Translations under genes and position numbers: made by a program
Assembly (NCBI GenBank): GCA_937916515.1
Contig: CALFSX010000277.1
Location: forward strand, 1 to 64,000
From: an uncultured Planctomycetaceae bacterium
GTDB taxonomy: Bacteria > Planctomycetota > Planctomycetia > Planctomycetales > Planctomycetaceae
Length of the DNA: 64,000 nt
Direction of reading: 5' to 3'
Notes under the pieces: generated by a model
What the model saw: the letters and a program-made list of their open reading frames with translations, nothing else
Databases searched by the model: none
What the model was told of the DNA's origin: nothing
Shown: positions 1-64,000 of the stretch, piece after piece
Position numbering within the stretch: the first letter of the stretch is position 1
Layout: each line of letters starts with the position of its first letter

Positions 1-164
1 GTGGGATGCGGAACAACGTGGGACGTTCGAATCGCCGAACCGCTCCGTTGTCGCTGCGAACAAGGGCGATGCCCTTGACCCGGTGGCGTGGGATGCGGAA
101 CAACGTGGGACGTTCGAATCGCCGAACCGCTCCGTTGTCGCTACGAACAAGGGCGAAGCCCTTG
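1..164 (+). repeat. Family-1 repeat, tandem pair of 87-bp short units
   Basis: Two copies of an 87-bp unit start at 1 and 88 and differ at only a few bases. Each has the family core (TCGAATCGCCGA, then CTCCGTTGTCGCT) and the AAGGGC..GCCCTT palindrome. Compared with the copies at 5400, 8876, 10065 and 59517, this subtype lacks the tail of about 45 bases between the core and the next palindrome. The array is cut by the left window edge and may continue beyond it. It overlaps the 3' end of the minus-strand amidohydrolase gene. Confidence 0.9.
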
Positions 165-1406
165 TGAGGGCACACTGGAAATTTCAGCCAAAGGCGACAG
201 CAGGGTGGCGTTCAATTGGCTGAAAGAATCGCATTTGCAGGCAATGGTTGTGCCAGCAAGCGGAAGGCCGGTTTGGATGCGGCAGGTGTCTGCTGGAAAG
301 CCCAATGCGTTGGCGGCAGTTGTGGTGATCAACGGCAGCAATTCCCATATGGGTGGCACGCTTGGTTGTCGGCAAATGAATTGCAGTTCTTTCCAGATGC
401 TTAGATCCGGATTCGACGCTTTGCTGTCAGTCCCCAGGACAACGGTGGCTCCCGCATTCATGAGTTTTCGCCAAGGGTGTGGCGAGTGGCCAAAATAGGC
501 GTGAGTGCGAGGACAGTACACGACGGCGACGTTCGGGTGTTTTGCTGCGAAAGCAATTTCGGCGTCACTTAAATAGTTGCAATGAACGGCCAGAGATTTT
601 TTGGCTTGAGCCAGTTTTTGAAGGTACGGCAACACAGACGTCATGCGGCCCAGCGTATCGTCGGCCCACAAATTCATTGATGTCAGAAATTCGAAAAAGC
701 GTCCAGTGCGATCGGACAGTAATTCCACTTCGTCAAGTGTTTCTGCCAAATGCATGGCCACGGGGATCTCATGTTTTATTGCGAGGTCAACAACGGATTC
801 AAACAATTCCGGATGCACACTGTAGGGGGCGTGAGGACTCAGGCCGGAGCAAACCCGGTTGGTTGTGGCTTTGGCAGAGATTGCCACGGACGCTTCGGCG
901 ATGGCCAGTTGCGCGTCGATTGCGTCTTGTCGAAAGCCAATGAGTTCTCGGAAACTGACTGCTGCTGTCAGGTGCCCGTCTGCCGTAGCTGCTTCGATTG
1001 CCTGACGGCCTTCGTTCGATGTTGTGATTTCGCCAGCCAATGCCACGGATTCACGTCGGCATTCTACGACTCCCGTTTGGATGGCGCTGCTGACAAATCC
1101 GCTTTCGGGGTGAGCCATTCGATAACGGATGACCGACCGAATCCAGTCTGGAAACGGATTCGCAGGTGCGATGGGTTCGTCCAGCTTTGAAAATTCCAGG
1201 TGAGTGTGTGCATTGACGAATCGTGGAAGCAATGCCAACGGTTGAATTAACGATCGTTCGTCCGGTGGGACGTCGCCAATTTCGGCGATCGTTCCGTTCA
1301 GCACAGCGATTCGAACGTTGGGCACAGGTTGTTCGCCGGGGGTAATTAGCCACGCAAAGCGATAAACATCTGTGACGGAATTTGCGATGCTGATATGTTC
1401 GGACAC
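141..1406 (-). CDS. Amidohydrolase family metal-dependent deaminase/chlorohydrolase-like protein
   Basis: A 421-residue protein of the cytosine/adenosine-deaminase branch of the amidohydrolase superfamily (MtaD/SsnA/TrzN-like), cytoplasmic. The metal-binding HxH is seen in NAHTHLEF (H67, H69). Further ligand or catalytic motifs follow in order: SPHAPYSVH, AMHLAETLDE, AVHCNYLSD and VLGTDSKAS. The substrate cannot be read from sequence; an aminated nucleoside or purine-like compound (for example the futalosine route) is possible. The start at 1406 gives a normal N-terminal beta domain. The last eight or so residues (SQGLRPCS) and the TAG stop are encoded by the family-1 repeat at 1-164, so the native end was probably replaced. 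No operon partner is obvious; the next gene downstream lies outside the window. Confidence 0.85.
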   Translation of the reverse strand: MSEHISIANSVTDVYRFAWLITPGEQPVPNVRIAVLNGTIAEIGDVPPDERSLIQPLALLPRFVNAHTHLEFSKLDEPIAPANPFPDWIRSVIRYRMAHPESGFVSSAIQTGVVECRRESVALAGEITTSNEGRQAIEAATADGHLTAAVSFRELIGFRQDAIDAQLAIAEASVAISAKATTNRVCSGLSPHAPYSVHPELFESVVDLAIKHEIPVAMHLAETLDEVELLSDRTGRFFEFLTSMNLWADDTLGRMTSVLPYLQKLAQAKKSLAVHCNYLSDAEIAFAAKHPNVAVVYCPRTHAYFGHSPHPWRKLMNAGATVVLGTDSKASNPDLSIWKELQFICRQPSVPPIWELLPLITTTAANALGFPADTCRIQTGLPLAGTTIACKCDSFSQLNATLLSPLAEISSVPSQGLRPCS

Positions 1407-1474
1407 GTCTGGTTTTCCGTCCGTTCAAACTGAAGCAAGGCGAGTTCGCGGAGTCGAGCGATACACTGAAGTGA

Positions 1475-1590
1475 CTAACTGGACAACGCCAAGTCTGAGT
1501 GAGCCGCAGGGCGTTAGCCCCGGTTTTATTCGCAATCCGCACTAACCGGGGCTAACGCCCTGCGGCTGATAGGGGTAGCAGAAACACTGA
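1475..1590. repeat. Family-2 repeat with 23-bp perfect hairpin (copy a)
   Basis: The unit begins CTAACTGGACAACG. It holds a perfect inverted repeat with arms at 1503-1525 and 1544-1566 (GCCGCAGGGCGTTAGCCCCG.. and its complement) and an 18-base loop. A second copy lies at 9008-9122. It lies between the 5' end of the amidohydrolase gene and the 3' end of the ABC ATPase gene, so it could end the ABC transcript. It has no clear U-tract, so that role is inferred. Confidence 0.85.
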
Positions 1591-1641
1591 CCTTTCATTG
1601 AACCTGACGATGTCCAGCCAGGAACTCCCGGCTTTTAAATG

Positions 1642-2571
1642 CTACTGCACCAGGCCTTTGGTAAGTTCCATAAAGGCGGTTTCCAGGTTGACTTCTTCTT
1701 CGCGAAAGAGCGTCAGAGCGAACCCGTTGCTGATCAGGTTTGACGGGATGTCGCTGTAATCTTCGATATCCGCGTTTAAGGTTACTTCCAGAAGCTGCTT
1801 GTTGGTGATGTTGACCTTTTCGACTGAATCGCATTGTTCCAGCAGTTTGCCTGCCGCTTCAACTCGATCTTTGACTCGAATATTCAGCATGATTCTTTGT
1901 CGAGCCTTCTTCATGACTTCGGCAACGTTGCCGTCAACAATCAGGTTGCCCTTTTCAATCATGCCGACTCGAGTACAAACGTCCGCCAATTCAGGCAGAA
2001 TATGGCTGGACACGATTACGGTCTTTTTCATCTCGCCCAGACGCTTCAGCAGGTTGCGAATTTCAATTCGCGCGCGTGGGTCCAGTCCGCTGGCGGGTTC
2101 GTCAAGCAGTAGAACCTGAGGATCGTGAAGCAGAGTTCTTGCCAGGCCGATACGTTGCGTCTGGCCGCGAGACAGTTCGTTGACCATGGCGTCGCGTTTG
2201 AACGACATGTCGACCAGTTCCAGTTTTTCTTCACAGATTTTGCGACGATTGGCCGACGGGATGCGGTAGGTCGCGCAAAAGAATTCCAGATACTCAATGA
2301 CGGTCATGTCGTCGTACACGCCGAAAAAGTCGGGCATGAATCCGACCAGGCGACGGATGTCTTCCTGATTGGTGTAGATCGACTTGCCGCAGATGTACGC
2401 TTCTCCATGATCTGGGTTCAGCAGCGTTGCGATCATGCGCATGGTGGTGGTTTTGCCGGAACCGTTTGGTCCGATAAAGCCAAACACATCACCTTCTTCA
2501 AGCTTCAGGTTGATGTTGTTGACGGCAATCAGGTTGCCGTAACGTTTGGTAAGGTTGCGTGTTTCGATCAT
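1642..2571 (-). CDS. ABC transporter ATP-binding protein (ABC-2 type)
   Basis: A 309-residue cytoplasmic ATPase of the CcmA/YtrB-type ABC family. Walker A GPNGSGKTT is at residues 34-42, the signature LSRGQTQR at about 133-140, Walker B VLLLDEP at about 153-159, and the switch histidine is in VSSHILPEL. The 80-residue C-terminal tail is typical of ABC-2 export ATPases. It follows the 772-residue membrane protein on the same strand with a 42-bp gap, so the two are probably co-transcribed. No classical ABC-2 permease is next to it; the two membrane segments of the upstream protein, or a gene elsewhere, may fill that role. The start at 2571 puts the typical N-terminal strand (MIETRNLTKRYG) directly at the beginning. 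Confidence 0.92.
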   Translation of the reverse strand: MIETRNLTKRYGNLIAVNNINLKLEEGDVFGFIGPNGSGKTTTMRMIATLLNPDHGEAYICGKSIYTNQEDIRRLVGFMPDFFGVYDDMTVIEYLEFFCATYRIPSANRRKICEEKLELVDMSFKRDAMVNELSRGQTQRIGLARTLLHDPQVLLLDEPASGLDPRARIEIRNLLKRLGEMKKTVIVSSHILPELADVCTRVGMIEKGNLIVDGNVAEVMKKARQRIMLNIRVKDRVEAAGKLLEQCDSVEKVNITNKQLLEVTLNADIEDYSDIPSNLISNGFALTLFREEEVNLETAFMELTKGLVQ

Positions 2572-2613
2572 CTTGTTGAACTTCCGATGATTGTCGGCGG
2601 TATTCGGCGACTG

Positions 2614-4932
2614 TCAGTTTTCTTCGTTGTCGGATATTTCGGTCGCTGCGGCTTTCGCTTCCGCCGCCTTTTTTGCGTCTTCTTCTGTGGGCGCCAGTTT
2701 TTCTGATGGTCTGCGACTAACGGGCAGCAGCAGTCGAACAAACGTCTTTGAATTGGTTACCGGAATTTTGGTGCCGTTCATCGACAATGATGTCGCGGGG
2801 GCATCGATGACCCCAATTGCGACTGCGTGATTCAGCCGAATGGTATCGCTTAGTTCCATGCGATTCAGCAGGTCCTGAGAAAGCCCTACATAGTTAACTC
2901 CCCCGGCAACATTGTAAAACGTGGCCATTGTCAGCATGTATTGAAGGTCTGTGGACTTGGCGTTGTAAGGAGTGATTTCCTGACTGGTGCCTCGATTGGA
3001 ATCTGTAGAATTGACCTTTACCAGGCGAGAACCATTCAGGAATCCTTTCAGGTCGGACGCCGCAACCGAACTGGATTTGGAATCCCAGATCTGCCCGGGT
3101 TCCAGTACCAGTTCGCCACCGGAATTTGTCATTCGGTAGACTCGGTTGCCGTGCATGACCATGAAGTCAGAAATTGGAAACGGCAGATTGTGAGTAAAGG
3201 TGCCATCCAATAGTCCGAACCCGGACACGTTCAGGTTAGTCTTGATTAGAGGCTCTTTGCTTGCCGAATGCCATTCGGCGAACAGCTGTCGCGAACCATC
3301 TGTCAGCAGTGGAATTCCGGTCAACGTGTTCTGTTGATCGTCTGAATGAGTATACGTTTGGCGACTGAGGCCAATTCCGCCCGTGCGATACATGCCTCCA
3401 TAAACGTCTTCCGGGCGACCGGACCACATCAGACTGCAGGATTCGCCGTTGGATTCAAGTGAAGCAGGCGTGGCTGTAATTTCTGCCTTCATCGTTTGCG
3501 GCGATGAAATACTCATCCACGACTTTACGTCCAGAAACGATCGGTCACCGTCGGCGGTTACGTCAACGATATGCAGTTCGTTTAACTGAGTTGTGGTGTT
3601 TGTTCCGAGAGCCCAGACTGTTCCAGCGACACCGCCGACGATCAGAATCGGAAATGTGACCCACGTGAGGTGTGGTTTTTTTAGTATGCGAGTGACAAGG
3701 TAATAGTCCACTGGCCCGATCAAAATCAGCCAGCCAACCATCATGGCCATGATGCTCCAGGTTGACCATGTTCCCGATTCAGGAACAGCGTCGATGGTTG
3801 CCATCATTTGAGTTGAGACGTCAGAAATTCCAGATTGTGAAATCCTTGATGAACGCGACGACACGCCGGTCTTTCGAGTCAGCTTTTCGCCAAACAGCAG
3901 GATCTCGTACAGCTGTGGCAGTGAATTCCAAACGCTGACTGGTGGTTTGTTAAGGTCCACTGCGACCATTGTGACCAGGCCGGTTCCCACACTTTGAGTG
4001 CTGATGATGGGACCATTCAGCGAGTCTACTTCGCGGATGCTTTGGCCACTTTGCAGAATTGCCATCGGCACCGTTCGGCGGTTTGTTTCCAGGCGGCTGC
4101 CACCAGACACGTAGCTTTGCAGGCTTGTCAAAGAGCGGATTGATACGGGTTCCGGCAGGATTTCGAAATACGTGTTCAGCCATTGGCCGATAGCTGATTC
4201 CGATAGCTCCTTGACGTTGTCTCCCGTGGTGACCAGCAGGCGCCCGCCATCGCGAACCCACTGCTTCAGCGTTTCTGCCTGAGCGTCTGTGGTGGCGAAC
4301 GAATCGGAAAGCAGCAGAAAGTCGATCGCGTCCAGTCCTCGAGCGTCTTCCGGAAATTCCGACAGCGAAGAGATTGTCGCTCCTTCAAGGATCGGGCGGT
4401 TTTCGGAGATCACGTCGGCGTTTCGAAGCAGTTCTTCCACGCCAGCCGGCTTGCCAACTGACATCAGCAATGGAACGTCCAGCTTGTACAACTTCAATCT
4501 GTTTTGTATGGCGATGTCGGGGTCGTCCGGGGAGACGTCTTCTCCGTGAGCAATCGATTTGCGGCAGAGCACTTTGCCGGATTCTGCGACGATAAATACG
4601 GAGCCGGTTCCCGCCAGGCGTCCGCAGCAGGCAAGACCGTTTAGTGCAATGGTGCCGTCTTTTTCAACGGTGCCTTTTGCCAGAATCTGACGGCATGTGT
4701 CGCCTCGCGGATCTGCAAAGTCAGCCACAAGTTCGACTGTTTCTCCACCCGTTAAGTTGCTGGCTGTGGCACGCACGGGCAGCCATTTGCCGACTTTGGC
4801 GATTCCCTGATAGCCGAGTTCCAGTGAGTTCCATTCACCCGCCGACGTGGTATCCGCGACGGCGAATAGCGCAAGGCAACCGATCGTGAGTGAGTAAATC
4901 AGTCGAGATGCGGAATTGGGGAGCAAAAACAC
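2614..4932 (-). CDS. Large secreted/membrane protein, ABC-associated, function unknown
   Basis: A 772-residue protein with a signal peptide (residues 1 to ~31, ending near TSAGEW) and a long extracytoplasmic N-terminal half. A GATase/DUF4350-like stretch (LDAIDFLLLSDSF.., QWVRDGGRLLVTTGDN) is followed by two membrane segments around 380-440 (MAMMVGWLILIGPVDYYLV and FPILIVGGVAGTVWAL), then another extracytoplasmic part. The C-terminus is low-complexity, rich in Ala, Lys and Glu. The pattern GPVDYYLVTRILKKPHLTW recurs in planctomycete proteins next to ABC ATPases (recalled family knowledge). It precedes the ABC ATPase by 42 bp on the same strand, which suggests one envelope system, perhaps gliding/export-like. 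I cannot assign a reaction. Confidence 0.85.
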   Translation of the reverse strand: MFLLPNSASRLIYSLTIGCLALFAVADTTSAGEWNSLELGYQGIAKVGKWLPVRATASNLTGGETVELVADFADPRGDTCRQILAKGTVEKDGTIALNGLACCGRLAGTGSVFIVAESGKVLCRKSIAHGEDVSPDDPDIAIQNRLKLYKLDVPLLMSVGKPAGVEELLRNADVISENRPILEGATISSLSEFPEDARGLDAIDFLLLSDSFATTDAQAETLKQWVRDGGRLLVTTGDNVKELSESAIGQWLNTYFEILPEPVSIRSLTSLQSYVSGGSRLETNRRTVPMAILQSGQSIREVDSLNGPIISTQSVGTGLVTMVAVDLNKPPVSVWNSLPQLYEILLFGEKLTRKTGVSSRSSRISQSGISDVSTQMMATIDAVPESGTWSTWSIMAMMVGWLILIGPVDYYLVTRILKKPHLTWVTFPILIVGGVAGTVWALGTNTTTQLNELHIVDVTADGDRSFLDVKSWMSISSPQTMKAEITATPASLESNGESCSLMWSGRPEDVYGGMYRTGGIGLSRQTYTHSDDQQNTLTGIPLLTDGSRQLFAEWHSASKEPLIKTNLNVSGFGLLDGTFTHNLPFPISDFMVMHGNRVYRMTNSGGELVLEPGQIWDSKSSSVAASDLKGFLNGSRLVKVNSTDSNRGTSQEITPYNAKSTDLQYMLTMATFYNVAGGVNYVGLSQDLLNRMELSDTIRLNHAVAIGVIDAPATSLSMNGTKIPVTNSKTFVRLLLPVSRRPSEKLAPTEEDAKKAAEAKAAATEISDNEEN

Positions 4933-5394
4933 AGAAGTTTTCCAATGAAATCGATCTGGACGTGGCTAACACCCAGTGTTCACGTTTGTGATAAACCGTC
5001 CAGCCTTAGTTGGGCAGTTGTGCCAATTTGGCCGCCTCAGCCAACCTGCATAACGGCAAACTCGGTTTCAGCCACACTCACGCAACAATAAACGGCCAGC
5101 GAAATAGCTGGGCGCAACGTCCCTCAGGCTTCGATACGCTGCCAAAACGGTCTCTGAGGGCGCAAAGTCGGTTCGCCTGGCGGAATTCCACGATTCCCGC
5201 CATACACAGACCTCATACACTATACACTTTCGTCGGAACCTGGATGTTGTGGCTGGTCACATTGCGACGTGACCGATTTTAACGAATTCATAATGCCAAA
5301 CCGCAAATTCAGAGTTGTGGACCCTTTGAGATCTTTCCGATTGCCCGGTAGCTTGTACGCATGGTCGAACAGATTATTTTGCCGTCAATTTTGT
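4933..5394. other. Intergenic region, divergent promoters expected
   Basis: A gene-free stretch between the minus-strand membrane protein and the repeat before the histidine kinase. The short open frames here have no recognisable composition or ribosome site. No hairpin or tRNA was seen. Promoters for the minus-strand operon should lie near 4940-5000, but I could not place boxes with confidence. Confidence 0.5.
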
Positions 5395-5537
5395 GACACC
5401 TAACAAGGGCTTCGCCCTTGCCCCAGTGGCGTGGTTGGCTGGAAGACATGGAAGGCTCGAATCGCCGAGCCGCGACGTTGTCGCTACGACCAACATGCGC
5501 GCACCGTGCGTACATCATTTCAAGTAAGACACCTAAC
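5395..5537 (+). repeat. Family-1 dispersed repeat, full copy with 10-bp flanking direct repeat
   Basis: A full unit: it starts in CTAAC at 5400, has the palindrome AAGGGCTTCGCCCTT, the core CTCGAATCGCCGAGCC..GTTGTCGCTACGA, a tail with the hairpin-prone GCGCGCACCGTGCG, and ends in CTAAC at 5533. The identical ten bases GACACCTAAC occur at 5395-5404 and 5528-5537. The period between the CTAAC ends is 133 bp. It lies just before the histidine kinase start. Confidence 0.9.
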
Positions 5538-5553
5538 GTCAGCAGCTTACAAC

Positions 5554-6915
5554 GTGACAGAGACTTCCGAAGATCAGAATGTTACGTCGCCCGACGCGAT
5601 TGTAGACCCGTTTGCTCGTGAGCTTCGTGCTGAATCAATCACGGTCCGCATTCGTTGGTTTGGCCTGGCTGTTGGCTACCTGCTGGTCAACGTGGGAGAC
5701 CTGATTAACGCTGCCGATCGAGGTTCTGAAAAGCTGGAACTGAACGCGATTCTGGCAGTGGGGGCCGTCTATGCAATGATTGATACTGTTCGCAGCAGGA
5801 AAGGAAAAGTGCTGCTGGCAGAATTTCGGATCATCATCAGCTTGATGGAAGCTTTGTTTATTGGGCTGCTTTGCTATTTCGATGCCGGTATCAGCAGTCC
5901 GTTTCGGTTCTACTATTTTCTGTCACTGCTGGTGTGTGCGATTCGGCATACACCGATGCTGACTTTCGCTACGTTTGGTCTGCACGCATTAAGCTACAGC
6001 ATTCTTGGCTTAATGTCCGGGCCTACTCGGCCTGGCGACGGCATTCAGATGATTCTGACGCTGGTTTTTCTTGGCTGGGCCGCGTGGGCAATTATCGCGT
6101 TAACGGGACTTCTGAAAACGGCAGGCAATCGCTTAAAACAGCTGAACAGCGAACTGCTTGATAACCAGGTTCATCTGGAAGGTCGGATTAAAGAACGAAC
6201 AAGAGACCTGCAGGAGTCTCAGGCGCTGCTGGTGCAGCAGGAAAAGCAGGCGGCCTTCGGATTATTGGCAGCCGGTATTGCTCATGAAGTTGGCAATCCT
6301 CTGGCTTCGATCAGTTCGATTGTGCAGCTGCTTGCGCGGCGAACAACAGATGACTACACCGTCGAACGTTTGACCATGGTTCAGGGCCAGCTGGCTCGGA
6401 TTCAACGAACATTGCAGGAACTGGTTGGCTTCAGTCGGCCTGCCAGCCAGCAGGCGATTCTTGTGGACGTGCACGCTGCCATCAACGATGCTCTGAACAT
6501 TGCCAAGTACTACAAACGATGGAAAGGCAAACGGGTCAATACGGAATTCGACCCGGACATCAAGGCGATCAGAACCATCTATGATCAGCTTGTGCAGGTC
6601 ATTCTGAATCTGGTGCTGAATGCACTGGACGCCACCGAAGAGGGAGCCGCCATTAACGTGACCACAAATGTTATTGAAGAAGATGGCGAACAAAAAATTG
6701 CCATTCATATTGCCGACGAAGGCCACGGCATTGCCGTTGAAGATCAGGAACAAATCTTCGAACCGTATTTTACCACCAAAGTTACCGGTACAGGACTGGG
6801 TTTGTTTGTTTGTCGCCAACTGGTGCAACAGGAACTGAAGGGCGATATTACTCTTGTGGAATCGAATGCAGCAGGCACAGAATTTTGCATCGCGATTCCA
6901 TCCATCAAGCCCTGA
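5554..6915 (+). CDS. Membrane-bound sensor histidine kinase
   Basis: An inner-membrane histidine kinase of 454 residues. An N-terminal bundle of about five to six membrane helices (for example residues ~30-50, ~95-140 and ~165-185) is followed by a coiled-coil linker (RTRDLQESQALLVQQEKQ). The HisKA box has phospho-acceptor His244 in AHEVGNPLASIS, and the HATPase domain shows N box NLVLNALDA, G1 DEGHGIA, F box FEPYFTTK and G2 GTGLGLF. The longest frame opens at 5431 inside the repeat, but the first 41 codons would be repeat sequence. GTG at 5554, just past the repeat, is the better start, though no strong ribosome site is visible. No response regulator is adjacent, so it is an orphan kinase whose partner is unknown. 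Confidence 0.88.
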   Translation: MTETSEDQNVTSPDAIVDPFARELRAESITVRIRWFGLAVGYLLVNVGDLINAADRGSEKLELNAILAVGAVYAMIDTVRSRKGKVLLAEFRIIISLMEALFIGLLCYFDAGISSPFRFYYFLSLLVCAIRHTPMLTFATFGLHALSYSILGLMSGPTRPGDGIQMILTLVFLGWAAWAIIALTGLLKTAGNRLKQLNSELLDNQVHLEGRIKERTRDLQESQALLVQQEKQAAFGLLAAGIAHEVGNPLASISSIVQLLARRTTDDYTVERLTMVQGQLARIQRTLQELVGFSRPASQQAILVDVHAAINDALNIAKYYKRWKGKRVNTEFDPDIKAIRTIYDQLVQVILNLVLNALDATEEGAAINVTTNVIEEDGEQKIAIHIADEGHGIAVEDQEQIFEPYFTTKVTGTGLGLFVCRQLVQQELKGDITLVESNAAGTEFCIAIPSIKP

Positions 6916-7047
6916 CTCCGCGAAGACCAGTCGCTGGTTGAGTTGCTGCCGGTGGGCCGTTGTTGCCTCAGGTGGTGATTTCGTTTTCCGGTGAAATGTT
7001 TTGTCGTACAGGTTTAGTTCAAGTCAGCAAAAGGCAGCTCACTCATC

Positions 7048-7476
7048 ATGAAGGCCAAAGTAAAACGCGATCAACTGAAGGCAGGTGAAGTTCTTTGCGA
7101 TCATTGTACGGGGCAGTGTTGTCGCTACTTTGCATTGCCCATTGAAGCTCCCGCGACCTGGGAAGACTACAATCACATTCGCTGGTACATGATGCACGGA
7201 TCAGTCAGCGTGTTTGTGGAAGGCGAAACGTGGTACATCATGGTCTTCGCAGACTGCAAGCATCTTCAAAGCGATTACCGCTGTGGAGCGTATGAGACTC
7301 GGCCTGACATTTGCCGAACCTACACCACAGATGAGTGCGAATACGACAACGATGCCCCGTATGATCAGCTGTTCGAAACACCGGAGCAAATCTGGGAGTA
7401 CGCTCATGCTGTGCTGCCGCCCAGGCTAAGACGAACAGAAAACGATCCCGTCAGTCTTCCCGTGGTTTCCGTTTAA
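7048..7476 (+). CDS. YkgJ family cysteine-cluster protein
   Basis: A 142-residue cytoplasmic protein of the YkgJ/UPF0153 zinc- or iron-chelating family. The cysteine pattern is clear: CDHCTGQCCR near residue 17, CKHL at ~71, YRCGAYETRPDICR at ~79 and DECEY at ~98. The family is thought to bind a metal through these cysteines; its reaction is not known. Planctomycete members often have an intact HIRWYMMHGSV segment, as here. It starts at ATG 7048, about 130 bp after the kinase, and lies 128 bp before the glycosyltransferase. All three are on the same strand but need not form an operon. Confidence 0.88.
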   Translation: MKAKVKRDQLKAGEVLCDHCTGQCCRYFALPIEAPATWEDYNHIRWYMMHGSVSVFVEGETWYIMVFADCKHLQSDYRCGAYETRPDICRTYTTDECEYDNDAPYDQLFETPEQIWEYAHAVLPPRLRRTENDPVSLPVVSV

Positions 7477-7604
7477 AGCGGTATCGCAAGTTGATCGATG
7501 GTTTTATTCGTGATCGACTGTTCAGTGTGTGACCACAACATGAATTGCAAACTGCCGTTCTTAAAGTACATATCCGCCCAATAGAATTCCGGAGTTCCAT
7601 TGCC

Positions 7605-8879
7605 ATGAAGATCGCCGTTATTACGGCAGGCGGAGCGGGCATGTTTTGCGGCTCCTGCATGCAGGACAATACGTTGGTGAGGACTCTGCGTCTGGCCGGA
7701 ACTGATGCCGTTCTTGTGCCGACTTATACGCCGATTCGTGTTGACGAAGAAAACGTAAGCGGCGAACGCGTTTTTCTAGGCGGAATCAACGTTTATCTGG
7801 ATTCAACATTGCCGGGCTGGAGAAAGCTTCCTGGTTGGATGATTCACTGGTTGAATCGTCCCAGCATCATCAAAACGCTTTCAAAGCTTGGCAGCACCGA
7901 CGCAGCGAAACTGGGCTCGCTGACTCTGGACATGCTGAAGGGGGCATCCGGGCCACAGCAACGTGAAGTGCAGGAATTTGTAGACTACCTTTGCAACGAC
8001 CTGAAACCGGATGTTGTGGTGTTCAGCAATGCTTTGCTGTCGGGCGTTCTAAGTGAGCTGCGGCCTCGGTTTGGCGGACGCATTCTTTGTCTTCTTCAAG
8101 GAGACGACATTTTTCTGGAAGGCTTAAAGCCTCGCTGGAAGAAGCCGGTGATGGAACAGCTTGAGCAAAACTGCGACATGTTCGACGGCTTCCTGACTCA
8201 TAGCCGCTTCTATCGCGATTTTATGGCGGGTTACCTGAACATTAAAACAGACCGCTTTCGGCAGATACCACTAACGATCGATTCTGATGACTTCGACCTG
8301 ATCCGTTTGCAGCCGTCGAAAACAGAGCGAGACAGATTTCGCATCGGCTATTTTGCTCGCATCTGTCCCGAGAAAGGTGTTCACAATCTTCTGCATGCCG
8401 CTGAGTCTGTGCTTTCAACTTATACAAACGCTGATGTGGCGATTGCCGGATATCTGGGCAAAGAAAACGAAAAGTGGTTTCAACGGATTTTGAAGAATTC
8501 GACAGGCCGATTTCCCGGGCGGATTCATTGGCTGGGAAGCCCGGCCACGCGGCAGGAAAAATTTCAGATCATTCAGGATTTCGATCTGCTGTGCGTGCCC
8601 ACGAATTATCACGAACCGAAGGGGCTTTATGTACTGGAAGCCGGACTGGCCAACGTGCCATCTCTGCTTCCAGATCACGGCGCGTTCCCGGAATTGGTGC
8701 AGACCCTCGGGTTCGGTTCGTTGTACAAAGCCGGGGATCAAAATTCCCTGGTCGAACAACTTAGCAAGTTAGTCGGGCAGAAAGTGGATTCTGGTTTGGG
8801 CCATTCCGAACGAGTGACGGCGACTTCAAGTATGGCGGCAACTGCGGAATCATTGCGGGCTGCAATTTGTTCGTTCTAA
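7605..8879 (+). CDS. Glycosyltransferase family 4 protein
   Basis: A 424-residue GT-B glycosyltransferase. The N-terminal Rossmann half starts MKIAVITAGGAGMFCGS. The C-terminal GT1-type domain carries RIGYFARICPEKGVHNLL and the donor-site segment CVPTNYHEPKGLYVLEAGLANVPS, with the E-x7-E spacing of GT4 enzymes. It probably transfers a sugar from a nucleotide-sugar to a surface glycan or lipid; donor and acceptor are unknown. The frame is open from 7545, but ATG 7605 begins at the conserved first strand. The TAA stop at 8877-8879 is the first part of the CTAAC end of a family-1 repeat, so the last residues were possibly altered by the insertion. Confidence 0.9.
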   Translation: MKIAVITAGGAGMFCGSCMQDNTLVRTLRLAGTDAVLVPTYTPIRVDEENVSGERVFLGGINVYLDSTLPGWRKLPGWMIHWLNRPSIIKTLSKLGSTDAAKLGSLTLDMLKGASGPQQREVQEFVDYLCNDLKPDVVVFSNALLSGVLSELRPRFGGRILCLLQGDDIFLEGLKPRWKKPVMEQLEQNCDMFDGFLTHSRFYRDFMAGYLNIKTDRFRQIPLTIDSDDFDLIRLQPSKTERDRFRIGYFARICPEKGVHNLLHAAESVLSTYTNADVAIAGYLGKENEKWFQRILKNSTGRFPGRIHWLGSPATRQEKFQIIQDFDLLCVPTNYHEPKGLYVLEAGLANVPSLLPDHGAFPELVQTLGFGSLYKAGDQNSLVEQLSKLVGQKVDSGLGHSERVTATSSMAATAESLRAAICSF

Positions 8880-9012
8880 CAAGGGCTTCGCCCTTGACCC
8901 AGTGGCGTGGCACGCAGGAAGACACGGAACGCTCGAATCGCCGAGTCGCTCCGTTGTCGCTACGACAAACATTCGCGCACCGTACGCCCATCACTTTTAG
9001 TAAAACGCTAAC
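8876..9012 (+). repeat. Family-1 dispersed repeat, full copy
   Basis: CTAAC at 8876-8880 to CTAAC at 9008-9012, period 132 bp. It holds AAGGGCTTCGCCCTTG, the core GCTCGAATCGCCGAGTCGC..GTTGTCGCTACGA and a tail with GCGCACCGTACGC. Its first CTAAC contains the glycosyltransferase stop codon, and its last CTAAC is shared with the start of a family-2 repeat. Confidence 0.9.
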
Positions 9013-9122
9013 TGGACAGCGGCAAGTCTCTATGAGCCGCAAGGCGTTAGCCTCGGTTTTTTCCCTGATTGGCAGGAACCGGGGCTAACGCCCTGCGGCT
9101 GATGTGGATCAACGAAAACTGA
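9008..9122. repeat. Family-2 repeat with 23-bp hairpin (copy b)
   Basis: The unit begins CTAACTGGACAGCG. The arms are 9036-9058 and 9077-9099, with two mismatches and an 18-base loop, the same loop length as copy a at 1475. It lies downstream of the glycosyltransferase and could fold into a very stable RNA hairpin, possibly terminating or protecting the transcript. Confidence 0.85.
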
Positions 9123-9249
9123 GTTTCAGTGAGACGCTAACGAGGCTGTGTCTCAGACCATTCGGGCTGTCGCTCGGAAACGCTCCGCCCGACAGTTGCT
9201 GTTGGTCGCCGATCGATGTTTTGACGGTCGCACGTTTGCGAGCGATTTT

Positions 9250-9348
9250 CTATTCACTGTTTTGCCGCCGGTTTCGACGGTAACCGCAGAATGCCGCAAA
9301 GCTCCATGCCATGACACTGGCTGCTAAAATTGGTAGCACTTCTCTCAT
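9250..9348 (-). CDS. Putative 32-residue single-membrane-segment microprotein
   Basis: A short open frame, ATG at 9348 to TAG at 9250. The translation is MREVLPILAASVMAWSFAAF followed by CGYRRNRRQNSE. This gives a hydrophobic helix of about 18 residues followed by a strongly basic tail, the layout of a small inner-membrane protein with its C-terminus in the cytoplasm. A GGAG ribosome site lies five bases upstream. It sits alone in a gene-poor, repeat-rich stretch. It could be chance; conservation in relatives would decide. No function is assigned. Confidence 0.35.
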   Translation of the reverse strand: MREVLPILAASVMAWSFAAFCGYRRNRRQNSE

Positions 9349-9987
9349 GGGAACTCCGTCTGCACGATGTTTTCAAAGTTGAAAAGAGGATCTTCACACA
9401 AAAACACGCTGCACTGTCTTTGGTCATTTAGCGGCTGGCATTCAGCACCATGCAAAATGCGTTCCGCAGCTAAAAACGCGGCGTGTTTTGATCGGTTATT
9501 CATGTGCCTGGTCAAAATTGCAACATTTCTGATCAAACACCCGGCAATCATGGCTTCATCATTTGCGAATCAAGTTTCTTTCGTTTCACAGTCCATCAGC
9601 GGTTTTAAAGGTTTGAACTGTCAAATTGCATGAAGTCGCACGCCGTTTGCTGTTTGCTGGCGGGATTGTTCAGTATTGAGCATGTGTTTGAGCCGATTGG
9701 TCGTCCCACCCCCTGATTCTTCGCCCGAAAATCCTCAGAAACGTTGCCTGTTCACATTCGAAACGACGAAAACGGGGCGTTTTGAAAATTCGATCCAGAC
9801 TGCATTTGTCCCCAGCGTAAGCTATCGAAGTTAAAATGCTGTGAATCTGCAGTTAAGTCTTGAATGAGAACTGTGGCCATTGTTTTGGACTGCGTATGCA
9901 GTTCTGTGTGCTGCATTCGTCAAACGCACCGTTTGTGTAAAGTCCTGCTTCAAATGCTGGACGGACGGTTGGTGTACAATTTCATTT
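9349..9987. other. Gene-poor intergenic region
   Basis: Apart from the start of the microprotein at its left edge, I see no supported gene here. Open frames at 9367-9633 and on the other strand lack ribosome sites and protein-like composition. A diverged remnant of family-1 sequence begins near 9988. Confidence 0.5.
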
Positions 9988-10199
9988 CGTAGCGACAACG
10001 GAGCGGTTTGGCGATTCGAGTGGTCCACGTCTTTTTGCGTGCCACGCCACTGGGGCACGGCCTCGTTAGAGTCTTATTTAAAATGATGCGTGCATGGTGC
10101 GCATGTTGATCGTAGCGACAACGGAGCGTCTCGGCGATTCGAGCGTTCCACGTCTTCCTGCGTGCCACGCCACTGGGTCAAGGGCGAAGCCCTTGTTAG
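9988..10199 (-). repeat. Family-1 dispersed repeats, tandem pair in reverse orientation
   Basis: Two units read on the minus strand. The complete one lies between GTTAG at 10195-10199 and GTTAG at 10065-10069 (130 bp). The second, 9988-10069, keeps the core but has lost its tail, and its palindrome has decayed (GGCACGGCCTC instead of AAGGGCGAAGCCC). The units share one CTAAC boundary. The pair ends directly before the flippase-like gene. Confidence 0.88.
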
Positions 10200-11227
10200 G
10201 AGTTTGTGAAATTAAGGCTCGCAAGTTCATACAAATTGCGTTGATTGGCGTGGTTACCTTTGGGTGCCTGGCGTTTGCATTTCGCGGAATCAAACTGGCT
10301 GACCTGAAGGCCAGTTTTGGGCAGGCTGATTATGCGATGCTGTTGCCTATGACGTTGATTCTTGTCAGCTTTTATGTGCTGAAGGCATGGCGTTGGGCGT
10401 TGCTGCTGCATCCTGTGAAACCGCTGACCGCGTGGCAGGTGACTCCGGCAATGATGACCGGGTTTATGGCGAACAATCTGCTTCCGGCCCATCTGGGAGA
10501 ATTTGTCCGAGTGTTTGTGCTGGGGCAGCAGTTTGGTTTGAAGAAGACTCCCGTATTGTCGACTGTCGTTTTGGAACGAGTGTTCGACATTCTGGCAATT
10601 CTGCTGCTGCTGGGCGTCAGCTTGTTTTTCATTGAAGGCATGCCTGCAGATCTGGAACGCTTTTGCCAGGTGTTTGGAGCGGTCTCTCTTTGTGGAGTTG
10701 CCGTGTTGGTTTGCTATATGGCATTCACCAGGCAGTTTGTGGCAGTTGTGGCGAACGTGTTTTCCTGGTTTCCTTTTCTGCCCGAGAAACTTACAAAGGG
10801 CGTGTTGGAAATATTGGAAACTGCTGCGGTCGGTTTGGAATCTGTGAGGAACCCTAAGCTGTTGTACGGCATCGCCGTTAGCTCTGTTGCGCAATGGTTG
10901 CTGAACGGCTTGATGATCTATTGTGCGGCCAGAGCGTTTGGTGTGGACGTGTCTTACTGGGACGCTCTGATGGTGATGGGCGTAATTGTGTTTGCGATTT
11001 TGATGCCTTCGCCTCCGGGATATTTCGGTGTGATTCAGGCTTGTTTCACGCTGGTGCTGTGTCCCCGGTTTGTTCAGGCCGATGTTGTGGCTTGTTCGAT
11101 GTTCTATCAGCTAAGCCAGTTTATTCCCGTCACGCTAACGGGATTTATCTTCATGAATCGCATCGGGCTAAGCCTGGCGGCATTGCAGACTGAAGCAAAG
11201 GTGAAACAGCCAGAGGCTTCCGTCTGA
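10193..11227 (+). CDS. Lysylphosphatidylglycerol synthase TM-region / flippase-like membrane protein
   Basis: An inner-membrane protein of about 345 residues with roughly eight hydrophobic helices, of the UPF0104/AglD-MprF-N family. Family marks are NNLLPAHLGEFVRVFVLG, the basic/glutamate pair in VLERVFDILAILLLLG, and MPSPPGYFGVIQACF near the C-terminus. Relatives help move or modify lipids in the membrane. The start is uncertain. Between the repeat and the first membrane helix there is no in-frame ATG or GTG. TTG 10193 lies in the repeat's palindrome; ATT 10211 has a TAGGAG eight bases upstream, but ATT is a rare start. The original start may have been lost to the repeat. Confidence 0.8.
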   Translation: MLGVCEIKARKFIQIALIGVVTFGCLAFAFRGIKLADLKASFGQADYAMLLPMTLILVSFYVLKAWRWALLLHPVKPLTAWQVTPAMMTGFMANNLLPAHLGEFVRVFVLGQQFGLKKTPVLSTVVLERVFDILAILLLLGVSLFFIEGMPADLERFCQVFGAVSLCGVAVLVCYMAFTRQFVAVVANVFSWFPFLPEKLTKGVLEILETAAVGLESVRNPKLLYGIAVSSVAQWLLNGLMIYCAARAFGVDVSYWDALMVMGVIVFAILMPSPPGYFGVIQACFTLVLCPRFVQADVVACSMFYQLSQFIPVTLTGFIFMNRIGLSLAALQTEAKVKQPEASV

Positions 11228-11307
11228 AACGCAGCTCAGCCTTCAGACGGGCTCATGTTTTTCATCTGCAGTGGCCCCTCTGGGCATGGGGATTATTGGG
11301 GACGTGT

Positions 11308-11327
11308 CCGGTGACTGTCGTCACCGG
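11308..11327. other. Short hairpin after the flippase-like gene
   Basis: CCGGTGAC, a four-base loop, and GTCACCGG lie between two convergent genes, about 80 bp after the flippase stop. There is no T-tract on either side. It may act as a 3' stabiliser or weak terminator. The sequence TGTCACCGGCAG-like recurs at about 11402. Confidence 0.4.
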
Positions 11328-11458
11328 CAGAGTGCTCTCGTCCCTTCAGGACTGAAACACAGGATGCTGTTCAGATACAGGACGCTGCTTAAATGCTGGG
11401 TGTCACCGGCAGGCAGGCTAAACTGAGGGTGCCGAACACCGTGATCCGAAATGTGCAG

Positions 11459-12631
11459 CTATTTTTTCTGCAGATACAGCTTAACGTTGTGAGTTGCTCG
11501 ACCACCGGCAACGATATCCAGCAACCCATCACCGTTGAAGTCTTCCACAATCAGATCTTCCGTTGCGATACCGCCAGCATCAATGACGTGTTTCTGCCAT
11601 TGATTGGTCGCCGACTGATTGAAGTCGTAAATAATCACTCCAAAGGTTTCCGGAGTGTCGCTGTGACCGAACGCGATTTCGTCGTTTCCATCGCCATCGA
11701 AATCAGCCGTCCACAACGCGTGGCCTCGCTGAAAGCCGTCGTCAATGACGGTGCGATTCCATAGGTCGGTCTTCGTTGCGGATGCTGGTTCCGTATAGAC
11801 AACAACGCTGTGACCATGCATGGGCTCAACTGTGGCAATGAAGCGTTTGCCATTCTGTAAGGTTCCCAGTTTGATTTCGCCGGCTCCGCTTTGAGCCGGG
11901 GTGTCGGCGGTTTCGCCAGTGCCAAGCTTAGTTCGCTGCCACTCTGACGTTGTTCCAGTGACCAGGTTGATGCCTTCCTGACTGGCGGTCAGCGTGTCGA
12001 TGGTGTTGTTTCCATCGAAGTCTACGTGCCAGTGATTATGCATGCGATTCAGTTCGTCATTCAGTACATGGGCCACCCAACGATCTTTGGTTGGTGATTT
12101 GGGGATTTCAAAGGCTGTAAGACGAACTCCGTTGCCTTCAGTGGCGTTCAATGGCGAAACGACTAACTGAGGACGGCCTTTGCCAAGTACGTCTGCGAAT
12201 CTCATGCGGTGCGTCCACGCTTCCTGACCGATGGAATGCACTGTCCAGTTTTCATCCAATGATTCACCGCGTTGCAGCCAGTGAATCGTGCCCGTCTTTG
12301 TCCAGCCAGCTCCCAGAGCAAAGTCGATCTGGCCGTCGCCGTCAATGTCGTGAGCGGCGATGCAAACGTTATCAAGAGGAGTCTGCCCATCGATGATCGT
12401 TCGCATTTTCCAGTCGGGTGCTTGATACCACAACACTCGACTTTCGGTAACGGCGACAATGTCGGTCTGCCCGTCGCCGTCTACATCGGAACTGATAACG
12501 GCATAACAAACCTTGCCGACGTTTGCATCGATGATACGTTCCTCAAAGGCAGGAAAGTCAGCGGCATGCAGTGAAGCAAAGCTGGCGGCGACTACAAAAG
12601 ACAAGGCGGCGTGCATGCGGTAGCGTTTCAA
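11459..12631 (-). CDS. Secreted FG-GAP/VCBS repeat protein
   Basis: An exported beta-propeller protein of about 390 residues. FG-GAP/VCBS repeats are visible as calcium-binding-like loops DVDGDGQTDIVAV, DIDGDGQIDFALG, DFDGNNTIDTLTA, DFDGDGNDEIAFG and DFNGDGLLDIVAG. The frame is open from 12703, but TTG 12631 has a GGAG six bases upstream and gives a clean signal peptide (LKRYRMHAALSFVVAASFASLHAA with cleavage after HAA); ATG 12616 is the alternative. Planctomycetes carry many such proteins in the periplasm or at the surface, where they are thought to bind partners or glycans; the ligand is unknown. Confidence 0.85.
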   Translation of the reverse strand: MKRYRMHAALSFVVAASFASLHAADFPAFEERIIDANVGKVCYAVISSDVDGDGQTDIVAVTESRVLWYQAPDWKMRTIIDGQTPLDNVCIAAHDIDGDGQIDFALGAGWTKTGTIHWLQRGESLDENWTVHSIGQEAWTHRMRFADVLGKGRPQLVVSPLNATEGNGVRLTAFEIPKSPTKDRWVAHVLNDELNRMHNHWHVDFDGNNTIDTLTASQEGINLVTGTTSEWQRTKLGTGETADTPAQSGAGEIKLGTLQNGKRFIATVEPMHGHSVVVYTEPASATKTDLWNRTVIDDGFQRGHALWTADFDGDGNDEIAFGHSDTPETFGVIIYDFNQSATNQWQKHVIDAGGIATEDLIVEDFNGDGLLDIVAGGRATHNVKLYLQKK

Positions 12632-12946
12632 TGTGATCTCCGACGGATGTGAAAATGCGGAAGCCCCGCAACTGAATCCAACTGATACCTGGAACCGCTC
12701 CATGGTCGTGCTGGAAAATTGACTTTGTCTGATTGCGATCGCCGAGCAGACTCTGCTTCCGGCAAGTTCATGATCAACGGTCGCTGTGCTGATTGCAAAT
12801 CACTGGCTACACTTCTTGCCGAACCCAACTTGTTCATGTTAAGTGAAGTTTTCTGAGTGACGCAGTCGCGTTGTTTGAGCGTCGGCTCGAATTTGGGCAA
12901 GGGCCGGGTTCTTGCCCAAAAACTTTCTGTCGAAAATAAACCGACC
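12632..12946. other. Divergent intergenic region with a leader hairpin
   Basis: It separates the minus-strand FG-GAP gene from the plus-strand pseudo-receiver gene, so promoters for both should lie here. A perfect 10-bp hairpin (arms TTTGGGCAAG 12892-12901 and CTTGCCCAAA 12911-12920, loop nine bases) ends 26 bases before the ATG at 12947. Confidence 0.6.
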
Positions 12947-13321
12947 ATGACCGAAGATAACTTACCCGGCAAATTAGTTCTGCTTTTGGCCAGTGATCTG
13001 ATGCTAAGCAGCAACGTCAGTGGATTTGCAGCCGCGGCCGGTATGCCGTTTCGGACGGCGTTAACGGTTGACGAAGTCGCTGGAATTCTGGCGGCGAGTT
13101 CCGGGTGTCTGTTGTTGGTTGACCTTGGCCTGGCTGGCCTGGACGTGGCCGATCTTGCAAGTCGGATTCCGGCATCTGTCTTATCAAACGCCGTGGCATA
13201 TGGTCCTCATGTGCATGAAGAAAAGCTGGCTGCTGCTGCCGCCGCCGGAGTTTCTGAAGTGATGAGCCGAGGCCAGTTTTCGGCCAGTGTTGGCAGATTG
13301 ATCGGGCAGTACGCTGCTTAA
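12947..13321 (+). CDS. Receiver-like (pseudo-receiver) small protein
   Basis: A 124-residue cytoplasmic protein with the alternating strand/helix pattern of a CheY-like fold: KLVLLLASDLM, CLLLVDLGLAG, AVAYGPHVHEEKLAAAAAAG and EVMSRGQFSASVGRLI. The usual phospho-acceptor and acidic-pocket layout is not clear: LLVDLGL has one aspartate, but there is no DD pair at the N-terminal strand. The GPHVHEEK..AGVSEVMSRGQF segment matches a planctomycete family of unknown role. ATG 12947 is preferred over the upstream frame from 12857, which would run through the leader hairpin. It may act as a phosphorylation-independent regulator; that is inference. Confidence 0.65.
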   Translation: MTEDNLPGKLVLLLASDLMLSSNVSGFAAAAGMPFRTALTVDEVAGILAASSGCLLLVDLGLAGLDVADLASRIPASVLSNAVAYGPHVHEEKLAAAAAAGVSEVMSRGQFSASVGRLIGQYAA

Positions 13322-13513
13322 TCGGCTGTGGCTGAACTCTGCCGAGTGCCGTTGCAACTTCCGTTTTTGTTTTGTGCCTGTTTCGGAACACGAATCGAAA
13401 GTTTGCCGACTAAATTAAGATAGTGACGACTTCGGCGATATAGTATCTTTCCCGGATAACGTGCCAACGGTCAGCCGGTCCTCGTGAATCGCATTCCTTG
13501 AGAGATATTTGTC

Positions 13514-15259
13514 GTGAATCGTTCCAGTTTTGCCAGTGCTGTTACAATCATTCTTGTGACCGCGTTCAGCATTGCTTCGGCAAACGCTCAGCCCGTGGCC
13601 GATTTTACTCTTCCCAATCATCGTGGTGCGGAATGGTCGTTAAGCGATGTGGCTGGCGACAAACTGGTGGTGATTGCGTTTTTGGGCACTGAGTGTCCGT
13701 TGGCGAAACTGTACGGACCGCGTTTGACAGAGCTGCAGCAGGAATATTCTGACAAAGGCGTTGTGTTTGTTGGAGTCAATTCCAACACGCAGGACAGCCT
13801 GGCGGAAATTACCGGCTATGTCACCAAACTGAAAATCGGGTTTCCCATGCTGAAGGACGCAGGCAATCGAGTTGCCGATTTGTTGGCGGCGGAAAGAACT
13901 CCCGAAGTTTTTCTGTTGGACGGCCAGCGAAACATTCGTTACCGCGGCCGCATTGATGATCAATATCTGGTGGGCCTTTCTCGCGACCAAGTGAAACGTC
14001 GGGATTTAGCGATTGCAATCGACGAAGTGCTGGCCAATGCAACAGTTTCTGTTCCCAAAACGGAGCCCATTGGCTGTCATATTGGGCGAGTGCGCAACAT
14101 GGAGCCTCATGGGGAAATAACGTACTCAAACCAGATTGCACGCATCTTCAATAACCATTGCGTTGAGTGTCATCGTGCGGGCGAAGTTGCTCCGTTTGAG
14201 ATGACCAGCTACGAAGATATCGTCGGTTGGGAAGACACCATTCTGGAAGTGATTGCCGATAACCGAATGCCACCATGGTTTGCGAATCCGCATCATGGCA
14301 GCTTCAAAAATGATGCTCGTCTTAGCGACGACGAAAAAACGTTAATTCGCACGTGGGTGAAAAACGGCATGCCGCAGGGTGACGCCGCGGAACTGCCGGA
14401 TCCGCCGCAATTTGTGAAGGGCTGGCGGATGCCGGAACCGGATCAGGTGATCAAAATTCGAGACACTGCGTTTAACATTCCGGCCGAAGGAGTTGTTGAT
14501 TATCAGTATTTTGCCGTCGATCCCCAGTGGGACGAAGACAAATACGTTGTTGCCGCAGAAGCTAGACCAGACAACGTGGCGGTGGTTCACCATATCATCG
14601 CGTATGTGATTGCTCCCGGAACCGACGGTAGTGAAGGTCAGGATCGACGCATGCTGGTTGGTTATGCTCCGGGTGCAATTCCTCACGTTCTTGACGACGG
14701 CATGGCCATGCATGTTCCCGCCGGAAGCACGTTGATTTTCGAAATGCACTATACGCCGAACGGCACAGAGCAAACCGACCTTAGCTATATCGGCCTGAAG
14801 TTTACGGATAAGAAAAACGTCACCACATTGCTGCACGTAGACGCGGCGATTAACACCAAGTTTGAAATTCCACCTCAGGCTGAACATCATCTGGTGACGG
14901 CAACACATCGGATTCCGCGAGATCAATTGTTGCTGGACATGACTCCACACATGCATCTGCGAGGCAAGTCGTTCCGCTACGAAGCCGTGTTTCCGGATGG
15001 CACGGAAGAAGTGTTATTGGATGTTCCCAACTATGACTTCAATTGGCAGTTAAGTTACCTACTGTCGGAACCTCGGTTGTTACCGAAAGGTACCGTCATC
15101 AAATGCACGGCAGGCTACGACAACTCGGTAAGGAACCTGGTGAACCCCAACCCAAACGAAGCCGTTCATTGGGGCGACCAGAGCTGGGAAGAAATGATGC
15201 TCGGCTTCTTCAACGTGGTGGACGCGAAGGTTGACGCAAAACAGTCATCGTTCAAATAG
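13514..15259 (+). CDS. Redoxin - cytochrome c - copper type II monooxygenase-like fusion
   Basis: An exported 581-residue protein with GTG start and signal peptide (cleavage near ASANA). Residues ~30-180 are a peroxiredoxin/thioredoxin-like redoxin with GTECPLAKLYG, a single active-site cysteine. Around residue 216 a c-type heme site CVECH follows (NNHCVECHRAGEVAPF), then RMPPWF typical of planctomycete cytochromes. From ~300 on it resembles peptidylglycine alpha-hydroxylating monooxygenase: VVHHIIAY (~359), EMHYTP (~414), HMHLRG (~480) and a late methionine in EMMLGF, which fit the two copper sites. It could couple a heme to a periplasmic copper oxygenase; the substrate is unknown. It is monocistronic. 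Confidence 0.85.
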   Translation: MNRSSFASAVTIILVTAFSIASANAQPVADFTLPNHRGAEWSLSDVAGDKLVVIAFLGTECPLAKLYGPRLTELQQEYSDKGVVFVGVNSNTQDSLAEITGYVTKLKIGFPMLKDAGNRVADLLAAERTPEVFLLDGQRNIRYRGRIDDQYLVGLSRDQVKRRDLAIAIDEVLANATVSVPKTEPIGCHIGRVRNMEPHGEITYSNQIARIFNNHCVECHRAGEVAPFEMTSYEDIVGWEDTILEVIADNRMPPWFANPHHGSFKNDARLSDDEKTLIRTWVKNGMPQGDAAELPDPPQFVKGWRMPEPDQVIKIRDTAFNIPAEGVVDYQYFAVDPQWDEDKYVVAAEARPDNVAVVHHIIAYVIAPGTDGSEGQDRRMLVGYAPGAIPHVLDDGMAMHVPAGSTLIFEMHYTPNGTEQTDLSYIGLKFTDKKNVTTLLHVDAAINTKFEIPPQAEHHLVTATHRIPRDQLLLDMTPHMHLRGKSFRYEAVFPDGTEEVLLDVPNYDFNWQLSYLLSEPRLLPKGTVIKCTAGYDNSVRNLVNPNPNEAVHWGDQSWEEMMLGFFNVVDAKVDAKQSSFK

Positions 15260-15710
15260 GTGTTCCCCACTACCGGTCAAAATTGATGGCTCGGGGAAAT
15301 TGCCTCGTCGAAAATACGACGATCCGATGGAGGTTGCTGGCGATGTTTTGTTTGACAGTCGCTGGAAAGTGGACTTCAGGCACGTCGATTTGGCTGTAAA
15401 TCCCGCACCGTAAATCCCGCCTCAATAAACGGAATCCGGTGCACCGTGATTGGAGTGATTCCGCGCTTGATTGTGTGAGGGGAAGTGTTGGGGTCTGATA
15501 ATCGACAGAATCGATCAGGGGGATATGTAGTTGTGTCTTGCTTTTAGGAAAGCGTTTGAGTGTTGCCTAAAAGTGAACTAATTTTTTCAAAACAGATTGG
15601 GTTAAGGATGCCGTGTGCTCTACAATCAAGCGTTGCGGTGGACTTTTTAGGTCTAGTCGCGTAGGTCATCATTTTTTTACTGAATCGTTTGTCATTTAAG
15701 GAACTATTGT
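15260..15710. other. Long upstream region of the DUF1559 gene
   Basis: 450 bases with no supported gene. It holds an inverted repeat CTTTTAGG (15541-15548) and CCTAAAAG (15566-15573), followed by a T-run. This could be an operator or a weak terminator. A ribosome site AAGGA lies eight bases before the ATG at 15711. Confidence 0.5.
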
Positions 15711-16733
15711 ATGACAACACTTCGCAAGCGTGGGTTCACGCTGATCGAACTTCTCGTTGTGATTGCAATTATCGCAATTTTGATTGCCTTGCTGCTTCCT
15801 GCTGTTCAGCAAGCTCGAGAAGCCGCTCGTCGAACTCAGTGCAAGAACAACCTGAAGCAAATCGGGCTGGCTCTGCACAACTATCACGACGTTTACAACA
15901 GCTTCCCACCTCAGTCGACAAATGCAGGTAATCTGGGCGCCCACGCTCCAACGCTGTGGGTGCGTATGCTCCCTTTCATTGATCAGGGCGCATTGTACAA
16001 CCAGGCGGCTGCGATTGGCTTTGGAAAAGATGCCAACTACTGGTTAGGGTCAGCGGGAGCCTCTTCCGTAGCACTTCGCGGGATTTTTGCCAACGCATTC
16101 GTCCCCGGATTTCGCTGCCCATCCAGCGCGATGCCTGACACTCAAACTGTATCTGGCTCAGCTCAGATGTGGCACTCTTACGTGGCCATGTCAGGAAGTC
16201 ACGGTTACCGTCGAACAACTCCGTTTGCGGCTTCTTCGAACGGCGACGGCGTTGATGACAGTGCGACCAGCAACTCTTCATGGTCAAGCGGCGGTGTTTT
16301 CCCAGGGCAGAAGAATGTGAAAATACGTGACATCATCGATGGTACGTCAAACACGATTGTGATTGCAGAGCAATCAGCCTACCTCGGAACAAACAGAAAT
16401 AACCGAACCGCCTGTCCAACAAGTGGTCCGTGGATGGGGATTAAAAATCCACGGCAGGTTAACGGAACTGACGGCGGTATGGCGGCAGGTCCAACCGGAG
16501 ACATTCGTTGCTACAACCTAACGACGCTTCGCGAGTCTCCAAATCCTCCAGTCGGTAGTGCCATTCAGCTGAACACACGTTGTAACACACCGTTGTCTTC
16601 TTACCACACCGGTGGAGTTCAGGTTCTGTTGGGCGATGGTACAGTTCGATTCATCTCAGACAATGTCGATTTGACGAACGTCCTGTTCAACCTGGTAGAC
16701 CGAGATGACGGAAACGTTATCGGTGAATTCTAG
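15711..16733 (+). CDS. DUF1559 domain protein with prepilin-type N-terminus
   Basis: A 340-residue type IV pilin-like protein of the family that is greatly expanded in planctomycetes. The prepilin cleavage/methylation motif [18 protein letters not shown] is at residues ~7-24 with the conserved Glu at position +5. It is followed by the DUF1559 start ([20 protein letters not shown]). The C-terminal signature H-x9-DG is seen in [12 protein letters not shown]. After peptidase cleavage it would sit in a pseudopilus or the cell surface. It is followed by a perfect hairpin terminator and then a small lipoprotein gene, the usual planctomycete neighbourhood. Confidence 0.96.
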
Positions 16734-16767
16734 TCAAACGCTCGGTTTCTGAGTGCTGTACTAAATC

Positions 16768-16794
16768 GCGACGCACCAGCATCTGGTGCGTCGC
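16768..16794 (+). terminator. Hairpin terminator after the DUF1559 gene
   Basis: GCGACGCACCA, loop GCATC, TGGTGCGTCGC, followed by TTTCATTT. The stem is a perfect 11 bp. Read-through into the lipoprotein gene at 16834 remains possible, because the T-tract is weak. Confidence 0.8.
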
Positions 16795-16833
16795 TTTCAT
16801 TTATATGACAAGTTGTTTTGACAGGTTTTCGAG

Positions 16834-17259
16834 ATGAAGCGAATTGAATTTATGAAGAGGACTTTTGCTGTTGCTGCTTTAGCACTGCTGGTTTGTGGTT
16901 GCGGCGGAGGTCAGACTCAGCACGAGACATTTATGGTTAAGGGGCTGGTCACCTTTAACGGAGAGCCTGTGACTGAGGGGCTTGTTGTCTTTGAAGACAA
17001 AACCAACGGTCGTACTGGCGAAGGTGAAATTGCCGGTGATGGTCTTTACCGAGTTCGCGTTGGCAAAGGCAGTTACGCTGTTCGCATATCGCCGCCGATG
17101 GTTGAGATAGACGAAGGTCCTGATTCTCCTCCAAGCATTGATTACAAGAAGATGGCCAACATTCCGGATAAATACCGTGGGCAACAGTCAGGCTTTATTG
17201 TCGATGTGACAGGCGATATGGATTCGGGGGCCGACTTGGCGATGACCGGCGGCAAATGA
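16834..17259 (+). CDS. Small lipoprotein with carboxypeptidase-regulatory-like fold
   Basis: A 141-residue predicted lipoprotein. The basic N-terminus and hydrophobic helix lead to LLVCGCGGG, a lipobox with acylated Cys near residue 23. The rest (VKGLVTFNGEPVTEGLVVFED..GDGLYRVRVGKGSYAVRI) is the beta-sandwich pattern of transthyretin/CarboxypepD-regulatory-like domains and ends near FIVDVTGD. ATG 16852 (MKRTFAV) is an alternative start. Such lipoproteins regularly follow DUF1559 genes in planctomycetes (recalled family knowledge), which suggests a shared role at the cell surface; the function is not known. Confidence 0.85.
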   Translation: MKRIEFMKRTFAVAALALLVCGCGGGQTQHETFMVKGLVTFNGEPVTEGLVVFEDKTNGRTGEGEIAGDGLYRVRVGKGSYAVRISPPMVEIDEGPDSPPSIDYKKMANIPDKYRGQQSGFIVDVTGDMDSGADLAMTGGK

Positions 17260-17442
17260 TCACATTGGATCCTGCGTGGGACCTCGTTGCTGGTTAAAGC
17301 GATGTTCCCACGTGTGATTTCGTCAGTTACCACGCTCAGAATTGCCGTCGTCGTTTCGTGCTTCGTCGGTGAATGATAACCGTGTGTCACTGAATGATGA
17401 CGCGCTTAAGTGTGCGGACATCGTTGGCAGGAAGTAATTTTC

Positions 17443-20364
17443 GTGACAACAGCCAGACGATTTCTGTTTCCCCTTTTACTGTGCGTCGCTTCTTTTGGCT
17501 TGCTGTTTTTCGTTTTACGCCCGCCATCCGGGCCGGTACGACGAACGCTTAGTGTTGCTGAAGAGCAGTTGAAGCTTGCTGCTGCAGCTATGGAGGCTGG
17601 CGATTGGGTTGCTGCCGGTGAGGCTGCTAAGTTTGCGCTGGCAGAAGATCCCAGGCTTGTGCCCGCAATGCTGGTCGCCGCGCAATCAGCCGCTATGGCG
17701 AATGCTCCCGCAACGGCATTGGAATATCTAAGTCGACTGCCGTCTGCACGTGATCCTGATACGATCGCTGGGCGAACTCTGGCAATTCGCCTTGCTGCTA
17801 CCACGGGACGATTCAGCACAGTTTGCCACCATTGTCGCGAAATTTTGAATGCGGATCCGACGCATGTCGAGGCTGCCAATCAGTTGTCACTTGTTCTGAC
17901 AATGACAGGGCGGTGGATTGAGGCGCGAGACATTCTGATGCCTGTTCTGCAGCGTCATCCGGTTAGTCTGGACCAAATGCTGTGGCTTGCGGCGCCAACA
18001 TCCAGCCTTGATCAGGCGCATTTTCAACGCTTGCTGGAATGGAAACAGGACCCGTCAAACGATGACCCCTTGATTGACGTTGCCATCGGCTATTGGCACC
18101 TGCAACGTGAAGAATGGGACGAAGCGGTTGATGTGCTTTCGGGCGATCCGCAATCCAGTTTGATTCAAAGCTCACTGCTGGCAGCGGCGCTTGTCGGGCA
18201 GGGCTGCGACCAATTGCCGGAAAACCTGGCGTCAGAACTGCCAGCAGTAGAAGCTGACTCGGAGTTCTTTCACGCCGCGATGGCACAACTGGCTGAACAG
18301 AACAGCCAGCCTCAACAGGCAATGTTCAGCTTGCTTCAAGCAGCGAAGTTGAACCCACTGGAACGTAGCTATTGCTGGAAGATTTCTCGTCTGGCAAGGG
18401 ACCTTGGCAAGTCTGACATGGCAAAATTGTTCGAACGTCGCGCTGCAGTTCTGGACCAGGAACGTTTGCTTCGCGTGCAGATTTTGGGCAATACGCCGAA
18501 TGGCGACGCGCTGCAGAAAATGTCAGCTGTAATGCTGCAGCAGGGGCGAGTTATGGAAGGCCGTTCTTATTTAGAGATGGCCCGTCAACTTCAGGCTTCG
18601 AGCGAAGCGGTTGAATCGTTGAATCAACGTCTTGAACAACTTCTGGCACTTGCAGATGTGCAACTTAAAGAAATTCAGAACCCGGCAACAGCTGTCGACT
18701 TGAATGGATGGCACTCGTGGGGTGACCAGCAGGAGGCTTTGGCACCTGAGGCTGAAGCAACGCCCATTAAGGAATCTCTGTTGGCACTGACCGACGTGTC
18801 TGCTGAGGTTCAGCTGTCCTTTACATTTCAGAATGGGGCCGAAGACGGGTTTCAGGCACTCAGGATGCACCAGTTCACTGGTGGTGGGGTTGCTGTTGTT
18901 GATTTTGACAACGATAGTTGGCCGGATTTGTTTTTCCCTCAGGGCGATGTCGGTCCTGATTCTGCCCCAAGTGCAGATGGGCTGTTTCGCAATATTCGAG
19001 GAAAGCAGTTTGCACTGTGTACGTTGTTGTCAGGCGTTCAGCATTCAGGTTACGGACAGGGCGTTTCGTGTGAGGATCTCAACGCCGACGGTTTCGAGGA
19101 TCTGTATGTCGCCAGGCTGGGGGCAAATGCTTTGTGGCAAAACAATGGTGACGGGACGTTCTCACGCATTCCGCTGCCGGACACTCAAAACGAACAGTGG
19201 ACCACCAGTTGTGCCATCAGTGACCTCACAGGCGACGGTCTTCCGGATATTTACGACGTGAATTATCTGGCTGGAGACGACGTAACAACTCGCGTCTGCC
19301 TGGATGGTGAAGGTATACCTCGGTCGTGCAAGCCGACTTTATTTCCGGCAGCATTTGACCGAGTTCTGAAGAATCTGGGAAACGGTCGCTTTCAGGATGT
19401 GAGCCAGCAACTGGGGATTCGTAGTGCCGCCGGTCGAGGTCTGGGCATCGCTGTTTTCCGCGAACCACAATCCCAGTCGCCCGCAATTTTGATCGCCAAC
19501 GATGGTGAAGCTAACTTTCTGTGGAAGTTTAATCAGCAGGAGGGAAGGTTTCAGGAAAGCGCGCTGCAATCGGGAGTTGCGTTCAATCATCGTGGAGATG
19601 CGGAAGCCTGCATGGGAATTGCCATTGGTGATGTCGACCGTAACAACCTTCCCGATATTCTGCTGACCAATTTTTATCAGGAGACCAACACGCTTTATCA
19701 ATATCGCGATGCCGGTTTCTTTCAGGATACGACGCCAGGGACTGCCCTGGCAAAGACAAGTCGCGCAGAGCTTGGATTTGGTGCTCAGTTTGTAGATCTG
19801 AATCTGGATGGATACCCGGAACTGTTTGTGGCCAATGGCCATGAAGGAGATTACTCAGACAAGGGAATTCCGTTTCGGATGCAGCCTCGTTTGTTTCGCA
19901 ACATCAATGGGACGTTCCGTCCGGAAGCAATTTCGAACGTCTATTTCGATTCGAAACAGCTGGGCCGAGCCGTTGCGGTGGTTGATTGGAATCGTGATGG
20001 TCGCCCCGATATTGTCGTGACACATCTGGATACTCCGGTTGCGTTGCTGGAAAACCAGACGGATCCTGTTCGCCAACCTGTTTGCGTTCGATTGATCGCT
20101 CCCAACGTAAGAGCCGTCGGCATTGGCACGGCATTGTACGTTCAGGATGGATCGGACGTTGCCCATCAACATAGTGTATTTGGAGGTTCCGGATACCTTG
20201 CGGATAATTCGTCGCAGATTTTCACAGAAGATCGCGAAGGGCGAAACTTTTCTGTTCGCTGGGCAGACGGTTCCGTTCAGCCAGAAGATATCGGCGACAA
20301 ACCATCCGCCGTTCGTGAAATCGTCGTGCTGAAGCATCGCGGTTGGTACGAACTTCCCAGGTGA
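17443..20364 (+). CDS. TPR - FG-GAP/VCBS - ASPIC/UnbV (CRTAC1-like) protein
   Basis: An exported or membrane-anchored protein of about 973 residues. GTG 17443 has AGGAAG eight bases upstream and is better than the in-frame ATG at 17410. An N-terminal hydrophobic segment (RFLFPLLLCVASFGLLFFVL) is followed by tetratricopeptide-type helices up to ~400, then VCBS/FG-GAP loops (DFDNDSWPDLFFP, DLNADGFEDLYVA, DLTGDGLPDIYDV, DVDRNNLPDILLT, DLNLDGYPELFVA, DWNRDGRPDIVVT), and a C-terminal UnbV-like domain (GYLADNSSQIF..VRWADGSV). Family members are cell-surface proteins of unknown ligand. It follows the DUF1559/lipoprotein pair on the same strand. Confidence 0.92.
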   Translation: MTTARRFLFPLLLCVASFGLLFFVLRPPSGPVRRTLSVAEEQLKLAAAAMEAGDWVAAGEAAKFALAEDPRLVPAMLVAAQSAAMANAPATALEYLSRLPSARDPDTIAGRTLAIRLAATTGRFSTVCHHCREILNADPTHVEAANQLSLVLTMTGRWIEARDILMPVLQRHPVSLDQMLWLAAPTSSLDQAHFQRLLEWKQDPSNDDPLIDVAIGYWHLQREEWDEAVDVLSGDPQSSLIQSSLLAAALVGQGCDQLPENLASELPAVEADSEFFHAAMAQLAEQNSQPQQAMFSLLQAAKLNPLERSYCWKISRLARDLGKSDMAKLFERRAAVLDQERLLRVQILGNTPNGDALQKMSAVMLQQGRVMEGRSYLEMARQLQASSEAVESLNQRLEQLLALADVQLKEIQNPATAVDLNGWHSWGDQQEALAPEAEATPIKESLLALTDVSAEVQLSFTFQNGAEDGFQALRMHQFTGGGVAVVDFDNDSWPDLFFPQGDVGPDSAPSADGLFRNIRGKQFALCTLLSGVQHSGYGQGVSCEDLNADGFEDLYVARLGANALWQNNGDGTFSRIPLPDTQNEQWTTSCAISDLTGDGLPDIYDVNYLAGDDVTTRVCLDGEGIPRSCKPTLFPAAFDRVLKNLGNGRFQDVSQQLGIRSAAGRGLGIAVFREPQSQSPAILIANDGEANFLWKFNQQEGRFQESALQSGVAFNHRGDAEACMGIAIGDVDRNNLPDILLTNFYQETNTLYQYRDAGFFQDTTPGTALAKTSRAELGFGAQFVDLNLDGYPELFVANGHEGDYSDKGIPFRMQPRLFRNINGTFRPEAISNVYFDSKQLGRAVAVVDWNRDGRPDIVVTHLDTPVALLENQTDPVRQPVCVRLIAPNVRAVGIGTALYVQDGSDVAHQHSVFGGSGYLADNSSQIFTEDREGRNFSVRWADGSVQPEDIGDKPSAVREIVVLKHRGWYELPR

Positions 20365-20733
20365 TAATTCCAGAAACGTCATAAGTGATGTTGGGGCGCA
20401 AGGTTGCCGCTGCAGGCGGTCTTCGCGACGTTTCTGGTGATTTCTTTACGTAAGTTGGGATTGCCCGTCCGCAAAATAGCCTTCTCCAATCGCCCCGCCG
20501 CCGCAGCGCTGCCCGATCTGTCGCTCGAATTGGGGAAAAATGTTGGCTGTTTTGCGAAACCGCTGGGTTTGGCGGTCATACTGGTCGCCGGACGACTCTG
20601 GAAGAACGAACAATACGCGGCAGCCTGTGAACATGATTCTCGGCTGCCCGAAACATGAATACCTGAAACGTGCTGCCTGAGATTTGATGATCGGGCACCG
20701 GTTGGGGAACTTTGGCGATAGAAATTTTACGTA
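20365..20733. other. Intergenic region before folE
   Basis: About 370 bases. Open frames exist on both strands (for example 20404-20658), but they overlap one another, lack ribosome sites and have no recognisable protein pattern. I call no gene and saw no clear terminator. Confidence 0.5.
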
Positions 20734-21348
20734 ATGTCTGACACAGTAAACACTCTGGCTTCTGGAGCGACTCCTCCGGAAGAACGATACATCGACAAAG
20801 GTCGTATTGAAGCGGCTGTAAAAGAAATATTGGCTGCTGTCGGTGAAGACCCAGACCGAGACGGGTTGAAGGAAACTCCCGCGCGAGTGGCTCGCATGTA
20901 TGCTGAAATGTTCGGCGGGTTACACATGGATCCCGGTCGACATCTGCACAAAGTATTCGAAGAAGAATACGATGAAATGGTGCTGGTGCGAGACATCACG
21001 TTTCACAGTATGTGCGAACATCATCTGCTGCCGTTTATCGGCACGGCTCATGTGGGCTACATTCCTAAAGGTAAGGTCACCGGGCTTAGCAAGCTGGCAA
21101 GAGTTGTCGACGAAGTGTCGCGCCGTCCTCAGGTGCAGGAACGCATGACTCATATGATCGCCGATCTTGTCGAATCAGAACTTGATGCCAAAGGCGTGAT
21201 TGTCGTTTTGGAAGCTGAACACACGTGTATGACCATTCGCGGTGTGAAAAAGCCGGGAGCGATTACCATCACAAGTGCTGTGCGGGGATTGTTGAAGAAT
21301 GATGCATCCAGTCGTTCTGAAGCCATGGCTTTGATTAATAATAAATAG
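20734..21348 (+). CDS. folE: GTP cyclohydrolase I
   Basis: A 204-residue cytosolic enzyme that converts GTP to 7,8-dihydroneopterin triphosphate, the first step of folate/pterin synthesis. Zinc and active-site motifs are intact: [10 protein letters not shown] (C94, H96/H97), [26 protein letters not shown], and [10 protein letters not shown] with C165. The length matches the type I homodecameric family. It starts at ATG 20734. A membrane-protein gene follows after 24 bp on the same strand, so they probably share a transcript. Confidence 0.97.
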
Positions 21349-21372
21349 AAGCTGGCTGGACGGTGTATCGCC

Positions 21373-22239
21373 ATGATTGCGTTGTTCGTTTTGAAGCTGT
21401 CGCTGGGCATCACAATGATGTGGTGGCTGATGCCTCGCAAAGACGTCACGGATGGATTCTTCCGAATTCAGATGCGACTGCTGCTGGGGCTGGCTGTACT
21501 GTCGTCGTTGCTGCTGTCTGCTGATCAAACGTGGATTGAACCAGTTGCGACGTCTGCTGAAGTGATTGAAGATTCGTCTAAGTTTGCTGATCGGGTCAAT
21601 GCTTCAGGGGCGGCGGCGGCGCGAACGGACGTGGCGGTTGAGTCTGCTGCTGACAAAGCGGCGGCCAGTATTCGGTACATTGCGATCGCCGTTGGTGTGA
21701 TCAGTTATGCCGGATCGATTTTCTGGGCCCTGGGACGCAGGCTTCCTGGGAATATCTGCGTTCACCTGTTAACCGGTTTAAGTGTGCTGGCGATGTGTAT
21801 TCATGCGTGGCAGGTTCCGAATCAGGGCACTGTCGCGATGCAGTTGCTGTCAGACTTTTCCACGGCTGCCGTGTTGGGGGCCGTGTTGACCGGGATGCTG
21901 TTGGGACACTGGTATCTGACGACTCCCACAATGAGCATCAATCCGTTGTGGTGGTTCAATTATTCGATTCTGGTTTCGGCCATTGTGCGGATGGCGGCAT
22001 CGTTCTGGTCTGTTTCTGCGTTCGGTCTTCCAGCCGAATCGACTCAGCAGATCTGGCTGGGAATTCGCTGGGTGGGAGGCATCATTTCGCCAATCATTAT
22101 GACAATTGTCGTCTGGCGAATTTTGAAACATCGTAATACTCAGTCAGCCACGGGAGTGTTGTTTGCGGGTTTGATATTAGTGTTCATGGGAGAAATGACC
22201 GCGACGTTGCTGGAGCGTGATTCGTTGATCCCGTACTAA
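21373..22239 (+). CDS. Multi-pass membrane protein, function unknown
   Basis: A 288-residue integral membrane protein with seven or eight hydrophobic helices (MIALFVLKLSLGITMMWWL, LLLGLAVLSSLLL, YIAIAVGVISYAGSIFWAL, and so on). It has an alanine-rich extramembrane loop at ~70-100. No enzyme motif is visible. It lies 24 bp after folE; the membrane nature makes a direct pterin role unlikely, but co-transcription is probable. I do not recognise the family. Confidence 0.8.
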   Translation: MIALFVLKLSLGITMMWWLMPRKDVTDGFFRIQMRLLLGLAVLSSLLLSADQTWIEPVATSAEVIEDSSKFADRVNASGAAAARTDVAVESAADKAAASIRYIAIAVGVISYAGSIFWALGRRLPGNICVHLLTGLSVLAMCIHAWQVPNQGTVAMQLLSDFSTAAVLGAVLTGMLLGHWYLTTPTMSINPLWWFNYSILVSAIVRMAASFWSVSAFGLPAESTQQIWLGIRWVGGIISPIIMTIVVWRILKHRNTQSATGVLFAGLILVFMGEMTATLLERDSLIPY

Positions 22240-22271
22240 GATAGATCCCTGTCGAAAAATGGAAACGCAAT

Positions 22272-22347
22272 GGGTGGCTGGGGTTGGAGCGAGGTACGAG
22301 CGAAGCCTCAGGGGGCCCTTCGCAAGCTCAGTCCAACCCGGTCACCC
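22272..22347. repeat. Imperfect inverted repeat (GGGTGGCTGGGG type)
   Basis: The left arm 22272-22288 (GGGTGGCTGGGGTTGGA) and right arm 22332-22347 (TCCAACCCGGTCACCC) pair with few mismatches around a loop of about 43 bases. It lies 30 bp after the membrane-protein stop. It may be a dispersed element of planctomycete type or a 3' structure. Confidence 0.6.
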
Positions 22348-22494
22348 CAGAAAATTGCCATCTGTTTTTGGTGCGGAATTATTAAGAAGCCAAACCCCAA
22401 CTGACGCGGAAAGGCCAGCTTTCGGTGACGACCGGGCAGGCGGTGTCTCTGAAGTCACGTTGATGCTTTGAAAAATGGAGAACTCTGGGCAGCG

Positions 22495-22526
22495 ATCAAC
22501 ATGTCGCTGGCCAGCGACATGTTGAT
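22495..22526. promoter_or_regulatory. 32-bp perfect palindrome before the zinc-ribbon gene
   Basis: ATCAACATGTCGCTGG (22495-22510) is followed directly by its exact reverse complement (22511-22526), with no spacer. It ends 18 bases before the ATG at 22545. It may be an operator for a dimeric regulator, or an RNA hairpin in the leader; there is no T-tract, so a terminator is less likely. Confidence 0.7.
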
Positions 22527-22544
22527 TCGAACAAAGTCAGTGAT

Positions 22545-23018
22545 ATGCAAATCATTTTTGAATGTCCCGTTTGCCAAAAACATGGTTCGTGCAGCCCGCA
22601 GCCGATGCAGGCCGCTGTACGTTGCGATTCGTGTGAATGGTCGCGAGATGAAGGTGCGGCCGATTTTGAAGCCGAATTCTGCAAGCGTTGTCGAGTTTGT
22701 GGCTGCAATGATCTGTGGCGTCAAAAAGACTTTCCACCGGCGCTGGGTCTGGTCTTTGTGGGTTTGGGTGGTTTACTTAGCACTATTGCCTGGGCAAATC
22801 ATGAACCCAATTGGGCTTTGGGAATCCTGATGGGATTTGCGTTGGTGGATCTGCTATTGTACACGTTCATGTCTGATATGCTGGTATGTTATCGATGTCG
22901 AGCTCGACACCGAAAAACGGCAATGCGGGATGAGCACCCGGCGTTCAATCTGGAAGTGAGCGAACGTTATGTGCAGATGAAGAAACGGCAGGACGAAGCA
23001 GAAAAATCAAAACGCTGA
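22545..23018 (+). CDS. Zinc-ribbon membrane protein
   Basis: A 157-residue protein. The N-terminal zinc-binding cysteines are CPVC and RCDSC (residues ~8-31), then a second set CKRCRVCGC. Two membrane helices follow (ALGLVFVGLGGLLSTIAW and LGILMGFALVDLLLYTFM), and then YRCRARH and a charged coiled-coil tail rich in Lys, Arg and Glu. No enzyme motif is seen. It could be a small membrane adaptor that senses or binds metal or nucleic acid; this is unproven. The overlapping frame at 22468-22830 lacks these motifs and is rejected. No ribosome site is evident before the ATG, only the palindrome. Confidence 0.72.
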   Translation: MQIIFECPVCQKHGSCSPQPMQAAVRCDSCEWSRDEGAADFEAEFCKRCRVCGCNDLWRQKDFPPALGLVFVGLGGLLSTIAWANHEPNWALGILMGFALVDLLLYTFMSDMLVCYRCRARHRKTAMRDEHPAFNLEVSERYVQMKKRQDEAEKSKR

Positions 23019-23066
23019 ATGTAGCGACCATTGCGTTCAAGAAAACTCACAGCAAAGCTTTGACAG

Positions 23067-26000
23067 TTGGACGAACTTCGCAGACAGATTGTTGAAGATC
23101 TGACCGATTCGCTGGATGGCGAGATTCGGACGGACGACGTTACGACTGCCCTGTATTCCACAGACGCCAGCTTGTATGAAATTAAGCCGGTTGCTGTCGC
23201 ATTTCCAAAGCACACGGCAGACGTTGCTACATTGGCCACGTTTGCCTCAGACAACAAAATTCCGCTGATTCCGCGAGGAGCGGGAACCGGGCTTGCCGGA
23301 GGTTGCCTGGGCGCGGGAATTGTTGTCGATTTTTCGCGGCACATGAACCAGCTGGTCAGCATTCAAGGCGACACGGTACGCGTGCAACCGGGCATGACTT
23401 TGGCCGCGTTAAATGCGCAGCTAAAAGAGCACGGTCAGTATTTTGCACCGGATCCATCGAATTCTGCCATTACCACAATCGGCGGAATGATCGGAGTTGA
23501 TGCGGCGGGTTCTCACGCTTTTCGCGTGGGGTCAACTCGCGATCACATTCAAAGCGTGCAGTGCGTGTTGATTGGCGGGCAGGTGTTGGAACTGGGGCGT
23601 GAGGACGCTCACGATGAATATTCCATTCATCAGCCGGTGACGTTTGTTCAACAGCCGCCAATTCGATCCGCTGGCGTGATTCCGCCGGTTCGCAACGAAA
23701 ATCTGGCGTTGTCAGCGTTAACCGCCGCGACTCGCAAAGCCGATCTGATTGAACGACTAAGCGCCGTGTTAAAGGAATCGGCGGATGCGATTAAGGAGCA
23801 TCAGCCACCCCTGTTCCGCAATTGCAGCGGCTATATGTTGCGAGGAATTCTAAACAGCCAACGCCTTGATTTTCCGCGTCTGATAGCGGGAGCCGAAGGA
23901 ACGCTGGGCATGGTGACGGAAGTCACGCTGCACACGATGCCGATCTCTCGGTTTCGCGGAATGACGGTGCTGATGTTTGGCAGCATGGATGCTGCATTAC
24001 GGGCCATGCAGTTGTTGCTGATTCTTGAACCCAGTGCGTGCGATCTGCTGGACCGCCGGTTGCTGAGCCTTGGGCGAGATGCCGATATTCGCTTTATGGA
24101 CATCGTCCGTTCTGATGCGGAGGCCGGGTTGTTTATGGAGTTCAATGGCGTCAGTCAGGAAGACGTCGAACGGCGAATCGCGAGTGCTCGCATTCTGTTG
24201 GAATCTACCGATTACCAGCATGTCGCCACAAAGACGGCTTACGATTCCGCAGACATTGAACTGCTCTGGTCGTTGCCTGGAAGTGTTGTATCGCTGCTTG
24301 CCGGGCTGAAAGGCAGTTCCCGCCCTCTTCCGTTTGTGGAAGATATCGCCGTTCCCCCCGAATCGATCTCCCGGTTTCTGACTCTGGCTCAGAAGACTTT
24401 TCAAAAACACGAAGTCACGGCAACCTTGTATGCGCACGCAGCATCGGGCCAACTGCATTTAAGACCTATGCTGCCCGTGCCGCAACCGGGACATTGCGAG
24501 CAGATTGAAGCGATTGCTCGAGACCTTTATCGTCACGTTAAGTCAGTGGGTGGCACGATAAGTGGAGAACACGGCGACGGGCTGTCTCGAACGGCCTTTA
24601 TTCGGACTCAGTACGGTCCGTTGTATCGAGCGTTTCAGCAGGTTAAAGATATCTTTGATCCTCAACACCTGTTGAACCCCGATAAGATTGTCAGTAATGA
24701 TGGTCAGCTGACAATTCGTCACATTCGAAATTCTGTGGCGGTTGCCGAACCTGATGCGGAATCGGTCCAGACGGCTTTGCTTCCGATTCTGCAGTTGAAC
24801 TGGAGCAACCAGGAAGCCATGGATACGGCCACACGCTGCAACGGGTGTGGTTCGTGTCGCACTCTGGAAGAAAGCCTGAGAATGTGTCCATTCTTTCACC
24901 AGGAACAGGTGGAAGAAAACAGTCCTCGCAGCAAGGCCAACCTGATGCGTCGCATGGTCAGCGGCGAAGAGGAATTCGAAGTGATGGCGACGGACGAAGC
25001 CAGACGCGTCGCCGAAAGCTGCTTTAACTGCAAGCAGTGTGAACTGGAATGCCCTTCAAACGTTGATATCCCGCACCTGATGCTGGAAGCGAGAGCTCAA
25101 AACGTGGCTGTTCATGGTCTGAATAAGACCGATTGGTTGTTGTCGCGTTTTCATACTTACGCTAGATTTGCTTCTCGATTTACGATGGTGACCAATCGCG
25201 TACTGCGATACGGAGTGTTCCGGTCGATTCTGAAGAAGACGATTGGCATTGCCGAACAACGCCGCATGCCACGATTTTCCAATCGTCCGTTTATGCGTTC
25301 GGCTAGAGTTCGCAGCGAACACAATACGGCTGACCCCACATCGCCGACTCCCACCGTTGTGTATTTTGTGGACTACTTTGCCAACTACCACGACCCGGAT
25401 TTGGCCGAAGCTTTTGTTCGCATTCTGCAGCACAACGGTTTTCGGGTTCACATTCCGCAAAAACAGCTGGTATCGGGAATGGCGATGATTGCTGTGGGAG
25501 ACCTTGTGGCCGCCAGAGAAGTTGCTGAAAACAATATTTCGGAACTTAGCGAATCCGCCCGAGAAGGTTTTCCGATCGTCTGCACAGAACCTTCGGCCGC
25601 GCTTTGTCTGAAGAAAGAATATCCGCTGCTGTCGGAACATCGTGATGCGGGAATTGTGGCCCAACAGACGTTTGATGCGGGAAATTTTTTGTGGGACCTT
25701 CACCAGCGAGGCAAGTTGAAAGTCGATTTCGAACAGCAGAAGATGAAGGTCGCCTATCATACGCCGTGTCATGTGAAAGCGTTGGGGACGAATGCCGGGC
25801 TGTGCAAACTGCTGGAACTTATCCCTGGCGTTGAAGTTGTACGGATTGAAAAGGGTTGCAGTGGAATGGCTGGCACCTTTGGTCTGGCGGCGGAACACTT
25901 TGAACAGTCCATCGCCATCGGTCGCCCGCTGATCGACGAAATGAAGACAATTCATGTCAACGCAGGCGTTACCGATTGCAGCAGTTGCCGAATGCAAATG

Positions 26001-26120
26001 GAACAGGAAGCTTCGATCCCCACAATTCATCCTTTGAAGATATTGGCTCTGGCGTATGGATTGATGCCGGAACTTGAGGCGAAGCTGAAACGCCGCCCAT
26101 TCGGGAATGTGATGTCATGA
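23067..26120 (+). CDS. FAD-linked oxidase / iron-sulfur fusion (GlcD-GlcF or D-lactate dehydrogenase type)
   Basis: A 1017-residue enzyme. The N-terminal half is a vanillyl-alcohol-oxidase-type FAD domain (IPRGAGTGLAGGCLG, ITTIGGMIGVDAAGS, RLIAGAEGTLGMVTEV, SGEHGDGLSRTAFI). It is followed by a two-cluster ferredoxin domain (CNGCGSCRTLEESLRMCPFF and CFNCKQCELECPSNVD) and a C-terminal CCG domain (PCHVKALG, GCSGMAGTFG, DCSSCRMQ). This is the layout of D-lactate/glycolate-type dehydrogenases feeding electrons to quinones. The substrate is not certain. The start is TTG 23067, with no strong ribosome site. The last bases overlap the MoaD-like start as ATGA, showing translational coupling. Confidence 0.9.
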   Translation: MDELRRQIVEDLTDSLDGEIRTDDVTTALYSTDASLYEIKPVAVAFPKHTADVATLATFASDNKIPLIPRGAGTGLAGGCLGAGIVVDFSRHMNQLVSIQGDTVRVQPGMTLAALNAQLKEHGQYFAPDPSNSAITTIGGMIGVDAAGSHAFRVGSTRDHIQSVQCVLIGGQVLELGREDAHDEYSIHQPVTFVQQPPIRSAGVIPPVRNENLALSALTAATRKADLIERLSAVLKESADAIKEHQPPLFRNCSGYMLRGILNSQRLDFPRLIAGAEGTLGMVTEVTLHTMPISRFRGMTVLMFGSMDAALRAMQLLLILEPSACDLLDRRLLSLGRDADIRFMDIVRSDAEAGLFMEFNGVSQEDVERRIASARILLESTDYQHVATKTAYDSADIELLWSLPGSVVSLLAGLKGSSRPLPFVEDIAVPPESISRFLTLAQKTFQKHEVTATLYAHAASGQLHLRPMLPVPQPGHCEQIEAIARDLYRHVKSVGGTISGEHGDGLSRTAFIRTQYGPLYRAFQQVKDIFDPQHLLNPDKIVSNDGQLTIRHIRNSVAVAEPDAESVQTALLPILQLNWSNQEAMDTATRCNGCGSCRTLEESLRMCPFFHQEQVEENSPRSKANLMRRMVSGEEEFEVMATDEARRVAESCFNCKQCELECPSNVDIPHLMLEARAQNVAVHGLNKTDWLLSRFHTYARFASRFTMVTNRVLRYGVFRSILKKTIGIAEQRRMPRFSNRPFMRSARVRSEHNTADPTSPTPTVVYFVDYFANYHDPDLAEAFVRILQHNGFRVHIPQKQLVSGMAMIAVGDLVAAREVAENNISELSESAREGFPIVCTEPSAALCLKKEYPLLSEHRDAGIVAQQTFDAGNFLWDLHQRGKLKVDFEQQKMKVAYHTPCHVKALGTNAGLCKLLELIPGVEVVRIEKGCSGMAGTFGLAAEHFEQSIAIGRPLIDEMKTIHVNAGVTDCSSCRMQMEQEASIPTIHPLKILALAYGLMPELEAKLKRRPFGNVMS

Positions 26121-26362
26121 AAATCAGCGTCCAGCTGTTTGCGGCTGCCAAAGAAGCCGTCGGGTATTCGCCTCTGGAAGTAAACATTGCTGACAACGCA
26201 CGCATCGCCGATTTGCGTGATGCGATTGTGAATAAGGCGACCGGATTGCTGCCGATGAGCGACAATCTGCTGTTCGCAGTGAACAATCAATACGCTGGTG
26301 ACGACTGTTTGCTTCAGCCAAACGACGAAGTTGCCTGTTTTCCGCCTGTAAGTGGCGGCTGA
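26117..26362 (+). CDS. MoaD/ThiS family sulfur-carrier protein
   Basis: An 81-residue beta-grasp protein (MKISVQLFAAAKEAVG.. NDEVACFPPVSGG) with the C-terminal Gly-Gly that is adenylated and thiocarboxylated in this family. The NDEVA.FPPVSGG ending fits the molybdopterin synthase small subunit (MoaD) better than ThiS. Its start overlaps the preceding oxidoreductase stop by one ATGA. No MoaE or other moa gene is present in the window. Confidence 0.87.
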   Translation: MKISVQLFAAAKEAVGYSPLEVNIADNARIADLRDAIVNKATGLLPMSDNLLFAVNNQYAGDDCLLQPNDEVACFPPVSGG

Positions 26363-26597
26363 GTCGACTGTGTCGGTTGACGTTGTGACATGCCAACCGT
26401 GATCATAGAGTCGTGCTGACGTGTGGATGCGTCAGGTCTTTCACGTGTGTTGCTGTACTGTCGACGCAGGTTGCGACAAATTCCGCGTGAACCTGTCGTC
26501 GCGTTTGCTGCTTACGACTGGTCAATCTTATTGGCTGCGAGGATTGCGATTCAGGTTGTTTAAGAGCTTTTACAACAGGCAAGGATTCTTTAATTTC

Positions 26598-28202
26598 ATG
26601 AGACTAAAATTTATCAATGTTTCACTCTTCATATTGGCCGCACTGATTGGCAAGACGTGCCAGGCGGCGAATACTGAAAAGCGTCCAAACATCATTTTCA
26701 TCTTTACCGACGATCATGCTCCTCACGCGATTGGAGCCTACGATGGTTGGCTGAAAGACATTAACCCGACACCCAACATCGACAAGCTGGCTGCGGACGG
26801 AATGTTGTTTCGCAACAGCTTCTGCACCAACAGCATTTGTGGTCCAAGTCGAGCCGTCATTCAGACGGGCAAGCATAGCCACCTGAATGGCTTTATGGAT
26901 AACGGTGATCGATTTGATGGTAATCAGCAAACGTTTCCCAAGCTGCTGCAAAAATCCGGCTATTCCACAGCTATGATCGGCAAATGGCATCTGGGTACGG
27001 ATCCTCAGGGCTTCGACTTCTGGAAAGTGTTGCCAGGCCAGGGAGCCTATTACAACCCAGCGTTTAAGACTCAAAAAGGCCGCGAAGTTGTTGAAGGTTA
27101 TTGCACGGACATCGTCACGGATATGGCTTTGGGCTGGCTGAAGGAAAACGCCAAAGGTGATAAGCCATTTATGTTGATGTGCCAGCACAAGGCACCTCAC
27201 CGAACATGGATGCCGGCTTTACGACATCTGACGTTGTACGACGATGTTGCCATTCCGGAGCCGGCCACGCTGTTTGACAATTACGAAGACAATGCCAGCC
27301 CGGCTCGCCACCACGAAATGGGAATCGACGGCCATCTGAATCTGGTAGCCGACTGTTTTGGTCCGGAACTTCCGGGTTGGAATCCCAACAGCAAATCGAT
27401 GGATCGTTCCGGGTTGAAAAATCTGGAAGTGATGACACCCGCTCAGCTGGCTGCCTGGAATGCTGCTTTTGAGCCCAAAAACAACGAGCTACGCAAGTTG
27501 AATCTCAGCGGCAAAGAACTGGTGCGTTGGAAATATCATCGTTACATTCGCAACTATCTTCGTTGTATCAAAGGCGTGGATGAAAGCGTTGGACAGTTGA
27601 TGGACTTCCTGAAGCAGAACAACCTGGAAGAAAATACGATTGTTATTTATTCATCAGATCAGGGTTTCTATCTTGGCGATCACGGCTGGTTTGATAAACG
27701 CTGGATGTACGAAGAATCTTTGAAGATGCCTTTGATTGTGAAGTGGCCAGGCGTTGCCAAACCGGGCAGTGTTAACACTGATCTTGTTCAAAACCTGGAC
27801 TACGCAGAAACGTTTCTGGAAGTGGCGGGCGCTGCAGTTCCTGAAGATATGCAGGGCAAATCACTGGTGCCGCTGTTAAAGGGCGAAACGCCTGCTGACT
27901 GGCGAAAATCCATCTATTACCACTACTACGAATATCCCAGCGTTCACATGGTCGCTCGCCATAACGGAATTCGCAATGAACGTTACAAGCTGATTCAGTT
28001 CTATCAGTTTGGCGAATGGGAGTTTTACGATCTTGAAAAAGACCCGGATGAGTTGCAAAACGAATACTCGAATCCGGACTATGCAGACATCGTGAAGTCG
28101 CTGAAAGTCGATCTGGAAAAGCTTCGTGTGCAGTACAACGACACGTCGGACATGCAGGTGATGTCGAAGGAGTGGCAATCGACAGTTCGTGAGAGCCATT
28201 GA
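26598..28202 (+). CDS. Sulfatase (arylsulfatase family), C-x-P-S-R type
   Basis: An exported alkaline-phosphatase-fold sulfatase of 534 residues. The signal peptide ends near CQAAN, and the metal site starts FIFTDDHAPHAIG. The formylglycine motif is ICGPSRAVIQTGK with Cys81, and further site motifs are MIGKWHLG and YSSDQGFYLGDHGWFDKRWMYEESLKMP. The frame is open from 26421, but ATG 26598 begins the signal peptide. It would remove sulfate esters from polysaccharides or related compounds in the periplasm. Its maturation requires a formylglycine-generating enzyme, not in the window. The substrate is not determinable. Confidence 0.93.
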   Translation: MRLKFINVSLFILAALIGKTCQAANTEKRPNIIFIFTDDHAPHAIGAYDGWLKDINPTPNIDKLAADGMLFRNSFCTNSICGPSRAVIQTGKHSHLNGFMDNGDRFDGNQQTFPKLLQKSGYSTAMIGKWHLGTDPQGFDFWKVLPGQGAYYNPAFKTQKGREVVEGYCTDIVTDMALGWLKENAKGDKPFMLMCQHKAPHRTWMPALRHLTLYDDVAIPEPATLFDNYEDNASPARHHEMGIDGHLNLVADCFGPELPGWNPNSKSMDRSGLKNLEVMTPAQLAAWNAAFEPKNNELRKLNLSGKELVRWKYHRYIRNYLRCIKGVDESVGQLMDFLKQNNLEENTIVIYSSDQGFYLGDHGWFDKRWMYEESLKMPLIVKWPGVAKPGSVNTDLVQNLDYAETFLEVAGAAVPEDMQGKSLVPLLKGETPADWRKSIYYHYYEYPSVHMVARHNGIRNERYKLIQFYQFGEWEFYDLEKDPDELQNEYSNPDYADIVKSLKVDLEKLRVQYNDTSDMQVMSKEWQSTVRESH

Positions 28203-28306
28203 TTTTCATTGCTGTTGAACTGGAAGCATGGTGCGGCGAACAAGGATGTTCGTCGCACTTTTTGTTTGAATCTTTTGTAACTGTTTGGCAAGCGGAAACT
28301 GAGTCT

Positions 28307-29923
28307 ATGAGCTACGACTGCATCATCATTGGCGGTGGACACAACGGGCTTGTCTGTTCGTCGTATCTGGCAAAAGCCGGTTGGAAGGTGCTTGTTCTGG
28401 AGCGCCGCCCCATGGTCGGCGGCGCTTGTGTGACGGAAGAATTGTGGCCAGGCTTCAAGGTGTCTACGGCTGCATATGTGGTGAGTTTACTGCTGCCTGA
28501 AATTGAACGGGACATGCAGTTGCAGAAGTACGGGTATGAAGTACTGCGACGCGTTCCGTCTTCGTTCACACCATTTGAAGACGGACGCTCGTTGATTCTT
28601 GGCCCGGATGCGGAACAGAATCGGCGTGAAATCAGCAAGTTCTCAATCAATGACGCAGAAGCATGGCCAAAGTATGAAGGGTTGTTGACGGCAGTTGCCG
28701 AGAAGCTGGAACCAATTCTAAGTGCGACGGCACCCGATCTGTTACCGCTGCCGAAGACGTGGCGTCGTCGTTCTTTGGGAAAGAAAATTCGCGATGCTCG
28801 AACGGCTCATAGCCTGTACAAGGCATTTGAATCATTGGGCGAAACCATGCCCGAAGCAATTGAATTATTAACGGGAGCGGCTCGCCCAATTCTTGACCGC
28901 TGGTTTGAATCGCCCGAACTGAAAGGCACACTGGCGACAGATGCCGTCATTGGAAATTTTCAATCCGTGGCAGCTCCCGGAACCGCGTATGTGTTGCTGC
29001 ACCATGTCATGGGATCGTCCGGGGGAGCTCGCGGCGTTTGGGGCTATGTAAAAAGTGGCATGGGTGCGTTGTCGGAAGCGATGGCGTCGTCAGCGCGTGA
29101 GGCTGGCGTTGAGATTCGCACAAATTCATCGGTGGCGGAAATTCTTGTCAGTGCTGGCAAAGTGCGGGGTGTGCGTTTGGATAATGGTGAAGAACTGGCG
29201 GCCGGTTGTGTTGCATCGAACGTCGATGCCAACCTGACCTTTCGAAAGATGCTGGACGAAAGTCATCTTCCGGATCACTTTGTAAAGGCCGTTGATCGCA
29301 TCGATTACAGCAGTGCCACCATGAAGATAAATCTGGCGCTGAAAGAACTTCCAGACTTTACGTGTATGCCGGGTAAGGACGTTGGTCCTCAGCATTGTGG
29401 CACCATTCATATCAACGCCGGAATTCAGGATATCGAAAATGCCTGGTTTGATGCTCAACAAGGTATTCCTTCGCGAAAGCCAATTGTTGAAATGACGATT
29501 CCAACATCAGTGGATCGGTCGATTGCACCGGACGGCCATCATGTGGCTTCTTTGTTCGTGCAATACGCGCCTTATCAGTTAGCAAACGGACAATGGGACG
29601 AAGCTACAAAGAACGCATTCGCCGACCAGTGCCTGAACGAAATCGCCAGGTATGCACCCAACATTCGCGACGCCGTTTTGCATCGGCAGATTCTGTCGCC
29701 CGTTGATCTGGAATCTGTGTATGGGCTGACAGGTGGCAACATCTTTCAGGGGGCGATGCCGTTGCATCAGCTGTTCAGTATGCGTCCCGTGCCAGGCTGG
29801 GCCGACTATCGAACTCCGGTTGATCGCCTGTACCTGTGCGGCAGTGCGGCTCATCCGGGCGGAGGCGTCATGGGTGCCTGCGGTCGGAATGCCGCCATGG
29901 AAATGTTGCGAGACGGGCGATAG
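28307..29923 (+). CDS. Phytoene-dehydrogenase-like FAD oxidoreductase (PYROXD2 family)
   Basis: A 538-residue protein of COG1233. The N-terminal dinucleotide-binding motif is IIIGGGHNGLVCSSYLAKAG. It is followed by VLERRPMVGGACVTEE, and the C-terminal FAD contact is CGSAAHPGGGVMGACGRNAA. The reaction is unknown; the family includes carotenoid desaturases and mammalian PYROXD2. ATG 28307 is chosen over the open upstream frame at 28199 because it directly begins the Rossmann strand (MSYDCIIIGGG). It lies 104 bp after the sulfatase and may share a transcript with it. Confidence 0.92.
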   Translation: MSYDCIIIGGGHNGLVCSSYLAKAGWKVLVLERRPMVGGACVTEELWPGFKVSTAAYVVSLLLPEIERDMQLQKYGYEVLRRVPSSFTPFEDGRSLILGPDAEQNRREISKFSINDAEAWPKYEGLLTAVAEKLEPILSATAPDLLPLPKTWRRRSLGKKIRDARTAHSLYKAFESLGETMPEAIELLTGAARPILDRWFESPELKGTLATDAVIGNFQSVAAPGTAYVLLHHVMGSSGGARGVWGYVKSGMGALSEAMASSAREAGVEIRTNSSVAEILVSAGKVRGVRLDNGEELAAGCVASNVDANLTFRKMLDESHLPDHFVKAVDRIDYSSATMKINLALKELPDFTCMPGKDVGPQHCGTIHINAGIQDIENAWFDAQQGIPSRKPIVEMTIPTSVDRSIAPDGHHVASLFVQYAPYQLANGQWDEATKNAFADQCLNEIARYAPNIRDAVLHRQILSPVDLESVYGLTGGNIFQGAMPLHQLFSMRPVPGWADYRTPVDRLYLCGSAAHPGGGVMGACGRNAAMEMLRDGR

Positions 29924-29995
29924 ATTTGTGGCGTTAAATTAATCTGCGCGTCACAGGGCACGAACACGGGCCCAAGCATTGTCTGTGCATGCATC

Positions 29996-30676
29996 TTAGT
30001 TCGGGCTGGAGATCTGCTTCAGGTAGTAAGCAAGATCTTTTTGCAGCTGCAGCAGGTTTTGCCAATTCACCCACGGAACTTCCACGAAAGCGTCAGGAGT
30101 CGGTTCTTCACCTTCGGCGGCTTCAAAAGCGACGTCTCTAAGTCGTTCGTGAATGTAGGCCAGAACATCGCTGGCGCGTGCTCGCTGGCTGGGTTCCAGA
30201 TTCGTTGGCAAAGGCGGCGCGCCTGCGGGGAATAGTGGTATTTGCAGGTTTTCCGGAGTCACATCCGCAGACACCTGAAGATCTTTCGAAGATCCTCCCA
30301 TCGCGTAATGGTCTGAAAGATATTTCAGAGGATTCAGCGAGGCGACTTCGATACCGATTGCTTTAGCATATCCGGCAATCTGTTCGTCGCTGCCGTAAAG
30401 CAGTGTGCAGCGACCAATTTGAATATGGTCGCCCGGCTGAAGCACTCGCAACTGCACGGGATGTCCGTTGACGCGGCTGCCATTTGTGCTGTTGAGATCT
30501 GTCAGAATGATCTGTCCGCGATCTTCCTGCAGCTTGGCATGAACGCGGCTTACTCGTTCATCGTTTAACTGGATAACATTGTCTTCTTCTCTGCCGATTG
30601 TAACGGGAGTGGAAAGCTGGTCGTAAATACGACCTCGCTCCAGCCCTTCAAGAACTGACAGGGTCAACAATGTCAT
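29996..30676 (-). CDS. FHA domain protein
   Basis: A 226-residue protein. The N-terminal forkhead-associated domain (residues ~15-95) has the conserved GREEDN, SRVHAKL and LNSTNGSRVNG, which bind phosphothreonine peptides. The C-terminal 120 residues are unrecognised. It follows the alpha/beta hydrolase on the same strand with a 48-bp gap and is probably co-transcribed. It suggests a link to a Ser/Thr kinase elsewhere in the genome. Confidence 0.92.
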   Translation of the reverse strand: MTLLTLSVLEGLERGRIYDQLSTPVTIGREEDNVIQLNDERVSRVHAKLQEDRGQIILTDLNSTNGSRVNGHPVQLRVLQPGDHIQIGRCTLLYGSDEQIAGYAKAIGIEVASLNPLKYLSDHYAMGGSSKDLQVSADVTPENLQIPLFPAGAPPLPTNLEPSQRARASDVLAYIHERLRDVAFEAAEGEEPTPDAFVEVPWVNWQNLLQLQKDLAYYLKQISSPN

Positions 30677-30724
30677 CGAAGTGATCCGATTTCTAATTCG
30701 TTTGTTTGGCTCATGGCCATAAGT

Positions 30725-31669
30725 CTATTGATAGAGCGGGCTTGTACGTGACTTCCACGGATCTTCGCGCTGCTTAACGTATGCATCAAAGAAGTCTGCA
30801 ATGTTTTGTTCCATTGTTGTTTTGGCCTTGTCCAGCAGAAAGCCCTCAGCCGTGTATTTTTTGTCGCCAGCTTCACCAACGATTTTGCGAGCGGCGTCGG
30901 TTGTGTTTTTGAGTTCCAGGAACTTGAACACTGACTGCGCAGATTTTTCTTCGCTGCGGTCTGATGAGTTGTAGTACACATTGACGGCGATCCCCTTGGA
31001 CGGATCAGCGATGCCTCGCGTAATCGCTGTTGTATTGATTCCTCGAACAGGCGACCTTGGGCTGAGCATCATGATTGCTCGCACATCCTGTCCTTTGGGC
31101 GTTCTGGCTGCCAACGTGGGAGCGTCCGGCCACGGCTTCTTCAGCCAATCGCTGAGTGTGAAGGCCGATGCGACCATGCAGCTGGAACCAGCAGCGGCAA
31201 TCCCAAGTTTTCGGATGTTAAGCTTTTCGTTCTGATGTTCTTTCAGAAGAAAGTCTTTGACAGCTTCAAGGTCCTGAGTCGCCATCAGAGCGTAGTCGTT
31301 AGTGCCCAGCTTTGTGTATTTTTCACGCTCCGATTCTTCAACGTCAGGAACGCTTTCGCCATGTTTTCTAAGGTCGACTGTAACCACCGCAAAGTCTTTT
31401 TTCTGCAGCACTTTTGCCATGCTTTCCCAGACCTTGCGAGTTCGGCTGGCAGAATCTTCAATTCCTTCGGCGCTGGGAATCAGGATGACTACGGGGGCTT
31501 CTTTCCCCTTGCTGGATGGGAAGTACGTTATGTGTATGGGCCATCCATCTGCTGCGCTAAGCGTATGATCAACGGCTGAAGCATTTGCCTGAGCACGCGC
31601 GTCGGCTGTCAGGAAGGAAAGCCCGAAACATACGGTGAAGATCGCGAGAAATTTTGCAGGTAGTTTCAT
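30725..31669 (-). CDS. Secreted alpha/beta hydrolase-like protein
   Basis: A 314-residue exported protein. The signal peptide (MKLPAKFLAIFTVCFGLSFL.. cleavage near ADARA) is followed by a hydrolase fold of the dienelactone-hydrolase/BAAT type (PVVILIPSAEGI, FAVVTVDLRKHGES). The nucleophile elbow is unusual: LGIAAAGSSCMVAS lacks the standard G-x-S-x-G. A catalytic role is therefore uncertain. The frame extends upstream to 31687, but ATG 31669 begins the signal peptide. It leads the pair with the FHA gene. Confidence 0.78.
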   Translation of the reverse strand: MKLPAKFLAIFTVCFGLSFLTADARAQANASAVDHTLSAADGWPIHITYFPSSKGKEAPVVILIPSAEGIEDSASRTRKVWESMAKVLQKKDFAVVTVDLRKHGESVPDVEESEREKYTKLGTNDYALMATQDLEAVKDFLLKEHQNEKLNIRKLGIAAAGSSCMVASAFTLSDWLKKPWPDAPTLAARTPKGQDVRAIMMLSPRSPVRGINTTAITRGIADPSKGIAVNVYYNSSDRSEEKSAQSVFKFLELKNTTDAARKIVGEAGDKKYTAEGFLLDKAKTTMEQNIADFFDAYVKQREDPWKSRTSPLYQ

Positions 31670-32094
31670 ACTGACATCCTCATCCATCTAGATCTCATCT
31701 GCCATTCAACGTTGTTGTTATGGCGGCACGTCGAATACACGCCAAAAAGGGGGATTTAGCGCAAGTCTAGTCTACGTCTCGTTATAAGAGCGGTCAAATC
31801 ATCCAGAATGCGAACCGTAACGCTTCCGGCAGCCTTGAAAGCAAAAACAGGCGATTCTGGAATAGGAAATATGAACTTTATGGCGTTCTGATTGAAAAAC
31901 GTGAGGGGAAACCCGCCTTTCTGCTGCAGTGTTGTTGCGGCGATGAGGCGTGTTTGCAGAATCGTTTTACTTGATACAGAAGTAAGTTTGGCCGACCTGT
32001 TTCGATTGGCCAAAGCCGGGTATGCCAGCATTTATGGCTGGCGATCCATTCAGGATACAGGTGTACCCTGCTCTCTCCGATTTCGTCGCATTGT
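31670..32094. other. Intergenic region between hydrolase and sulfatase
   Basis: About 420 bases with only overlapping short frames that look like noise. The minus-strand promoter for the hydrolase/FHA pair should lie close to 31700. I see no hairpin of note. Confidence 0.5.
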
Positions 32095-33579
32095 TCAGTC
32101 TGCTGTGGGAAGAAATTTCAGCAGGCTGGCAACCGTTTCCGGACGCGATTCGGCGATGTTTTCAACTGGATCCGGGCTGGTGCGAATATCGTAGAGTTCA
32201 ATATGGCTTGCCTGTTCACGCTTGTTCGGATCACGTTTGTTTGGGTTAACAATCAGGCGATAACTTTGATCGCGGATGCTAACCGATTTCTGCCAATAGC
32301 TGATTGCTACGGGTTTGACGGATTCGGCTTCGCCGGTTAACAAAGGCTTCAGGCTGATTCCGTCCAGTGGCTTGCTTGTTCTGGTGAAACCTGGCTGGCA
32401 TAGATCAATCAAAGTTGGGTAAATGTCGATCGATTCCACCAGCGCCTGGCATGGTGTTCCAGGTTGCGAAACTCCCGGGGCACGGATAATCAGCGTGCTT
32501 TTGTTGGCCCGTTCAAACGGACTGTGCTTGCCCCAGATGGCGGTGTCTCCAAGGTGCCACCCGTGATCTCCCCAGACCACGACGATGGTGTTTTTGTCCA
32601 ATCCGCTTTCTTTTAGTTCCGAAAGTACTCGACCAACCTGGCGATCCACGTAACGCACGCACGCCAGATATGCTCGCCGAGCCTGCAAAGAATCCGCTTC
32701 GCTAAGCGGCCAGGTTTTCTTCATGCCGGAAGCGTATTTATAGAACTCACCGCTTTTGTGCCAGTGAGGCGAATCTGATTTTTCGGGCGCTGCAATTGGC
32801 GGAATGGCCTTTTGTCGAAATGCGTCCCAGTCTTGTTTGGGTGCCACAAAGGGCAAGTGTGGCTTGAAGAATCCCAGCCCCATAAAGAACGGTTTGTCGG
32901 ATTGCCTCAGCACTTTCAGTTGCTTAATCGCAGCGGTAGCCATCATACCGTCGGGCAGGTCGTCGTCATTTTCGACGGTGAATTCCATCAGGTCCTTATT
33001 GTTATTTCCGTCTTCTCGATGGCGTCCATTTGCATACGCGAAAAAGATTCCCCAGCCGCGCTTCCAGTCGCCAAACGGTGTGAGTTTGTCGTCCCATGCA
33101 TGAGGCATTTCATCGCGACCGTCGCCCTTGCCGTTGTATTCGTAGACGCGACCGTCTGCGGTGTGTGAGATCTTTCCAATAAGCGTTGTGTGATAGCCGC
33201 TGCGTCGGAACAGTTCCGGCATCGACTGAGCGCCCGGTTGTTGTTTCACATTCAATGCCGTTTTGCCGGAATACATGGCGCCGTTGCCGAGTGCTCCTGA
33301 AGTGGCTGGGCTTTGGCCGGTCAGCATGGCGTATCGAGAAGCTCCGCAGGTCGCGACCTGAACGAAGTGATTTGTGAACAAAGTTCCTTCGCTGGCCAAT
33401 TGGTCCAGGTGAGGGCTTTCCACATATGATAGTCCATAGCATCCAAGCTCTGTCCGGAGATCGTCGATCGCGATAAACAGCACGTTGGGAGATTCCGCCG
33501 CCGATAGAGTTCCGGCAAGACCGATAATCGCGAACGCCGGAATCCATTTTCTAAAAATGCTGCGTACGTATGCCGTCAT
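32095..33579 (-). CDS. Sulfatase (iduronate-2-sulfatase-like), C-x-A-S-R type
   Basis: An exported sulfatase of 494 residues. The signal peptide ends near LSAAE. The metal site is FIAIDDLRTELGCYG, and the formylglycine motif is ATCGASRYAMLTG with Cys78, where Ala replaces the usual Pro. Other site motifs are HTTLIGKISH, FFKPHLPF, and VWGDHGWHLGDTAIWGKHSPFE. The CYG and KISH pattern matches the iduronate-2-sulfatase group. It stands alone on the minus strand and would act on sulfated glycans. Confidence 0.92.
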   Translation of the reverse strand: MTAYVRSIFRKWIPAFAIIGLAGTLSAAESPNVLFIAIDDLRTELGCYGLSYVESPHLDQLASEGTLFTNHFVQVATCGASRYAMLTGQSPATSGALGNGAMYSGKTALNVKQQPGAQSMPELFRRSGYHTTLIGKISHTADGRVYEYNGKGDGRDEMPHAWDDKLTPFGDWKRGWGIFFAYANGRHREDGNNNKDLMEFTVENDDDLPDGMMATAAIKQLKVLRQSDKPFFMGLGFFKPHLPFVAPKQDWDAFRQKAIPPIAAPEKSDSPHWHKSGEFYKYASGMKKTWPLSEADSLQARRAYLACVRYVDRQVGRVLSELKESGLDKNTIVVVWGDHGWHLGDTAIWGKHSPFERANKSTLIIRAPGVSQPGTPCQALVESIDIYPTLIDLCQPGFTRTSKPLDGISLKPLLTGEAESVKPVAISYWQKSVSIRDQSYRLIVNPNKRDPNKREQASHIELYDIRTSPDPVENIAESRPETVASLLKFLPTAD

Positions 33580-33893
33580 GAAAGTTTCTTTCTGGTCAGA
33601 AAACAGCGATGATTAAGCGGCAAACTAGAATTGGAATCAACGTAGAACCGCGTTTGGTGAGCGTCATTTTGAACAGGCGTGGACCGGAATACAACGCAAG
33701 TGTTCCAGCTTGCGAAACAGCTCGTTTATTCTGGCGATATTAAGTGCGGTGGGCGTACCGGAAATTGACGGCAACACAATCTGAGCGGTGGGTATCCGAA
33801 ACCAATTGGGTGGCGGCTAAGAAAAGTGTCAAAGCTGTCAGGAACACTTGAGTGAGTTTGAACACGGTTGCTGCAGGAAAGATTTTAACCATA
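33580..33893. other. Divergent intergenic region
   Basis: It separates the sulfatase (minus) from the NUDIX gene (plus). It holds a short inverted pair CGCAAG..CTTGCG near 33694 and otherwise nothing I can support. Short open frames on both strands are considered noise. Confidence 0.45.
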
Positions 33894-34475
33894 ATGAAGT
33901 CCGTCCCAATCGAAAATTCGTGGAGCTTCTGTCCACGCTGCGGCACCAGGTCTGAAGTTGCATCCGGCAATCCATTTGCCTGCAGTGAGTGCAGGTATAC
34001 TCACTATTTCAGTCCATGTACGGCAGTCGGAGCGTTGATTGTTGATGCGTCAAATCAAATGCTGTTTATTGTTCGTGGCAAAGATCCCGGCAAGGGAAAA
34101 CTGGGACTGCCGGGCGGATTTGTTGACTCGAAAGAAACCGCCGAAACCGCTTTGATTCGTGAGATCAAAGAAGAGCTTAATTTGGATGTTTCAGGCTTTG
34201 AATATCTGGCGTCGTTTCCCAATGAATATGCGTATGGTGGCGTGATTATTCCTGTGACGGATCTGTTCTTTGTTACTCGAGTTGCAAGTCTGGAAAACAT
34301 TGTGATTCAGGAAGTGGAAGTTCACGACTGGAAGTTTCTGAATGTGCAGGATGTCCTCGCGGATATGCTGGCCTTCAGAACTCACGAACAGGCAATCGAG
34401 GCATTTCGGTCGGCGAATTCGGAGCACGGCGACGCGACGTTTGGAGTAGGCGTTGGCAGCCGCAGGTTCAAATGA
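33894..34475 (+). CDS. NUDIX hydrolase with N-terminal zinc ribbon
   Basis: A 193-residue cytosolic pyrophosphohydrolase. The N-terminal zinc ribbon has CPRCG and CSECRY, then the NUDIX box GGFVDSKETAETALIREIKE followed by ELNL; the usual Gly near the box end is Asn here. The zinc ribbon plus NUDIX layout resembles NADH pyrophosphatase (NudC), but the protein is shorter and the NudC SQPWPFPxS signature is not seen. It may hydrolyse a nucleotide-sugar or dinucleotide. ATG 33894 is chosen over the open frame at 33852. Confidence 0.87.
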   Translation: MKSVPIENSWSFCPRCGTRSEVASGNPFACSECRYTHYFSPCTAVGALIVDASNQMLFIVRGKDPGKGKLGLPGGFVDSKETAETALIREIKEELNLDVSGFEYLASFPNEYAYGGVIIPVTDLFFVTRVASLENIVIQEVEVHDWKFLNVQDVLADMLAFRTHEQAIEAFRSANSEHGDATFGVGVGSRRFK

Positions 34476-34665
34476 CTTGCTGAGGCTGCTTATGGGCTTT
34501 TGGTAGTGATCGAGCTGACCTGGTGCTCTTTTATATCTTCATTTTGGGTTAGCCGGAGTCGCCAGACTTCGAAGTTCGACTGTAAGTGGCGTGAACTCTG
34601 CCGAGTCCAGTTACAGCAACCGCCCCGAATTTTTAACGGTGACAAAGCACGAGTTGAGTTCGGTC

Positions 34666-34703
34666 CAAAAAAAATGGCTGGCTTCCGTGAAGAAGCCAGC
34701 CAT
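34666..34703 (-). terminator. Rho-independent terminator of rpsA
   Basis: On the minus strand: ATGGCTGGCTT, an eight-base loop, and AAGCCAGCCAT, followed by eight T residues (the A-run 34667-34674 on the plus strand). It lies 30 bp past the rpsA stop. Confidence 0.9.
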
Positions 34704-34732
34704 TGAATTAACTTGCGAAACGACCGTTGAGA

Positions 34733-36646
34733 TTACTCAGCTGGTGTTTCTTCTGTTGCGTCGGTGTCGGCAGCAGCTTCAGGAGCTGCTTCTGCTTCTT
34801 CCGGCTTTTCTTCGTCGGCAGCAGAACCGCCCATGCTGAACAGTGGGCCAGCACCGGCTCCCATTCCGCCCTTCAGGTCCTCTGGTCGTTTTGTTGCTGT
34901 CGTTGCAGCAGCTCCGCCAACGCCACCACCAGCGGTTGCGCCCGCTTCGCCAGCAGCTTCGGCAGCTGCAGCTTCACGAATTTCTTCGTCTGAACGGCAG
35001 CTCAGGCCGATCTTGCGATCAGCGGTGTCGACTCGAAGAATGCGAACTTCCAGTTCATCGCCAACGTTGACCATGCTTTCAGGGTGTTCAACCTTGTGGT
35101 CAGCCAGTTCAGAAACGTGAAGCAGGCCTTCCAGTTCGTCTTCCAGTTCTACAAACACGCCAAAGTTGGTGATCTTTGTGACCTTGCCTTTGACGCTGCT
35201 GCCTGGGCTGTACTTTTCTGGAATCGTTGTTTCCCATGGGTCATCAGCAAGCTGCTTCAGGCCCAGAGCGATACGACGACGATCCTGATCGACAGACAGA
35301 ATTTCGCATTCAAGCGGCTCGCCCTTTTTGAGCATTTCGTTTGAGTGTGCGATTTTGCGAGTCCACGACATGTCGCTGATGTGCAGCAGGCCGTCAACGC
35401 CTTCTTCCAGTTCAATAAACGCACCGTAGTTGGTGAGGTTACGAACGGTACCCGAAACTTTGGTTCCGACGGCGTATTTGTCAACAACGTTGTCCCATGG
35501 GTTGGACTGAGTCTGCTTCATACCCAGAGAAATTTCCTGCTTCTCTTCGTTGATGCCCAGAACCATCACTTCAACGACGTCGCCAATGCTGACCAGTTCG
35601 CTTGGGTGGTTAACGCGACGTGTCCATGACATTTCGCTGATGTGAACCAGACCTTCGATACCGTCTTCCAGTTTGACAAACGCACCGTAAGACAGCACGT
35701 TGACAACTTCGCCCTTGATAACAGTGTCCACTGGATACTGTTCTGCGACGTTTTCCCATGGACTCTTTGTCTTCTGCTTCAGACCAAGAGCGATCTTTTC
35801 TTTTTCGTAATCGATGTTCAAAACCATCACTTCGATCTTTTCGTCGATCTTGACCATTTCGGTCGGATGGTTGATTCGTCCCCAGCTCATGTCGGTGATG
35901 TGCAGCAGGCCATCGATACCGCCAAGGTCCACGAACGCACCGAAGTCTGCAATGTTCTTGACGGTACCCTGACGCAGGTGGCCGATTTCCAGAACTTCCA
36001 GCAGAGCTTTCTTTTCTTTTTCGCGAGCTTCTTCGATCAGGCGACGTCGAGAAACAACGATGTTTCGTCGAGCTTCGTCGATCTTAAGAATCATGCATTC
36101 AATATCGTTGCCGATGTAGTCTGCAATGTCGGAAGGTCGACGAACGTCAACCTGACTGGCTGGCAGAAAGACGTTGACGCCGTTCTTGACAACCATGTCG
36201 CCGTCCATTTCGCGACCGATGGCAACCAGAAGACCACCTTTGATCTTGCGAACAACCGGGCCCTTGACGATGTCGCCTTCGTTGTGTGTCTTGATGATGT
36301 CTTCCCAATCGCGTACGCGACGGGCTTTTTTCATCGACAGAACGATCAGGCCAATGCTGTCTTCGAATTCTTCAAGCAGAACCTCGATCTTTGAGCCAAC
36401 GGCTGGAAGAACTTCACCGTCTTCCCATTCTTCGCGTTGGATCACTCCTTCGCTCTTGTATCCAATATCAACGACTACTTCTTCAGAATCGACGCGGACA
36501 ACTGTGCCCACAAGGATGTCGTTGATGTCGTAGGTCTGAGCTTCTTCGTTAATGACGTCTTCGAGCATGTCGAACGAGGCGTCCATGACTGCCTCAAGTT
36601 CTGTGTCGTCTACATCAAATTCACGAAGGAGGTGACGGTCTACCAT
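34733..36646 (-). CDS. rpsA: 30S ribosomal protein S1
   Basis: A 637-residue ribosome-associated RNA-binding protein with six S1 domains: GTVVRVDSEEVVVDIGYKSEG (first), GPVVRKIKGGLLVAIG (second), then four typical units with the pattern GAFVDLGGIDGLLHITDMSW (residues ~215-550). The tail is unusually long and rich in Ala, Gly and Glu (residues ~565-637), beyond the core of classical S1. It binds mRNA for translation initiation. A strong terminator follows. The gene diverges from lysS over about 580 bp. Confidence 0.95.
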   Translation of the reverse strand: MVDRHLLREFDVDDTELEAVMDASFDMLEDVINEEAQTYDINDILVGTVVRVDSEEVVVDIGYKSEGVIQREEWEDGEVLPAVGSKIEVLLEEFEDSIGLIVLSMKKARRVRDWEDIIKTHNEGDIVKGPVVRKIKGGLLVAIGREMDGDMVVKNGVNVFLPASQVDVRRPSDIADYIGNDIECMILKIDEARRNIVVSRRRLIEEAREKEKKALLEVLEIGHLRQGTVKNIADFGAFVDLGGIDGLLHITDMSWGRINHPTEMVKIDEKIEVMVLNIDYEKEKIALGLKQKTKSPWENVAEQYPVDTVIKGEVVNVLSYGAFVKLEDGIEGLVHISEMSWTRRVNHPSELVSIGDVVEVMVLGINEEKQEISLGMKQTQSNPWDNVVDKYAVGTKVSGTVRNLTNYGAFIELEEGVDGLLHISDMSWTRKIAHSNEMLKKGEPLECEILSVDQDRRRIALGLKQLADDPWETTIPEKYSPGSSVKGKVTKITNFGVFVELEDELEGLLHVSELADHKVEHPESMVNVGDELEVRILRVDTADRKIGLSCRSDEEIREAAAAEAAGEAGATAGGGVGGAAATTATKRPEDLKGGMGAGAGPLFSMGGSAADEEKPEEAEAAPEAAADTDATEETPAE

Positions 36647-37152
36647 TGTAAAAGCCTGAAACTAATGCTCGCTGCGACAATCGCAACGATACATGTTAAA
36701 AGGGTGAATGCCAGCTGCCTGGCGGCGAACATACGCCGCAAACCGAAACACGGAAGCTAGTTGCGAACCGGGCATAGTATCGAATTACCTTAACCACGTC
36801 CAGTACTTGAATCGGTCAGATTGGCCGGAAAAACCAGCATTTCGAATACAGTTTCCCCGATTCGAACAGCTGTCAGCTCTTTTGCAGCTTGCCTATTCTC
36901 ATTCGTGAAAACCGGCGACCAAATACGCTTCAATTACGGAATGTGAAACTACAGCACCCGGAATACGCGCATTCGGGAAACACTGAGCACTTCCTGGGCG
37001 GCGGTGGTAGTTCGCGGGCAATTGCTTGCCTATTATCTGAAACCATCAATCCGGCTGAATGAGGCAAGACGTTGTTTGAACGAAATTCGCGACTGCCCAT
37101 GATGTCGGAGATACGCGTCACAACAGTTCGTTTGTTGTCTTGCCGCCAACTA
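36647..37152. other. Divergent intergenic region between rpsA and lysS
   Basis: About 500 bases with no supported protein gene. The promoters for both genes must be here. The plus-strand hairpin at 37153 suggests that a short transcript may end before lysS, so an unrecognised small RNA is possible; I did not match it to 6S, tmRNA or SRP RNA. Confidence 0.5.
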
Positions 37153-37179
37153 TGCTCACACATTGTGAGCACGTTTTTT
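37153..37179 (+). terminator. Hairpin with T-tract just upstream of lysS
   Basis: TGCTCACA, loop CAT, TGTGAGCA, then CGTTTTTT. It is a perfect 8-bp stem with a T6 run that ends about 50 bases before the lysS ATG. It fits a terminator, or a leader attenuator for lysS. Confidence 0.7.
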
Positions 37180-37230
37180 CCGCACCTGTCTTAAATAAAA
37201 TTTCAATCAGCGAAAAGGAATCTTCCGACG

Positions 37231-38763
37231 ATGTCGAAGGACGATCAGAATTCTGCCAACGAAAACGCCCGAAAGCCCAAGGTTGATCGTTTCGAAAAGG
37301 TGCGGCTTGAAAAACTCGACAAAATCGTCGAAATGGGTTTCGACCCGTTCGGCCAGCGATTTGACGATCACCTTTCCATCGCTGAAGCTCGCGAGCTGGT
37401 TCCCGAAGCGTCGGGCGAAGCTGGTCCCGTGTGCCGCGCGGCGGGCAGAATCATGCTGCGACGCAAAGCGGGTAAGCTGAGATTTTACGATATCAAAGAC
37501 CAGACCGGACGCATTCAGCTGCTGTTTTCCAGAGGCGACCTTTCGGAACAACAATGGGAACTGATGGGCCACCTTGACCTGGGCGACTTAATCGGCATCG
37601 ACGGAATCGCGTGGCGGACCGACAGCGGTGAGTGCTCAATCAAGGTTCAGAAGCTCACAGTGCTGTGCAAGTCGCTCGCTCAGCCTCCGGAAAAATATCA
37701 CGGTCTGGAAGACGAAGAAACCAAACTGCGCCAGCGCTACAGCGATCTTATTTACGGTGAAGGCGTGCTGGAACGCATGCTGAAGCGTTCGTCGATTCTA
37801 GACTCAATCCGCCAGACTCTGCGAGCTCACAAGTTCAACGAAGTGGAAACTCCGGTGTTGCATTCCATTGCCGGTGGAGCCGCCGCGCGTCCGTTTATTA
37901 CTCACCACAATGCTCTGGATATGGAGCTGTATCTGCGAATCGCGTTGGAACTTCACCTGAAGCGATTGATGGTCGGTGGTATCGAACGAGTGTACGAAAT
38001 TGGTCGAGTGTTCCGAAACGAAGGTGTCGACAAGACGCACAATCCGGAATTCACGATGATCGAAATCTATCAGGCTTACGGCGACTATCGATCGATGATG
38101 GATTTGACCGAAGAATTGGTTGTGAACGCGGCCAAAACCGTCAGCGATTCACTGGTGCTGCCATGGGGGCCGGACGGAGACACAATCGACCTGACTTCGC
38201 CGTGGGAACGAAAAACTTATGGCGAGTTATTCGAAAAGCACGCAGGCTGCGACATGAGAGACACCGCTGCCGTGGCTGCGGTTGCCGCAAAGCACGGTAT
38301 CGAAGTGGAAGGTCGCCATCCTGACGTTGTTGTTAGCGACGTGTTTGAAGCGACTGTTGAAGACCATCTGGTGGGGCCGATTTTCGTAACTGATTATCCC
38401 GCTTCCATTTGCCCTTTGACGAAACGCAAGCAGGATGACCCCAACATTGCAGAACGCTTTGAATTGTTCGTGAAGGGGATGGAACTTGCCAACGCCTACA
38501 CCGAACTAAACGATCCTCGACTGCAGGAAGAACTGTTTCTGACTCAACTGGACGGCATGTCGGAAGAAGATTCCATGGCGAAGATGGATCACGATTTTAT
38601 TCGAGCACTTAAAGTTGGCATGCCGCCAGCCGGTGGTCTGGGAATCGGCATCGACCGTCTGGTGATGCTGCTGACGAACAGCCACAAAATCGGCGATGTT
38701 ATTTTCTTTCCGCTGTTGCGACACGAACAACCCGCCGGTGGTGTTCCGAAAGAAACCGAATAG
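37231..38763 (+). CDS. lysS: Lysyl-tRNA synthetase, class II
   Basis: A 510-residue cytosolic enzyme that charges tRNA-Lys. The N-terminal OB-fold binds the anticodon ([24 protein letters not shown]). The class II core has motif 2 [19 protein letters not shown] and motif 3 [15 protein letters not shown], plus [15 protein letters not shown]. The length matches bacterial LysRS. It starts at ATG 37231. The small monooxygenase-fold gene follows after about 110 bp. Confidence 0.98.
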
Positions 38764-38875
38764 CGGCCGATTTGAAGCACCACACGCACGTCCCCGTTTC
38801 GATTGTGCGTATTCAAGTTACGTAAATTTTGACGCACCTGCGTCTGATACTTTTGGAAATGAGAGAAGCAATCAA

Positions 38876-39160
38876 ATGATTACAGTTGGAATGAACTATC
38901 AGGTTATTGAAGGCAAGCAACAGGACTTCGAAGATAAGTTTGCTGGCGTCATTGACGCATTGAATGCGGCAGACGGTCACACGAAATCGAGCCTGTGGAA
39001 AGACGTTGCTGATGGAGCGTCTTATCTGATTACCAGCGAATGGACGGATGAAAACGCATTCACCGAATTCATTCGCAGCGACGCCTTCCGCGCTGTGACG
39101 AACTGGGGCAAAGAGCAAATTCTTGCCGGTCGACCTCAGCACAAGATCTACAAGAACTGA
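38876..39160 (+). CDS. Antibiotic biosynthesis monooxygenase (ABM)-fold protein
   Basis: A 94-residue protein with a dimeric alpha-beta barrel pattern: NYQVIEGKQQDFEDKFAGV, SSLWKDVADGASYLITSEWT, FTEFIRSDAFRAVTNWG. Family members include quinol monooxygenases and heme-degrading or unknown proteins; the reaction here is unknown. ATG 38876 is chosen over the frame open from 38696, whose N-terminus would be poor in protein-like composition. It is followed by a strong terminator. Confidence 0.82.
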   Translation: MITVGMNYQVIEGKQQDFEDKFAGVIDALNAADGHTKSSLWKDVADGASYLITSEWTDENAFTEFIRSDAFRAVTNWGKEQILAGRPQHKIYKN

Positions 39161-39208
39161 TTCGACATCGTTTGAGTTGGTAATTCGTAAGTCGTGCACA
39201 AATTTGAA

Positions 39209-39237
39209 AATGCCGGTGGGCACCATCCACCGGCATT
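39209..39237. terminator. Bidirectional terminator between ABM gene and glpD
   Basis: AATGCCGGTGG, loop GCACCAT, CCACCGGCATT, followed by a run of T. An A-run on the left side makes it work in both directions. It sits between two convergent genes, 48 bp after the ABM stop and 18 bp after the glpD stop. Confidence 0.9.
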
Positions 39238-39254
39238 TTTTATTCAGCTGACCA

Positions 39255-40880
39255 TCAGTCTGGGTTGGTCGCAATCGGCCAAATTTTCCAGCGTGCAGAC
39301 CTGGCGAGCGCCTGATTCACCTGGTGGCTGCACTCGGGGTCGTCCCATCCGAACTCCGGGGAAACCAGTTCGCCGATTTTCTGAAGCAGTTGGACATTCA
39401 ATTGCGTTAGTAACATGAGCGGTACGCGACGTCTTAAAATGTCGACAAGGCTGACCGCATTTTCGCTGGCGGCCGCGTAGACCAATTCGGCTTTGCAAAA
39501 CGGCAGGTCGGGCACGATGCGTTCAGCCAGTTCGGGACGGATGGCGACAAGTTGCAGTAAGTGTTCTGTGTTTGCTCCGTGTCGGCGAGCACAGGTTTCT
39601 GCCGAATGCTCGTCCATGCCCTGTGCGACGGCTTTTCTGCAAACGTTCTGCATCCATGTTGCGAACTTCTCATTCGGCGACCACGCCATTTTGAGTTCTG
39701 ACCATGTTCGTCGAGTGCGACGATTAAGCTTCGTCAAAATATGGTTGACGGCAGAAGTAGCGTCGATTCTCGCCGACGTGTACTTGCCTCCCAACGACGT
39801 CATTAGCCCCGGAATCGTTTCCTCAAACGACCATTCGCGAGAAACGCCGGATGCGGATTGATCCGCTTCGTTCTGTAAAGTTCGCAGTCCCACATACGCA
39901 CCGTGAACTTCGGTGCGGCTCCACCGCGTTTTTAGATAGCCATTGGCCGCGTCCAGCAGATAATTGATGTCCTGCGATTCGACGCGCACATCGGCTGGAT
40001 TGCCACTGTAGTCGGTGTCTGTTGTTCCCAGTAAAGTGCGACCGTACCACGGAATTAAAAAGAACACTCGCCCATCACTTTTTGCCGTCAGCAATACGGC
40101 ATTGTTTGAAGATAACGGAGGCATTACCAAATGAACGCCCTTTGTTAATCGAACTCGACATGCGTTTTGTGGTTCTTCGCCCAGACCAAATTGCTGAAAC
40201 ACCCATGGTCCGGCGGCGTTGATTACAATTGAAGCGTGAACGTCAAAGGTTTCTCCCGTCAGCCGGTCATTTAATCGCACGCCGGTTGCTCGACCTGCGG
40301 CTTTAAGAAGTTCGGTGGCCGTCATATAGTGACATGCGGTGACTCCGTTTTGCATGGCAGTGTCAACCACTTCCAGCACCATGCGGAAATCATCTGTGCC
40401 GCAATCGCCGTAGCTGAAGCCCGCCACCAGGTTATCTGATGACAAGGCTGGTTCCTGTTGGACAAGTTGAGCGGCCGAAAATGATTGTCGCCTGCCAACC
40501 GGTTGATTTCTTCCGGCCAATAGATCGTACAGCCACAACCCGGCTTTCAGTTGCAGTTTCCCAACTCGCGAATCGCGATAAACGGGCAGTAGAAATCGCA
40601 GGGGACGCACTTGATGAGGCAGCAGGCGGTTGAGTTCTTTTCGTTCCTGCAGGGATTTTCGCACCAGCCCGAATTCGTAGCGTTCCAGATAACGCAATCC
40701 TCCGTGGAGCAGTTTTGACGACGAAGACGATGTCGCGCTGCCCCAGTCGGACTTTTCCACCAAAGCGACTTTCAGCCCCGACAACGCTGAGTACAGGGCC
40801 ATCCAACTGCCGTAGATGCCTCCACCAATAATCACGACGTCAAACGGTCCGGTTTTGAGTTTGCTGACATCACGAATCAT
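39255..40880 (-). CDS. glpD: FAD-dependent glycerol-3-phosphate dehydrogenase
   Basis: A 541-residue flavoenzyme that oxidises sn-glycerol-3-phosphate to dihydroxyacetone phosphate and passes electrons to membrane quinones. The N-terminal FAD motif is VVIIGGGIYGSWMALYSA. It is followed by LLHGGLRYLE, INAAGPW, and LLGTTDTDYSG, all characteristic of GlpD. The C-terminal domain is shorter and more divergent than in the classical enzyme. It overlaps the end of the glycerophosphodiesterase gene by 11 bp, so the two are an operon that turns phospholipid head groups into glycolytic intermediates. Confidence 0.92.
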   Translation of the reverse strand: MIRDVSKLKTGPFDVVIIGGGIYGSWMALYSALSGLKVALVEKSDWGSATSSSSSKLLHGGLRYLERYEFGLVRKSLQERKELNRLLPHQVRPLRFLLPVYRDSRVGKLQLKAGLWLYDLLAGRNQPVGRRQSFSAAQLVQQEPALSSDNLVAGFSYGDCGTDDFRMVLEVVDTAMQNGVTACHYMTATELLKAAGRATGVRLNDRLTGETFDVHASIVINAAGPWVFQQFGLGEEPQNACRVRLTKGVHLVMPPLSSNNAVLLTAKSDGRVFFLIPWYGRTLLGTTDTDYSGNPADVRVESQDINYLLDAANGYLKTRWSRTEVHGAYVGLRTLQNEADQSASGVSREWSFEETIPGLMTSLGGKYTSARIDATSAVNHILTKLNRRTRRTWSELKMAWSPNEKFATWMQNVCRKAVAQGMDEHSAETCARRHGANTEHLLQLVAIRPELAERIVPDLPFCKAELVYAAASENAVSLVDILRRRVPLMLLTQLNVQLLQKIGELVSPEFGWDDPECSHQVNQALARSARWKIWPIATNPD

Positions 40881-41880
40881 GTGGAAGTCGTTTGTGTTGT
40901 TTCAGTATTTGGCGAGTGCGTTCGGGGTGATTGGTGATGATGGCTGAAACGCCGATATCCCAGGCCTTGATCACGTCTTCCACATCGTTGCAGGTGAAAC
41001 ACGAAGACACCAGCCCACTGTTATGAATCAGTTGGACTATCTGCGGTGTCAGTTGGCTGATTTTACCGTCCACTGCTGTTAGCCAGGGCATTGAAGCCAG
41101 TTTAGCGGCCGTTAAAGTTTCCGGCTGATTTGTGTTCAGCACCAGGCTTATTTCGGGAGCGATGGCATGAATCGACTCCAGCACAGAACAGTCAAAACAC
41201 AAAACGGCCACCGTTGATGAGATGTTGCGTTGCCTGATTGCGTCGACAATCGCATCAATCAGAATTTGAATTTTGTCGGGCGAAAGTTCGCTGGCCTTGA
41301 CTTCCAGCAACAGCGGGCAGCTTTTGCTGAAGGATTCCAGCAATTCATCGAGTGTCAGCAGGCGTTGGTCGGCAAACGTTCCAGACAACCAGCTTCCGAT
41401 GTCCAGCTGTTTCAACACAGATAGAGACGTTTCGGCAATCTTCACGCCGGCATGCCAATAGCGATCCAAAACGGTGTCGTGGCAAACCACAACCTGGTCG
41501 TCGCCAGTTAACTGCACATCAAATTCAATCGCATCTGCCGCACCGGCCACAGCCGCCTCAAATGCCGCTCGAGTGTTTTCCGGACAAACATCAGAAACAC
41601 CCCGATGAGCCACAATCCATCGTTGGAAAGAATCAGGAAACATGCGGTCAACTTGTGAGGCCGTTGGAGAGTCGCGAGCATCATCGCCGGTGGTATGTCG
41701 GGGCACGCTGAGCGTTGAAACGCCGGCAAGAAACCACAAAATCAAATTCCGTTTCAAAATTTCCGTTACGTTCAATCCCCGTCCCGTAGGGACCCAATGT
41801 CGGTAGAAAAAAACACCCAACACCAACCACCTAAATTCATATTCAACGTTCTGCGTACCGACATTTTTTCCGCCGTTCAA
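40870..41880 (-). CDS. Glycerophosphodiester phosphodiesterase
   Basis: A GDPD-family enzyme that hydrolyses glycerophosphodiesters to an alcohol and glycerol-3-phosphate, the substrate of the next gene (glpD). Catalytic motifs are present: VAHRGVSDVCPENTRAAF, AIEFDVQLTGDD, VVCHDTVLDR and LLEVKA. The listed start is the longest. TTG 41775 (36 residues shorter) would start just before a hydrophobic helix (ILKRNLILWFLAGVSTL) and may be the real start, giving an exported protein. The gap from the macroglobulin stop is about 20 bp with the long start. It overlaps glpD by 11 bp. Confidence 0.9.
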   Translation of the reverse strand: MNGGKNVGTQNVEYEFRWLVLGVFFYRHWVPTGRGLNVTEILKRNLILWFLAGVSTLSVPRHTTGDDARDSPTASQVDRMFPDSFQRWIVAHRGVSDVCPENTRAAFEAAVAGAADAIEFDVQLTGDDQVVVCHDTVLDRYWHAGVKIAETSLSVLKQLDIGSWLSGTFADQRLLTLDELLESFSKSCPLLLEVKASELSPDKIQILIDAIVDAIRQRNISSTVAVLCFDCSVLESIHAIAPEISLVLNTNQPETLTAAKLASMPWLTAVDGKISQLTPQIVQLIHNSGLVSSCFTCNDVEDVIKAWDIGVSAIITNHPERTRQILKQHKRLPHDS

Positions 41881-41899
41881 CGGAACATGTTGGCGTCCG

Positions 41900-44800
41900 T
41901 TAACGGTCGGAAACTCGCAGCTTGAATTCGTCGCTGTTGCCGACCAGTTCTGGTGCGTACATGCCTTCGATCTTTGTTGGCAATGCAGACACTCGCTGGC
42001 TCGGCATTTCAGCTCGGATTCGATAGCTGATGCTGTGTTGACCTCGAGCCAGCGTGCTTAGGAAAAAGCTGACTCGATCGTCACGCAGTTCCCGGTACGC
42101 TCGCAGACCTTCATACACATAGCCGCTGCGTTGGTCGTCCAGTTCGAAGCCGCTGGCTTTACGGTCTTCCAGCAGCAGGTACTCATAGTCGTTCTTGCTG
42201 TCCACGATCAGTTCCACTTCAATCAAATCGCCGCTGGTGACGTTGGCAAGGTTGTCCAACGCAATTCGTTTATAGCGAGCAGTCTGCTGCTTAACCACCT
42301 GGCCCCGATCACCCTGAACGCTGACGTCCTTGTCGTCTCGTTCCAGTTTATAGAAGCGTCGCTGAACTTTGACTTCCAGACCAGCCGCTGCGATCTGATC
42401 TTCCTTCGTGAAGTTCGTCAGATACGCGTTGAAGTACACCGGCCCCGTGCCTGAACGACGCAGTTCAATCTTATGAGCTCCCGTCTTCACGGCATCGCCC
42501 TGCAGCAACATCACGTTGTCGAAGCTGAATAGATTTTCAGCGGAAATTTGCACCTTCTTCTGAAGAGTTCCATCCACATAAACTTCGACCGTCATGTTCG
42601 GCTTGTCTTCGCCGGTGGCTGCAATGTAGTCGGCCATGGCTTCGACAACCAACGCTGTGTCGCGAGTGCTGTTCCAGTAAGTTCCGTGCTTGCGGTTGTT
42701 CAGCAGGTACTTCACCAGCTTTGGAGCCGTTTCACTTTTCGGATTTGCCTTCAACAGCAGTTGCAGGTAACGAGCCATGGCTTCGTTTTCGCTGCCGTAC
42801 CAGTACCACCAGCTGTTCTGCGGCATTCGCAGCCATGCTGTTTGGTTTTCGTCGTCCTGTTCCAGAAACTGTTCGATGTTTCGCAACACCATGTCGCGTC
42901 GCGGAACGTCTTTTTGGAAGTGCAGAACAAGTCCGGTGAGTGCCTTCGCGTACACAGACAAGTCGCCTCGATCGCGATACAGATAATCGGTCATCGCTGG
43001 ATCGTTGGCGTCTTTTTCTGCCAGAACAAATGCCACAAAGGCGTCTGTGTTTGAGGCAGACATTCTGTACTCAGCCTTGCGATCTTTGAGTTCGGTCGGG
43101 TGTTCGCGACGCCAGTCACCTTCCCTTAGTTTGGCAAGTTCTTCCTGCTGATGCTGCTTCAACCATTCGACGCCCCTGGCCAGAACATCCGGCAGCACGG
43201 GAACATCATTGCTGATGGCAACAGTCAGCCCATGAACAACCTGAGCTGTCGTGTGAGCCGACGAATACTCTCCGTAACCGCTAAACCAACCCCATCCGCC
43301 ATCAGACAGTTGCATGGCCGTCAGGTCGTTGACACCGGTCTTGATGATCAACTGCATCTCTGCTTCGTCAAACACAGGATTGCGGTCGTAGCGTTTCCAC
43401 TGAGCTGCTCGAGTGGCCGGATCGCCAATTTCCTGAGCGTTCAGGTTGGTGCGTTTGTTTTGCACGTCAGCCAGATTGACGCCCATTCGAAGCAGCGTCT
43501 TCTGAGTAATCACCGACGGAAGAAACCGGTTGAGCGTTTGTTCTGTGCAGCCGTATGGATATTCAATCAGGTAAGGCAACGCATCGACCATGGCTCCAGC
43601 CAGAGTTGGGCTGTAGCGAACTTCCAGCCGAGACTGTTCTTCAATACGAGCGGCCGGAACATTGATATTCACAGTTGCTGAACTTCCATCCGGGCGAATG
43701 ACGCCAGCAAAGCTTTCGGTCTTTAGTATTCCATGAACCTGAACAGGAATCGAAAGTTCGGTCGCATCAGATTCTTCGTCGGTCAACGCCATCATGCGAA
43801 CTTTGGCGGTGCCGGAAGCGACGACTCCCACGTTCCAGTCGACTCGAACTTCACCACCGGCCGGAATCTGCACCACCTGTTTGGCGTCACCAAGAATATG
43901 CAGCTGGCCGCCTTCGGTTTCCAGAACGACTGTCGCCGTCTTGGCAGTTTTAAGATAGTTGTGAACCACGCCAGACAAGGTTACGAGGTCTGTTTCCGTA
44001 AAGAAGCGTGGCGTTTGAGGTCGAATCAACAGGTCCTTGCTGCAGATAATGTCGCTGCTGCCGGAACCGACTCGAGTGCCGTCGCCCAGAGTCCACGCTT
44101 TGATTTTCCACGTGGTCAGGTTGTCGGGCACTTTGAATTTTACTTCAACAATTCCGCTGGCGTCTGATGTTACGCTGGCAACCCAATAAGCTGTGTCGGC
44201 AAAGTTGGATCGCATGGTTGGTTGAACGTCGGGCGCTGCACCTCCGCCACCGGGAGCCGCTTCAGACTTCATCATTCTTGCCATGGGAGCACCAGCCATG
44301 CCAGGTTCCGCTGGAGCTGCGTCCATCATCGCTTCGGCAGCCATGGGCATTGCGTCGCCGCGCATCATCATGGATCTTGGTTCACCGAAGCCGCCGCCGC
44401 CCATGCCTCCGCCACCACCAAAGCCGAGCATCAGGTTTGGCGAACCGTCGCTTAAAGTCTGCATCTGTGTTTCGTTGCTTTTGTGTAGCGGCGACGAAAA
44501 CTGATCCAGAGTTGTCTGGTTCTGAATACTGTGACTACGTCGCATGTTCCAGAAGAACGAACGAATTTCAGGGATGCTGCTGGCGGCGATATACTCAAGG
44601 CTGGCGTCGTAAACGCTGACGACGGTGTTGCCGACGAACGGTTTGCCATCGATATCAGTCAGTTTTAGTTTGACGATGGCTTCCGCACCGGGACGGTATT
44701 TGTCCGATGAAGGCAGCACCTCGACGTTGGCGATCTTCTTTTCGGGGGGCACAACGATCTCTTTCATATCGCTGTGCAACCGGCCATCGGCAATTGTGAG

Positions 44801-47800
44801 TGCTTCCACAAAGAAGTTGGGCATGTCTTCTCGCAGAACGTTCAGTTCCACCGTTTTTGACTTGCCGGAAATCTGCAGAACCTGAGGCTTTGGGCATAGT
44901 CCGTTCAGTGGTCTCACAAACAGCAGCACGGTGCTGTCTTCTTTGTTGGTGTTCACCTGCAGGCTGATCTTTTCGCCGGGAGCGTATTCTCGCTTTTCGG
45001 TGATGAGTTCAATGTCGTTGAACCGGTAGCCTCGACCGTCTTCGTTGAGGCCTCGAACAAACAGAACGTAGCCGCCTTCCTGCTGATGGTTTTCTGCATC
45101 GGTCAGCTTCACGGAAACTCGAAACTGCCCGGCAGCGGGAACAACGATCTTCAAATCTGCATGGCCTTGATCGTCGGTCGCGACGTCCCATTCCTGAACG
45201 GCCTTCTCGACAAGCTTTTCACCTTCGTAAGAAACGGCGAACAGCGTTGCTTTGCCACTGCTCTTTACGCCTTTTCCGTCGGGAGTTCTGGCCTGCATGC
45301 CGACGTCAACGGTGTCGCCCGTTCTGTAGTGACCTCGATTTGGCCAGACGAATACTTTGAATGGTTCGCGAGCGACCAGCACGCTGCCGCTGCCGATGAT
45401 CGTGCGGCGAGACTGGTCCACAACTTCCGCGGTGATACTGTAGTTATGATCGCTGTCGCTATGTTCCTTCAAAGCTTCCGCTGTATCGATATCGATTAAA
45501 AACGTCCCGTCTTCTCCGATTTTCGCGTCGCCTTCGACAACGACTTCCGGAGGATCAGGCTGCCAGCCTCGCCAAACAGGAATCGGACCAACGCAGCCCC
45601 AGTTATTCCAACCGGGATACCAGGTATAGTCCTGACCAAACCACCAATAGCCGGGCGAATACAGCCAATCCCAACGAGCAACAGGATACCAGCGGCTGTC
45701 CTTCTTTGTTCGTTCTACTTTGAAGTGAACGGTGGCTTCCGTAACGGGAGCTCCAAAGAAGTACTTCGCATTCACCGTGGCCTGAATTTTTTCGCCCAGC
45801 TGAACGGGTTTGGTCGGAGCATCAATGGTAACTTCGTATTCGGGCTTGCGATATTCTTCAACCTTGAACGAACCTTGTCCCAGAGTACGAAACTGTTCTG
45901 TTTCATAGGTTTCCGTAGCGTTCCCGTTTCGGCGAGTGCGTTTTACGGTCACGTTGCTGCCGACCATTAATGCGTACTGGCCGAGGGTGGCCCCATTGGG
46001 GATTGTCCATTCACCGTCCAGCCCTGCCCATTTATCGGTGGTGACGTTTTGCTCAAAGACAACGTCACCTTTCGGATTGCGAATCTGCAGAACGTACGGC
46101 TCGCCCGCATACAAAGCGTTATCTTCGTGATAACGAGGCTGACGCACCCACATGCGGAATTTCACCGTGTGATCGGGGCGGTAAACCGGGCGGTCCGTCA
46201 TTGAATAGACTCGGACAGAAATGTAGTCGTTGGCGTTCAGCTTTGCCGGCACCCAGATACGATCGAAGCCATCGTAAGCCAGTCGACCATCTGCGGTGCG
46301 AGCGATCGAGAGCCAGCTTTTTTGTCGATCAAGTTCCTGTGGATTCGGAATGCACATCCCGTTGGCATCCGTGCGATCTGCGAAGCGAGATGTCACGATG
46401 CGATACTTCGGAGTCTGCCCGACACGTTCCTGATTCCAGCCAAAAAATTCCATGTTGGCGTTGGCAACTGGTTTGCCGGAAACAGAATCTGCCACATAGT
46501 AAAGCGTGCCATCTTCAATTCGCTTGCGACTGATGGCGGTGTCGGCAATCCACAGCACGATTCTGGCTTCGTTGCCGTTCTGCATTTTGGCCGTTACAAA
46601 ATAGGCTCCTGGCTTCTGCAATGGCGTGATGACGTTTGTTTCAGCGTCGAAATGATTAGCGGGAGGTTTCAGTTCCAGATTCCATTCAGCCACGATTGGC
46701 TGCAGATACTTCGCCTGGTTTTCGTTGACCAGTTGGTAACCAACGTTTTCAATCTGCAGTTTCTGGTAGTCCAGTTGTGGCGGGCCGCTTTGAAGATACG
46801 CTTTTGTGTCGGCGAGAAGTGCTTCGATATCAATCGGTTGAGCGGTGAAGGAAATCAGCGAACCGTTGCGATAGCGAATTCCGAGAGTTGCTGCTTTGCC
46901 CGGCAGCTGAATTCTGGTTCCGTCAAATTCCATCCAGTTTTTGACGATCTGGTCAATCTGCGCCTGTACGCTTTCTCGTTCGTAATCTTCGGTGACAATT
47001 TTCAACACTTCAGCCAGCGTGGCAGCGGCCTGAGGGTACTGATGGCGATTCATTCGAACAGAAACAAGCTGATTAAGCGCTTGTCTTTTCGAACCGTCGT
47101 TGCGAAGAATCACCTTGTTGATGACGGCGATATGGTTGAATTCATCTGGCAACGTCAGCTTCTTCGGCCCGGTTGCCAGATTTGCGACGGTCTCTGTATC
47201 TGCCAGTTCATGAACAATCCACGCTGGCTTTTCCTGATCGGCGATTTCGTCTTCGTCGCCCTGAACAACAAACGGTACTGAGCCAACAAACTCATCTCGT
47301 ACGCCGAATTCTGCCTGAAGAAACTGAGCCCACTGCAGATCGACTTCACTTCGTCGCGATGGATCGGCGATTGCTGATTGTTCCATCGCCCACCGCCAGC
47401 GTTCTCCGTCGGTCTTTGCGGCCTGCCATGATGTGGGAAGCTGAATGAAGATGGGGTTGCCGTCTTCATCGACAGGAGCACCTTTGGATGTGTTGCCGAT
47501 GAATCCTCGACCAATACCGCCGCGACCGAATTGCATTCCGCTGGAAGGGATGGAAAACATGCCTCGACCATAACCGCGACCGCCGCCGGCTTCGTCGTAA
47601 TCGGGCAGCGTTTCAAGGTCGGTTAAATCCTGCAACCGCCACGATTCGCCGTGACGATTTTCGCCGGAAATTTCAGCCAGGCTCTGATAGAAATTCCCTT
47701 TCTCGGACGGTTTCGCGGTTTGATCATTCTCCATCAACGGCATGGCGGAAACCAGCAATTGCAACGCTTTCACGCGATCGCGAGTTCGGCTGCTGACATA

Positions 47801-48226
47801 CTTGCCGCCGCCTCGATGGTATCCTCGTTCAAACGTTCCGCCGACGATGTAACCATCGTTGGTGACTTCGTGTTGTTGCACCACTTGAGCGATCGTCAGC
47901 AGCAGTCGCCAGTTTTGTGGATGGGCGGCGATGCTGTCTTCCATTAACTGATCGAATTCAGCAACTCGGTTCAGCGAATTCAGGCCCTGCATGGCCGATC
48001 GAAAGTCATCGGACAGCGCCCCAGCGGTATTGGTTGGGTCAGTTGCCAGTTGTGTGTAGATTGCCAGAGCTTCGGCGTGGTTATTGTCAGAGAGAAGCTT
48101 TGCGGCCTTCTGACGCTGAGATGCGTGGTCCTGCATTACGACTGGCTTTGCAAAGAATGAATGAGCCACCAGGCTCGAAGTTGCCGCAACCGTCAACACA
48201 AAGAGTGAAACGATAATCCGTCGCAT
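41900..48226 (-). CDS. Alpha-2-macroglobulin family protein with thioester
   Basis: A giant 2108-residue exported protein, a bacterial protease-trapping macroglobulin. The signal peptide is MRRIIVSLFVLTVAATSSLVA. Macroglobulin domains include RPVYRPDHTVKFRMWVR. The residues ~1265-1333 are a Gly/Met/Ala/Pro-rich stretch where a bait region is expected. The A2M domain follows (TAYWVASVTSDASGIVEVKF, PDNLTTWKIKAW). The thioester motif C-T-E-Q is in YPYGCTEQTLNRF with Cys1560, followed by the toroid domain (DGGWGWFSGYGEYSSAHTTAQV). It is co-directional with the GDPD/glpD pair. It may defend the cell against proteases. Confidence 0.93.
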   Translation of the reverse strand: MRRIIVSLFVLTVAATSSLVAHSFFAKPVVMQDHASQRQKAAKLLSDNNHAEALAIYTQLATDPTNTAGALSDDFRSAMQGLNSLNRVAEFDQLMEDSIAAHPQNWRLLLTIAQVVQQHEVTNDGYIVGGTFERGYHRGGGKYVSSRTRDRVKALQLLVSAMPLMENDQTAKPSEKGNFYQSLAEISGENRHGESWRLQDLTDLETLPDYDEAGGGRGYGRGMFSIPSSGMQFGRGGIGRGFIGNTSKGAPVDEDGNPIFIQLPTSWQAAKTDGERWRWAMEQSAIADPSRRSEVDLQWAQFLQAEFGVRDEFVGSVPFVVQGDEDEIADQEKPAWIVHELADTETVANLATGPKKLTLPDEFNHIAVINKVILRNDGSKRQALNQLVSVRMNRHQYPQAAATLAEVLKIVTEDYERESVQAQIDQIVKNWMEFDGTRIQLPGKAATLGIRYRNGSLISFTAQPIDIEALLADTKAYLQSGPPQLDYQKLQIENVGYQLVNENQAKYLQPIVAEWNLELKPPANHFDAETNVITPLQKPGAYFVTAKMQNGNEARIVLWIADTAISRKRIEDGTLYYVADSVSGKPVANANMEFFGWNQERVGQTPKYRIVTSRFADRTDANGMCIPNPQELDRQKSWLSIARTADGRLAYDGFDRIWVPAKLNANDYISVRVYSMTDRPVYRPDHTVKFRMWVRQPRYHEDNALYAGEPYVLQIRNPKGDVVFEQNVTTDKWAGLDGEWTIPNGATLGQYALMVGSNVTVKRTRRNGNATETYETEQFRTLGQGSFKVEEYRKPEYEVTIDAPTKPVQLGEKIQATVNAKYFFGAPVTEATVHFKVERTKKDSRWYPVARWDWLYSPGYWWFGQDYTWYPGWNNWGCVGPIPVWRGWQPDPPEVVVEGDAKIGEDGTFLIDIDTAEALKEHSDSDHNYSITAEVVDQSRRTIIGSGSVLVAREPFKVFVWPNRGHYRTGDTVDVGMQARTPDGKGVKSSGKATLFAVSYEGEKLVEKAVQEWDVATDDQGHADLKIVVPAAGQFRVSVKLTDAENHQQEGGYVLFVRGLNEDGRGYRFNDIELITEKREYAPGEKISLQVNTNKEDSTVLLFVRPLNGLCPKPQVLQISGKSKTVELNVLREDMPNFFVEALTIADGRLHSDMKEIVVPPEKKIANVEVLPSSDKYRPGAEAIVKLKLTDIDGKPFVGNTVVSVYDASLEYIAASSIPEIRSFFWNMRRSHSIQNQTTLDQFSSPLHKSNETQMQTLSDGSPNLMLGFGGGGGMGGGGFGEPRSMMMRGDAMPMAAEAMMDAAPAEPGMAGAPMARMMKSEAAPGGGGAAPDVQPTMRSNFADTAYWVASVTSDASGIVEVKFKVPDNLTTWKIKAWTLGDGTRVGSGSSDIICSKDLLIRPQTPRFFTETDLVTLSGVVHNYLKTAKTATVVLETEGGQLHILGDAKQVVQIPAGGEVRVDWNVGVVASGTAKVRMMALTDEESDATELSIPVQVHGILKTESFAGVIRPDGSSATVNINVPAARIEEQSRLEVRYSPTLAGAMVDALPYLIEYPYGCTEQTLNRFLPSVITQKTLLRMGVNLADVQNKRTNLNAQEIGDPATRAAQWKRYDRNPVFDEAEMQLIIKTGVNDLTAMQLSDGGWGWFSGYGEYSSAHTTAQVVHGLTVAISNDVPVLPDVLARGVEWLKQHQQEELAKLREGDWRREHPTELKDRKAEYRMSASNTDAFVAFVLAEKDANDPAMTDYLYRDRGDLSVYAKALTGLVLHFQKDVPRRDMVLRNIEQFLEQDDENQTAWLRMPQNSWWYWYGSENEAMARYLQLLLKANPKSETAPKLVKYLLNNRKHGTYWNSTRDTALVVEAMADYIAATGEDKPNMTVEVYVDGTLQKKVQISAENLFSFDNVMLLQGDAVKTGAHKIELRRSGTGPVYFNAYLTNFTKEDQIAAAGLEVKVQRRFYKLERDDKDVSVQGDRGQVVKQQTARYKRIALDNLANVTSGDLIEVELIVDSKNDYEYLLLEDRKASGFELDDQRSGYVYEGLRAYRELRDDRVSFFLSTLARGQHSISYRIRAEMPSQRVSALPTKIEGMYAPELVGNSDEFKLRVSDR

Positions 48227-48598
48227 AACTGCGTCTTTCTACCTGAGCGAAACTTCTATCGCACTTGCCGACCAGTGAATGATCAGCTTTTGATTACTCT
48301 CAACAGGTTATCGCACGGAAGTGAAATGAACCAGATGAGTACCGAAATCGCAACTTGTTATTCAGCGTTACAACACAGAAGACGCACGACGGTGGCGGAC
48401 TCCAACGTTGTCAGTAAATACAGGCTGCACACTGCGAAGTGCACCACTACTCTGCCTGGTTCAACGAAAACGCAGGAAGTCTTCAGAATCACAAACTTCG
48501 CGTCGTGTGGAATGCCAGAACAACGGCCGGTAGGGACCGCCCCTCCGCTGAATGCCAATTGGGAATTCAATGTACTGGACAAGACAGTGCATGATAAC

Positions 48599-48668
48599 AA
48601 CCACGAATGGCACGAATTCTACGAATAACAGCGCTCGGAAATTCGTGTCATTCGTTGCATTCGTGGTT
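48599..48668. repeat. Inverted repeat with three ACGAAT units per arm
   Basis: The left arm 48599-48626 and right arm 48641-48668 pair over 28 bases with a few mismatches (loop 14 bases). Each arm has the hexamer ACGAAT or its complement ATTCGT three times at a 9-base spacing. It may be a dispersed element of planctomycete and related genomes, or an operator array. Confidence 0.75.
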
Positions 48669-48735
48669 TAAAACTGCAGCAAATCGATCCTGGTCGAGTC
48701 AGCAATTCAGGATGGCGACTAACAGCCAGCGCACG

Positions 48736-48765
48736 AAAAAAGGCGACTACCGATCGGCAGTCACC
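48736..48765 (-). terminator. Terminator of the bL28 gene
   Basis: A stem of 10 bp, GGCGACTACC (48742-48751) and GGCAGTCACC (48756-48765) with loop GATC, carrying two G-T wobbles, and a T6 run on the minus strand (A-run 48736-48741). It lies about 95 bp after the bL28 stop. Confidence 0.8.
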
Positions 48766-48858
48766 TTCTGATTGTCTTATTTGATCAAGTAATCTGCTTA
48801 ACTTAACCCGGTTTACTCAACGGAATTCAGAGTATCCGGTGATAAGCGTGACAGCAGC

Positions 48859-49155
48859 TTAGCCTTCTGGAACTGCAAATGGATCAACCACTTGTGGCTT
48901 CACGATGCCGCCAGAACGGATCAGGCTGACAGGCACGCGACGACGAACAACTGCGCCGTTTTCGACAACTCGAATTCGCTGCAGGTTTCGTTTGAACTTT
49001 CGCTTGCTGACGCCGGTTGTCTGACGACCGTTACCGCCCAGATACTTGGCTTTACCGCGTTGCGTGACACTGTTTCCGCCGACAGGCTTCAGGTCGCCGT
49101 AAAGTTCTTCAAGCTTGGCGCGTTTGATACGTTTGTTTTTTTTCAGTGTGCTCAT
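48859..49155 (-). CDS. Ribosomal protein bL28-like protein
   Basis: A 98-residue, strongly basic protein. The central part matches bL28: [37 protein letters not shown]. Bacterial bL28 has the layout of N-terminal CxxxGKRP, GN..SHA..TKRRF..NL and a C-terminal V.RRV..K.LR. Here the N-terminal Cys motif is replaced by a lysine-rich segment ([16 protein letters not shown]), so it is a divergent, zinc-free form. The frame is open to 49185, but ATG 49155 is the likely start. It is not next to bL33 or other ribosomal genes. The family call is probable, not certain. Confidence 0.62.
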
Positions 49156-49333
49156 GTTTATTATTTCTTGTTTGGCCGGTGCCAATTCGGCCCGAGTCTG
49201 AACATCGAAGGTGGGGCAGAATACTCACCCAGCGCCGGAACTTCAATTCTGATTTCCGCTTAGGTCGGCAGGAAACCGGGAACAACGCCGGTATTTCTCA
49301 CAAACACGACGAAAAACGAGGTTCAGCAGGTCG

Positions 49334-50674
49334 CTATTCGTGGCGCAGAGCCTCAATTGGGTCCAGTCGGGCGGCAGATCGAGCCGGATACAGTCCGAAA
49401 ATGATGCCGATTCCCACTGAGATGAAAAATGCCAGCGGTAAACTGGACGGAACCGGTTGAGGGTTCATTTCGATGAACATTCGCCCAAATTCGTCGCTTG
49501 GTTCACCGCCATCAAAGATAAATCGCTTCACAACTTCCACGATAAAGCCGAAAGCGTAAGGCGTGGAAAGTCCCAGCAAAATGCCGATTATGCCTCCAGT
49601 TCCGGACAAAACGATCGTTTCGGTCAGGAATTGCACCGTAATATCGTGCCGTTTGGCTCCCAGAGCACGCCGAATACCGATTTCTCGCGTTCGCTCGGTC
49701 ACGGTTGCCAACATGATGTTCATGATGCCGATTCCGCCCACAATCAGACTGATACAGGCTATCGACCCCAGCACGACGTTGAAAATGTTGCGGATCTGTT
49801 CAGCCTGCTTCAGAAGTTCCAGCGGAACAACAATCGCGTAGTCACCGTCGGATTTGTGATTTCGCTTCATGCTTTCACGGATCACGTTGGCCGTTTCGAC
49901 CACCTGGTCCTGCGAATCAACTCGCAAAGTTACCTGGCTTAATTCCCAGTATTCCGAACTGAACGAACCAGCCGTTCTGTCGATGTTCAGGTCTCCCAGG
50001 CGAACTCGCATGGTTTCCAGCGGTATGTAAATGTCCAGGTTATAGTCCTGCCCCGACATGCTGCCGCCAATGGCCGCACTTGCCTGGCGAGCCATTGTGA
50101 CGCCCACAATGGTGTAAAACCGATCGGCGATGCGAACAGACTGGCCGACTGGGTTTTCATACTGAAACAACAGGTCGGCAGTTCCCGAAGCCAGCACGGC
50201 AACGTTGTTCTTTTGTTCTCGATCGCCGTCGCTGATGAATCTTCCCTGAGCCAGACCCAGGTGATTGATATCAAGATAGTCAGCCGTGCAGCCCACAATG
50301 CGAGATGTGATTTCTCGTTCACGATGGCGTGCCGCTTTATTCAGTTCGCGGATGGGAATGGCCTGAGTGACCGTAGGAATCGTTTGCGACAGCAGGTCGT
50401 AGTCTTTGTGCAGAATTCCATAACGCAGCACGTTTGTGTTGCCGGAACTGGCAGAACTTTCTTTCGGCGGCTTTACGCTACGCACGATGATGTTGTTGGC
50501 ACCCAGTTTCAGTACCTGAGCCTGAGCCTGTTCGCTGGCACCTCGCCCAATGGCCAACATCGCGATGACGGAAAAAACACCGAAGACAATACCCAGCATC
50601 GTTAAGCCTGAACGCAGCTTGTGCAGCAGCAGGCTCTTCATTGCCAGTTGAATTGTTCTTAGTAAGCTGGGCAT
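49334..50674 (-). CDS. ABC transporter permease, MacB/FtsX type
   Basis: A 446-residue inner-membrane permease. The first membrane helix is followed by a long periplasmic MacB-PCD domain (residues ~45-290), then three FtsX-type helices ([20 protein letters not shown], and so on). It has the signature [19 protein letters not shown] after the second helix. It pairs with the ATPase at 50758. It is the last gene of the efflux operon. A MacB-like system typically pumps macrolides, peptides, heme precursors or lipoproteins with a TolC-like exit; the substrate here is unknown. Confidence 0.94.
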
Positions 50675-50757
50675 GTTTGATCGTGCTTCAGTAAGCGAAC
50701 TTCAGTGTCAGGTTTTAGAGCGGTAGCTCGAATCGTCTAAGGCACTGCCTCGTTGAT

Positions 50758-51456
50758 TTATCCTGGAAAAACGCCTTCTCCCGCGACAACTCCGTCTTTC
50801 ATATAGATCTGACGTTTGGCCAGTTTGGCCACTCCTGGTTCGTGTGTCACCATAATGATGGTACGCCCTTCAGCGTTGAGCTTCAGCAGCATTTCCATGA
50901 TTTCGGCTTCGGTGGCGGAGTCCAGATTTCCGGTCGGTTCGTCCGCCAGAATGATTTGCGGATCCATCACCAACGCTCGAGCAATCGCGACACGTTGCTG
51001 CTGGCCGCCTGATAACTGGTAAGGGCGATGGTCCAGACGATCGCCCAGTCCCACCATGGCAGCCAGTTCTTCAATTCGCTGATGATCGACGGCGGAAATT
51101 ACCGGGTAGCCTTTGCGATAGTGCAACGGAACTTCGATGTTTTCCAGAACGGTGTACTGAGGAATCAGGTTGTACGACTGAAAGATGAAGCCAATCATTT
51201 CGTTGCGAATGGCCGACAAGTCATCATCGGAAATCGAAGAAACAGGCTTGCCACCGATGATGTATTCACCGTGCGTCGGTCGGTCCAGTGCTCCCAGCAG
51301 ATTGAGTAGCGTACTTTTTCCACTGCCCGACGACCCCATGATCGCGACAAAGTCACCATGGGGAAAATCGATGGACACTCCACGCAGAGCCTTCACCACA
51401 ACCGAACCAAGGTCATAGTGTTTCTGCAGGTCAACGACTTGAGCAGCAAATTCCAT
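50758..51456 (-). CDS. ABC transporter ATP-binding protein, MacB/LolD type
   Basis: A 232-residue cytosolic ATPase of the LolD/MacB class. Walker A is GSSGSGKST, the Q loop [11 protein letters not shown], the signature [15 protein letters not shown], Walker [13 protein letters not shown], and the switch [11 protein letters not shown]. The frame opens at 51630, but ATG 51456 begins the typical [14 protein letters not shown] and the longer form would run through a repeat-like palindrome. It sits between the adaptor (211 bp upstream) and the permease (83 bp downstream). Confidence 0.95.
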
Positions 51457-51614
51457 GTCGAGCTGTGTTCCTGCGATGCACGGGTGAGGAAAATGAATAA
51501 AGATGTGGGTTGAAAAAGGTGCGGAGGGTTTTGAATCGATGGAGGGCGGTGACGATTCCTGGCAGCTGTTCAGGGGGTTAGTTTTTCCCGGTTGCCTGGT
51601 TTTGGACAGCCGTT

Positions 51615-51631
51615 GGTGGGCAATGCCCACC
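51615..51631. repeat. Short dispersed-type palindrome GGTGGGCA-A-TGCCCACC
   Basis: A perfect 8-bp inverted repeat with one central base, located in the gap between adaptor and ATPase genes of the efflux operon. It may fold as an RNA hairpin inside the operon message. Confidence 0.7.
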
Positions 51632-51666
51632 CTACGACCACCATCAGATTGAGCTTTGACGCAGCG

Positions 51667-53745
51667 CTAGCCGCCGCTGAATGCTTTTGTGAGTTCTTCC
51701 AATGTGATTTTGCCGTCACCGTCTGCGTCACGTTCTGCAAATTTTCCCTGCAGATCGCTTTCGTCGGCGGTGATCGCTCCGTCCTTGTTTTTGTCGAGTC
51801 GATCGAAGATGGTCTTTGGATCCGGACGTCCGCCGCCGGGGCCGCCTGCTCCAGCACCGGGGCCGCCGCCACCTGGACCACCAGCTCCGCCAGGACGCCC
51901 ACCAGCTGGTGGGCCGCCACCCGGGCCACCCACTGCAGGTGCAGCTCGTTCGGGAGTCACCGTGCGTTCTCGGTTATCTTCTTTTTCGCCCATCAGTTTG
52001 GATTCCAGTTCCGTGATGTCGCGAGAGAAGTGAGTTCTGGGGTTCATGATGACGTATTCGCCTTCTGCGACACCATCAATGACTTCCAGATATTCGTCGT
52101 TGGAATCGCCGACTTTAAGTTCTCGTAGTTGCACATTCCTGCCTGAAGCGACGTACGTGAAAAACTTGTCTGCGAACGACAGAGCAGACTGCACGGGGAT
52201 CTGAATGATCTTATCCTTGCGGTCATCGACGATAATTCGAATTTCTGCCGTCATACCTGGCTTCAGTTTTCGCACCAGATCTTTGTCGTCTGTGATGCGA
52301 ATCGCGGCTTCGTATTCTTTCAGGTCGGTGTTGGGCCAGTTACCGGGAGTTGGCACCGAAGATACCGATTCCAGAATGCCGTGATACATCACTCCGTTAA
52401 CAGCATCGATGGAAATCTCAACAGGTTGCCCGATCATGATGCGGCTGATTCGAGATTCGTGAATTCGAGCGTCGATCTTCATTTGATCAAGGTCTGGCAG
52501 ATTGATGATCGCCTGACGTTCGCGAACCGTGGCACCTTCTTCAATGATCACCGGTTCGCTGCGACGACTGTTTTGAGAAGCGTAGACTGCTTCACCTGAT
52601 TGCGTGGCAATCAAGCGACAGGCTTTGATTTGACGAATCAGTCGTGCCAGTTTTTCTTCTTCAACCTGTAACGTCAGTTTGCGAGCTTCATAGTCGGCTC
52701 TCAGGCCCGCCATCACGGCTTCGCCTTCCAGGACGGCTCGCTTTGTTTCGAGGACGGTATCTTTCGCTTTTTGTTCCAGTTCGCTGACTGTGCGTTCCCG
52801 AGTGAATTTTTCCAACAGCTTCAGTTCGTTGTTTTTATTCTTCAACAGGATTTGTTGCTGAGTTACCTTGATACGAGCGGCTTCCAGATTATTCAGGTTT
52901 GTGTAACCTCGACGAGCCTGGTCACGCACCTGTTCGTATGATTCCTGCGACATGGCCAATTCTTCTTCGAACTTGCGAATGTCACCGGTCAGCGTTTCCG
53001 TCGCCTGTTCGTATTCACCACCTTCGGCTGTGTACTTGTTCAGGTCAAGTTTGGCAAGTTTTTGAGCCAATTCGGCCTGAGCCAGAAGACTTTCGTTTTC
53101 GCTTTCCTGGATCTGCAGACTTTTGTCAGCCTTTTCCAGGTTTGCTCTGGCTGTCGTTACGTCAATCTGCATCTGCTTTTCTTTTTCAACCAGAGCAGAT
53201 GAATCCAGTTCGCACAACATGTCGCCCGCGATGAATTCTCCCTTTGCAATGGCCTGACGATCTTCCACCAGAATTTCGGTGAATTCTCCCATTGGAAATT
53301 CATACAGCTTTTCTTTGCCATCTTCTGATCGCAGCAGCACCGATTTTTCGGACTCAGATTCAACGTCGACAAATTCCACAACTCCGTCGAAGTCTGCGAC
53401 GATCGGTCCGTTTACTCGACTGCCTTCAGGTACCAGCGAAATGATCGTGGTGGAGCCTTCAACCGTGTTTGTCAGTGTTGCGTTGCGATTACTGTCAACG
53501 GTTCCGTTTTCCGTGATTGTGATTCGGAAGGAGCCCTTTTCGACCTTGTGCAGAATGTATTTTTCGTCAGGCTTGCCTTCGCCTTCCGGAAAGTATTCCG
53601 CAACCAGCGACCGAGTCGCGGGCAGACGCCAGACAACTAAGGCTGCCACAAGCAATCCGGCGGCGATCATGAGGGCCTTGGCAGAACCGGACCGGGACTG
53701 AGCACACAATTTCTGTGATTCGCTGTTTATTGAATGTTTATTCAT
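51667..53745 (-). CDS. HlyD/MacA-like efflux adaptor with C-terminal EF-hands
   Basis: A 692-residue periplasmic adaptor anchored by an N-terminal helix (ALMIAAGLLVAALVVW). The lipoyl-like half (YILHKVEKGSFRITITENGTV), a long coiled-coil hairpin (residues ~190-350, rich in Glu, Lys and Gln), and the beta-barrel part (AIINLPDLDQMKIDARIHES, LKPGMTAEIRI) are present. After ~590 comes a Gly/Pro-rich linker (residues ~600-640) and two EF-hand loops DKNKDGAITADE and DADGDGKITLEE. This calcium-binding tail is not part of a standard MacA. Its ATG overlaps the TolC-like gene by 8 bp. Confidence 0.92.
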   Translation of the reverse strand: MNKHSINSESQKLCAQSRSGSAKALMIAAGLLVAALVVWRLPATRSLVAEYFPEGEGKPDEKYILHKVEKGSFRITITENGTVDSNRNATLTNTVEGSTTIISLVPEGSRVNGPIVADFDGVVEFVDVESESEKSVLLRSEDGKEKLYEFPMGEFTEILVEDRQAIAKGEFIAGDMLCELDSSALVEKEKQMQIDVTTARANLEKADKSLQIQESENESLLAQAELAQKLAKLDLNKYTAEGGEYEQATETLTGDIRKFEEELAMSQESYEQVRDQARRGYTNLNNLEAARIKVTQQQILLKNKNNELKLLEKFTRERTVSELEQKAKDTVLETKRAVLEGEAVMAGLRADYEARKLTLQVEEEKLARLIRQIKACRLIATQSGEAVYASQNSRRSEPVIIEEGATVRERQAIINLPDLDQMKIDARIHESRISRIMIGQPVEISIDAVNGVMYHGILESVSSVPTPGNWPNTDLKEYEAAIRITDDKDLVRKLKPGMTAEIRIIVDDRKDKIIQIPVQSALSFADKFFTYVASGRNVQLRELKVGDSNDEYLEVIDGVAEGEYVIMNPRTHFSRDITELESKLMGEKEDNRERTVTPERAAPAVGGPGGGPPAGGRPGGAGGPGGGGPGAGAGGPGGGRPDPKTIFDRLDKNKDGAITADESDLQGKFAERDADGDGKITLEELTKAFSGG

Positions 53746-56548
53746 TATTTTGGGTCGCCAACGCGGGAGGGGCGATCTGTGGTGGGACGGGCTGCGTCGG
53801 GGCTGTTGGTTGGATTTGCGGCGGGAGAAGTTCCTGAGTTAACACTTCAGCCGACGGGAAAGTGTCGGTTACACTGGGACCATCTGCCAAATAAAACTTA
53901 TCTTCCCAGACACCTTCTGCATTAATTTCCATGATCCCCATGTCTCGGAAGATGTTCAATCGATTCGATTCGTAGGTGACCCAGTCGCCGACCAGAGCAT
54001 TTTGTGCATTCAAAACCGCATCCAGGGCGTTCAGCAGGGATAAACTGTTATTTTGGCCAACTCCAGTGGCCACGTTATCGTATTGTAGAGCCGCATTGCG
54101 AACTGTCTGGCGGTCAATTTCCAATCGCTGCTCAGAAACCCTCAATTGCCGCCAGCTGCTGCGTACTGATTGTTTTACGGCATCTTCTGCCGCCATATAT
54201 ATTCTGCGAGCCCGTTGGTAGTCGATTAACGCAGCATTATAGTCGTTTCTTTGCACGACCTGATCGATTGGCGTCTTGAAGTCAATGCTCACATTGGTGT
54301 CGTCGCTGTTGGTTTTGCCGTCAATTCCAGATTCACCGGAGACTCTAACGTCCAGTCTTGCCTTAAGGGCGTTGGCTGCGATCTCAACGGCACGTCGTGA
54401 GTCCATAACGGCCCCTCTGGCATTCATCAGGTCGTGTCGGTTTTCCAGAGCAATCTGAACCACCTGTTCAATAGATGGAGTTTCCATTTGTCCCGGAATT
54501 ACGAACGAATTCAATGCGATGGCTTCGACTCGCAGTCCCGCCTGAACGACTTCAAGGCTTTGAGTAATCTGCAACAATTCTTCGCGAATCTGCACCGCCG
54601 CATCTCGAATGATGCCGCGGAACTCTTCGCCGGTCAGGCTCTGGTCTTCACCAAATTCGCCAACACTGGGCAGCTCAGACCATCCGTCTGGCAACTCGTC
54701 CTGTGAAATTTTCTGATCCGAGTTCTTGTCGAGGCTTGCAACGAGCGCGTCTTCTGAATCAGCCTTCAGCAGGTTATTGAGTAGTTCCAATTCCGTTGCG
54801 TATGATTTAAAGTCGCCTTCGTTCAGCCGATATAGCCGCAGGTCTCTGGCGACGTCCCGAATAACTCGATCTCGCTCCGCCTTGTTTCGAAACTGTCTGC
54901 CTGTCGTCGGGCCTGTGATGTCGTCCGCGGTTTCAGCAAGGATGTTTCGGATCGGCGTGAAATCACTTTGGACCTGGTCAAGTCCGACGATCTGGATTTT
55001 GTCTTTCAACGCCTTCAGATTTGCAATGTACGATTTCAGATCGGAGTACTCTGGAGGCAATCGTTCAGACGTGCGTACTCCCGGGGGGGCTGGAATTAAT
55101 GAGGGCCCCTGTTCTTTTGCGAAGTCCTTCAGTTCGTCGGCAAGACTCAGAATCTGATTGTCGATGAGTTCAAACGGACGGAGGAATGTGTCATCAACTG
55201 ACATCTGAATATCGGGCGGCAGGCCAAGTCGGATCTTGAAGCTGTCCAGCTGATCGGCAAGTTGCCGTCGAGCACTCTCCAGCTGGTTTTGTGCAGTGTT
55301 CAAGCGTGTTACCAGCTGCGAAACGCTCAGGCTAACAACTTGGTTTTCCCGCCAGCGAATCAGCTGTTGCACGGCAGACTGGTACTTTGGGTCCGAAGAA
55401 ATTGCCAGCAAATCTGCCTTTTGTTCTTCAGAAAGCAGGCCATTCCAAACAAGTGATTCGCCATCGTATTTGAACTTGGATCGCAAAGATTCGGGGATTT
55501 CAGCTCCCACAGGAAACTCAGACAGCCGCTCACGCACAACGCCGGGGTTCCAGCTGTCGGCAACCTGCCCAATTTCGATTTGTTCTTCCAGCTGGCGAAT
55601 GTTGTTCTGCTGGTTGAAAATATTCTGCACGGCAAGTTGCAGACGCAGGTAGTCTAAAGAAACATCGGTAAAGATTGTCTGGCGAAATCTGGCCATGTTT
55701 CTCACGATGTACAGCAGATTGCGTTCTGCCTGAGTCAATGATTCAAGACGTATCTTACGCCCAGCCTGCCGCAACAACGGCTGGCTGACTTCCCATGCCA
55801 ACGATGTCGCACTGACTCCACCGGAGCCCAGGTTCCACGTCACCGTGTTCAGCAGGTCCACGCTGAACTGGCCGCCTGCTGGCAAAAGTTGGGTGACACC
55901 AAGGCCAGTGCTGCGAGCTTGTCTTCCATCTTTGGTTAGAGCTGAATTGAACAGAACGCCGCCTGCACCAGCGGGAGTCATGTGGAAGCGAGCTCCCAGC
56001 AGAAAACGCTGTTCTGTGAGATCCAGGGCGGACAGGTACACATTTTCGATTTGCGTTTGAAATTCACGACTGTGAATATAGGTCAGCTCCAGGCTGTCTC
56101 GCAGATTTACACGAGGGATGTTTACCTGGTTATGGCTGTTGACCGGATTGTCCGTGAAGAGTTGAGTGTACGGGGCCAACCAGTTAGGGTTCTCCACGCT
56201 CACCGTGTCGCCCATGTCGTGCCAGCCTTTATAGCCTTCTCGCCCGCTGACTTGATGCATGAAAGCATGCGCAGCCGGATCGTCCGGTGGCAGTGGCGCA
56301 CAGTCAGGATCGTAGGGGTCGTGGAAGCGGCTGCGGCTGTCAGCAGCCAGATCGATACGCGGCAGTTGCCAGCGTTCATCGGTCTGCTTTTCGCTGATGG
56401 CCCGGTATGTGTCCGCCTCTGCCTGTTCTCGCCAAAATCGCCTTGAACAGCCAGTCATCGTCTGCAGCATGACAGCCGCCAACGCCATGGTCGTCATGGC
56501 GTTTGCAAATCTGCTGGTGTGTCTTCTGTTCGTCATTCGTCGCTCCAT
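53738..56548 (-). CDS. TolC-like outer-membrane efflux lipoprotein with EF-hand insert
   Basis: A 936-residue outer-membrane factor, much longer than TolC or NodT (about 450). The N-terminus ends in MLQTMTGCS, a probable lipobox. Both TolC-type repeats can be seen: ~120-360 (DSLELTYIHSREFQTQIENV, LAWEVSQPLLRQAG) and ~690-880 (IEQVVQIALENRHDLMNARG, RNDYNAALIDYQRARR). Between them are long helices and, near residue 603, an EF-hand-like loop DKNSDQKISQDE. It is the first gene of the operon and overlaps the adaptor gene by 8 bp. M5 (56536) is a possible alternative start. Confidence 0.9.
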   Translation of the reverse strand: MERRMTNRRHTSRFANAMTTMALAAVMLQTMTGCSRRFWREQAEADTYRAISEKQTDERWQLPRIDLAADSRSRFHDPYDPDCAPLPPDDPAAHAFMHQVSGREGYKGWHDMGDTVSVENPNWLAPYTQLFTDNPVNSHNQVNIPRVNLRDSLELTYIHSREFQTQIENVYLSALDLTEQRFLLGARFHMTPAGAGGVLFNSALTKDGRQARSTGLGVTQLLPAGGQFSVDLLNTVTWNLGSGGVSATSLAWEVSQPLLRQAGRKIRLESLTQAERNLLYIVRNMARFRQTIFTDVSLDYLRLQLAVQNIFNQQNNIRQLEEQIEIGQVADSWNPGVVRERLSEFPVGAEIPESLRSKFKYDGESLVWNGLLSEEQKADLLAISSDPKYQSAVQQLIRWRENQVVSLSVSQLVTRLNTAQNQLESARRQLADQLDSFKIRLGLPPDIQMSVDDTFLRPFELIDNQILSLADELKDFAKEQGPSLIPAPPGVRTSERLPPEYSDLKSYIANLKALKDKIQIVGLDQVQSDFTPIRNILAETADDITGPTTGRQFRNKAERDRVIRDVARDLRLYRLNEGDFKSYATELELLNNLLKADSEDALVASLDKNSDQKISQDELPDGWSELPSVGEFGEDQSLTGEEFRGIIRDAAVQIREELLQITQSLEVVQAGLRVEAIALNSFVIPGQMETPSIEQVVQIALENRHDLMNARGAVMDSRRAVEIAANALKARLDVRVSGESGIDGKTNSDDTNVSIDFKTPIDQVVQRNDYNAALIDYQRARRIYMAAEDAVKQSVRSSWRQLRVSEQRLEIDRQTVRNAALQYDNVATGVGQNNSLSLLNALDAVLNAQNALVGDWVTYESNRLNIFRDMGIMEINAEGVWEDKFYLADGPSVTDTFPSAEVLTQELLPPQIQPTAPTQPVPPQIAPPALATQNNE

Positions 56549-56947
56549 GTTCCGGTGGGACGTCGGCAGACAGCTGGAAACCAGCCGTTACCTGCCGCAA
56601 CACGATGCAGTATTTCCAGATCGCGCGGTGGTACCGACGGTATCGAATTCGACAAACGAATCGGTAATGCTGAACGCAGATGCGGTGCGATGAGTAGCTT
56701 TCGCACAACCGTCACGTCGGGGGCAGGAGCATTCCGTGCGACTGATGAATGTGTTAGGAGCCGCAGCAGTAGAACTATCCGCAGCGTCGGAATAATCGTC
56801 ACAGCTTAACGGCGCAGCGGAACGTATGGCGTGGGACGAACGTTTTGTCTTGTACCAAGGCGCGCATTGGCTGCCTTGCACGCATTCAGACGCTGAATTT
56901 CAGCAGCCTATCGTGGGCCGCTGAATTCACGATACCGATGTATTGCT
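56549..56947. other. Intergenic region before the efflux operon
   Basis: About 400 bases. Several overlapping open frames on both strands (for example 56533-56802) overlap the start of the TolC-like gene and are not supported. The operon promoter should be close to 56560-56650. I see nothing else. Confidence 0.5.
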
Positions 56948-59356
56948 CTATGGCAGTTTAGAGTCGGCTGTTTCGGCCGATTGTTCCGCCGGGGCACCGG
57001 AGTCCTGCGGATATACGATCAAGCGGTCGTGGCACAGGATAATCAGATCTGCCAGGCCGTCATCCGTGACGTCAGCCACAAGGCCTTCACGTGGCTCTGT
57101 GCCGCGCGAGTTCGATTCTGTGACCAGTCGCTTTTCTTCGTAGACTCGAAAGTGAGTTGCTTCCTTCAGGCCTTTGTCGGCGTCAAAGTGCAGCAATTCG
57201 ATGCCGTCGATGCTGGTGTCGATAATTGCCAGATCAACTTTGCTGTCGCCGTTCAGGTCTCCGGCGATGATGTCAGCGGCATACGCGTCTTCTCGATCTG
57301 ATTCGTACGATGCGATTTCCTGCAGGTTGGAATCGATCCGACCGGAATACAACACGGCAAACTGTTGCTGACCGAACAACAGCAGGTCGTCCTTGCTGTC
57401 GCCGTTAAGGTCGGCAACGTGAACTGACGAAAAACGCAGCGATCCCAGTTCGACTTCCTTCCATGGTCGGTAAAGCCCGTTTGCTTCCTTAAGAATTCGC
57501 AGCTTCTTCACGCCCGCGTCGATCAACACAACTTCATCACCATCGCTGTCGTCAAGATTCAAAACGGCAACTCCGGAAATGCGAGCTTTGGATTCACCCG
57601 CATTAAACTGATCGGCGACCGTCCAGCTGTTTTCTTTGTAGACCATTTTGCGAGCAAACGCTTCGCGAGCCACGAACAGTGAGCCTTCTTTGGCAAACAG
57701 TTCGCCGGCTGAAGTTGTGCCCAGATTCAGAGGCTTGATTTCAGACGTGGCCGCTGCAGCTTTATCATCCAACATGCCGGGGATTCGGAAAACACCCTTA
57801 TTACCGGATCCGTTTGGCACGACCAATAGATCACGCAGGCCATTTTTGTCAGCGGCGATGGTCATCAGATTGACGCCACGTGAACCAATCGCAGCAGCGT
57901 CCAGAGTTTGCGTTGCCGCTGCTTCCACCCATTCGTCATCGTCTGCCGAAATTTTCAGATATTGCAGCATCACTTTTGCAGAATTTCCGGAACCTTTCTT
58001 TTGGCACACAACCAGGCGGCTGGATGATTCTCCGGGCAGGCATTGAATGGCGGCCAGCTCAAAACCGTCCATCGGCCTGGCCACAGTTTGGGGGAAAGTC
58101 ATGCGGCCATCTTGAAACTGACTGACGGCTACTGCGGACTCGGTAGAGCTCATCAGAACAATTTCTGCCTTGCCATCGCCGTCGATATCTGTGCTGCAGA
58201 TATCGCTGGCTCCAAGCAGGCTGGGGTACGTGACAGCGGTGTCCAGCCCATCGATTCCGTTTTGCCGATAGACGAGCACTTGAGCATTTTCCGGATCGGT
58301 GACCACAACATCGTTAAGCTTGTCGCCGTCGATGTCGCCGATGGTGATGGCTCGATCACGACTTCCGGATGCTTCGCCGATTCCGAACTGCACCAGTCGA
58401 GCAGGAAGTTCGCCGGATTCCTGTGCGATTTTGGTTAGCCTGGAAATCTGCACGCGACCAGTGCGGCTGTCGACGGTCAGTAGTTCTTTGCCGGGTTCCT
58501 GATCGACGTCATAAAGTGTGACTGATCGAGGCTGGTTGAGATCGAAGCGTACTTCCGGCCCAAGGCGTCCATCTTTGGTTTGCAGTCGAGCACACAGGCC
58601 GCGTTCTGAACCTTCGTTGGCTTGGTAGCTCAGGTCGTCTCGGCCGTCTCCATCCAGGTCGGCAATTTGAATCAGCGACAGTTGGCTTGACGTGTTGATC
58701 AACGGTAACGGAGCGTCCATGGTGCCTTCTTCGTTTTGAAGGATGATGTACGTGACGTTTTTACCAAGCACAGCAATGTCTGCTCGTTTGTCTCCGTTAA
58801 GATCGCCTGACGCAATCATCCAGGCGGCGGGTGTCAGATCGGGTAGCCGAGTTGACCATTTCTGCGACCATTCCGTCTTGCCCGCTTCTGGCTGATAACG
58901 AATCACAAGGCTGTCCGGCGTTCCGATATAGGCGGCATCGATGCGACCGTCGTTGTTGAAGTCGTTGCAGATGAGCCCGGCGATTTGCTTGTCGACGGAA
59001 ATCTGCCGCACTTCGAATCGCCAGTCGGATTTCAGATCGTTAACCATTCGGCCAGTGCGAGCTGGGTCGGCCTTGGCATCTTTTTGTTGCTTAAACAAAC
59101 GCAGGCAGCTGGTGCGATTATCAACCGTTAAGATGTCGGTCAGGCCATCGGAATCGAAGTCTCCTGCAGACAAAGCGAACGCTCGTTCGTCAAGCTTGTA
59201 CAACTCGACTCCGGAAAATCCGTAGAACTGAGCATACTGATTGGCCTCTTTTTCCTGAGCCTGGCTGCTGTTGAAGGTATGCGGCAAAATAAATGCCGCG
59301 ATGCACGACAGTACAATCCGTGGAATGGAATTCGAAGCGATCAAAGATAAATTCAC
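56948..59356 (-). CDS. Large secreted FG-GAP/VCBS repeat protein
   Basis: An exported protein of 802 residues. The signal peptide includes RIVLSCIAAFILPHTFN and cleaves near SSQAQ. Many VCBS/FG-GAP blades follow with Asp-rich loops: DFDSDGLTDILTV, DFNNDGRIDAAYI, DLNGDKRADIAVL, DLDGDGRDDLSYQ, DIDGDKLNDVVVT, DIDGDGKAEIVLM, DLNGDSKDDLLLF, DLNGDSKVDLAII and DVTDDGLADLIIL. This predicts one or two seven-bladed propellers binding calcium. No catalytic motif is visible. It probably works at the cell surface. Confidence 0.92.
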   Translation of the reverse strand: MNLSLIASNSIPRIVLSCIAAFILPHTFNSSQAQEKEANQYAQFYGFSGVELYKLDERAFALSAGDFDSDGLTDILTVDNRTSCLRLFKQQKDAKADPARTGRMVNDLKSDWRFEVRQISVDKQIAGLICNDFNNDGRIDAAYIGTPDSLVIRYQPEAGKTEWSQKWSTRLPDLTPAAWMIASGDLNGDKRADIAVLGKNVTYIILQNEEGTMDAPLPLINTSSQLSLIQIADLDGDGRDDLSYQANEGSERGLCARLQTKDGRLGPEVRFDLNQPRSVTLYDVDQEPGKELLTVDSRTGRVQISRLTKIAQESGELPARLVQFGIGEASGSRDRAITIGDIDGDKLNDVVVTDPENAQVLVYRQNGIDGLDTAVTYPSLLGASDICSTDIDGDGKAEIVLMSSTESAVAVSQFQDGRMTFPQTVARPMDGFELAAIQCLPGESSSRLVVCQKKGSGNSAKVMLQYLKISADDDEWVEAAATQTLDAAAIGSRGVNLMTIAADKNGLRDLLVVPNGSGNKGVFRIPGMLDDKAAAATSEIKPLNLGTTSAGELFAKEGSLFVAREAFARKMVYKENSWTVADQFNAGESKARISGVAVLNLDDSDGDEVVLIDAGVKKLRILKEANGLYRPWKEVELGSLRFSSVHVADLNGDSKDDLLLFGQQQFAVLYSGRIDSNLQEIASYESDREDAYAADIIAGDLNGDSKVDLAIIDTSIDGIELLHFDADKGLKEATHFRVYEEKRLVTESNSRGTEPREGLVADVTDDGLADLIILCHDRLIVYPQDSGAPAEQSAETADSKLP

Positions 59357-59516
59357 AGGAACAGCCTTTAGCAGCGTACCAGGTCAAACATTACAGTGCC
59401 CGATATTCTTGAAAGCTAAGCCCCCCGATGCAAGCGCCGCGAATTCCAGCACGAACAGAATTGCCGCGTTCCGTGGTGGATACGGTACACTATGTGAATG
59501 ATTTGGCCATTTATCT
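59357..59516. other. Intergenic region before the repeat at 59517
   Basis: About 160 bases between the minus-strand VCBS gene and the repeat. It should hold the promoter of the VCBS gene. No structure noted. Confidence 0.4.
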
Positions 59517-59652
59517 CTAACAAGGGCTGCGCCCTTGACCTGATGGCGTGGTTGGCTGCAAGACATGGGACGTCGGAATCGCCGAGCCGCTCCGTTGTCG
59601 CTACGACCAACATGCACGCACCGTGCACGCATCATTTTGAGGAAAACTCTTA
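59517..59652 (+). repeat. Family-1 dispersed repeat, full copy
   Basis: CTAAC at 59517-59521, palindrome AAGGGCTGCGCCCTT, the core GGAATCGCCGAGCCGC..GTTGTCGCTACGA, tail hairpin GCACG-CAC-CGTGC, and end near CTCTTAAG. The end boundary has decayed from CTAAC. It lies about 160 bp before the LolA-like gene. Confidence 0.88.
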
Positions 59653-59808
59653 AGCTTGCGAATTGCCCCGCGAACAACCGGCAGCGACAAATCCTTGTCT
59701 GTCGAGCAGATTTCCGGGCGGGCGGATAGCCTTAACGCCTTGGGAGCTGGTACTTTTGTGGTCGCCGGGGTATTCGAAATTGTATTCCTTACGTCGTGGG
59801 AATTTGCG

Positions 59809-60792
59809 ATGCGCACGATTGTTGTTGGGGCTGTGTTGATGCTGGTGGCAGTTCCGTGTTTTGCAACCACTCAGGAATTGCCGACCGTCGATGAAATTCG
59901 CAGCCACCTGCGACAATGGCGAGAAAGCCTGGGCACGTTTCGTATTCACTATCAAATCAAAAGTGCGGATTCTGACACCCAGAGCACTACTGATCGCGAT
60001 TATCTGTTAACTGAGAGTCACGACTATCTGGATGTCGAGGTTACATCTGGCGGATGGGGCAATCCACCTCCCCGAAAGGTGATATCCGGCGGAAATTCAG
60101 AGAAGTCTTTTAACGCCCGATACTCGACAGCGGATGACGGCAAGACGTGGCATCATGACTCACTTCACGAAGATCCCCGTCACGCTGGACGGACAAAACT
60201 TCTGAACCCGCTGACACCATTGTGGCTTCTGTTTGATCACAAATCTGAACGCTGGTTGGATGAATACTACTTCGACGATCATCGAGTTACCGTTAGTGGG
60301 CGAGAACTGGTCGATGGTGAAAGCTGCGTGGTTCTGGACGTGACTTATGTATACAACGGGGAAGTCGATGGGCAAGGGGCGCGGATTTGGCTGGCCGAAG
60401 ACAAGAATTTTCTGATCAAGAAAGTGACCCCCAATCCAAGTCTTCACACCGGCAGACTTGATGCCGACTATCTTTGCGAGGAATTTCGGAAAACCGGCGA
60501 CCACTGGTACCCATATCGGGGACAGTTTTTGTTGCCACCTGATGATTCCCATTGGGAAGTACTGGACTTTGAAGTGAATCCGCCGGTCACCGAAGAAATG
60601 TTTGAGGCTCCTCCGATGATTGGAATGATTTCTGGTCGTCGGTTTAAGCCGCCCATTGTCAATCATCAACCGGTTGAAACTGCAGAGCCTCAAAATTCCC
60701 TGGTAACCCGAGTGGCCGGTGTGCTGGTCTTTGTTGGATGCCTTGGAATTCTGGCGTGGTGGAACACTCGACGCTCCGAAGAAATTACCTGA
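59809..60792 (+). CDS. Secreted LolA-like protein with C-terminal membrane helix
   Basis: A protein of 327 residues with a signal peptide (MRTIVVGAVLMLVAVPCFAT) and a beta-rich domain resembling outer-membrane lipoprotein-sorting (LolA/LolB-like) proteins in planctomycetes: SLGTFRIHYQIKSADSD, YYFDDHRVTVSGRELVDGES, VVLDVTYV, RIWLAEDKNFLIKKVT, and HWYPYRGQF. A C-terminal helix (VAGVLVFVGCLGILAWW) anchors it in the membrane. ATG 59809 is chosen over the frame open from 59656, as it begins the signal peptide. The family assignment is by pattern, so low to moderate. Confidence 0.72.
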   Translation: MRTIVVGAVLMLVAVPCFATTQELPTVDEIRSHLRQWRESLGTFRIHYQIKSADSDTQSTTDRDYLLTESHDYLDVEVTSGGWGNPPPRKVISGGNSEKSFNARYSTADDGKTWHHDSLHEDPRHAGRTKLLNPLTPLWLLFDHKSERWLDEYYFDDHRVTVSGRELVDGESCVVLDVTYVYNGEVDGQGARIWLAEDKNFLIKKVTPNPSLHTGRLDADYLCEEFRKTGDHWYPYRGQFLLPPDDSHWEVLDFEVNPPVTEEMFEAPPMIGMISGRRFKPPIVNHQPVETAEPQNSLVTRVAGVLVFVGCLGILAWWNTRRSEEIT

Positions 60793-60917
60793 TCGGTTTT
60801 GTATTTCGGCTGACCTGGATACAACTCACAAGACCTCCCGATCCGTTCTTTGCGCAGTTGGCTGAAGTCTTCTGGCGACGTTTCGGAAACGTCTGCGTGA
60901 GTCACCGTTTAGATTCG

Positions 60918-62822
60918 CTATTCCAGCGCTTCCCAGCGTGTGAAGCAGTGTTGCAACTGTTGATCGACTTCTTCCGCTTCTTTTTGGGTGGCCGCAATTT
61001 CAGAGCCGTCTTGTTTATAGAAGGCTGGGTCGGCCATCAAAGCGTGCAGTTCTTTCTGGCGAGTTTCCAGCTTGTCGATCTTTTCCGGCAACTCATCCAG
61101 TTCGCGTTGTTCTTTGAAGCTGAGTTTGCGAGGCTTTGCGGCTTCGGTTTTTACCGCAACGAGTTGTGGTTTTTGAGTTGCCGCTAAGGCTGCATCTGCC
61201 GCGGCTGCCGTTTTAACGCGGTTTTGTTTTTGACGCTGCCAGTCGTCGTAGCCGCCGTCGAATTCTTCCACAATGGCGTTGCCTTCGAACACGATCGTGC
61301 TGGTCACAACGTTGTTCAGGAATGCTCGATCGTGGCTGACAATTAACGCGGTTCCGCCAAACTGAGTCATGGCGTCTTCCAGCAGTTCCAGCGTTTCGGC
61401 GTCCAGGTCGTTTGTCGGTTCGTCCAGGACTAAAACGTTGGCGGGTTTCGTCAGAAGTTTGGCCAGCAACAAGCGGTTGCGTTCTCCACCGCTAAGATAT
61501 TCAACTCGCGTGTGAGCGCGATCCGGCGTAAACAGAAAGTCCTGCAGATAGCCCATCACGTGCCGCTTGGCGCCGTTGATCATTAGTTCGTCCGTGCCTT
61601 CGCTGACGTTTTCTCGCGCGGATTTTGACGGATCCAGTTGGCCTCGCAGCTGATCGAAATACGCCACCGACATATTTGTGCCGAGCTTCACTTCGCCCTG
61701 TTCGGGAACCAGTTCGCCCAGAAGGATCTTCAGCAGTGTTGACTTGCCGATACCGTTCGGTCCAATGACACCAATTTTGTCGCCTCGGAAAACAGTCGTG
61801 CTGAAATCTTTGATCAGCGCAGGTCCACCAAAACCGTGAGTCACATTTTTCAGTTGAGCCACCAGGCGTCCGGACTTTTCCGCGGCCTGCAGTTGCAGTT
61901 TGGCGGTTCCCATTTTTTCACGACGTTCGCTGCGTTCGGTTCGCATCTTCTTAAGAGCTCGGACGCGGCCTTCGTTGCGAGTTCGACGGGCTTTAATACC
62001 CTGCCGGATCCACTTTTCTTCTTCCGCCAGCTTGCGGTCAAAATGTGCTTGAGCCGTTTCTTCGGCGGCCAGCAGGTCGTCGCGACGTTTTAAAAAGGTT
62101 TCGTAGTCGCACGTCCAGTCGAACAAACGACCTCGGTCAACTTCCACAATGCGATTGGCGATTTCCTGCAGGAAGACTCGATCGTGAGTTACGAAAATCA
62201 GAGTACCGGCGAATCGCGACAGGTAATCCTGCAGCCACAGAATGGATTCGATATCCAAATGGTTTGTGGGTTCGTCCAGCAGCAGAATGTCCGGCTTGCG
62301 AATCATCGCCTGAGCCAACAATACTCGACGCTTCATTCCCGCCGAAAGTTCGTTGAAGGGCTTGTCTGCTGGCAGCTGCATTTCCTGTAGAAGTCCGTCC
62401 AGGCGGTCGCCCGCGTCCCACAATTCCGCTTCGCCAAGTCCTTCGCTGGCGGCGTCGTAGCGAGTCTGGTCTTTAGCGGACAGCGGTTCGCCGTTTTGCA
62501 TCACGTTGTTGAAGTGACGATAATCAATGACGAATTTCGCATCGCTTCCGAACGCTTCGGCGGCGACTTCGAAGGCCGTCTGATGGTCGCCTTCCGGAAC
62601 TTCCTGCGACAGCCGAGCAATCACGGTTTCCGGCGCGATGGCGATATTGCCGTCGTCCGGAGCCAGCTGCCCGTCGATGAGCTTCATCAAAGTCGACTTG
62701 CCGGCTCCATTTCGCCCGACCAGTCCGATACGTTCGCCGCGTTCGATGTGCAGCGTGGCATCCTTCATCAACGCCGGATGAGAATACGCAAACGAGATAT
62801 TATTTAAGCTGAGTAGTGCCAT
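60918..62822 (-). CDS. ABC-F family ATPase, Uup type
   Basis: A 634-residue cytosolic protein with two ABC domains and no membrane helices. Walker A motifs are GRNGAGKST and GPNGIGKST; signatures are LSAGMKRRVLLAQ and LSGGERNRLLLA; Walker B are LLLDEPTNHLD and LVLDEPTNDLD. The C-terminal coiled coil (KLSFKEQRELDELPEKIDKL) is the mark of Uup. ABC-F proteins act on ribosomes or recombination intermediates. The frame begins at 62867, but ATG 62822 starts the typical MALLSLNNISFAYS. It diverges from the pantothenate kinase gene over 370 bp. Confidence 0.93.
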   Translation of the reverse strand: MALLSLNNISFAYSHPALMKDATLHIERGERIGLVGRNGAGKSTLMKLIDGQLAPDDGNIAIAPETVIARLSQEVPEGDHQTAFEVAAEAFGSDAKFVIDYRHFNNVMQNGEPLSAKDQTRYDAASEGLGEAELWDAGDRLDGLLQEMQLPADKPFNELSAGMKRRVLLAQAMIRKPDILLLDEPTNHLDIESILWLQDYLSRFAGTLIFVTHDRVFLQEIANRIVEVDRGRLFDWTCDYETFLKRRDDLLAAEETAQAHFDRKLAEEEKWIRQGIKARRTRNEGRVRALKKMRTERSERREKMGTAKLQLQAAEKSGRLVAQLKNVTHGFGGPALIKDFSTTVFRGDKIGVIGPNGIGKSTLLKILLGELVPEQGEVKLGTNMSVAYFDQLRGQLDPSKSARENVSEGTDELMINGAKRHVMGYLQDFLFTPDRAHTRVEYLSGGERNRLLLAKLLTKPANVLVLDEPTNDLDAETLELLEDAMTQFGGTALIVSHDRAFLNNVVTSTIVFEGNAIVEEFDGGYDDWQRQKQNRVKTAAAADAALAATQKPQLVAVKTEAAKPRKLSFKEQRELDELPEKIDKLETRQKELHALMADPAFYKQDGSEIAATQKEAEEVDQQLQHCFTRWEALE

Positions 62823-63192
62823 GCGGCGGACTGTACGACGGCAATTCGTCGCTTGCGACGGTATCACAGCGGATTCAGTTCAATTCCTGGCGAAAAGACG
62901 CCGGAACCAGCGAAGTCGTCGATATGAGACCCTCCGTTTGCCGTTTTGACGAGCAGACGGACGAACTTCGTGGTATTCTGCCGTAGGTTGGGATCGCGAC
63001 CGGAACCGTGAATTTTGGCAAATATTGGACGCGGAAATGTCTGAACGATCGTTTCCTGCTGGGCATTTTGCCCGGCAAGGCCCGATTAAGTTTCCTGGCC
63101 AATTCAGCACAGTCTTATCCAGCTGCTTCAACGCAACGTCACCGCTTCAACCAAAACTTCAGCACAACGAAACTTCCAGCTGCGACTTGCCC
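62823..63192. other. Divergent intergenic region between uup-like gene and coaX
   Basis: About 370 bases. Promoters for both genes should lie here. The short frame at 63008-63196 overlaps the coaX start and is rejected; no other structure stands out. Confidence 0.5.
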
Positions 63193-64000
63193 ATGACTTT
63201 GATTCTTGCCGTAGACGTGGGGAATACTCGAGCCAAATTCGGCGTTTTCGAACGCGGCGGTGCTGCGGTGCCTCAGGCACGTGAAATCGCGGCGACTCCA
63301 TTACGCGGTGAAGCCAATATTTCCGACGTGATTTCCGAATGGCTGGACAAACACGATTTCGAAGAACTGGAATCCTGTATTGTTTCCGGATCGAATCCGC
63401 CTGCTCGAGATGAGCTGGTTAGCAACTGGCCGTTGGAAGATTTGTCGCCGGTGATTGTCAACGATCATCATCAGGTTGACATTGCAATAGACGTCGATTC
63501 GCCATCAACGGTGGGAATTGATCGCCTGTTAACCGCGTTTGCTGTGCGAAAGATGTTCGGCGAAAATCAGCCGATAGTTGTGATTGATTCGGGCACAGCG
63601 ACCACCGTGAATCTGGTGACTTCTGACGGAACCTTTCGAGGCGGTGCGATTTTGCCTGGGCTGAGATTGTCGGCTTATGCATTGCACGACTACACGGCTC
63701 GCCTGCCGCTGATTGACGCAGATCAACTTAGCGACGGCTTAGACAATATCGACGCTCCATTACCCGGGCGAAATACGATCGACGCCATGAAAGCCGGCTT
63801 GTATTGGGGACAGCTGGGTTCGATTAAAGAGATCGCCGCAAGGCTTGCGAGATCTGCTGCAGTTGACTTCAACGATGCTGAATCTGCATTGTACGTGCTG
63901 ACCGGTGGAGGCGGGCGTCAACTGGTGGCTCAACTGCCAAACGCCGTGTTTATTGACAGCCTTGCCCTGCACGGACTGGCCATGCTGGCCGTGCCCGTTG
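63193..64000 (+). CDS. coaX: Type III pantothenate kinase (3' end beyond window)
   Basis: An open frame from ATG 63193 through the right window edge; about 269 codons are seen. It phosphorylates pantothenate in coenzyme A synthesis. Motifs of the type III (CoaX) enzyme are present: AVDVGNTRAKFGVF (phosphate-binding loop), GIDRLL, IDSGTATTVNLV, and GGAILPGLRLSAYALHDYTA followed by RLP. Unlike the type I and II kinases it has no P-loop. It has no evident strong ribosome site; in-frame TTG 63187 lies two codons before the ATG. The stop lies outside the window. Confidence 0.93.
   Translation, partial: MTLILAVDVGNTRAKFGVFERGGAAVPQAREIAATPLRGEANISDVISEWLDKHDFEELESCIVSGSNPPARDELVSNWPLEDLSPVIVNDHHQVDIAIDVDSPSTVGIDRLLTAFAVRKMFGENQPIVVIDSGTATTVNLVTSDGTFRGGAILPGLRLSAYALHDYTARLPLIDADQLSDGLDNIDAPLPGRNTIDAMKAGLYWGQLGSIKEIAARLARSAAVDFNDAESALYVLTGGGGRQLVAQLPNAVFIDSLALHGLAMLAVPV

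Follow-up and report, generated by a model that had tools for sequence, protein, structure and literature searches.

Small mobile repeats with a CTAA target rule and a gene-end address in a Fuerstiella-type planctomycete

The 8.3-Mb genome of a Fuerstiella-type planctomycete carries, next to a related family with a unit B of ~103 bp, a family of small mobile repeats with a unit A of ~131 bp, which follows a CTAA target rule and has the ends of genes as its address. The family is real and apparently new, as it was absent from the literature searched. The prediction that the repeats represent a non-autonomous mobile element was supported by sharp ends, unrelated flanks, a patchy distribution and an empty site inside another repeat family.

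The copies in the window, by which we mean the whole analyzed stretch of 64,000 nucleotides, are listed in Table 1. The core CGTTGTCGCTACGA was found at positions 46, 133, 5476, 8952, 9987 (minus strand), 10110 (minus strand) and 59593, where 0.52 occurrences would be expected by chance in the window, and the head CTAACAAGGGCNNNGCCCTT (0.09 expected) was present at all places where the original prediction had located a copy. Full units of ~131 bp with sharp ends are indeed present at four of these places, namely 5400, 8876, 10199 (minus strand) and 59517. The two copies proposed at 1-87 and 88-164 did not hold up as units running from CTAAC to CTAAC: they lack a tail, are preceded by CGAAC and end in an inverted head that carries CTCAC. 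These fragments start at the first base of the contig (C277) and are cut by its end. Only one of the two proposed tandem pairs, the one at 9938-10195, shares a CTAA(C), by which the chimeric unit is chained to the right end of its neighbor. In the unit at 59521..59652 the right hairpin (ATGCACGCACCGTGCACGCAT) shows a symmetric, compensating change. Two mechanically called ORFs of the window (88-498 and 5431-6915) pass through A units. A units are open in two of the three sense frames, and the repeat may lengthen gene calls in its neighborhood. A stretch at 11308-11353 matched the Acido-Lenti-1 RNA family with 33.3 bits, just below the gathering score of 37 bits.

Table 1. Repeat units and associated features in the 64-kb window.
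Feature	Position	Strand	Remarks
Tandem tailless A fragments (two; head and middle)	1..169	+	inverted head at end
Uninterrupted D repeat	1507..1590	+	serves as empty site to compare with A copy L172:1238
Target CTAA of index copy	5400..5403	+	YCTAA is the left-flank consensus (92 full copies)
Full A unit, index copy (starts with C)	5404..5536	+	sequence, profile and consensus fold
Left hairpin of index copy	5405-5419	+	
Core of index copy	5476-5489	+	
Right hairpin of index copy	about 5496-5516	+	
Own CTAA of index copy	5533-5536	+	
Target CTAA of 8876 copy	8876..8879	+	
TAA stop of glycosyltransferase-like ORF 7545-8879	8877-8879	+	inside target CTAA 8876..8879
Full A unit	8880..9011	+	own CTAA 9008-9011; D repeat directly after
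Partial B-like unit, C-GAGGCTGTGTCTCAGACC	9141..9190	+	preceded by CTAA 9137-9140
Chimeric unit (B-type head GAGGCC, A-type middle)	9938..10065	-	
Full A unit	10066..10195	-	target CTAA 10196-10199 (minus), own CTAA 10066-10069
Target CTAA of copy 59521	59517..59520	+	
Full A unit	59521..59652	+	right end decayed to CTTA

Seven copies had been predicted, which is far too low as a count for the genome. The head AAGGGCNNNGCCCTTGNCC has 315 matches genome-wide and its reversed control has none. All results other than head counts come from 1.13 Mb of sequence retrieved around copies, a scope that biases estimates of density and affects the comparison of site classes less. A profile built from 26 seeds was searched over this sequence. 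In this way, 152 A copies were recovered, 98 of which are full length at 131 bp, and the collection and mapping of ends that had been proposed as a check thus yielded 98 full copies with common sharp ends in unrelated flanks. Within the same 1.13 Mb, profile matches with a left end relate to exact heads as 144 to 105, and scaling by this ratio suggests a genome total of around 400 A copies. In these draft genomes, the first position of the window and many contig ends of a related genome (G012) fall inside A units. Because contigs end inside units, the copy numbers are lower bounds. Identity to the consensus ranges over 63-98% among full A copies, with a median of 86%, and the closest pair is 97% identical, which indicates that the family spread over a long time.

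Matches to A were obtained in 4 of the 58 genomes compared, which comprised Fuerstiella and other Planctomycetaceae metagenome-assembled genomes. Besides the genome itself these are two of the same genus, with one or two copies (G004 and G005), and G012 of another genus, which has 49 A heads and units that are 73-82% identical to the consensus and display the same anatomy. A single head match in a sample of 392 genomes of the phylum (G223) was dismissed as chance, as nothing matches beyond the head.

The A unit reads C-AAGGGC(TTC)GCCCTT...GACTCTAA, with sharp ends and a hairpin near either end. More explicitly, the left part of the consensus is YCTAA, followed after the junction by C AAGGGC TTC GCCCTT G ACCCAGTGGCGTGG, and the right part is GGAACGCTCGAATCGCCGAGCCGCTCC GTTGTCGCTACGAC CAAC ATGCGCGCA CCG TGCGCGCAT CATTTTGAGTAAGACT CTAA, followed by any base. 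The unit thus sits 3' of a target (Y)CTAA, and the fixed first C, which is followed by a perfect hairpin, belongs to the element. In 92 full copies the left-flank consensus is YCTAA. Sequence is random on the left before the Y, and on the right from the first base past the CTAA onward, this base being A in 19, G in 12, C in 16 and T in 15 cases (n=62). Since the A unit ends in a CTAA of its own, behind which further units are found, units chain. The B unit (CTAA, then C GAGGC TGT GCCTC AGACCATT ... GCTTTAAGAAGT CTAA; 103 bp, ending in GTCTAA) has the same junction. Its head occurs 82 times in the genome, B directly follows A in 21 of the 92 full A copies, and some A heads carry a B tail. Both units have subterminal hairpins at both ends and fold strongly as single-stranded DNA (z-scores of -3.7 for A and -2.6 for B).

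Evidence for insertion is provided by another repeat of the same genome. The D repeats, located in the window at 1479-1617 and 9012-9136 (partial) and also in L141, L119, L172 and L176, have inverted ends (CTGGACAGCG...CGCTGTCCAG) that adjoin TTAG or CTAA, and a long internal palindrome (AGCCGCAGGGCGTTAGCCCCGGTT...AACCGGGGCTAACGCCCTGCGGCT). They were considered as a third family ending in CTAA and rejected as such, being inverted-repeat elements. An A copy at L172:1238 interrupts one of them. When its flanks are joined, 84 of 84 bases align to uninterrupted D repeats with no gap at the junction, the identity being 91.7% to the D repeat of L141 and 85.7% to that at 1507-1590 of the window. The empty site reads ..CACTAACCGGGG.. 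and the filled one ..CACTAA[C AAGGGC ... GACT CTAA]CCGGGG.. A further D repeat, in L160, is broken up by a pair of A units, in this case at another of its CTAA sites. The A copies in D repeats are therefore insertions, and each adds exactly the unit and one CTAA. A comparison of orthologs at the 8876 site revealed no A unit in 31 loci, with flanks too diverged for an empty site to be defined at base level; the length of the gene is similar in the nearest loci.

The observation that one CTAA is present in the empty site and two in the filled one bears on the nature of the repeat's ends. The question had been raised whether CTAAC is a target duplication. The target is CTAA, and the final C is part of the element and not of the target. 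A ten-base direct repeat (GACACCTAAC, at 5395-5404 and 5528-5537) does surround the index copy, as had been pointed out, and it is neither a family feature nor a target duplication. A ten-base duplication was rejected because the repeat is peculiar to this copy; in 77 of the 82 non-tandem full copies, the left flank and the right end match exactly over at most 4 bases. With respect to the four bases of CTAA, 99 realigned copies were divided by age into thirds. The left CTAA is conserved at 0.92, 0.84 and 0.76 and thereby decays in parallel with the rest of the unit (0.94, 0.86 and 0.76), from which it follows that practically every target was CTAA, or that this CTAA is carried along by the unit. 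We considered departures at the left end as variation of the target and rejected this, as they are accounted for by decay of a strict CTAA. In well-preserved copies the right CTAA varies more (0.84), and it lacks an age trend. The match between left and right stops at CTAA and extends no further. The first base of CTAA is significantly correlated between left and right, a result that rests on few copies and partly on tandem arrays. Considering that many left CTAAs are stop codons of the host, we favor the reading in which the target is the left CTAA and the element itself ends in the right one, and the first-base correlation together with the invariance of the target makes a 4-bp duplication of CTAA possible.

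Such a duplication would be expected if the units were conventional cut-and-paste (DDE) MITEs with an obligatory CTAA target that they duplicate on insertion. The presence of CTAA at both ends of the filled site and once in the empty site agrees with this, and the D repeats, with their CTGGACAGCG inverted ends next to TTAG or CTAA, look like elements of that kind. However, A and B lack terminal inverted repeats (the left end aligned locally to the reverse-complemented right end scored 4.0, compared to a mean of 3.8 after shuffling), departures in the left CTAA were repeated on the right in only 2 of 8 cases in the best-preserved third, and the greater variability of the right CTAA in the best-preserved copies is not what a duplicated target would give. 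We consider a DDE origin unlikely.

The association with gene ends became apparent when the junctions were compared with mechanically called ORFs of at least 100 codons. In 35 of 138 copies the left junction lies exactly on an in-frame stop, compared to 11 ORFs that continue into the unit in one of the two remaining frames; with a minimum of 80 codons the former number is 37. As random insertion at the ends of coding sequences would reverse this proportion, the stops at the junctions are most likely the genes' own. Occupancy tells the same: 52% of the YCTAA sites at stops are occupied (15/29), compared to 11% of the other intergenic YCTAA sites (27/252; p = 7e-7, odds ratio 8.9) and 2% of the sites in coding sequence. 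Occupancy drops with distance past the stop, the difference between the stop itself and the first 1-60 nt past it being borderline (p = 0.08 for YCTAA and 0.03 for NCTAA). The same pattern was observed in G012 for 6 of 18 copies, three of which lie on a TGA within CTGA. Selection for harmless sites and true targeting of gene ends could each explain the excess.

The excess at stop codons, together with the stable hairpins, might also be taken to indicate that the unit is a functional 3'-UTR or regulatory RNA element that is selected at gene ends and is not a selfish mobile repeat. This appears most improbable given that copies decay to 63% identity with the consensus, that many are not located behind a gene, and that no unit matched an Rfam covariance model up to E = 1. 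In addition, of 39 copies up to 10 have single pairs of the right hairpin broken, and compensating changes are few. The structure thus shows little covariation, as would be expected of copies that simply decay.

With respect to the enzyme that moves the units, the genome encodes six Y1 transposases. None of these six Y1 genes has A or B ends next to it, although the draft is fragmented and a partner may be missing from it. Y1 loci sampled from another 16 genomes likewise lacked A and B ends, and a search for TnpB gave no match. A search for Y2 transposases gave no match and was uninformative, as the control genomes were silent too. Two of the six genes are class-3-like by motif and are flanked by other palindromes. 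One of these (L036:1220-1915, contig C184) is flanked by the palindrome that is also found inside D repeats, which suggests a REPtron-like link between this TnpA_Y1 and D; at the other (L033:1-860, contig C107) the flanking palindromes belong to a different family (CCCGACGCTAGCGCG...). An intact IS200-type TnpA gene (L031:1200-2330, contig C216) is located between sufB-like and sufD-like genes and surrounded by CCACCGGCTTCAGCCGGTGG palindromes. Transposition on single strands is expected to leave a bias in orientation against GC skew. We found 85 of 144 copies on the C-rich strand, a weak bias (p = 0.04), and no bias among the best-preserved copies.

The resemblance to REP-type elements that had been proposed was not supported. 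The high copy number, the palindromic head, the extragenic location and the occurrence of RAYT-like and class-3-like Y1 genes that have their own palindromes would be in line with a REP or REPIN mobilized by a RAYT (TnpA_REP). REP/REPIN systems, including the class-3 TnpA_Y1 repeats of Planctomycetes, are indeed high-copy palindromes, found in the same phylum, whose hairpins have a short motif at the foot (PMC3733652, PMC6006769, PMC8266576). Nevertheless, a REP is a palindrome of 20-60 nt with GTAG or CGTC at its foot, whereas A is several times that size at 131 bp, has two unlike subterminal hairpins in a direct and not an inverse layout, and has CTAA instead of GTAG, CGTC or CnGA. Moreover, none of the six Y1 genes is associated with its ends, which makes a REP or REPIN a decidedly unlikely identity for the unit.

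Similar considerations apply to integrons, in which case the units would be attC-like sites without genes, moved on folded single strands by an integron-type tyrosine recombinase. Integron attC sites fold, are of comparable length and often lie at stop codons, as A units do; the left junction YCTAA|C conforms to the attC exchange point YYYAA|C, and integron-integrase-like genes are present on contigs C142 (L260) and C43 (L261). In contrast to attC sites with their inverse cores (RYYYAAC ... GTTRRRY), A units lack the inverse core GTTRRRY at the other end, where CTAA stands in direct orientation. The base to the right of the unit shows no preference for C, which disfavors an exchange at AA|C, and no cassette array was found at the integrase-like gene on C142. 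An integron-type origin is therefore very unlikely. Thus REP, DDE-type MITE and attC each fail a defining feature that was tested.

On anatomy, the best fit to A and B is provided by the PATEs, the palindrome-associated transposable elements of Haloquadratum walsbyi, which are related to IS605-type transposons (PMC3119063). Like A and B these are short, lack a transposase gene and terminal inverted repeats, have palindromes near their ends, combine a short terminal/target oligonucleotide with the lack of a clear target duplication, and occur in many copies and in clusters (PMC3119063). The units described here differ in being bacterial, in their CTAA target, their excess at stop codons and their chaining via a CTAA of their own, and no IS605-type parent with these ends was found among the Y1 loci searched. 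The BOX elements of Streptococcus pneumoniae are likewise modular small repeats enriched at gene ends with an unknown mover, and many of them supply a gene with its stop codon or overlap it (PMC3049150). A and B differ from BOX in sequence and modules, in that the stop codon is the target itself, and in having ends that are sharp at CTAA.

Based on the above, and with little better than even confidence, we propose that A and B are related non-autonomous elements that are moved in trans in an IS200/IS605-like manner. As no mover was found, the mechanism rests on anatomy. An IS200/IS605-like (Y1 HUH) enzyme would mobilize the elements in the form of folded single strands and would join the 5' end of the element to a CTAA of the host. 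The CTAA at the 3' end would be the element's own and would then serve as the landing place for further units. The pile-up at gene ends might result from the fact that the CTAA there contains the gene's own TAA, so that insertion is nearly harmless, or gene ends might be preferred targets. A more far-reaching possibility, to which we assign only a small chance, is that the family actively targets stop codons or gene 3' ends via the TAA of YCTAA, with its own CTAA as the next site, and depends on a mover outside the known Y1, DDE and integron-type recombinases.

If the proposed reading is true, the haloarchaeal PATEs would have a counterpart in bacteria, and one that renews its own landing site. 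Of the eligible YCTAA stop codons in the regions read, about half are occupied by a copy. Hundreds of insertions would thus be tolerated at little damage, dozens of genes would gain structured 3' tails, and the breaking of draft genomes at the units would be explained. Once a mover has been identified, the CTAA target rule is simple enough for testing in a laboratory strain.

Follow-up and report, generated by a model that had tools for sequence, protein, structure and literature searches.

A planctomycete protein fusing redoxin, cytochrome c-like and PHM-type dicopper domains, predicted to be an exported monooxygenase with a built-in electron donor

The open reading frame at positions 13514-15259 (+) of the stretch analysed here (the window, 64,000 nucleotides of a contig from an uncultured Planctomycetaceae bacterium) encodes a single exported polypeptide in which a redoxin, a mono-heme cytochrome c-like domain and a PHM-type core are fused. 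We think it rather probable that the product works as a PHM/DBH-type dicopper monooxygenase, exported to the periplasm or the cell surface, that carries its own electron donor. The first-pass annotation, made from the letters alone, had read the same three domains (redoxin, cytochrome c and copper monooxygenase), and independent fold prediction and profile comparison bore this reading out. Because 91 homologues at other loci keep the same motifs, the motif set is not due to chance. The layout of the gene is given below, with invariance as counts in an alignment of 92 homologues.

13514-15259, + strand: coding sequence for the 581-aa fusion, starting at a GTG; homologues occur in other loci
13514-13588, + strand: signal peptide, aa 1-25, Sec-type, ending in ANA before QP as judged by eye; low pLDDT at aa 1-21
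13589-14098, + strand: redoxin/thioredoxin-like domain, aa 26-195, from Pfam and structural matches to 3u5r (Z 24.8) and 2cvb (Z 24.6)
13694-13696, + strand: C61, sole Cys of the CxxC site (GTEC), 92/92
14075-14077, + strand: C188 in IGC, second invariant Cys of the redoxin, 92/92
14111-14413, + strand: mono-heme cytochrome c-like domain, aa ~200-300, from Pfam matches below cut-off and fold comparison
14159-14173, + strand: CVECH covalent heme-attachment motif, aa 216-220, CxxCH in 92/92
14267-14269, + strand: M252 in MPPW, probable axial heme ligand (role inferred), 92/92
14426-15235, + strand: PHM/DBH-type dicopper core, aa ~305-574, from fold and profile comparison
14588-14593, + strand: H359-H360, CuH ligands (PHM H107/H108), from invariance and register with PHM
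14747-14749, + strand: H412, third CuH ligand (PHM H172), from invariance and register with PHM
14948-14956, + strand: H479-M480-H481, with H479 and H481 as CuM ligands (PHM H242/H244), from invariance and register with PHM
15194-15196, + strand: M561, CuM ligand (PHM M314), from invariance and register with PHM

The alignment comprised the window protein, four paralogues from its own genome, 80 loci taken as the best 80 of 559 relatives in a scan of genome contigs, and seven further loci; two of its rows (L037 and L095) are identical and one (L074) is cut by a contig end. Among those best 80 relatives, all with a named phylum belong to Planctomycetota.

A sequence search of the PDB with the window protein matched nothing beyond the redoxin part. 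AlphaFold2, given the window protein together with 79 homologues, returned a model with pLDDT 90.9 and pTM 0.86, and a pTM this high for a three-domain chain suggests that the domains are held in a defined mutual arrangement. Structural comparison of this model by Foldseek and VIA-align picked out two separate blocks, aa 23-195 and aa 309-574.

The second block has the two-lobed core of PHM (1phm and 1sdw), over 245-248 residues at 2.8-2.9 A and Z ~21 with all six copper ligands in register; for 1phm the values are Z 21.2, 245 residues and 2.8 A. It also superposes on DBH (4zel_A, Z 22.0, 267 residues, 3.3 A; Foldseek E 7e-15). A profile built from 30 diverse copper cores and searched against the PDB gave 16 matches, 14 of them PHM or DBH (E 1.2e-8 to 1.3e-6) and the other two unrelated proteins (E 0.86 and 1.5). 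In the profile alignments the HH pair, the later H(Y), the HxH motif and the Met of EM each coincide with their PHM counterparts. Superposition and register together indirectly suggest that the ligands would lie near one another in the model, as the first-pass annotation's reading requires. Pfam models for copper monooxygenases gave no match at E<=1 in the window protein itself; PF03712 is above cut-off in 2 paralogues of the same genome, and among 80 homologues it matches at E<=0.01 in 30, with PF01082 matching in 2.

The earlier assignment of a PHM-type dicopper core, which named VVHHI, an HMH motif and a late Met, is thus confirmed in every residue: VVHHI supplies H359 and H360, HMH supplies H479 and H481, and the late Met is M561. 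The third CuH ligand, H412, was not among the residues then listed. H359, H360 and H412 are present in 92/92 rows, and H479, H481 and M561 in 91/91 rows that reach those positions; all six are also invariant across the 30 diverse cores and in 38/38 cytochrome c-PHM rows of a second locus set, which shares part of its genes with the first. We take H242, H244 and M314 of PHM, to which H479, H481 and M561 align, to be the CuM ligands, M314 appearing also in the title of a mutant structure. For the three CuH ligands, the PHM numbering is that used in passages of PMC6123673. The label 'oxidase' in the first-pass annotation is better replaced by 'monooxygenase-like'.

The proposed heme site CVECH was found at aa 216-220, with C216, C219 and H220 each kept in 92/92 homologues. 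It is followed by an equally invariant M252 (92/92), absent from the earlier description, which we infer to be the probable axial ligand; heme motif and Met are likewise present in 38/38 rows of the second set. Pfam heme-binding and cytochrome models match aa 207-283 of the window protein, all below their cut-offs. Folded alone, the middle domain reached a pLDDT of 88.5 and gave zero Foldseek matches at E<=0.001. VIA-align returned three entries, all c-type cytochrome chains and all weak, the best being PccH (4rlr, Z 7.0, 75 residues, 2.2 A), and this weak structural match is suggestive of a c-type cytochrome fold. Proteins of the ResB and CcsA types, which assemble cytochromes c, are encoded in the same genome, and attachment of heme is therefore possible.

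At the N-terminus, the best Pfam family is AhpC-TSA (E 9.2e-19, aa 26-143). The block aa 23-195 superposes on thioredoxin-like 3u5r with Z 24.8 over 171 residues at 1.9 A, and the likeness to 3u5r (Sinorhizobium), 2cvb (Thermus) and 2ywi (Geobacillus) takes in the whole domain, late GC included, at Z 24-25 and 30-33% identity. Those thioredoxin-like relatives that were compared at this site keep CxxC, whereas the first Cys of that motif is replaced in the fusions: Gly occupies position 58 in 89 of the 92 homologues, Thr, Ser and Asp occur there in one each, and Cys in none, so the active site of thioredoxin and ResA is absent from the set. The three stand-alone redoxins of the same genome (L006-L008) have the site intact, as CNKC, CNHC and CNSC, and share C188 with the fused ones. 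The earlier description of a 'single active-site Cys' is accordingly right for the CxxC site (C61 in GTECP) and wrong for the domain overall, C188 being just as invariant as C61 (92/92 each).

Two other roles for the redoxin were weighed. The copper core could be a peroxygenase or leak peroxide, which the redoxin would then destroy with C61 as peroxidatic and C188 as resolving Cys, leaving the heme only to drain or supply single electrons. We regard this as unlikely: the peroxidatic motif of peroxiredoxins is TxxC, which the near-constant Gly at position 58 removes, and many members with a missing or degraded redoxin keep heme and copper. What speaks for it is the pair of invariant redoxin Cys without CxxC, the AhpC-TSA family assignment and the mention, in a passage of PMC6123673, that one of the requirements of PHM can be bypassed by H2O2. 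Alternatively, the redoxin might act as a helper in the manner of ResA, keeping CVECH reduced for heme attachment or assisting copper loading. The ResB-type assembly protein in the genome would fit such a role, ResA structures superpose on the domain at Z 17-18, and ResA is its best NCBIfam match, at 39.9 bits, far under the cut-off of 170. We nevertheless consider it improbable, as the first Cys of CxxC, the usual nucleophile, is gone in 92/92 homologues and many members mature their heme domain without a fused redoxin.

For the monooxygenase with a built-in donor that we favour, the redoxin (C61 and C188, no CxxC) would serve as an accessory module for thiol or peroxide chemistry, which in some members is lost, degraded or encoded by a neighbouring gene. 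Both redoxin Cys are intact in 24/28 fused rows of the second locus set, and the remaining four rows all lie within tandem triads (L101, L102). At loci where the cytochrome c-PHM gene is unfused, a separate redoxin gene, which likewise shows the single-Cys site and the late GC, adjoins or overlaps it in 4/10 cases (L112:6437-8700, L113:7137-9562, L115:6861-9352 and L126:6195-8338). Since fused, degraded and neighbouring-gene forms all occur, the redoxin appears to be linked in function but dispensable, while heme and copper cannot be parted as readily. The triads are tandem arrays of the fusion gene, found in two genomes that belong to a single genus (L101:85-5486, - strand; L102:6755-12333, + strand). 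Each holds one copy with an intact redoxin and two with degraded redoxin Cys, with heme and copper ligands intact, and their products perhaps form a heteromer.

The word 'unusual', which the first-pass annotation had used of the protein, does not hold in the sense of a singular oddity. The fusion is one of five copper cores in its own genome (the window copy and four paralogues) and belongs to a large planctomycete family. With a PHM-only profile, the core was found in 57/61 Planctomycetaceae genomes at 1 to 6 copies each, and across the phylum the same kind of profile gave 35 cores in 19/59 genomes. Among the 30 loci listed for these 35 cores, a heme CxxCH domain lies in the same open reading frame as the PHM core at 28/30, and a redoxin lies in the same frame at 20/30 and in an adjacent one at 2/30. 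One PHM core (L149, in genome G003) stands without a heme domain behind an out-of-frame redoxin remnant, perhaps through deletion or an assembly fault. A distant PHM-like core (L153:1483-3159, - strand, E 5e-10) has CX4CH instead of CxxCH upstream and is possibly an independent pairing of heme and PHM. A count of 185/199 genomes was rejected as a measure of the spread of the fusion, as the profile behind it also picks up lone redoxins and cytochromes. PF03712 had no match in 14 control genomes; PF01082 matched no genome at all and is hence uninformative on spread. A plasmid search returned redoxin matches and one weak match to the copper part, in Nonomuraea. Some cytochrome c-PHM proteins extend further at the C-terminus, with a TPR region in L114:6814-8781, L115:6872-9352 and L121:6293-8497 and EF-hand matches in its place in L002, L003 and L112.

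The genes around the window copy (at 10094, 11459, 12857, 15711, 16834 and 17410) were sought in the flanks of 92 loci, where three of them matched at one locus each; with no neighbours conserved across these flanks, the gene looks monocistronic. In a quick tree, which omits the truncated L074 and places L004 and L005 unsurely on long branches, the window copy groups with copies from Fuerstiella, Rubripirellula, Rhodopirellula and Blastopirellula. Part of this clade (L011, L014, L026, L028 and L074) has a histidine kinase gene 26-144 nt upstream, and L014, L026 and L028 have a conserved membrane protein gene 73-109 nt downstream; the window locus has neither at those places. Sulfatase, DUF1501 and PQQ-like clusters recur in the flanks at scattered distances and orientations and were taken, without a control, as background. 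The absence of an operon partner or substrate clue at the window copy, together with several copies per genome, could point to a surface protein that is no enzyme at all but uses an old PHM fold to sense copper or redox state, or to bind copper. We hold this to be very unlikely, given that both copper sites, the soft CuM Met included, and the heme are exactly conserved, which catalysis needs and which exceeds the demands of copper binding.

A separate clade of 17 rows (SH-aLRT 98) has a same-strand gene for an MMPL/HAE3-type exporter directly downstream in 16/16 testable rows, and such a gene follows in 0/63 rows outside the clade that have at least 1 kb downstream. The 16 are a paralogue from the window's own genome (L003/L098, G000:C80) and 15 further loci. 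The exporters score best against HAE3 (TIGR00921), followed by ActII-type MMPL transporters and by HpnN, with no score reaching its cut-off; these matches hint at a hydrophobic cargo. Members of this clade probably have a hydrophobic substrate or product, which the partner exporter would handle. The window copy falls outside, and the link bears on its sister branch rather than on the window copy.

Both the fold and the enzyme class of the core are known; what is new is the permanent heme c donor together with the redoxin. Compared with PHM, identity is 16-17%, a cytochrome c and a redoxin are added, and the core holds only one Cys (C531) and so lacks the PHM disulfide set. No lyase partner of the kind found with PHM was seen. 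R240, N316 and Y318 of PHM, which we take to be the residues that bind the peptide carboxylate, are replaced by T477, L563 and F565 in the window protein (across the 92 rows, Asn occurs at position 563 in 4 and Tyr at 565 in 29). Peptide amidation is unlikely because these carboxylate-gripping residues are not kept, and judged on these positions the substrate would be something other than the C-terminal glycyl peptide of PHM. In the three-domain copper nitrite reductases a tethered heme c domain donates electrons to the copper enzyme; the tethered heme c is common to both systems, but the copper fold and the reaction differ. DBH (4zel) has the same core and likewise an extra N-terminal domain, but this DOMON is a beta-sandwich where the fusion has a helical c-type cytochrome, and DBH has many disulfides and draws its electrons from ascorbate. 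According to passages of PMC4846438, the DOMON of DBH has the same fold as the heme domain in cellobiose dehydrogenase. We found no paper on a redoxin-cytochrome c-PHM fusion in the open-licence PMC literature, and prior mention elsewhere is possible.

How such a protein might work can be sketched from its animal counterparts, the textbook ascorbate-dependent enzymes PHM and DBH, which make amidated hormones and noradrenaline and in which the electron route to copper is still debated. In the passages of PMC4846438 that we draw on, electrons enter at CuH, while CuM is the site of O2 binding and hydroxylation, and each turnover takes two one-electron reductions, supplied in animals by ascorbate. 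Flow of electrons from heme to copper in the fusion is plausible and fits the near-constant pairing of the two (28/30 loci). The respiratory chain, through its pool of c-type cytochromes, would reduce the tethered heme; the heme would in turn reduce CuH and, through it, CuM, in single-electron steps, in place of ascorbate; and O2 bound at CuM would then hydroxylate the substrate. More tentatively, we propose that these proteins may form a whole class of bacterial PHM-type monooxygenases that need no ascorbate, being connected to the respiratory chain by their tethered heme c, and that have diversified into several paralogues per planctomycete genome. One orthologous branch might act in tandem with an MMPL/HAE3 exporter, the first oxygenating and the second exporting a lipid of the envelope or some other hydrophobic compound.

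A bacterial branch with its own heme donor would offer a self-contained and genetically simple system for the question of the electron route. Thousands of planctomycete genes that are at present labelled only 'redoxin' would also gain a role in oxygen activation, and the clade with its strict link to an exporter gives a direct handle on a substrate.
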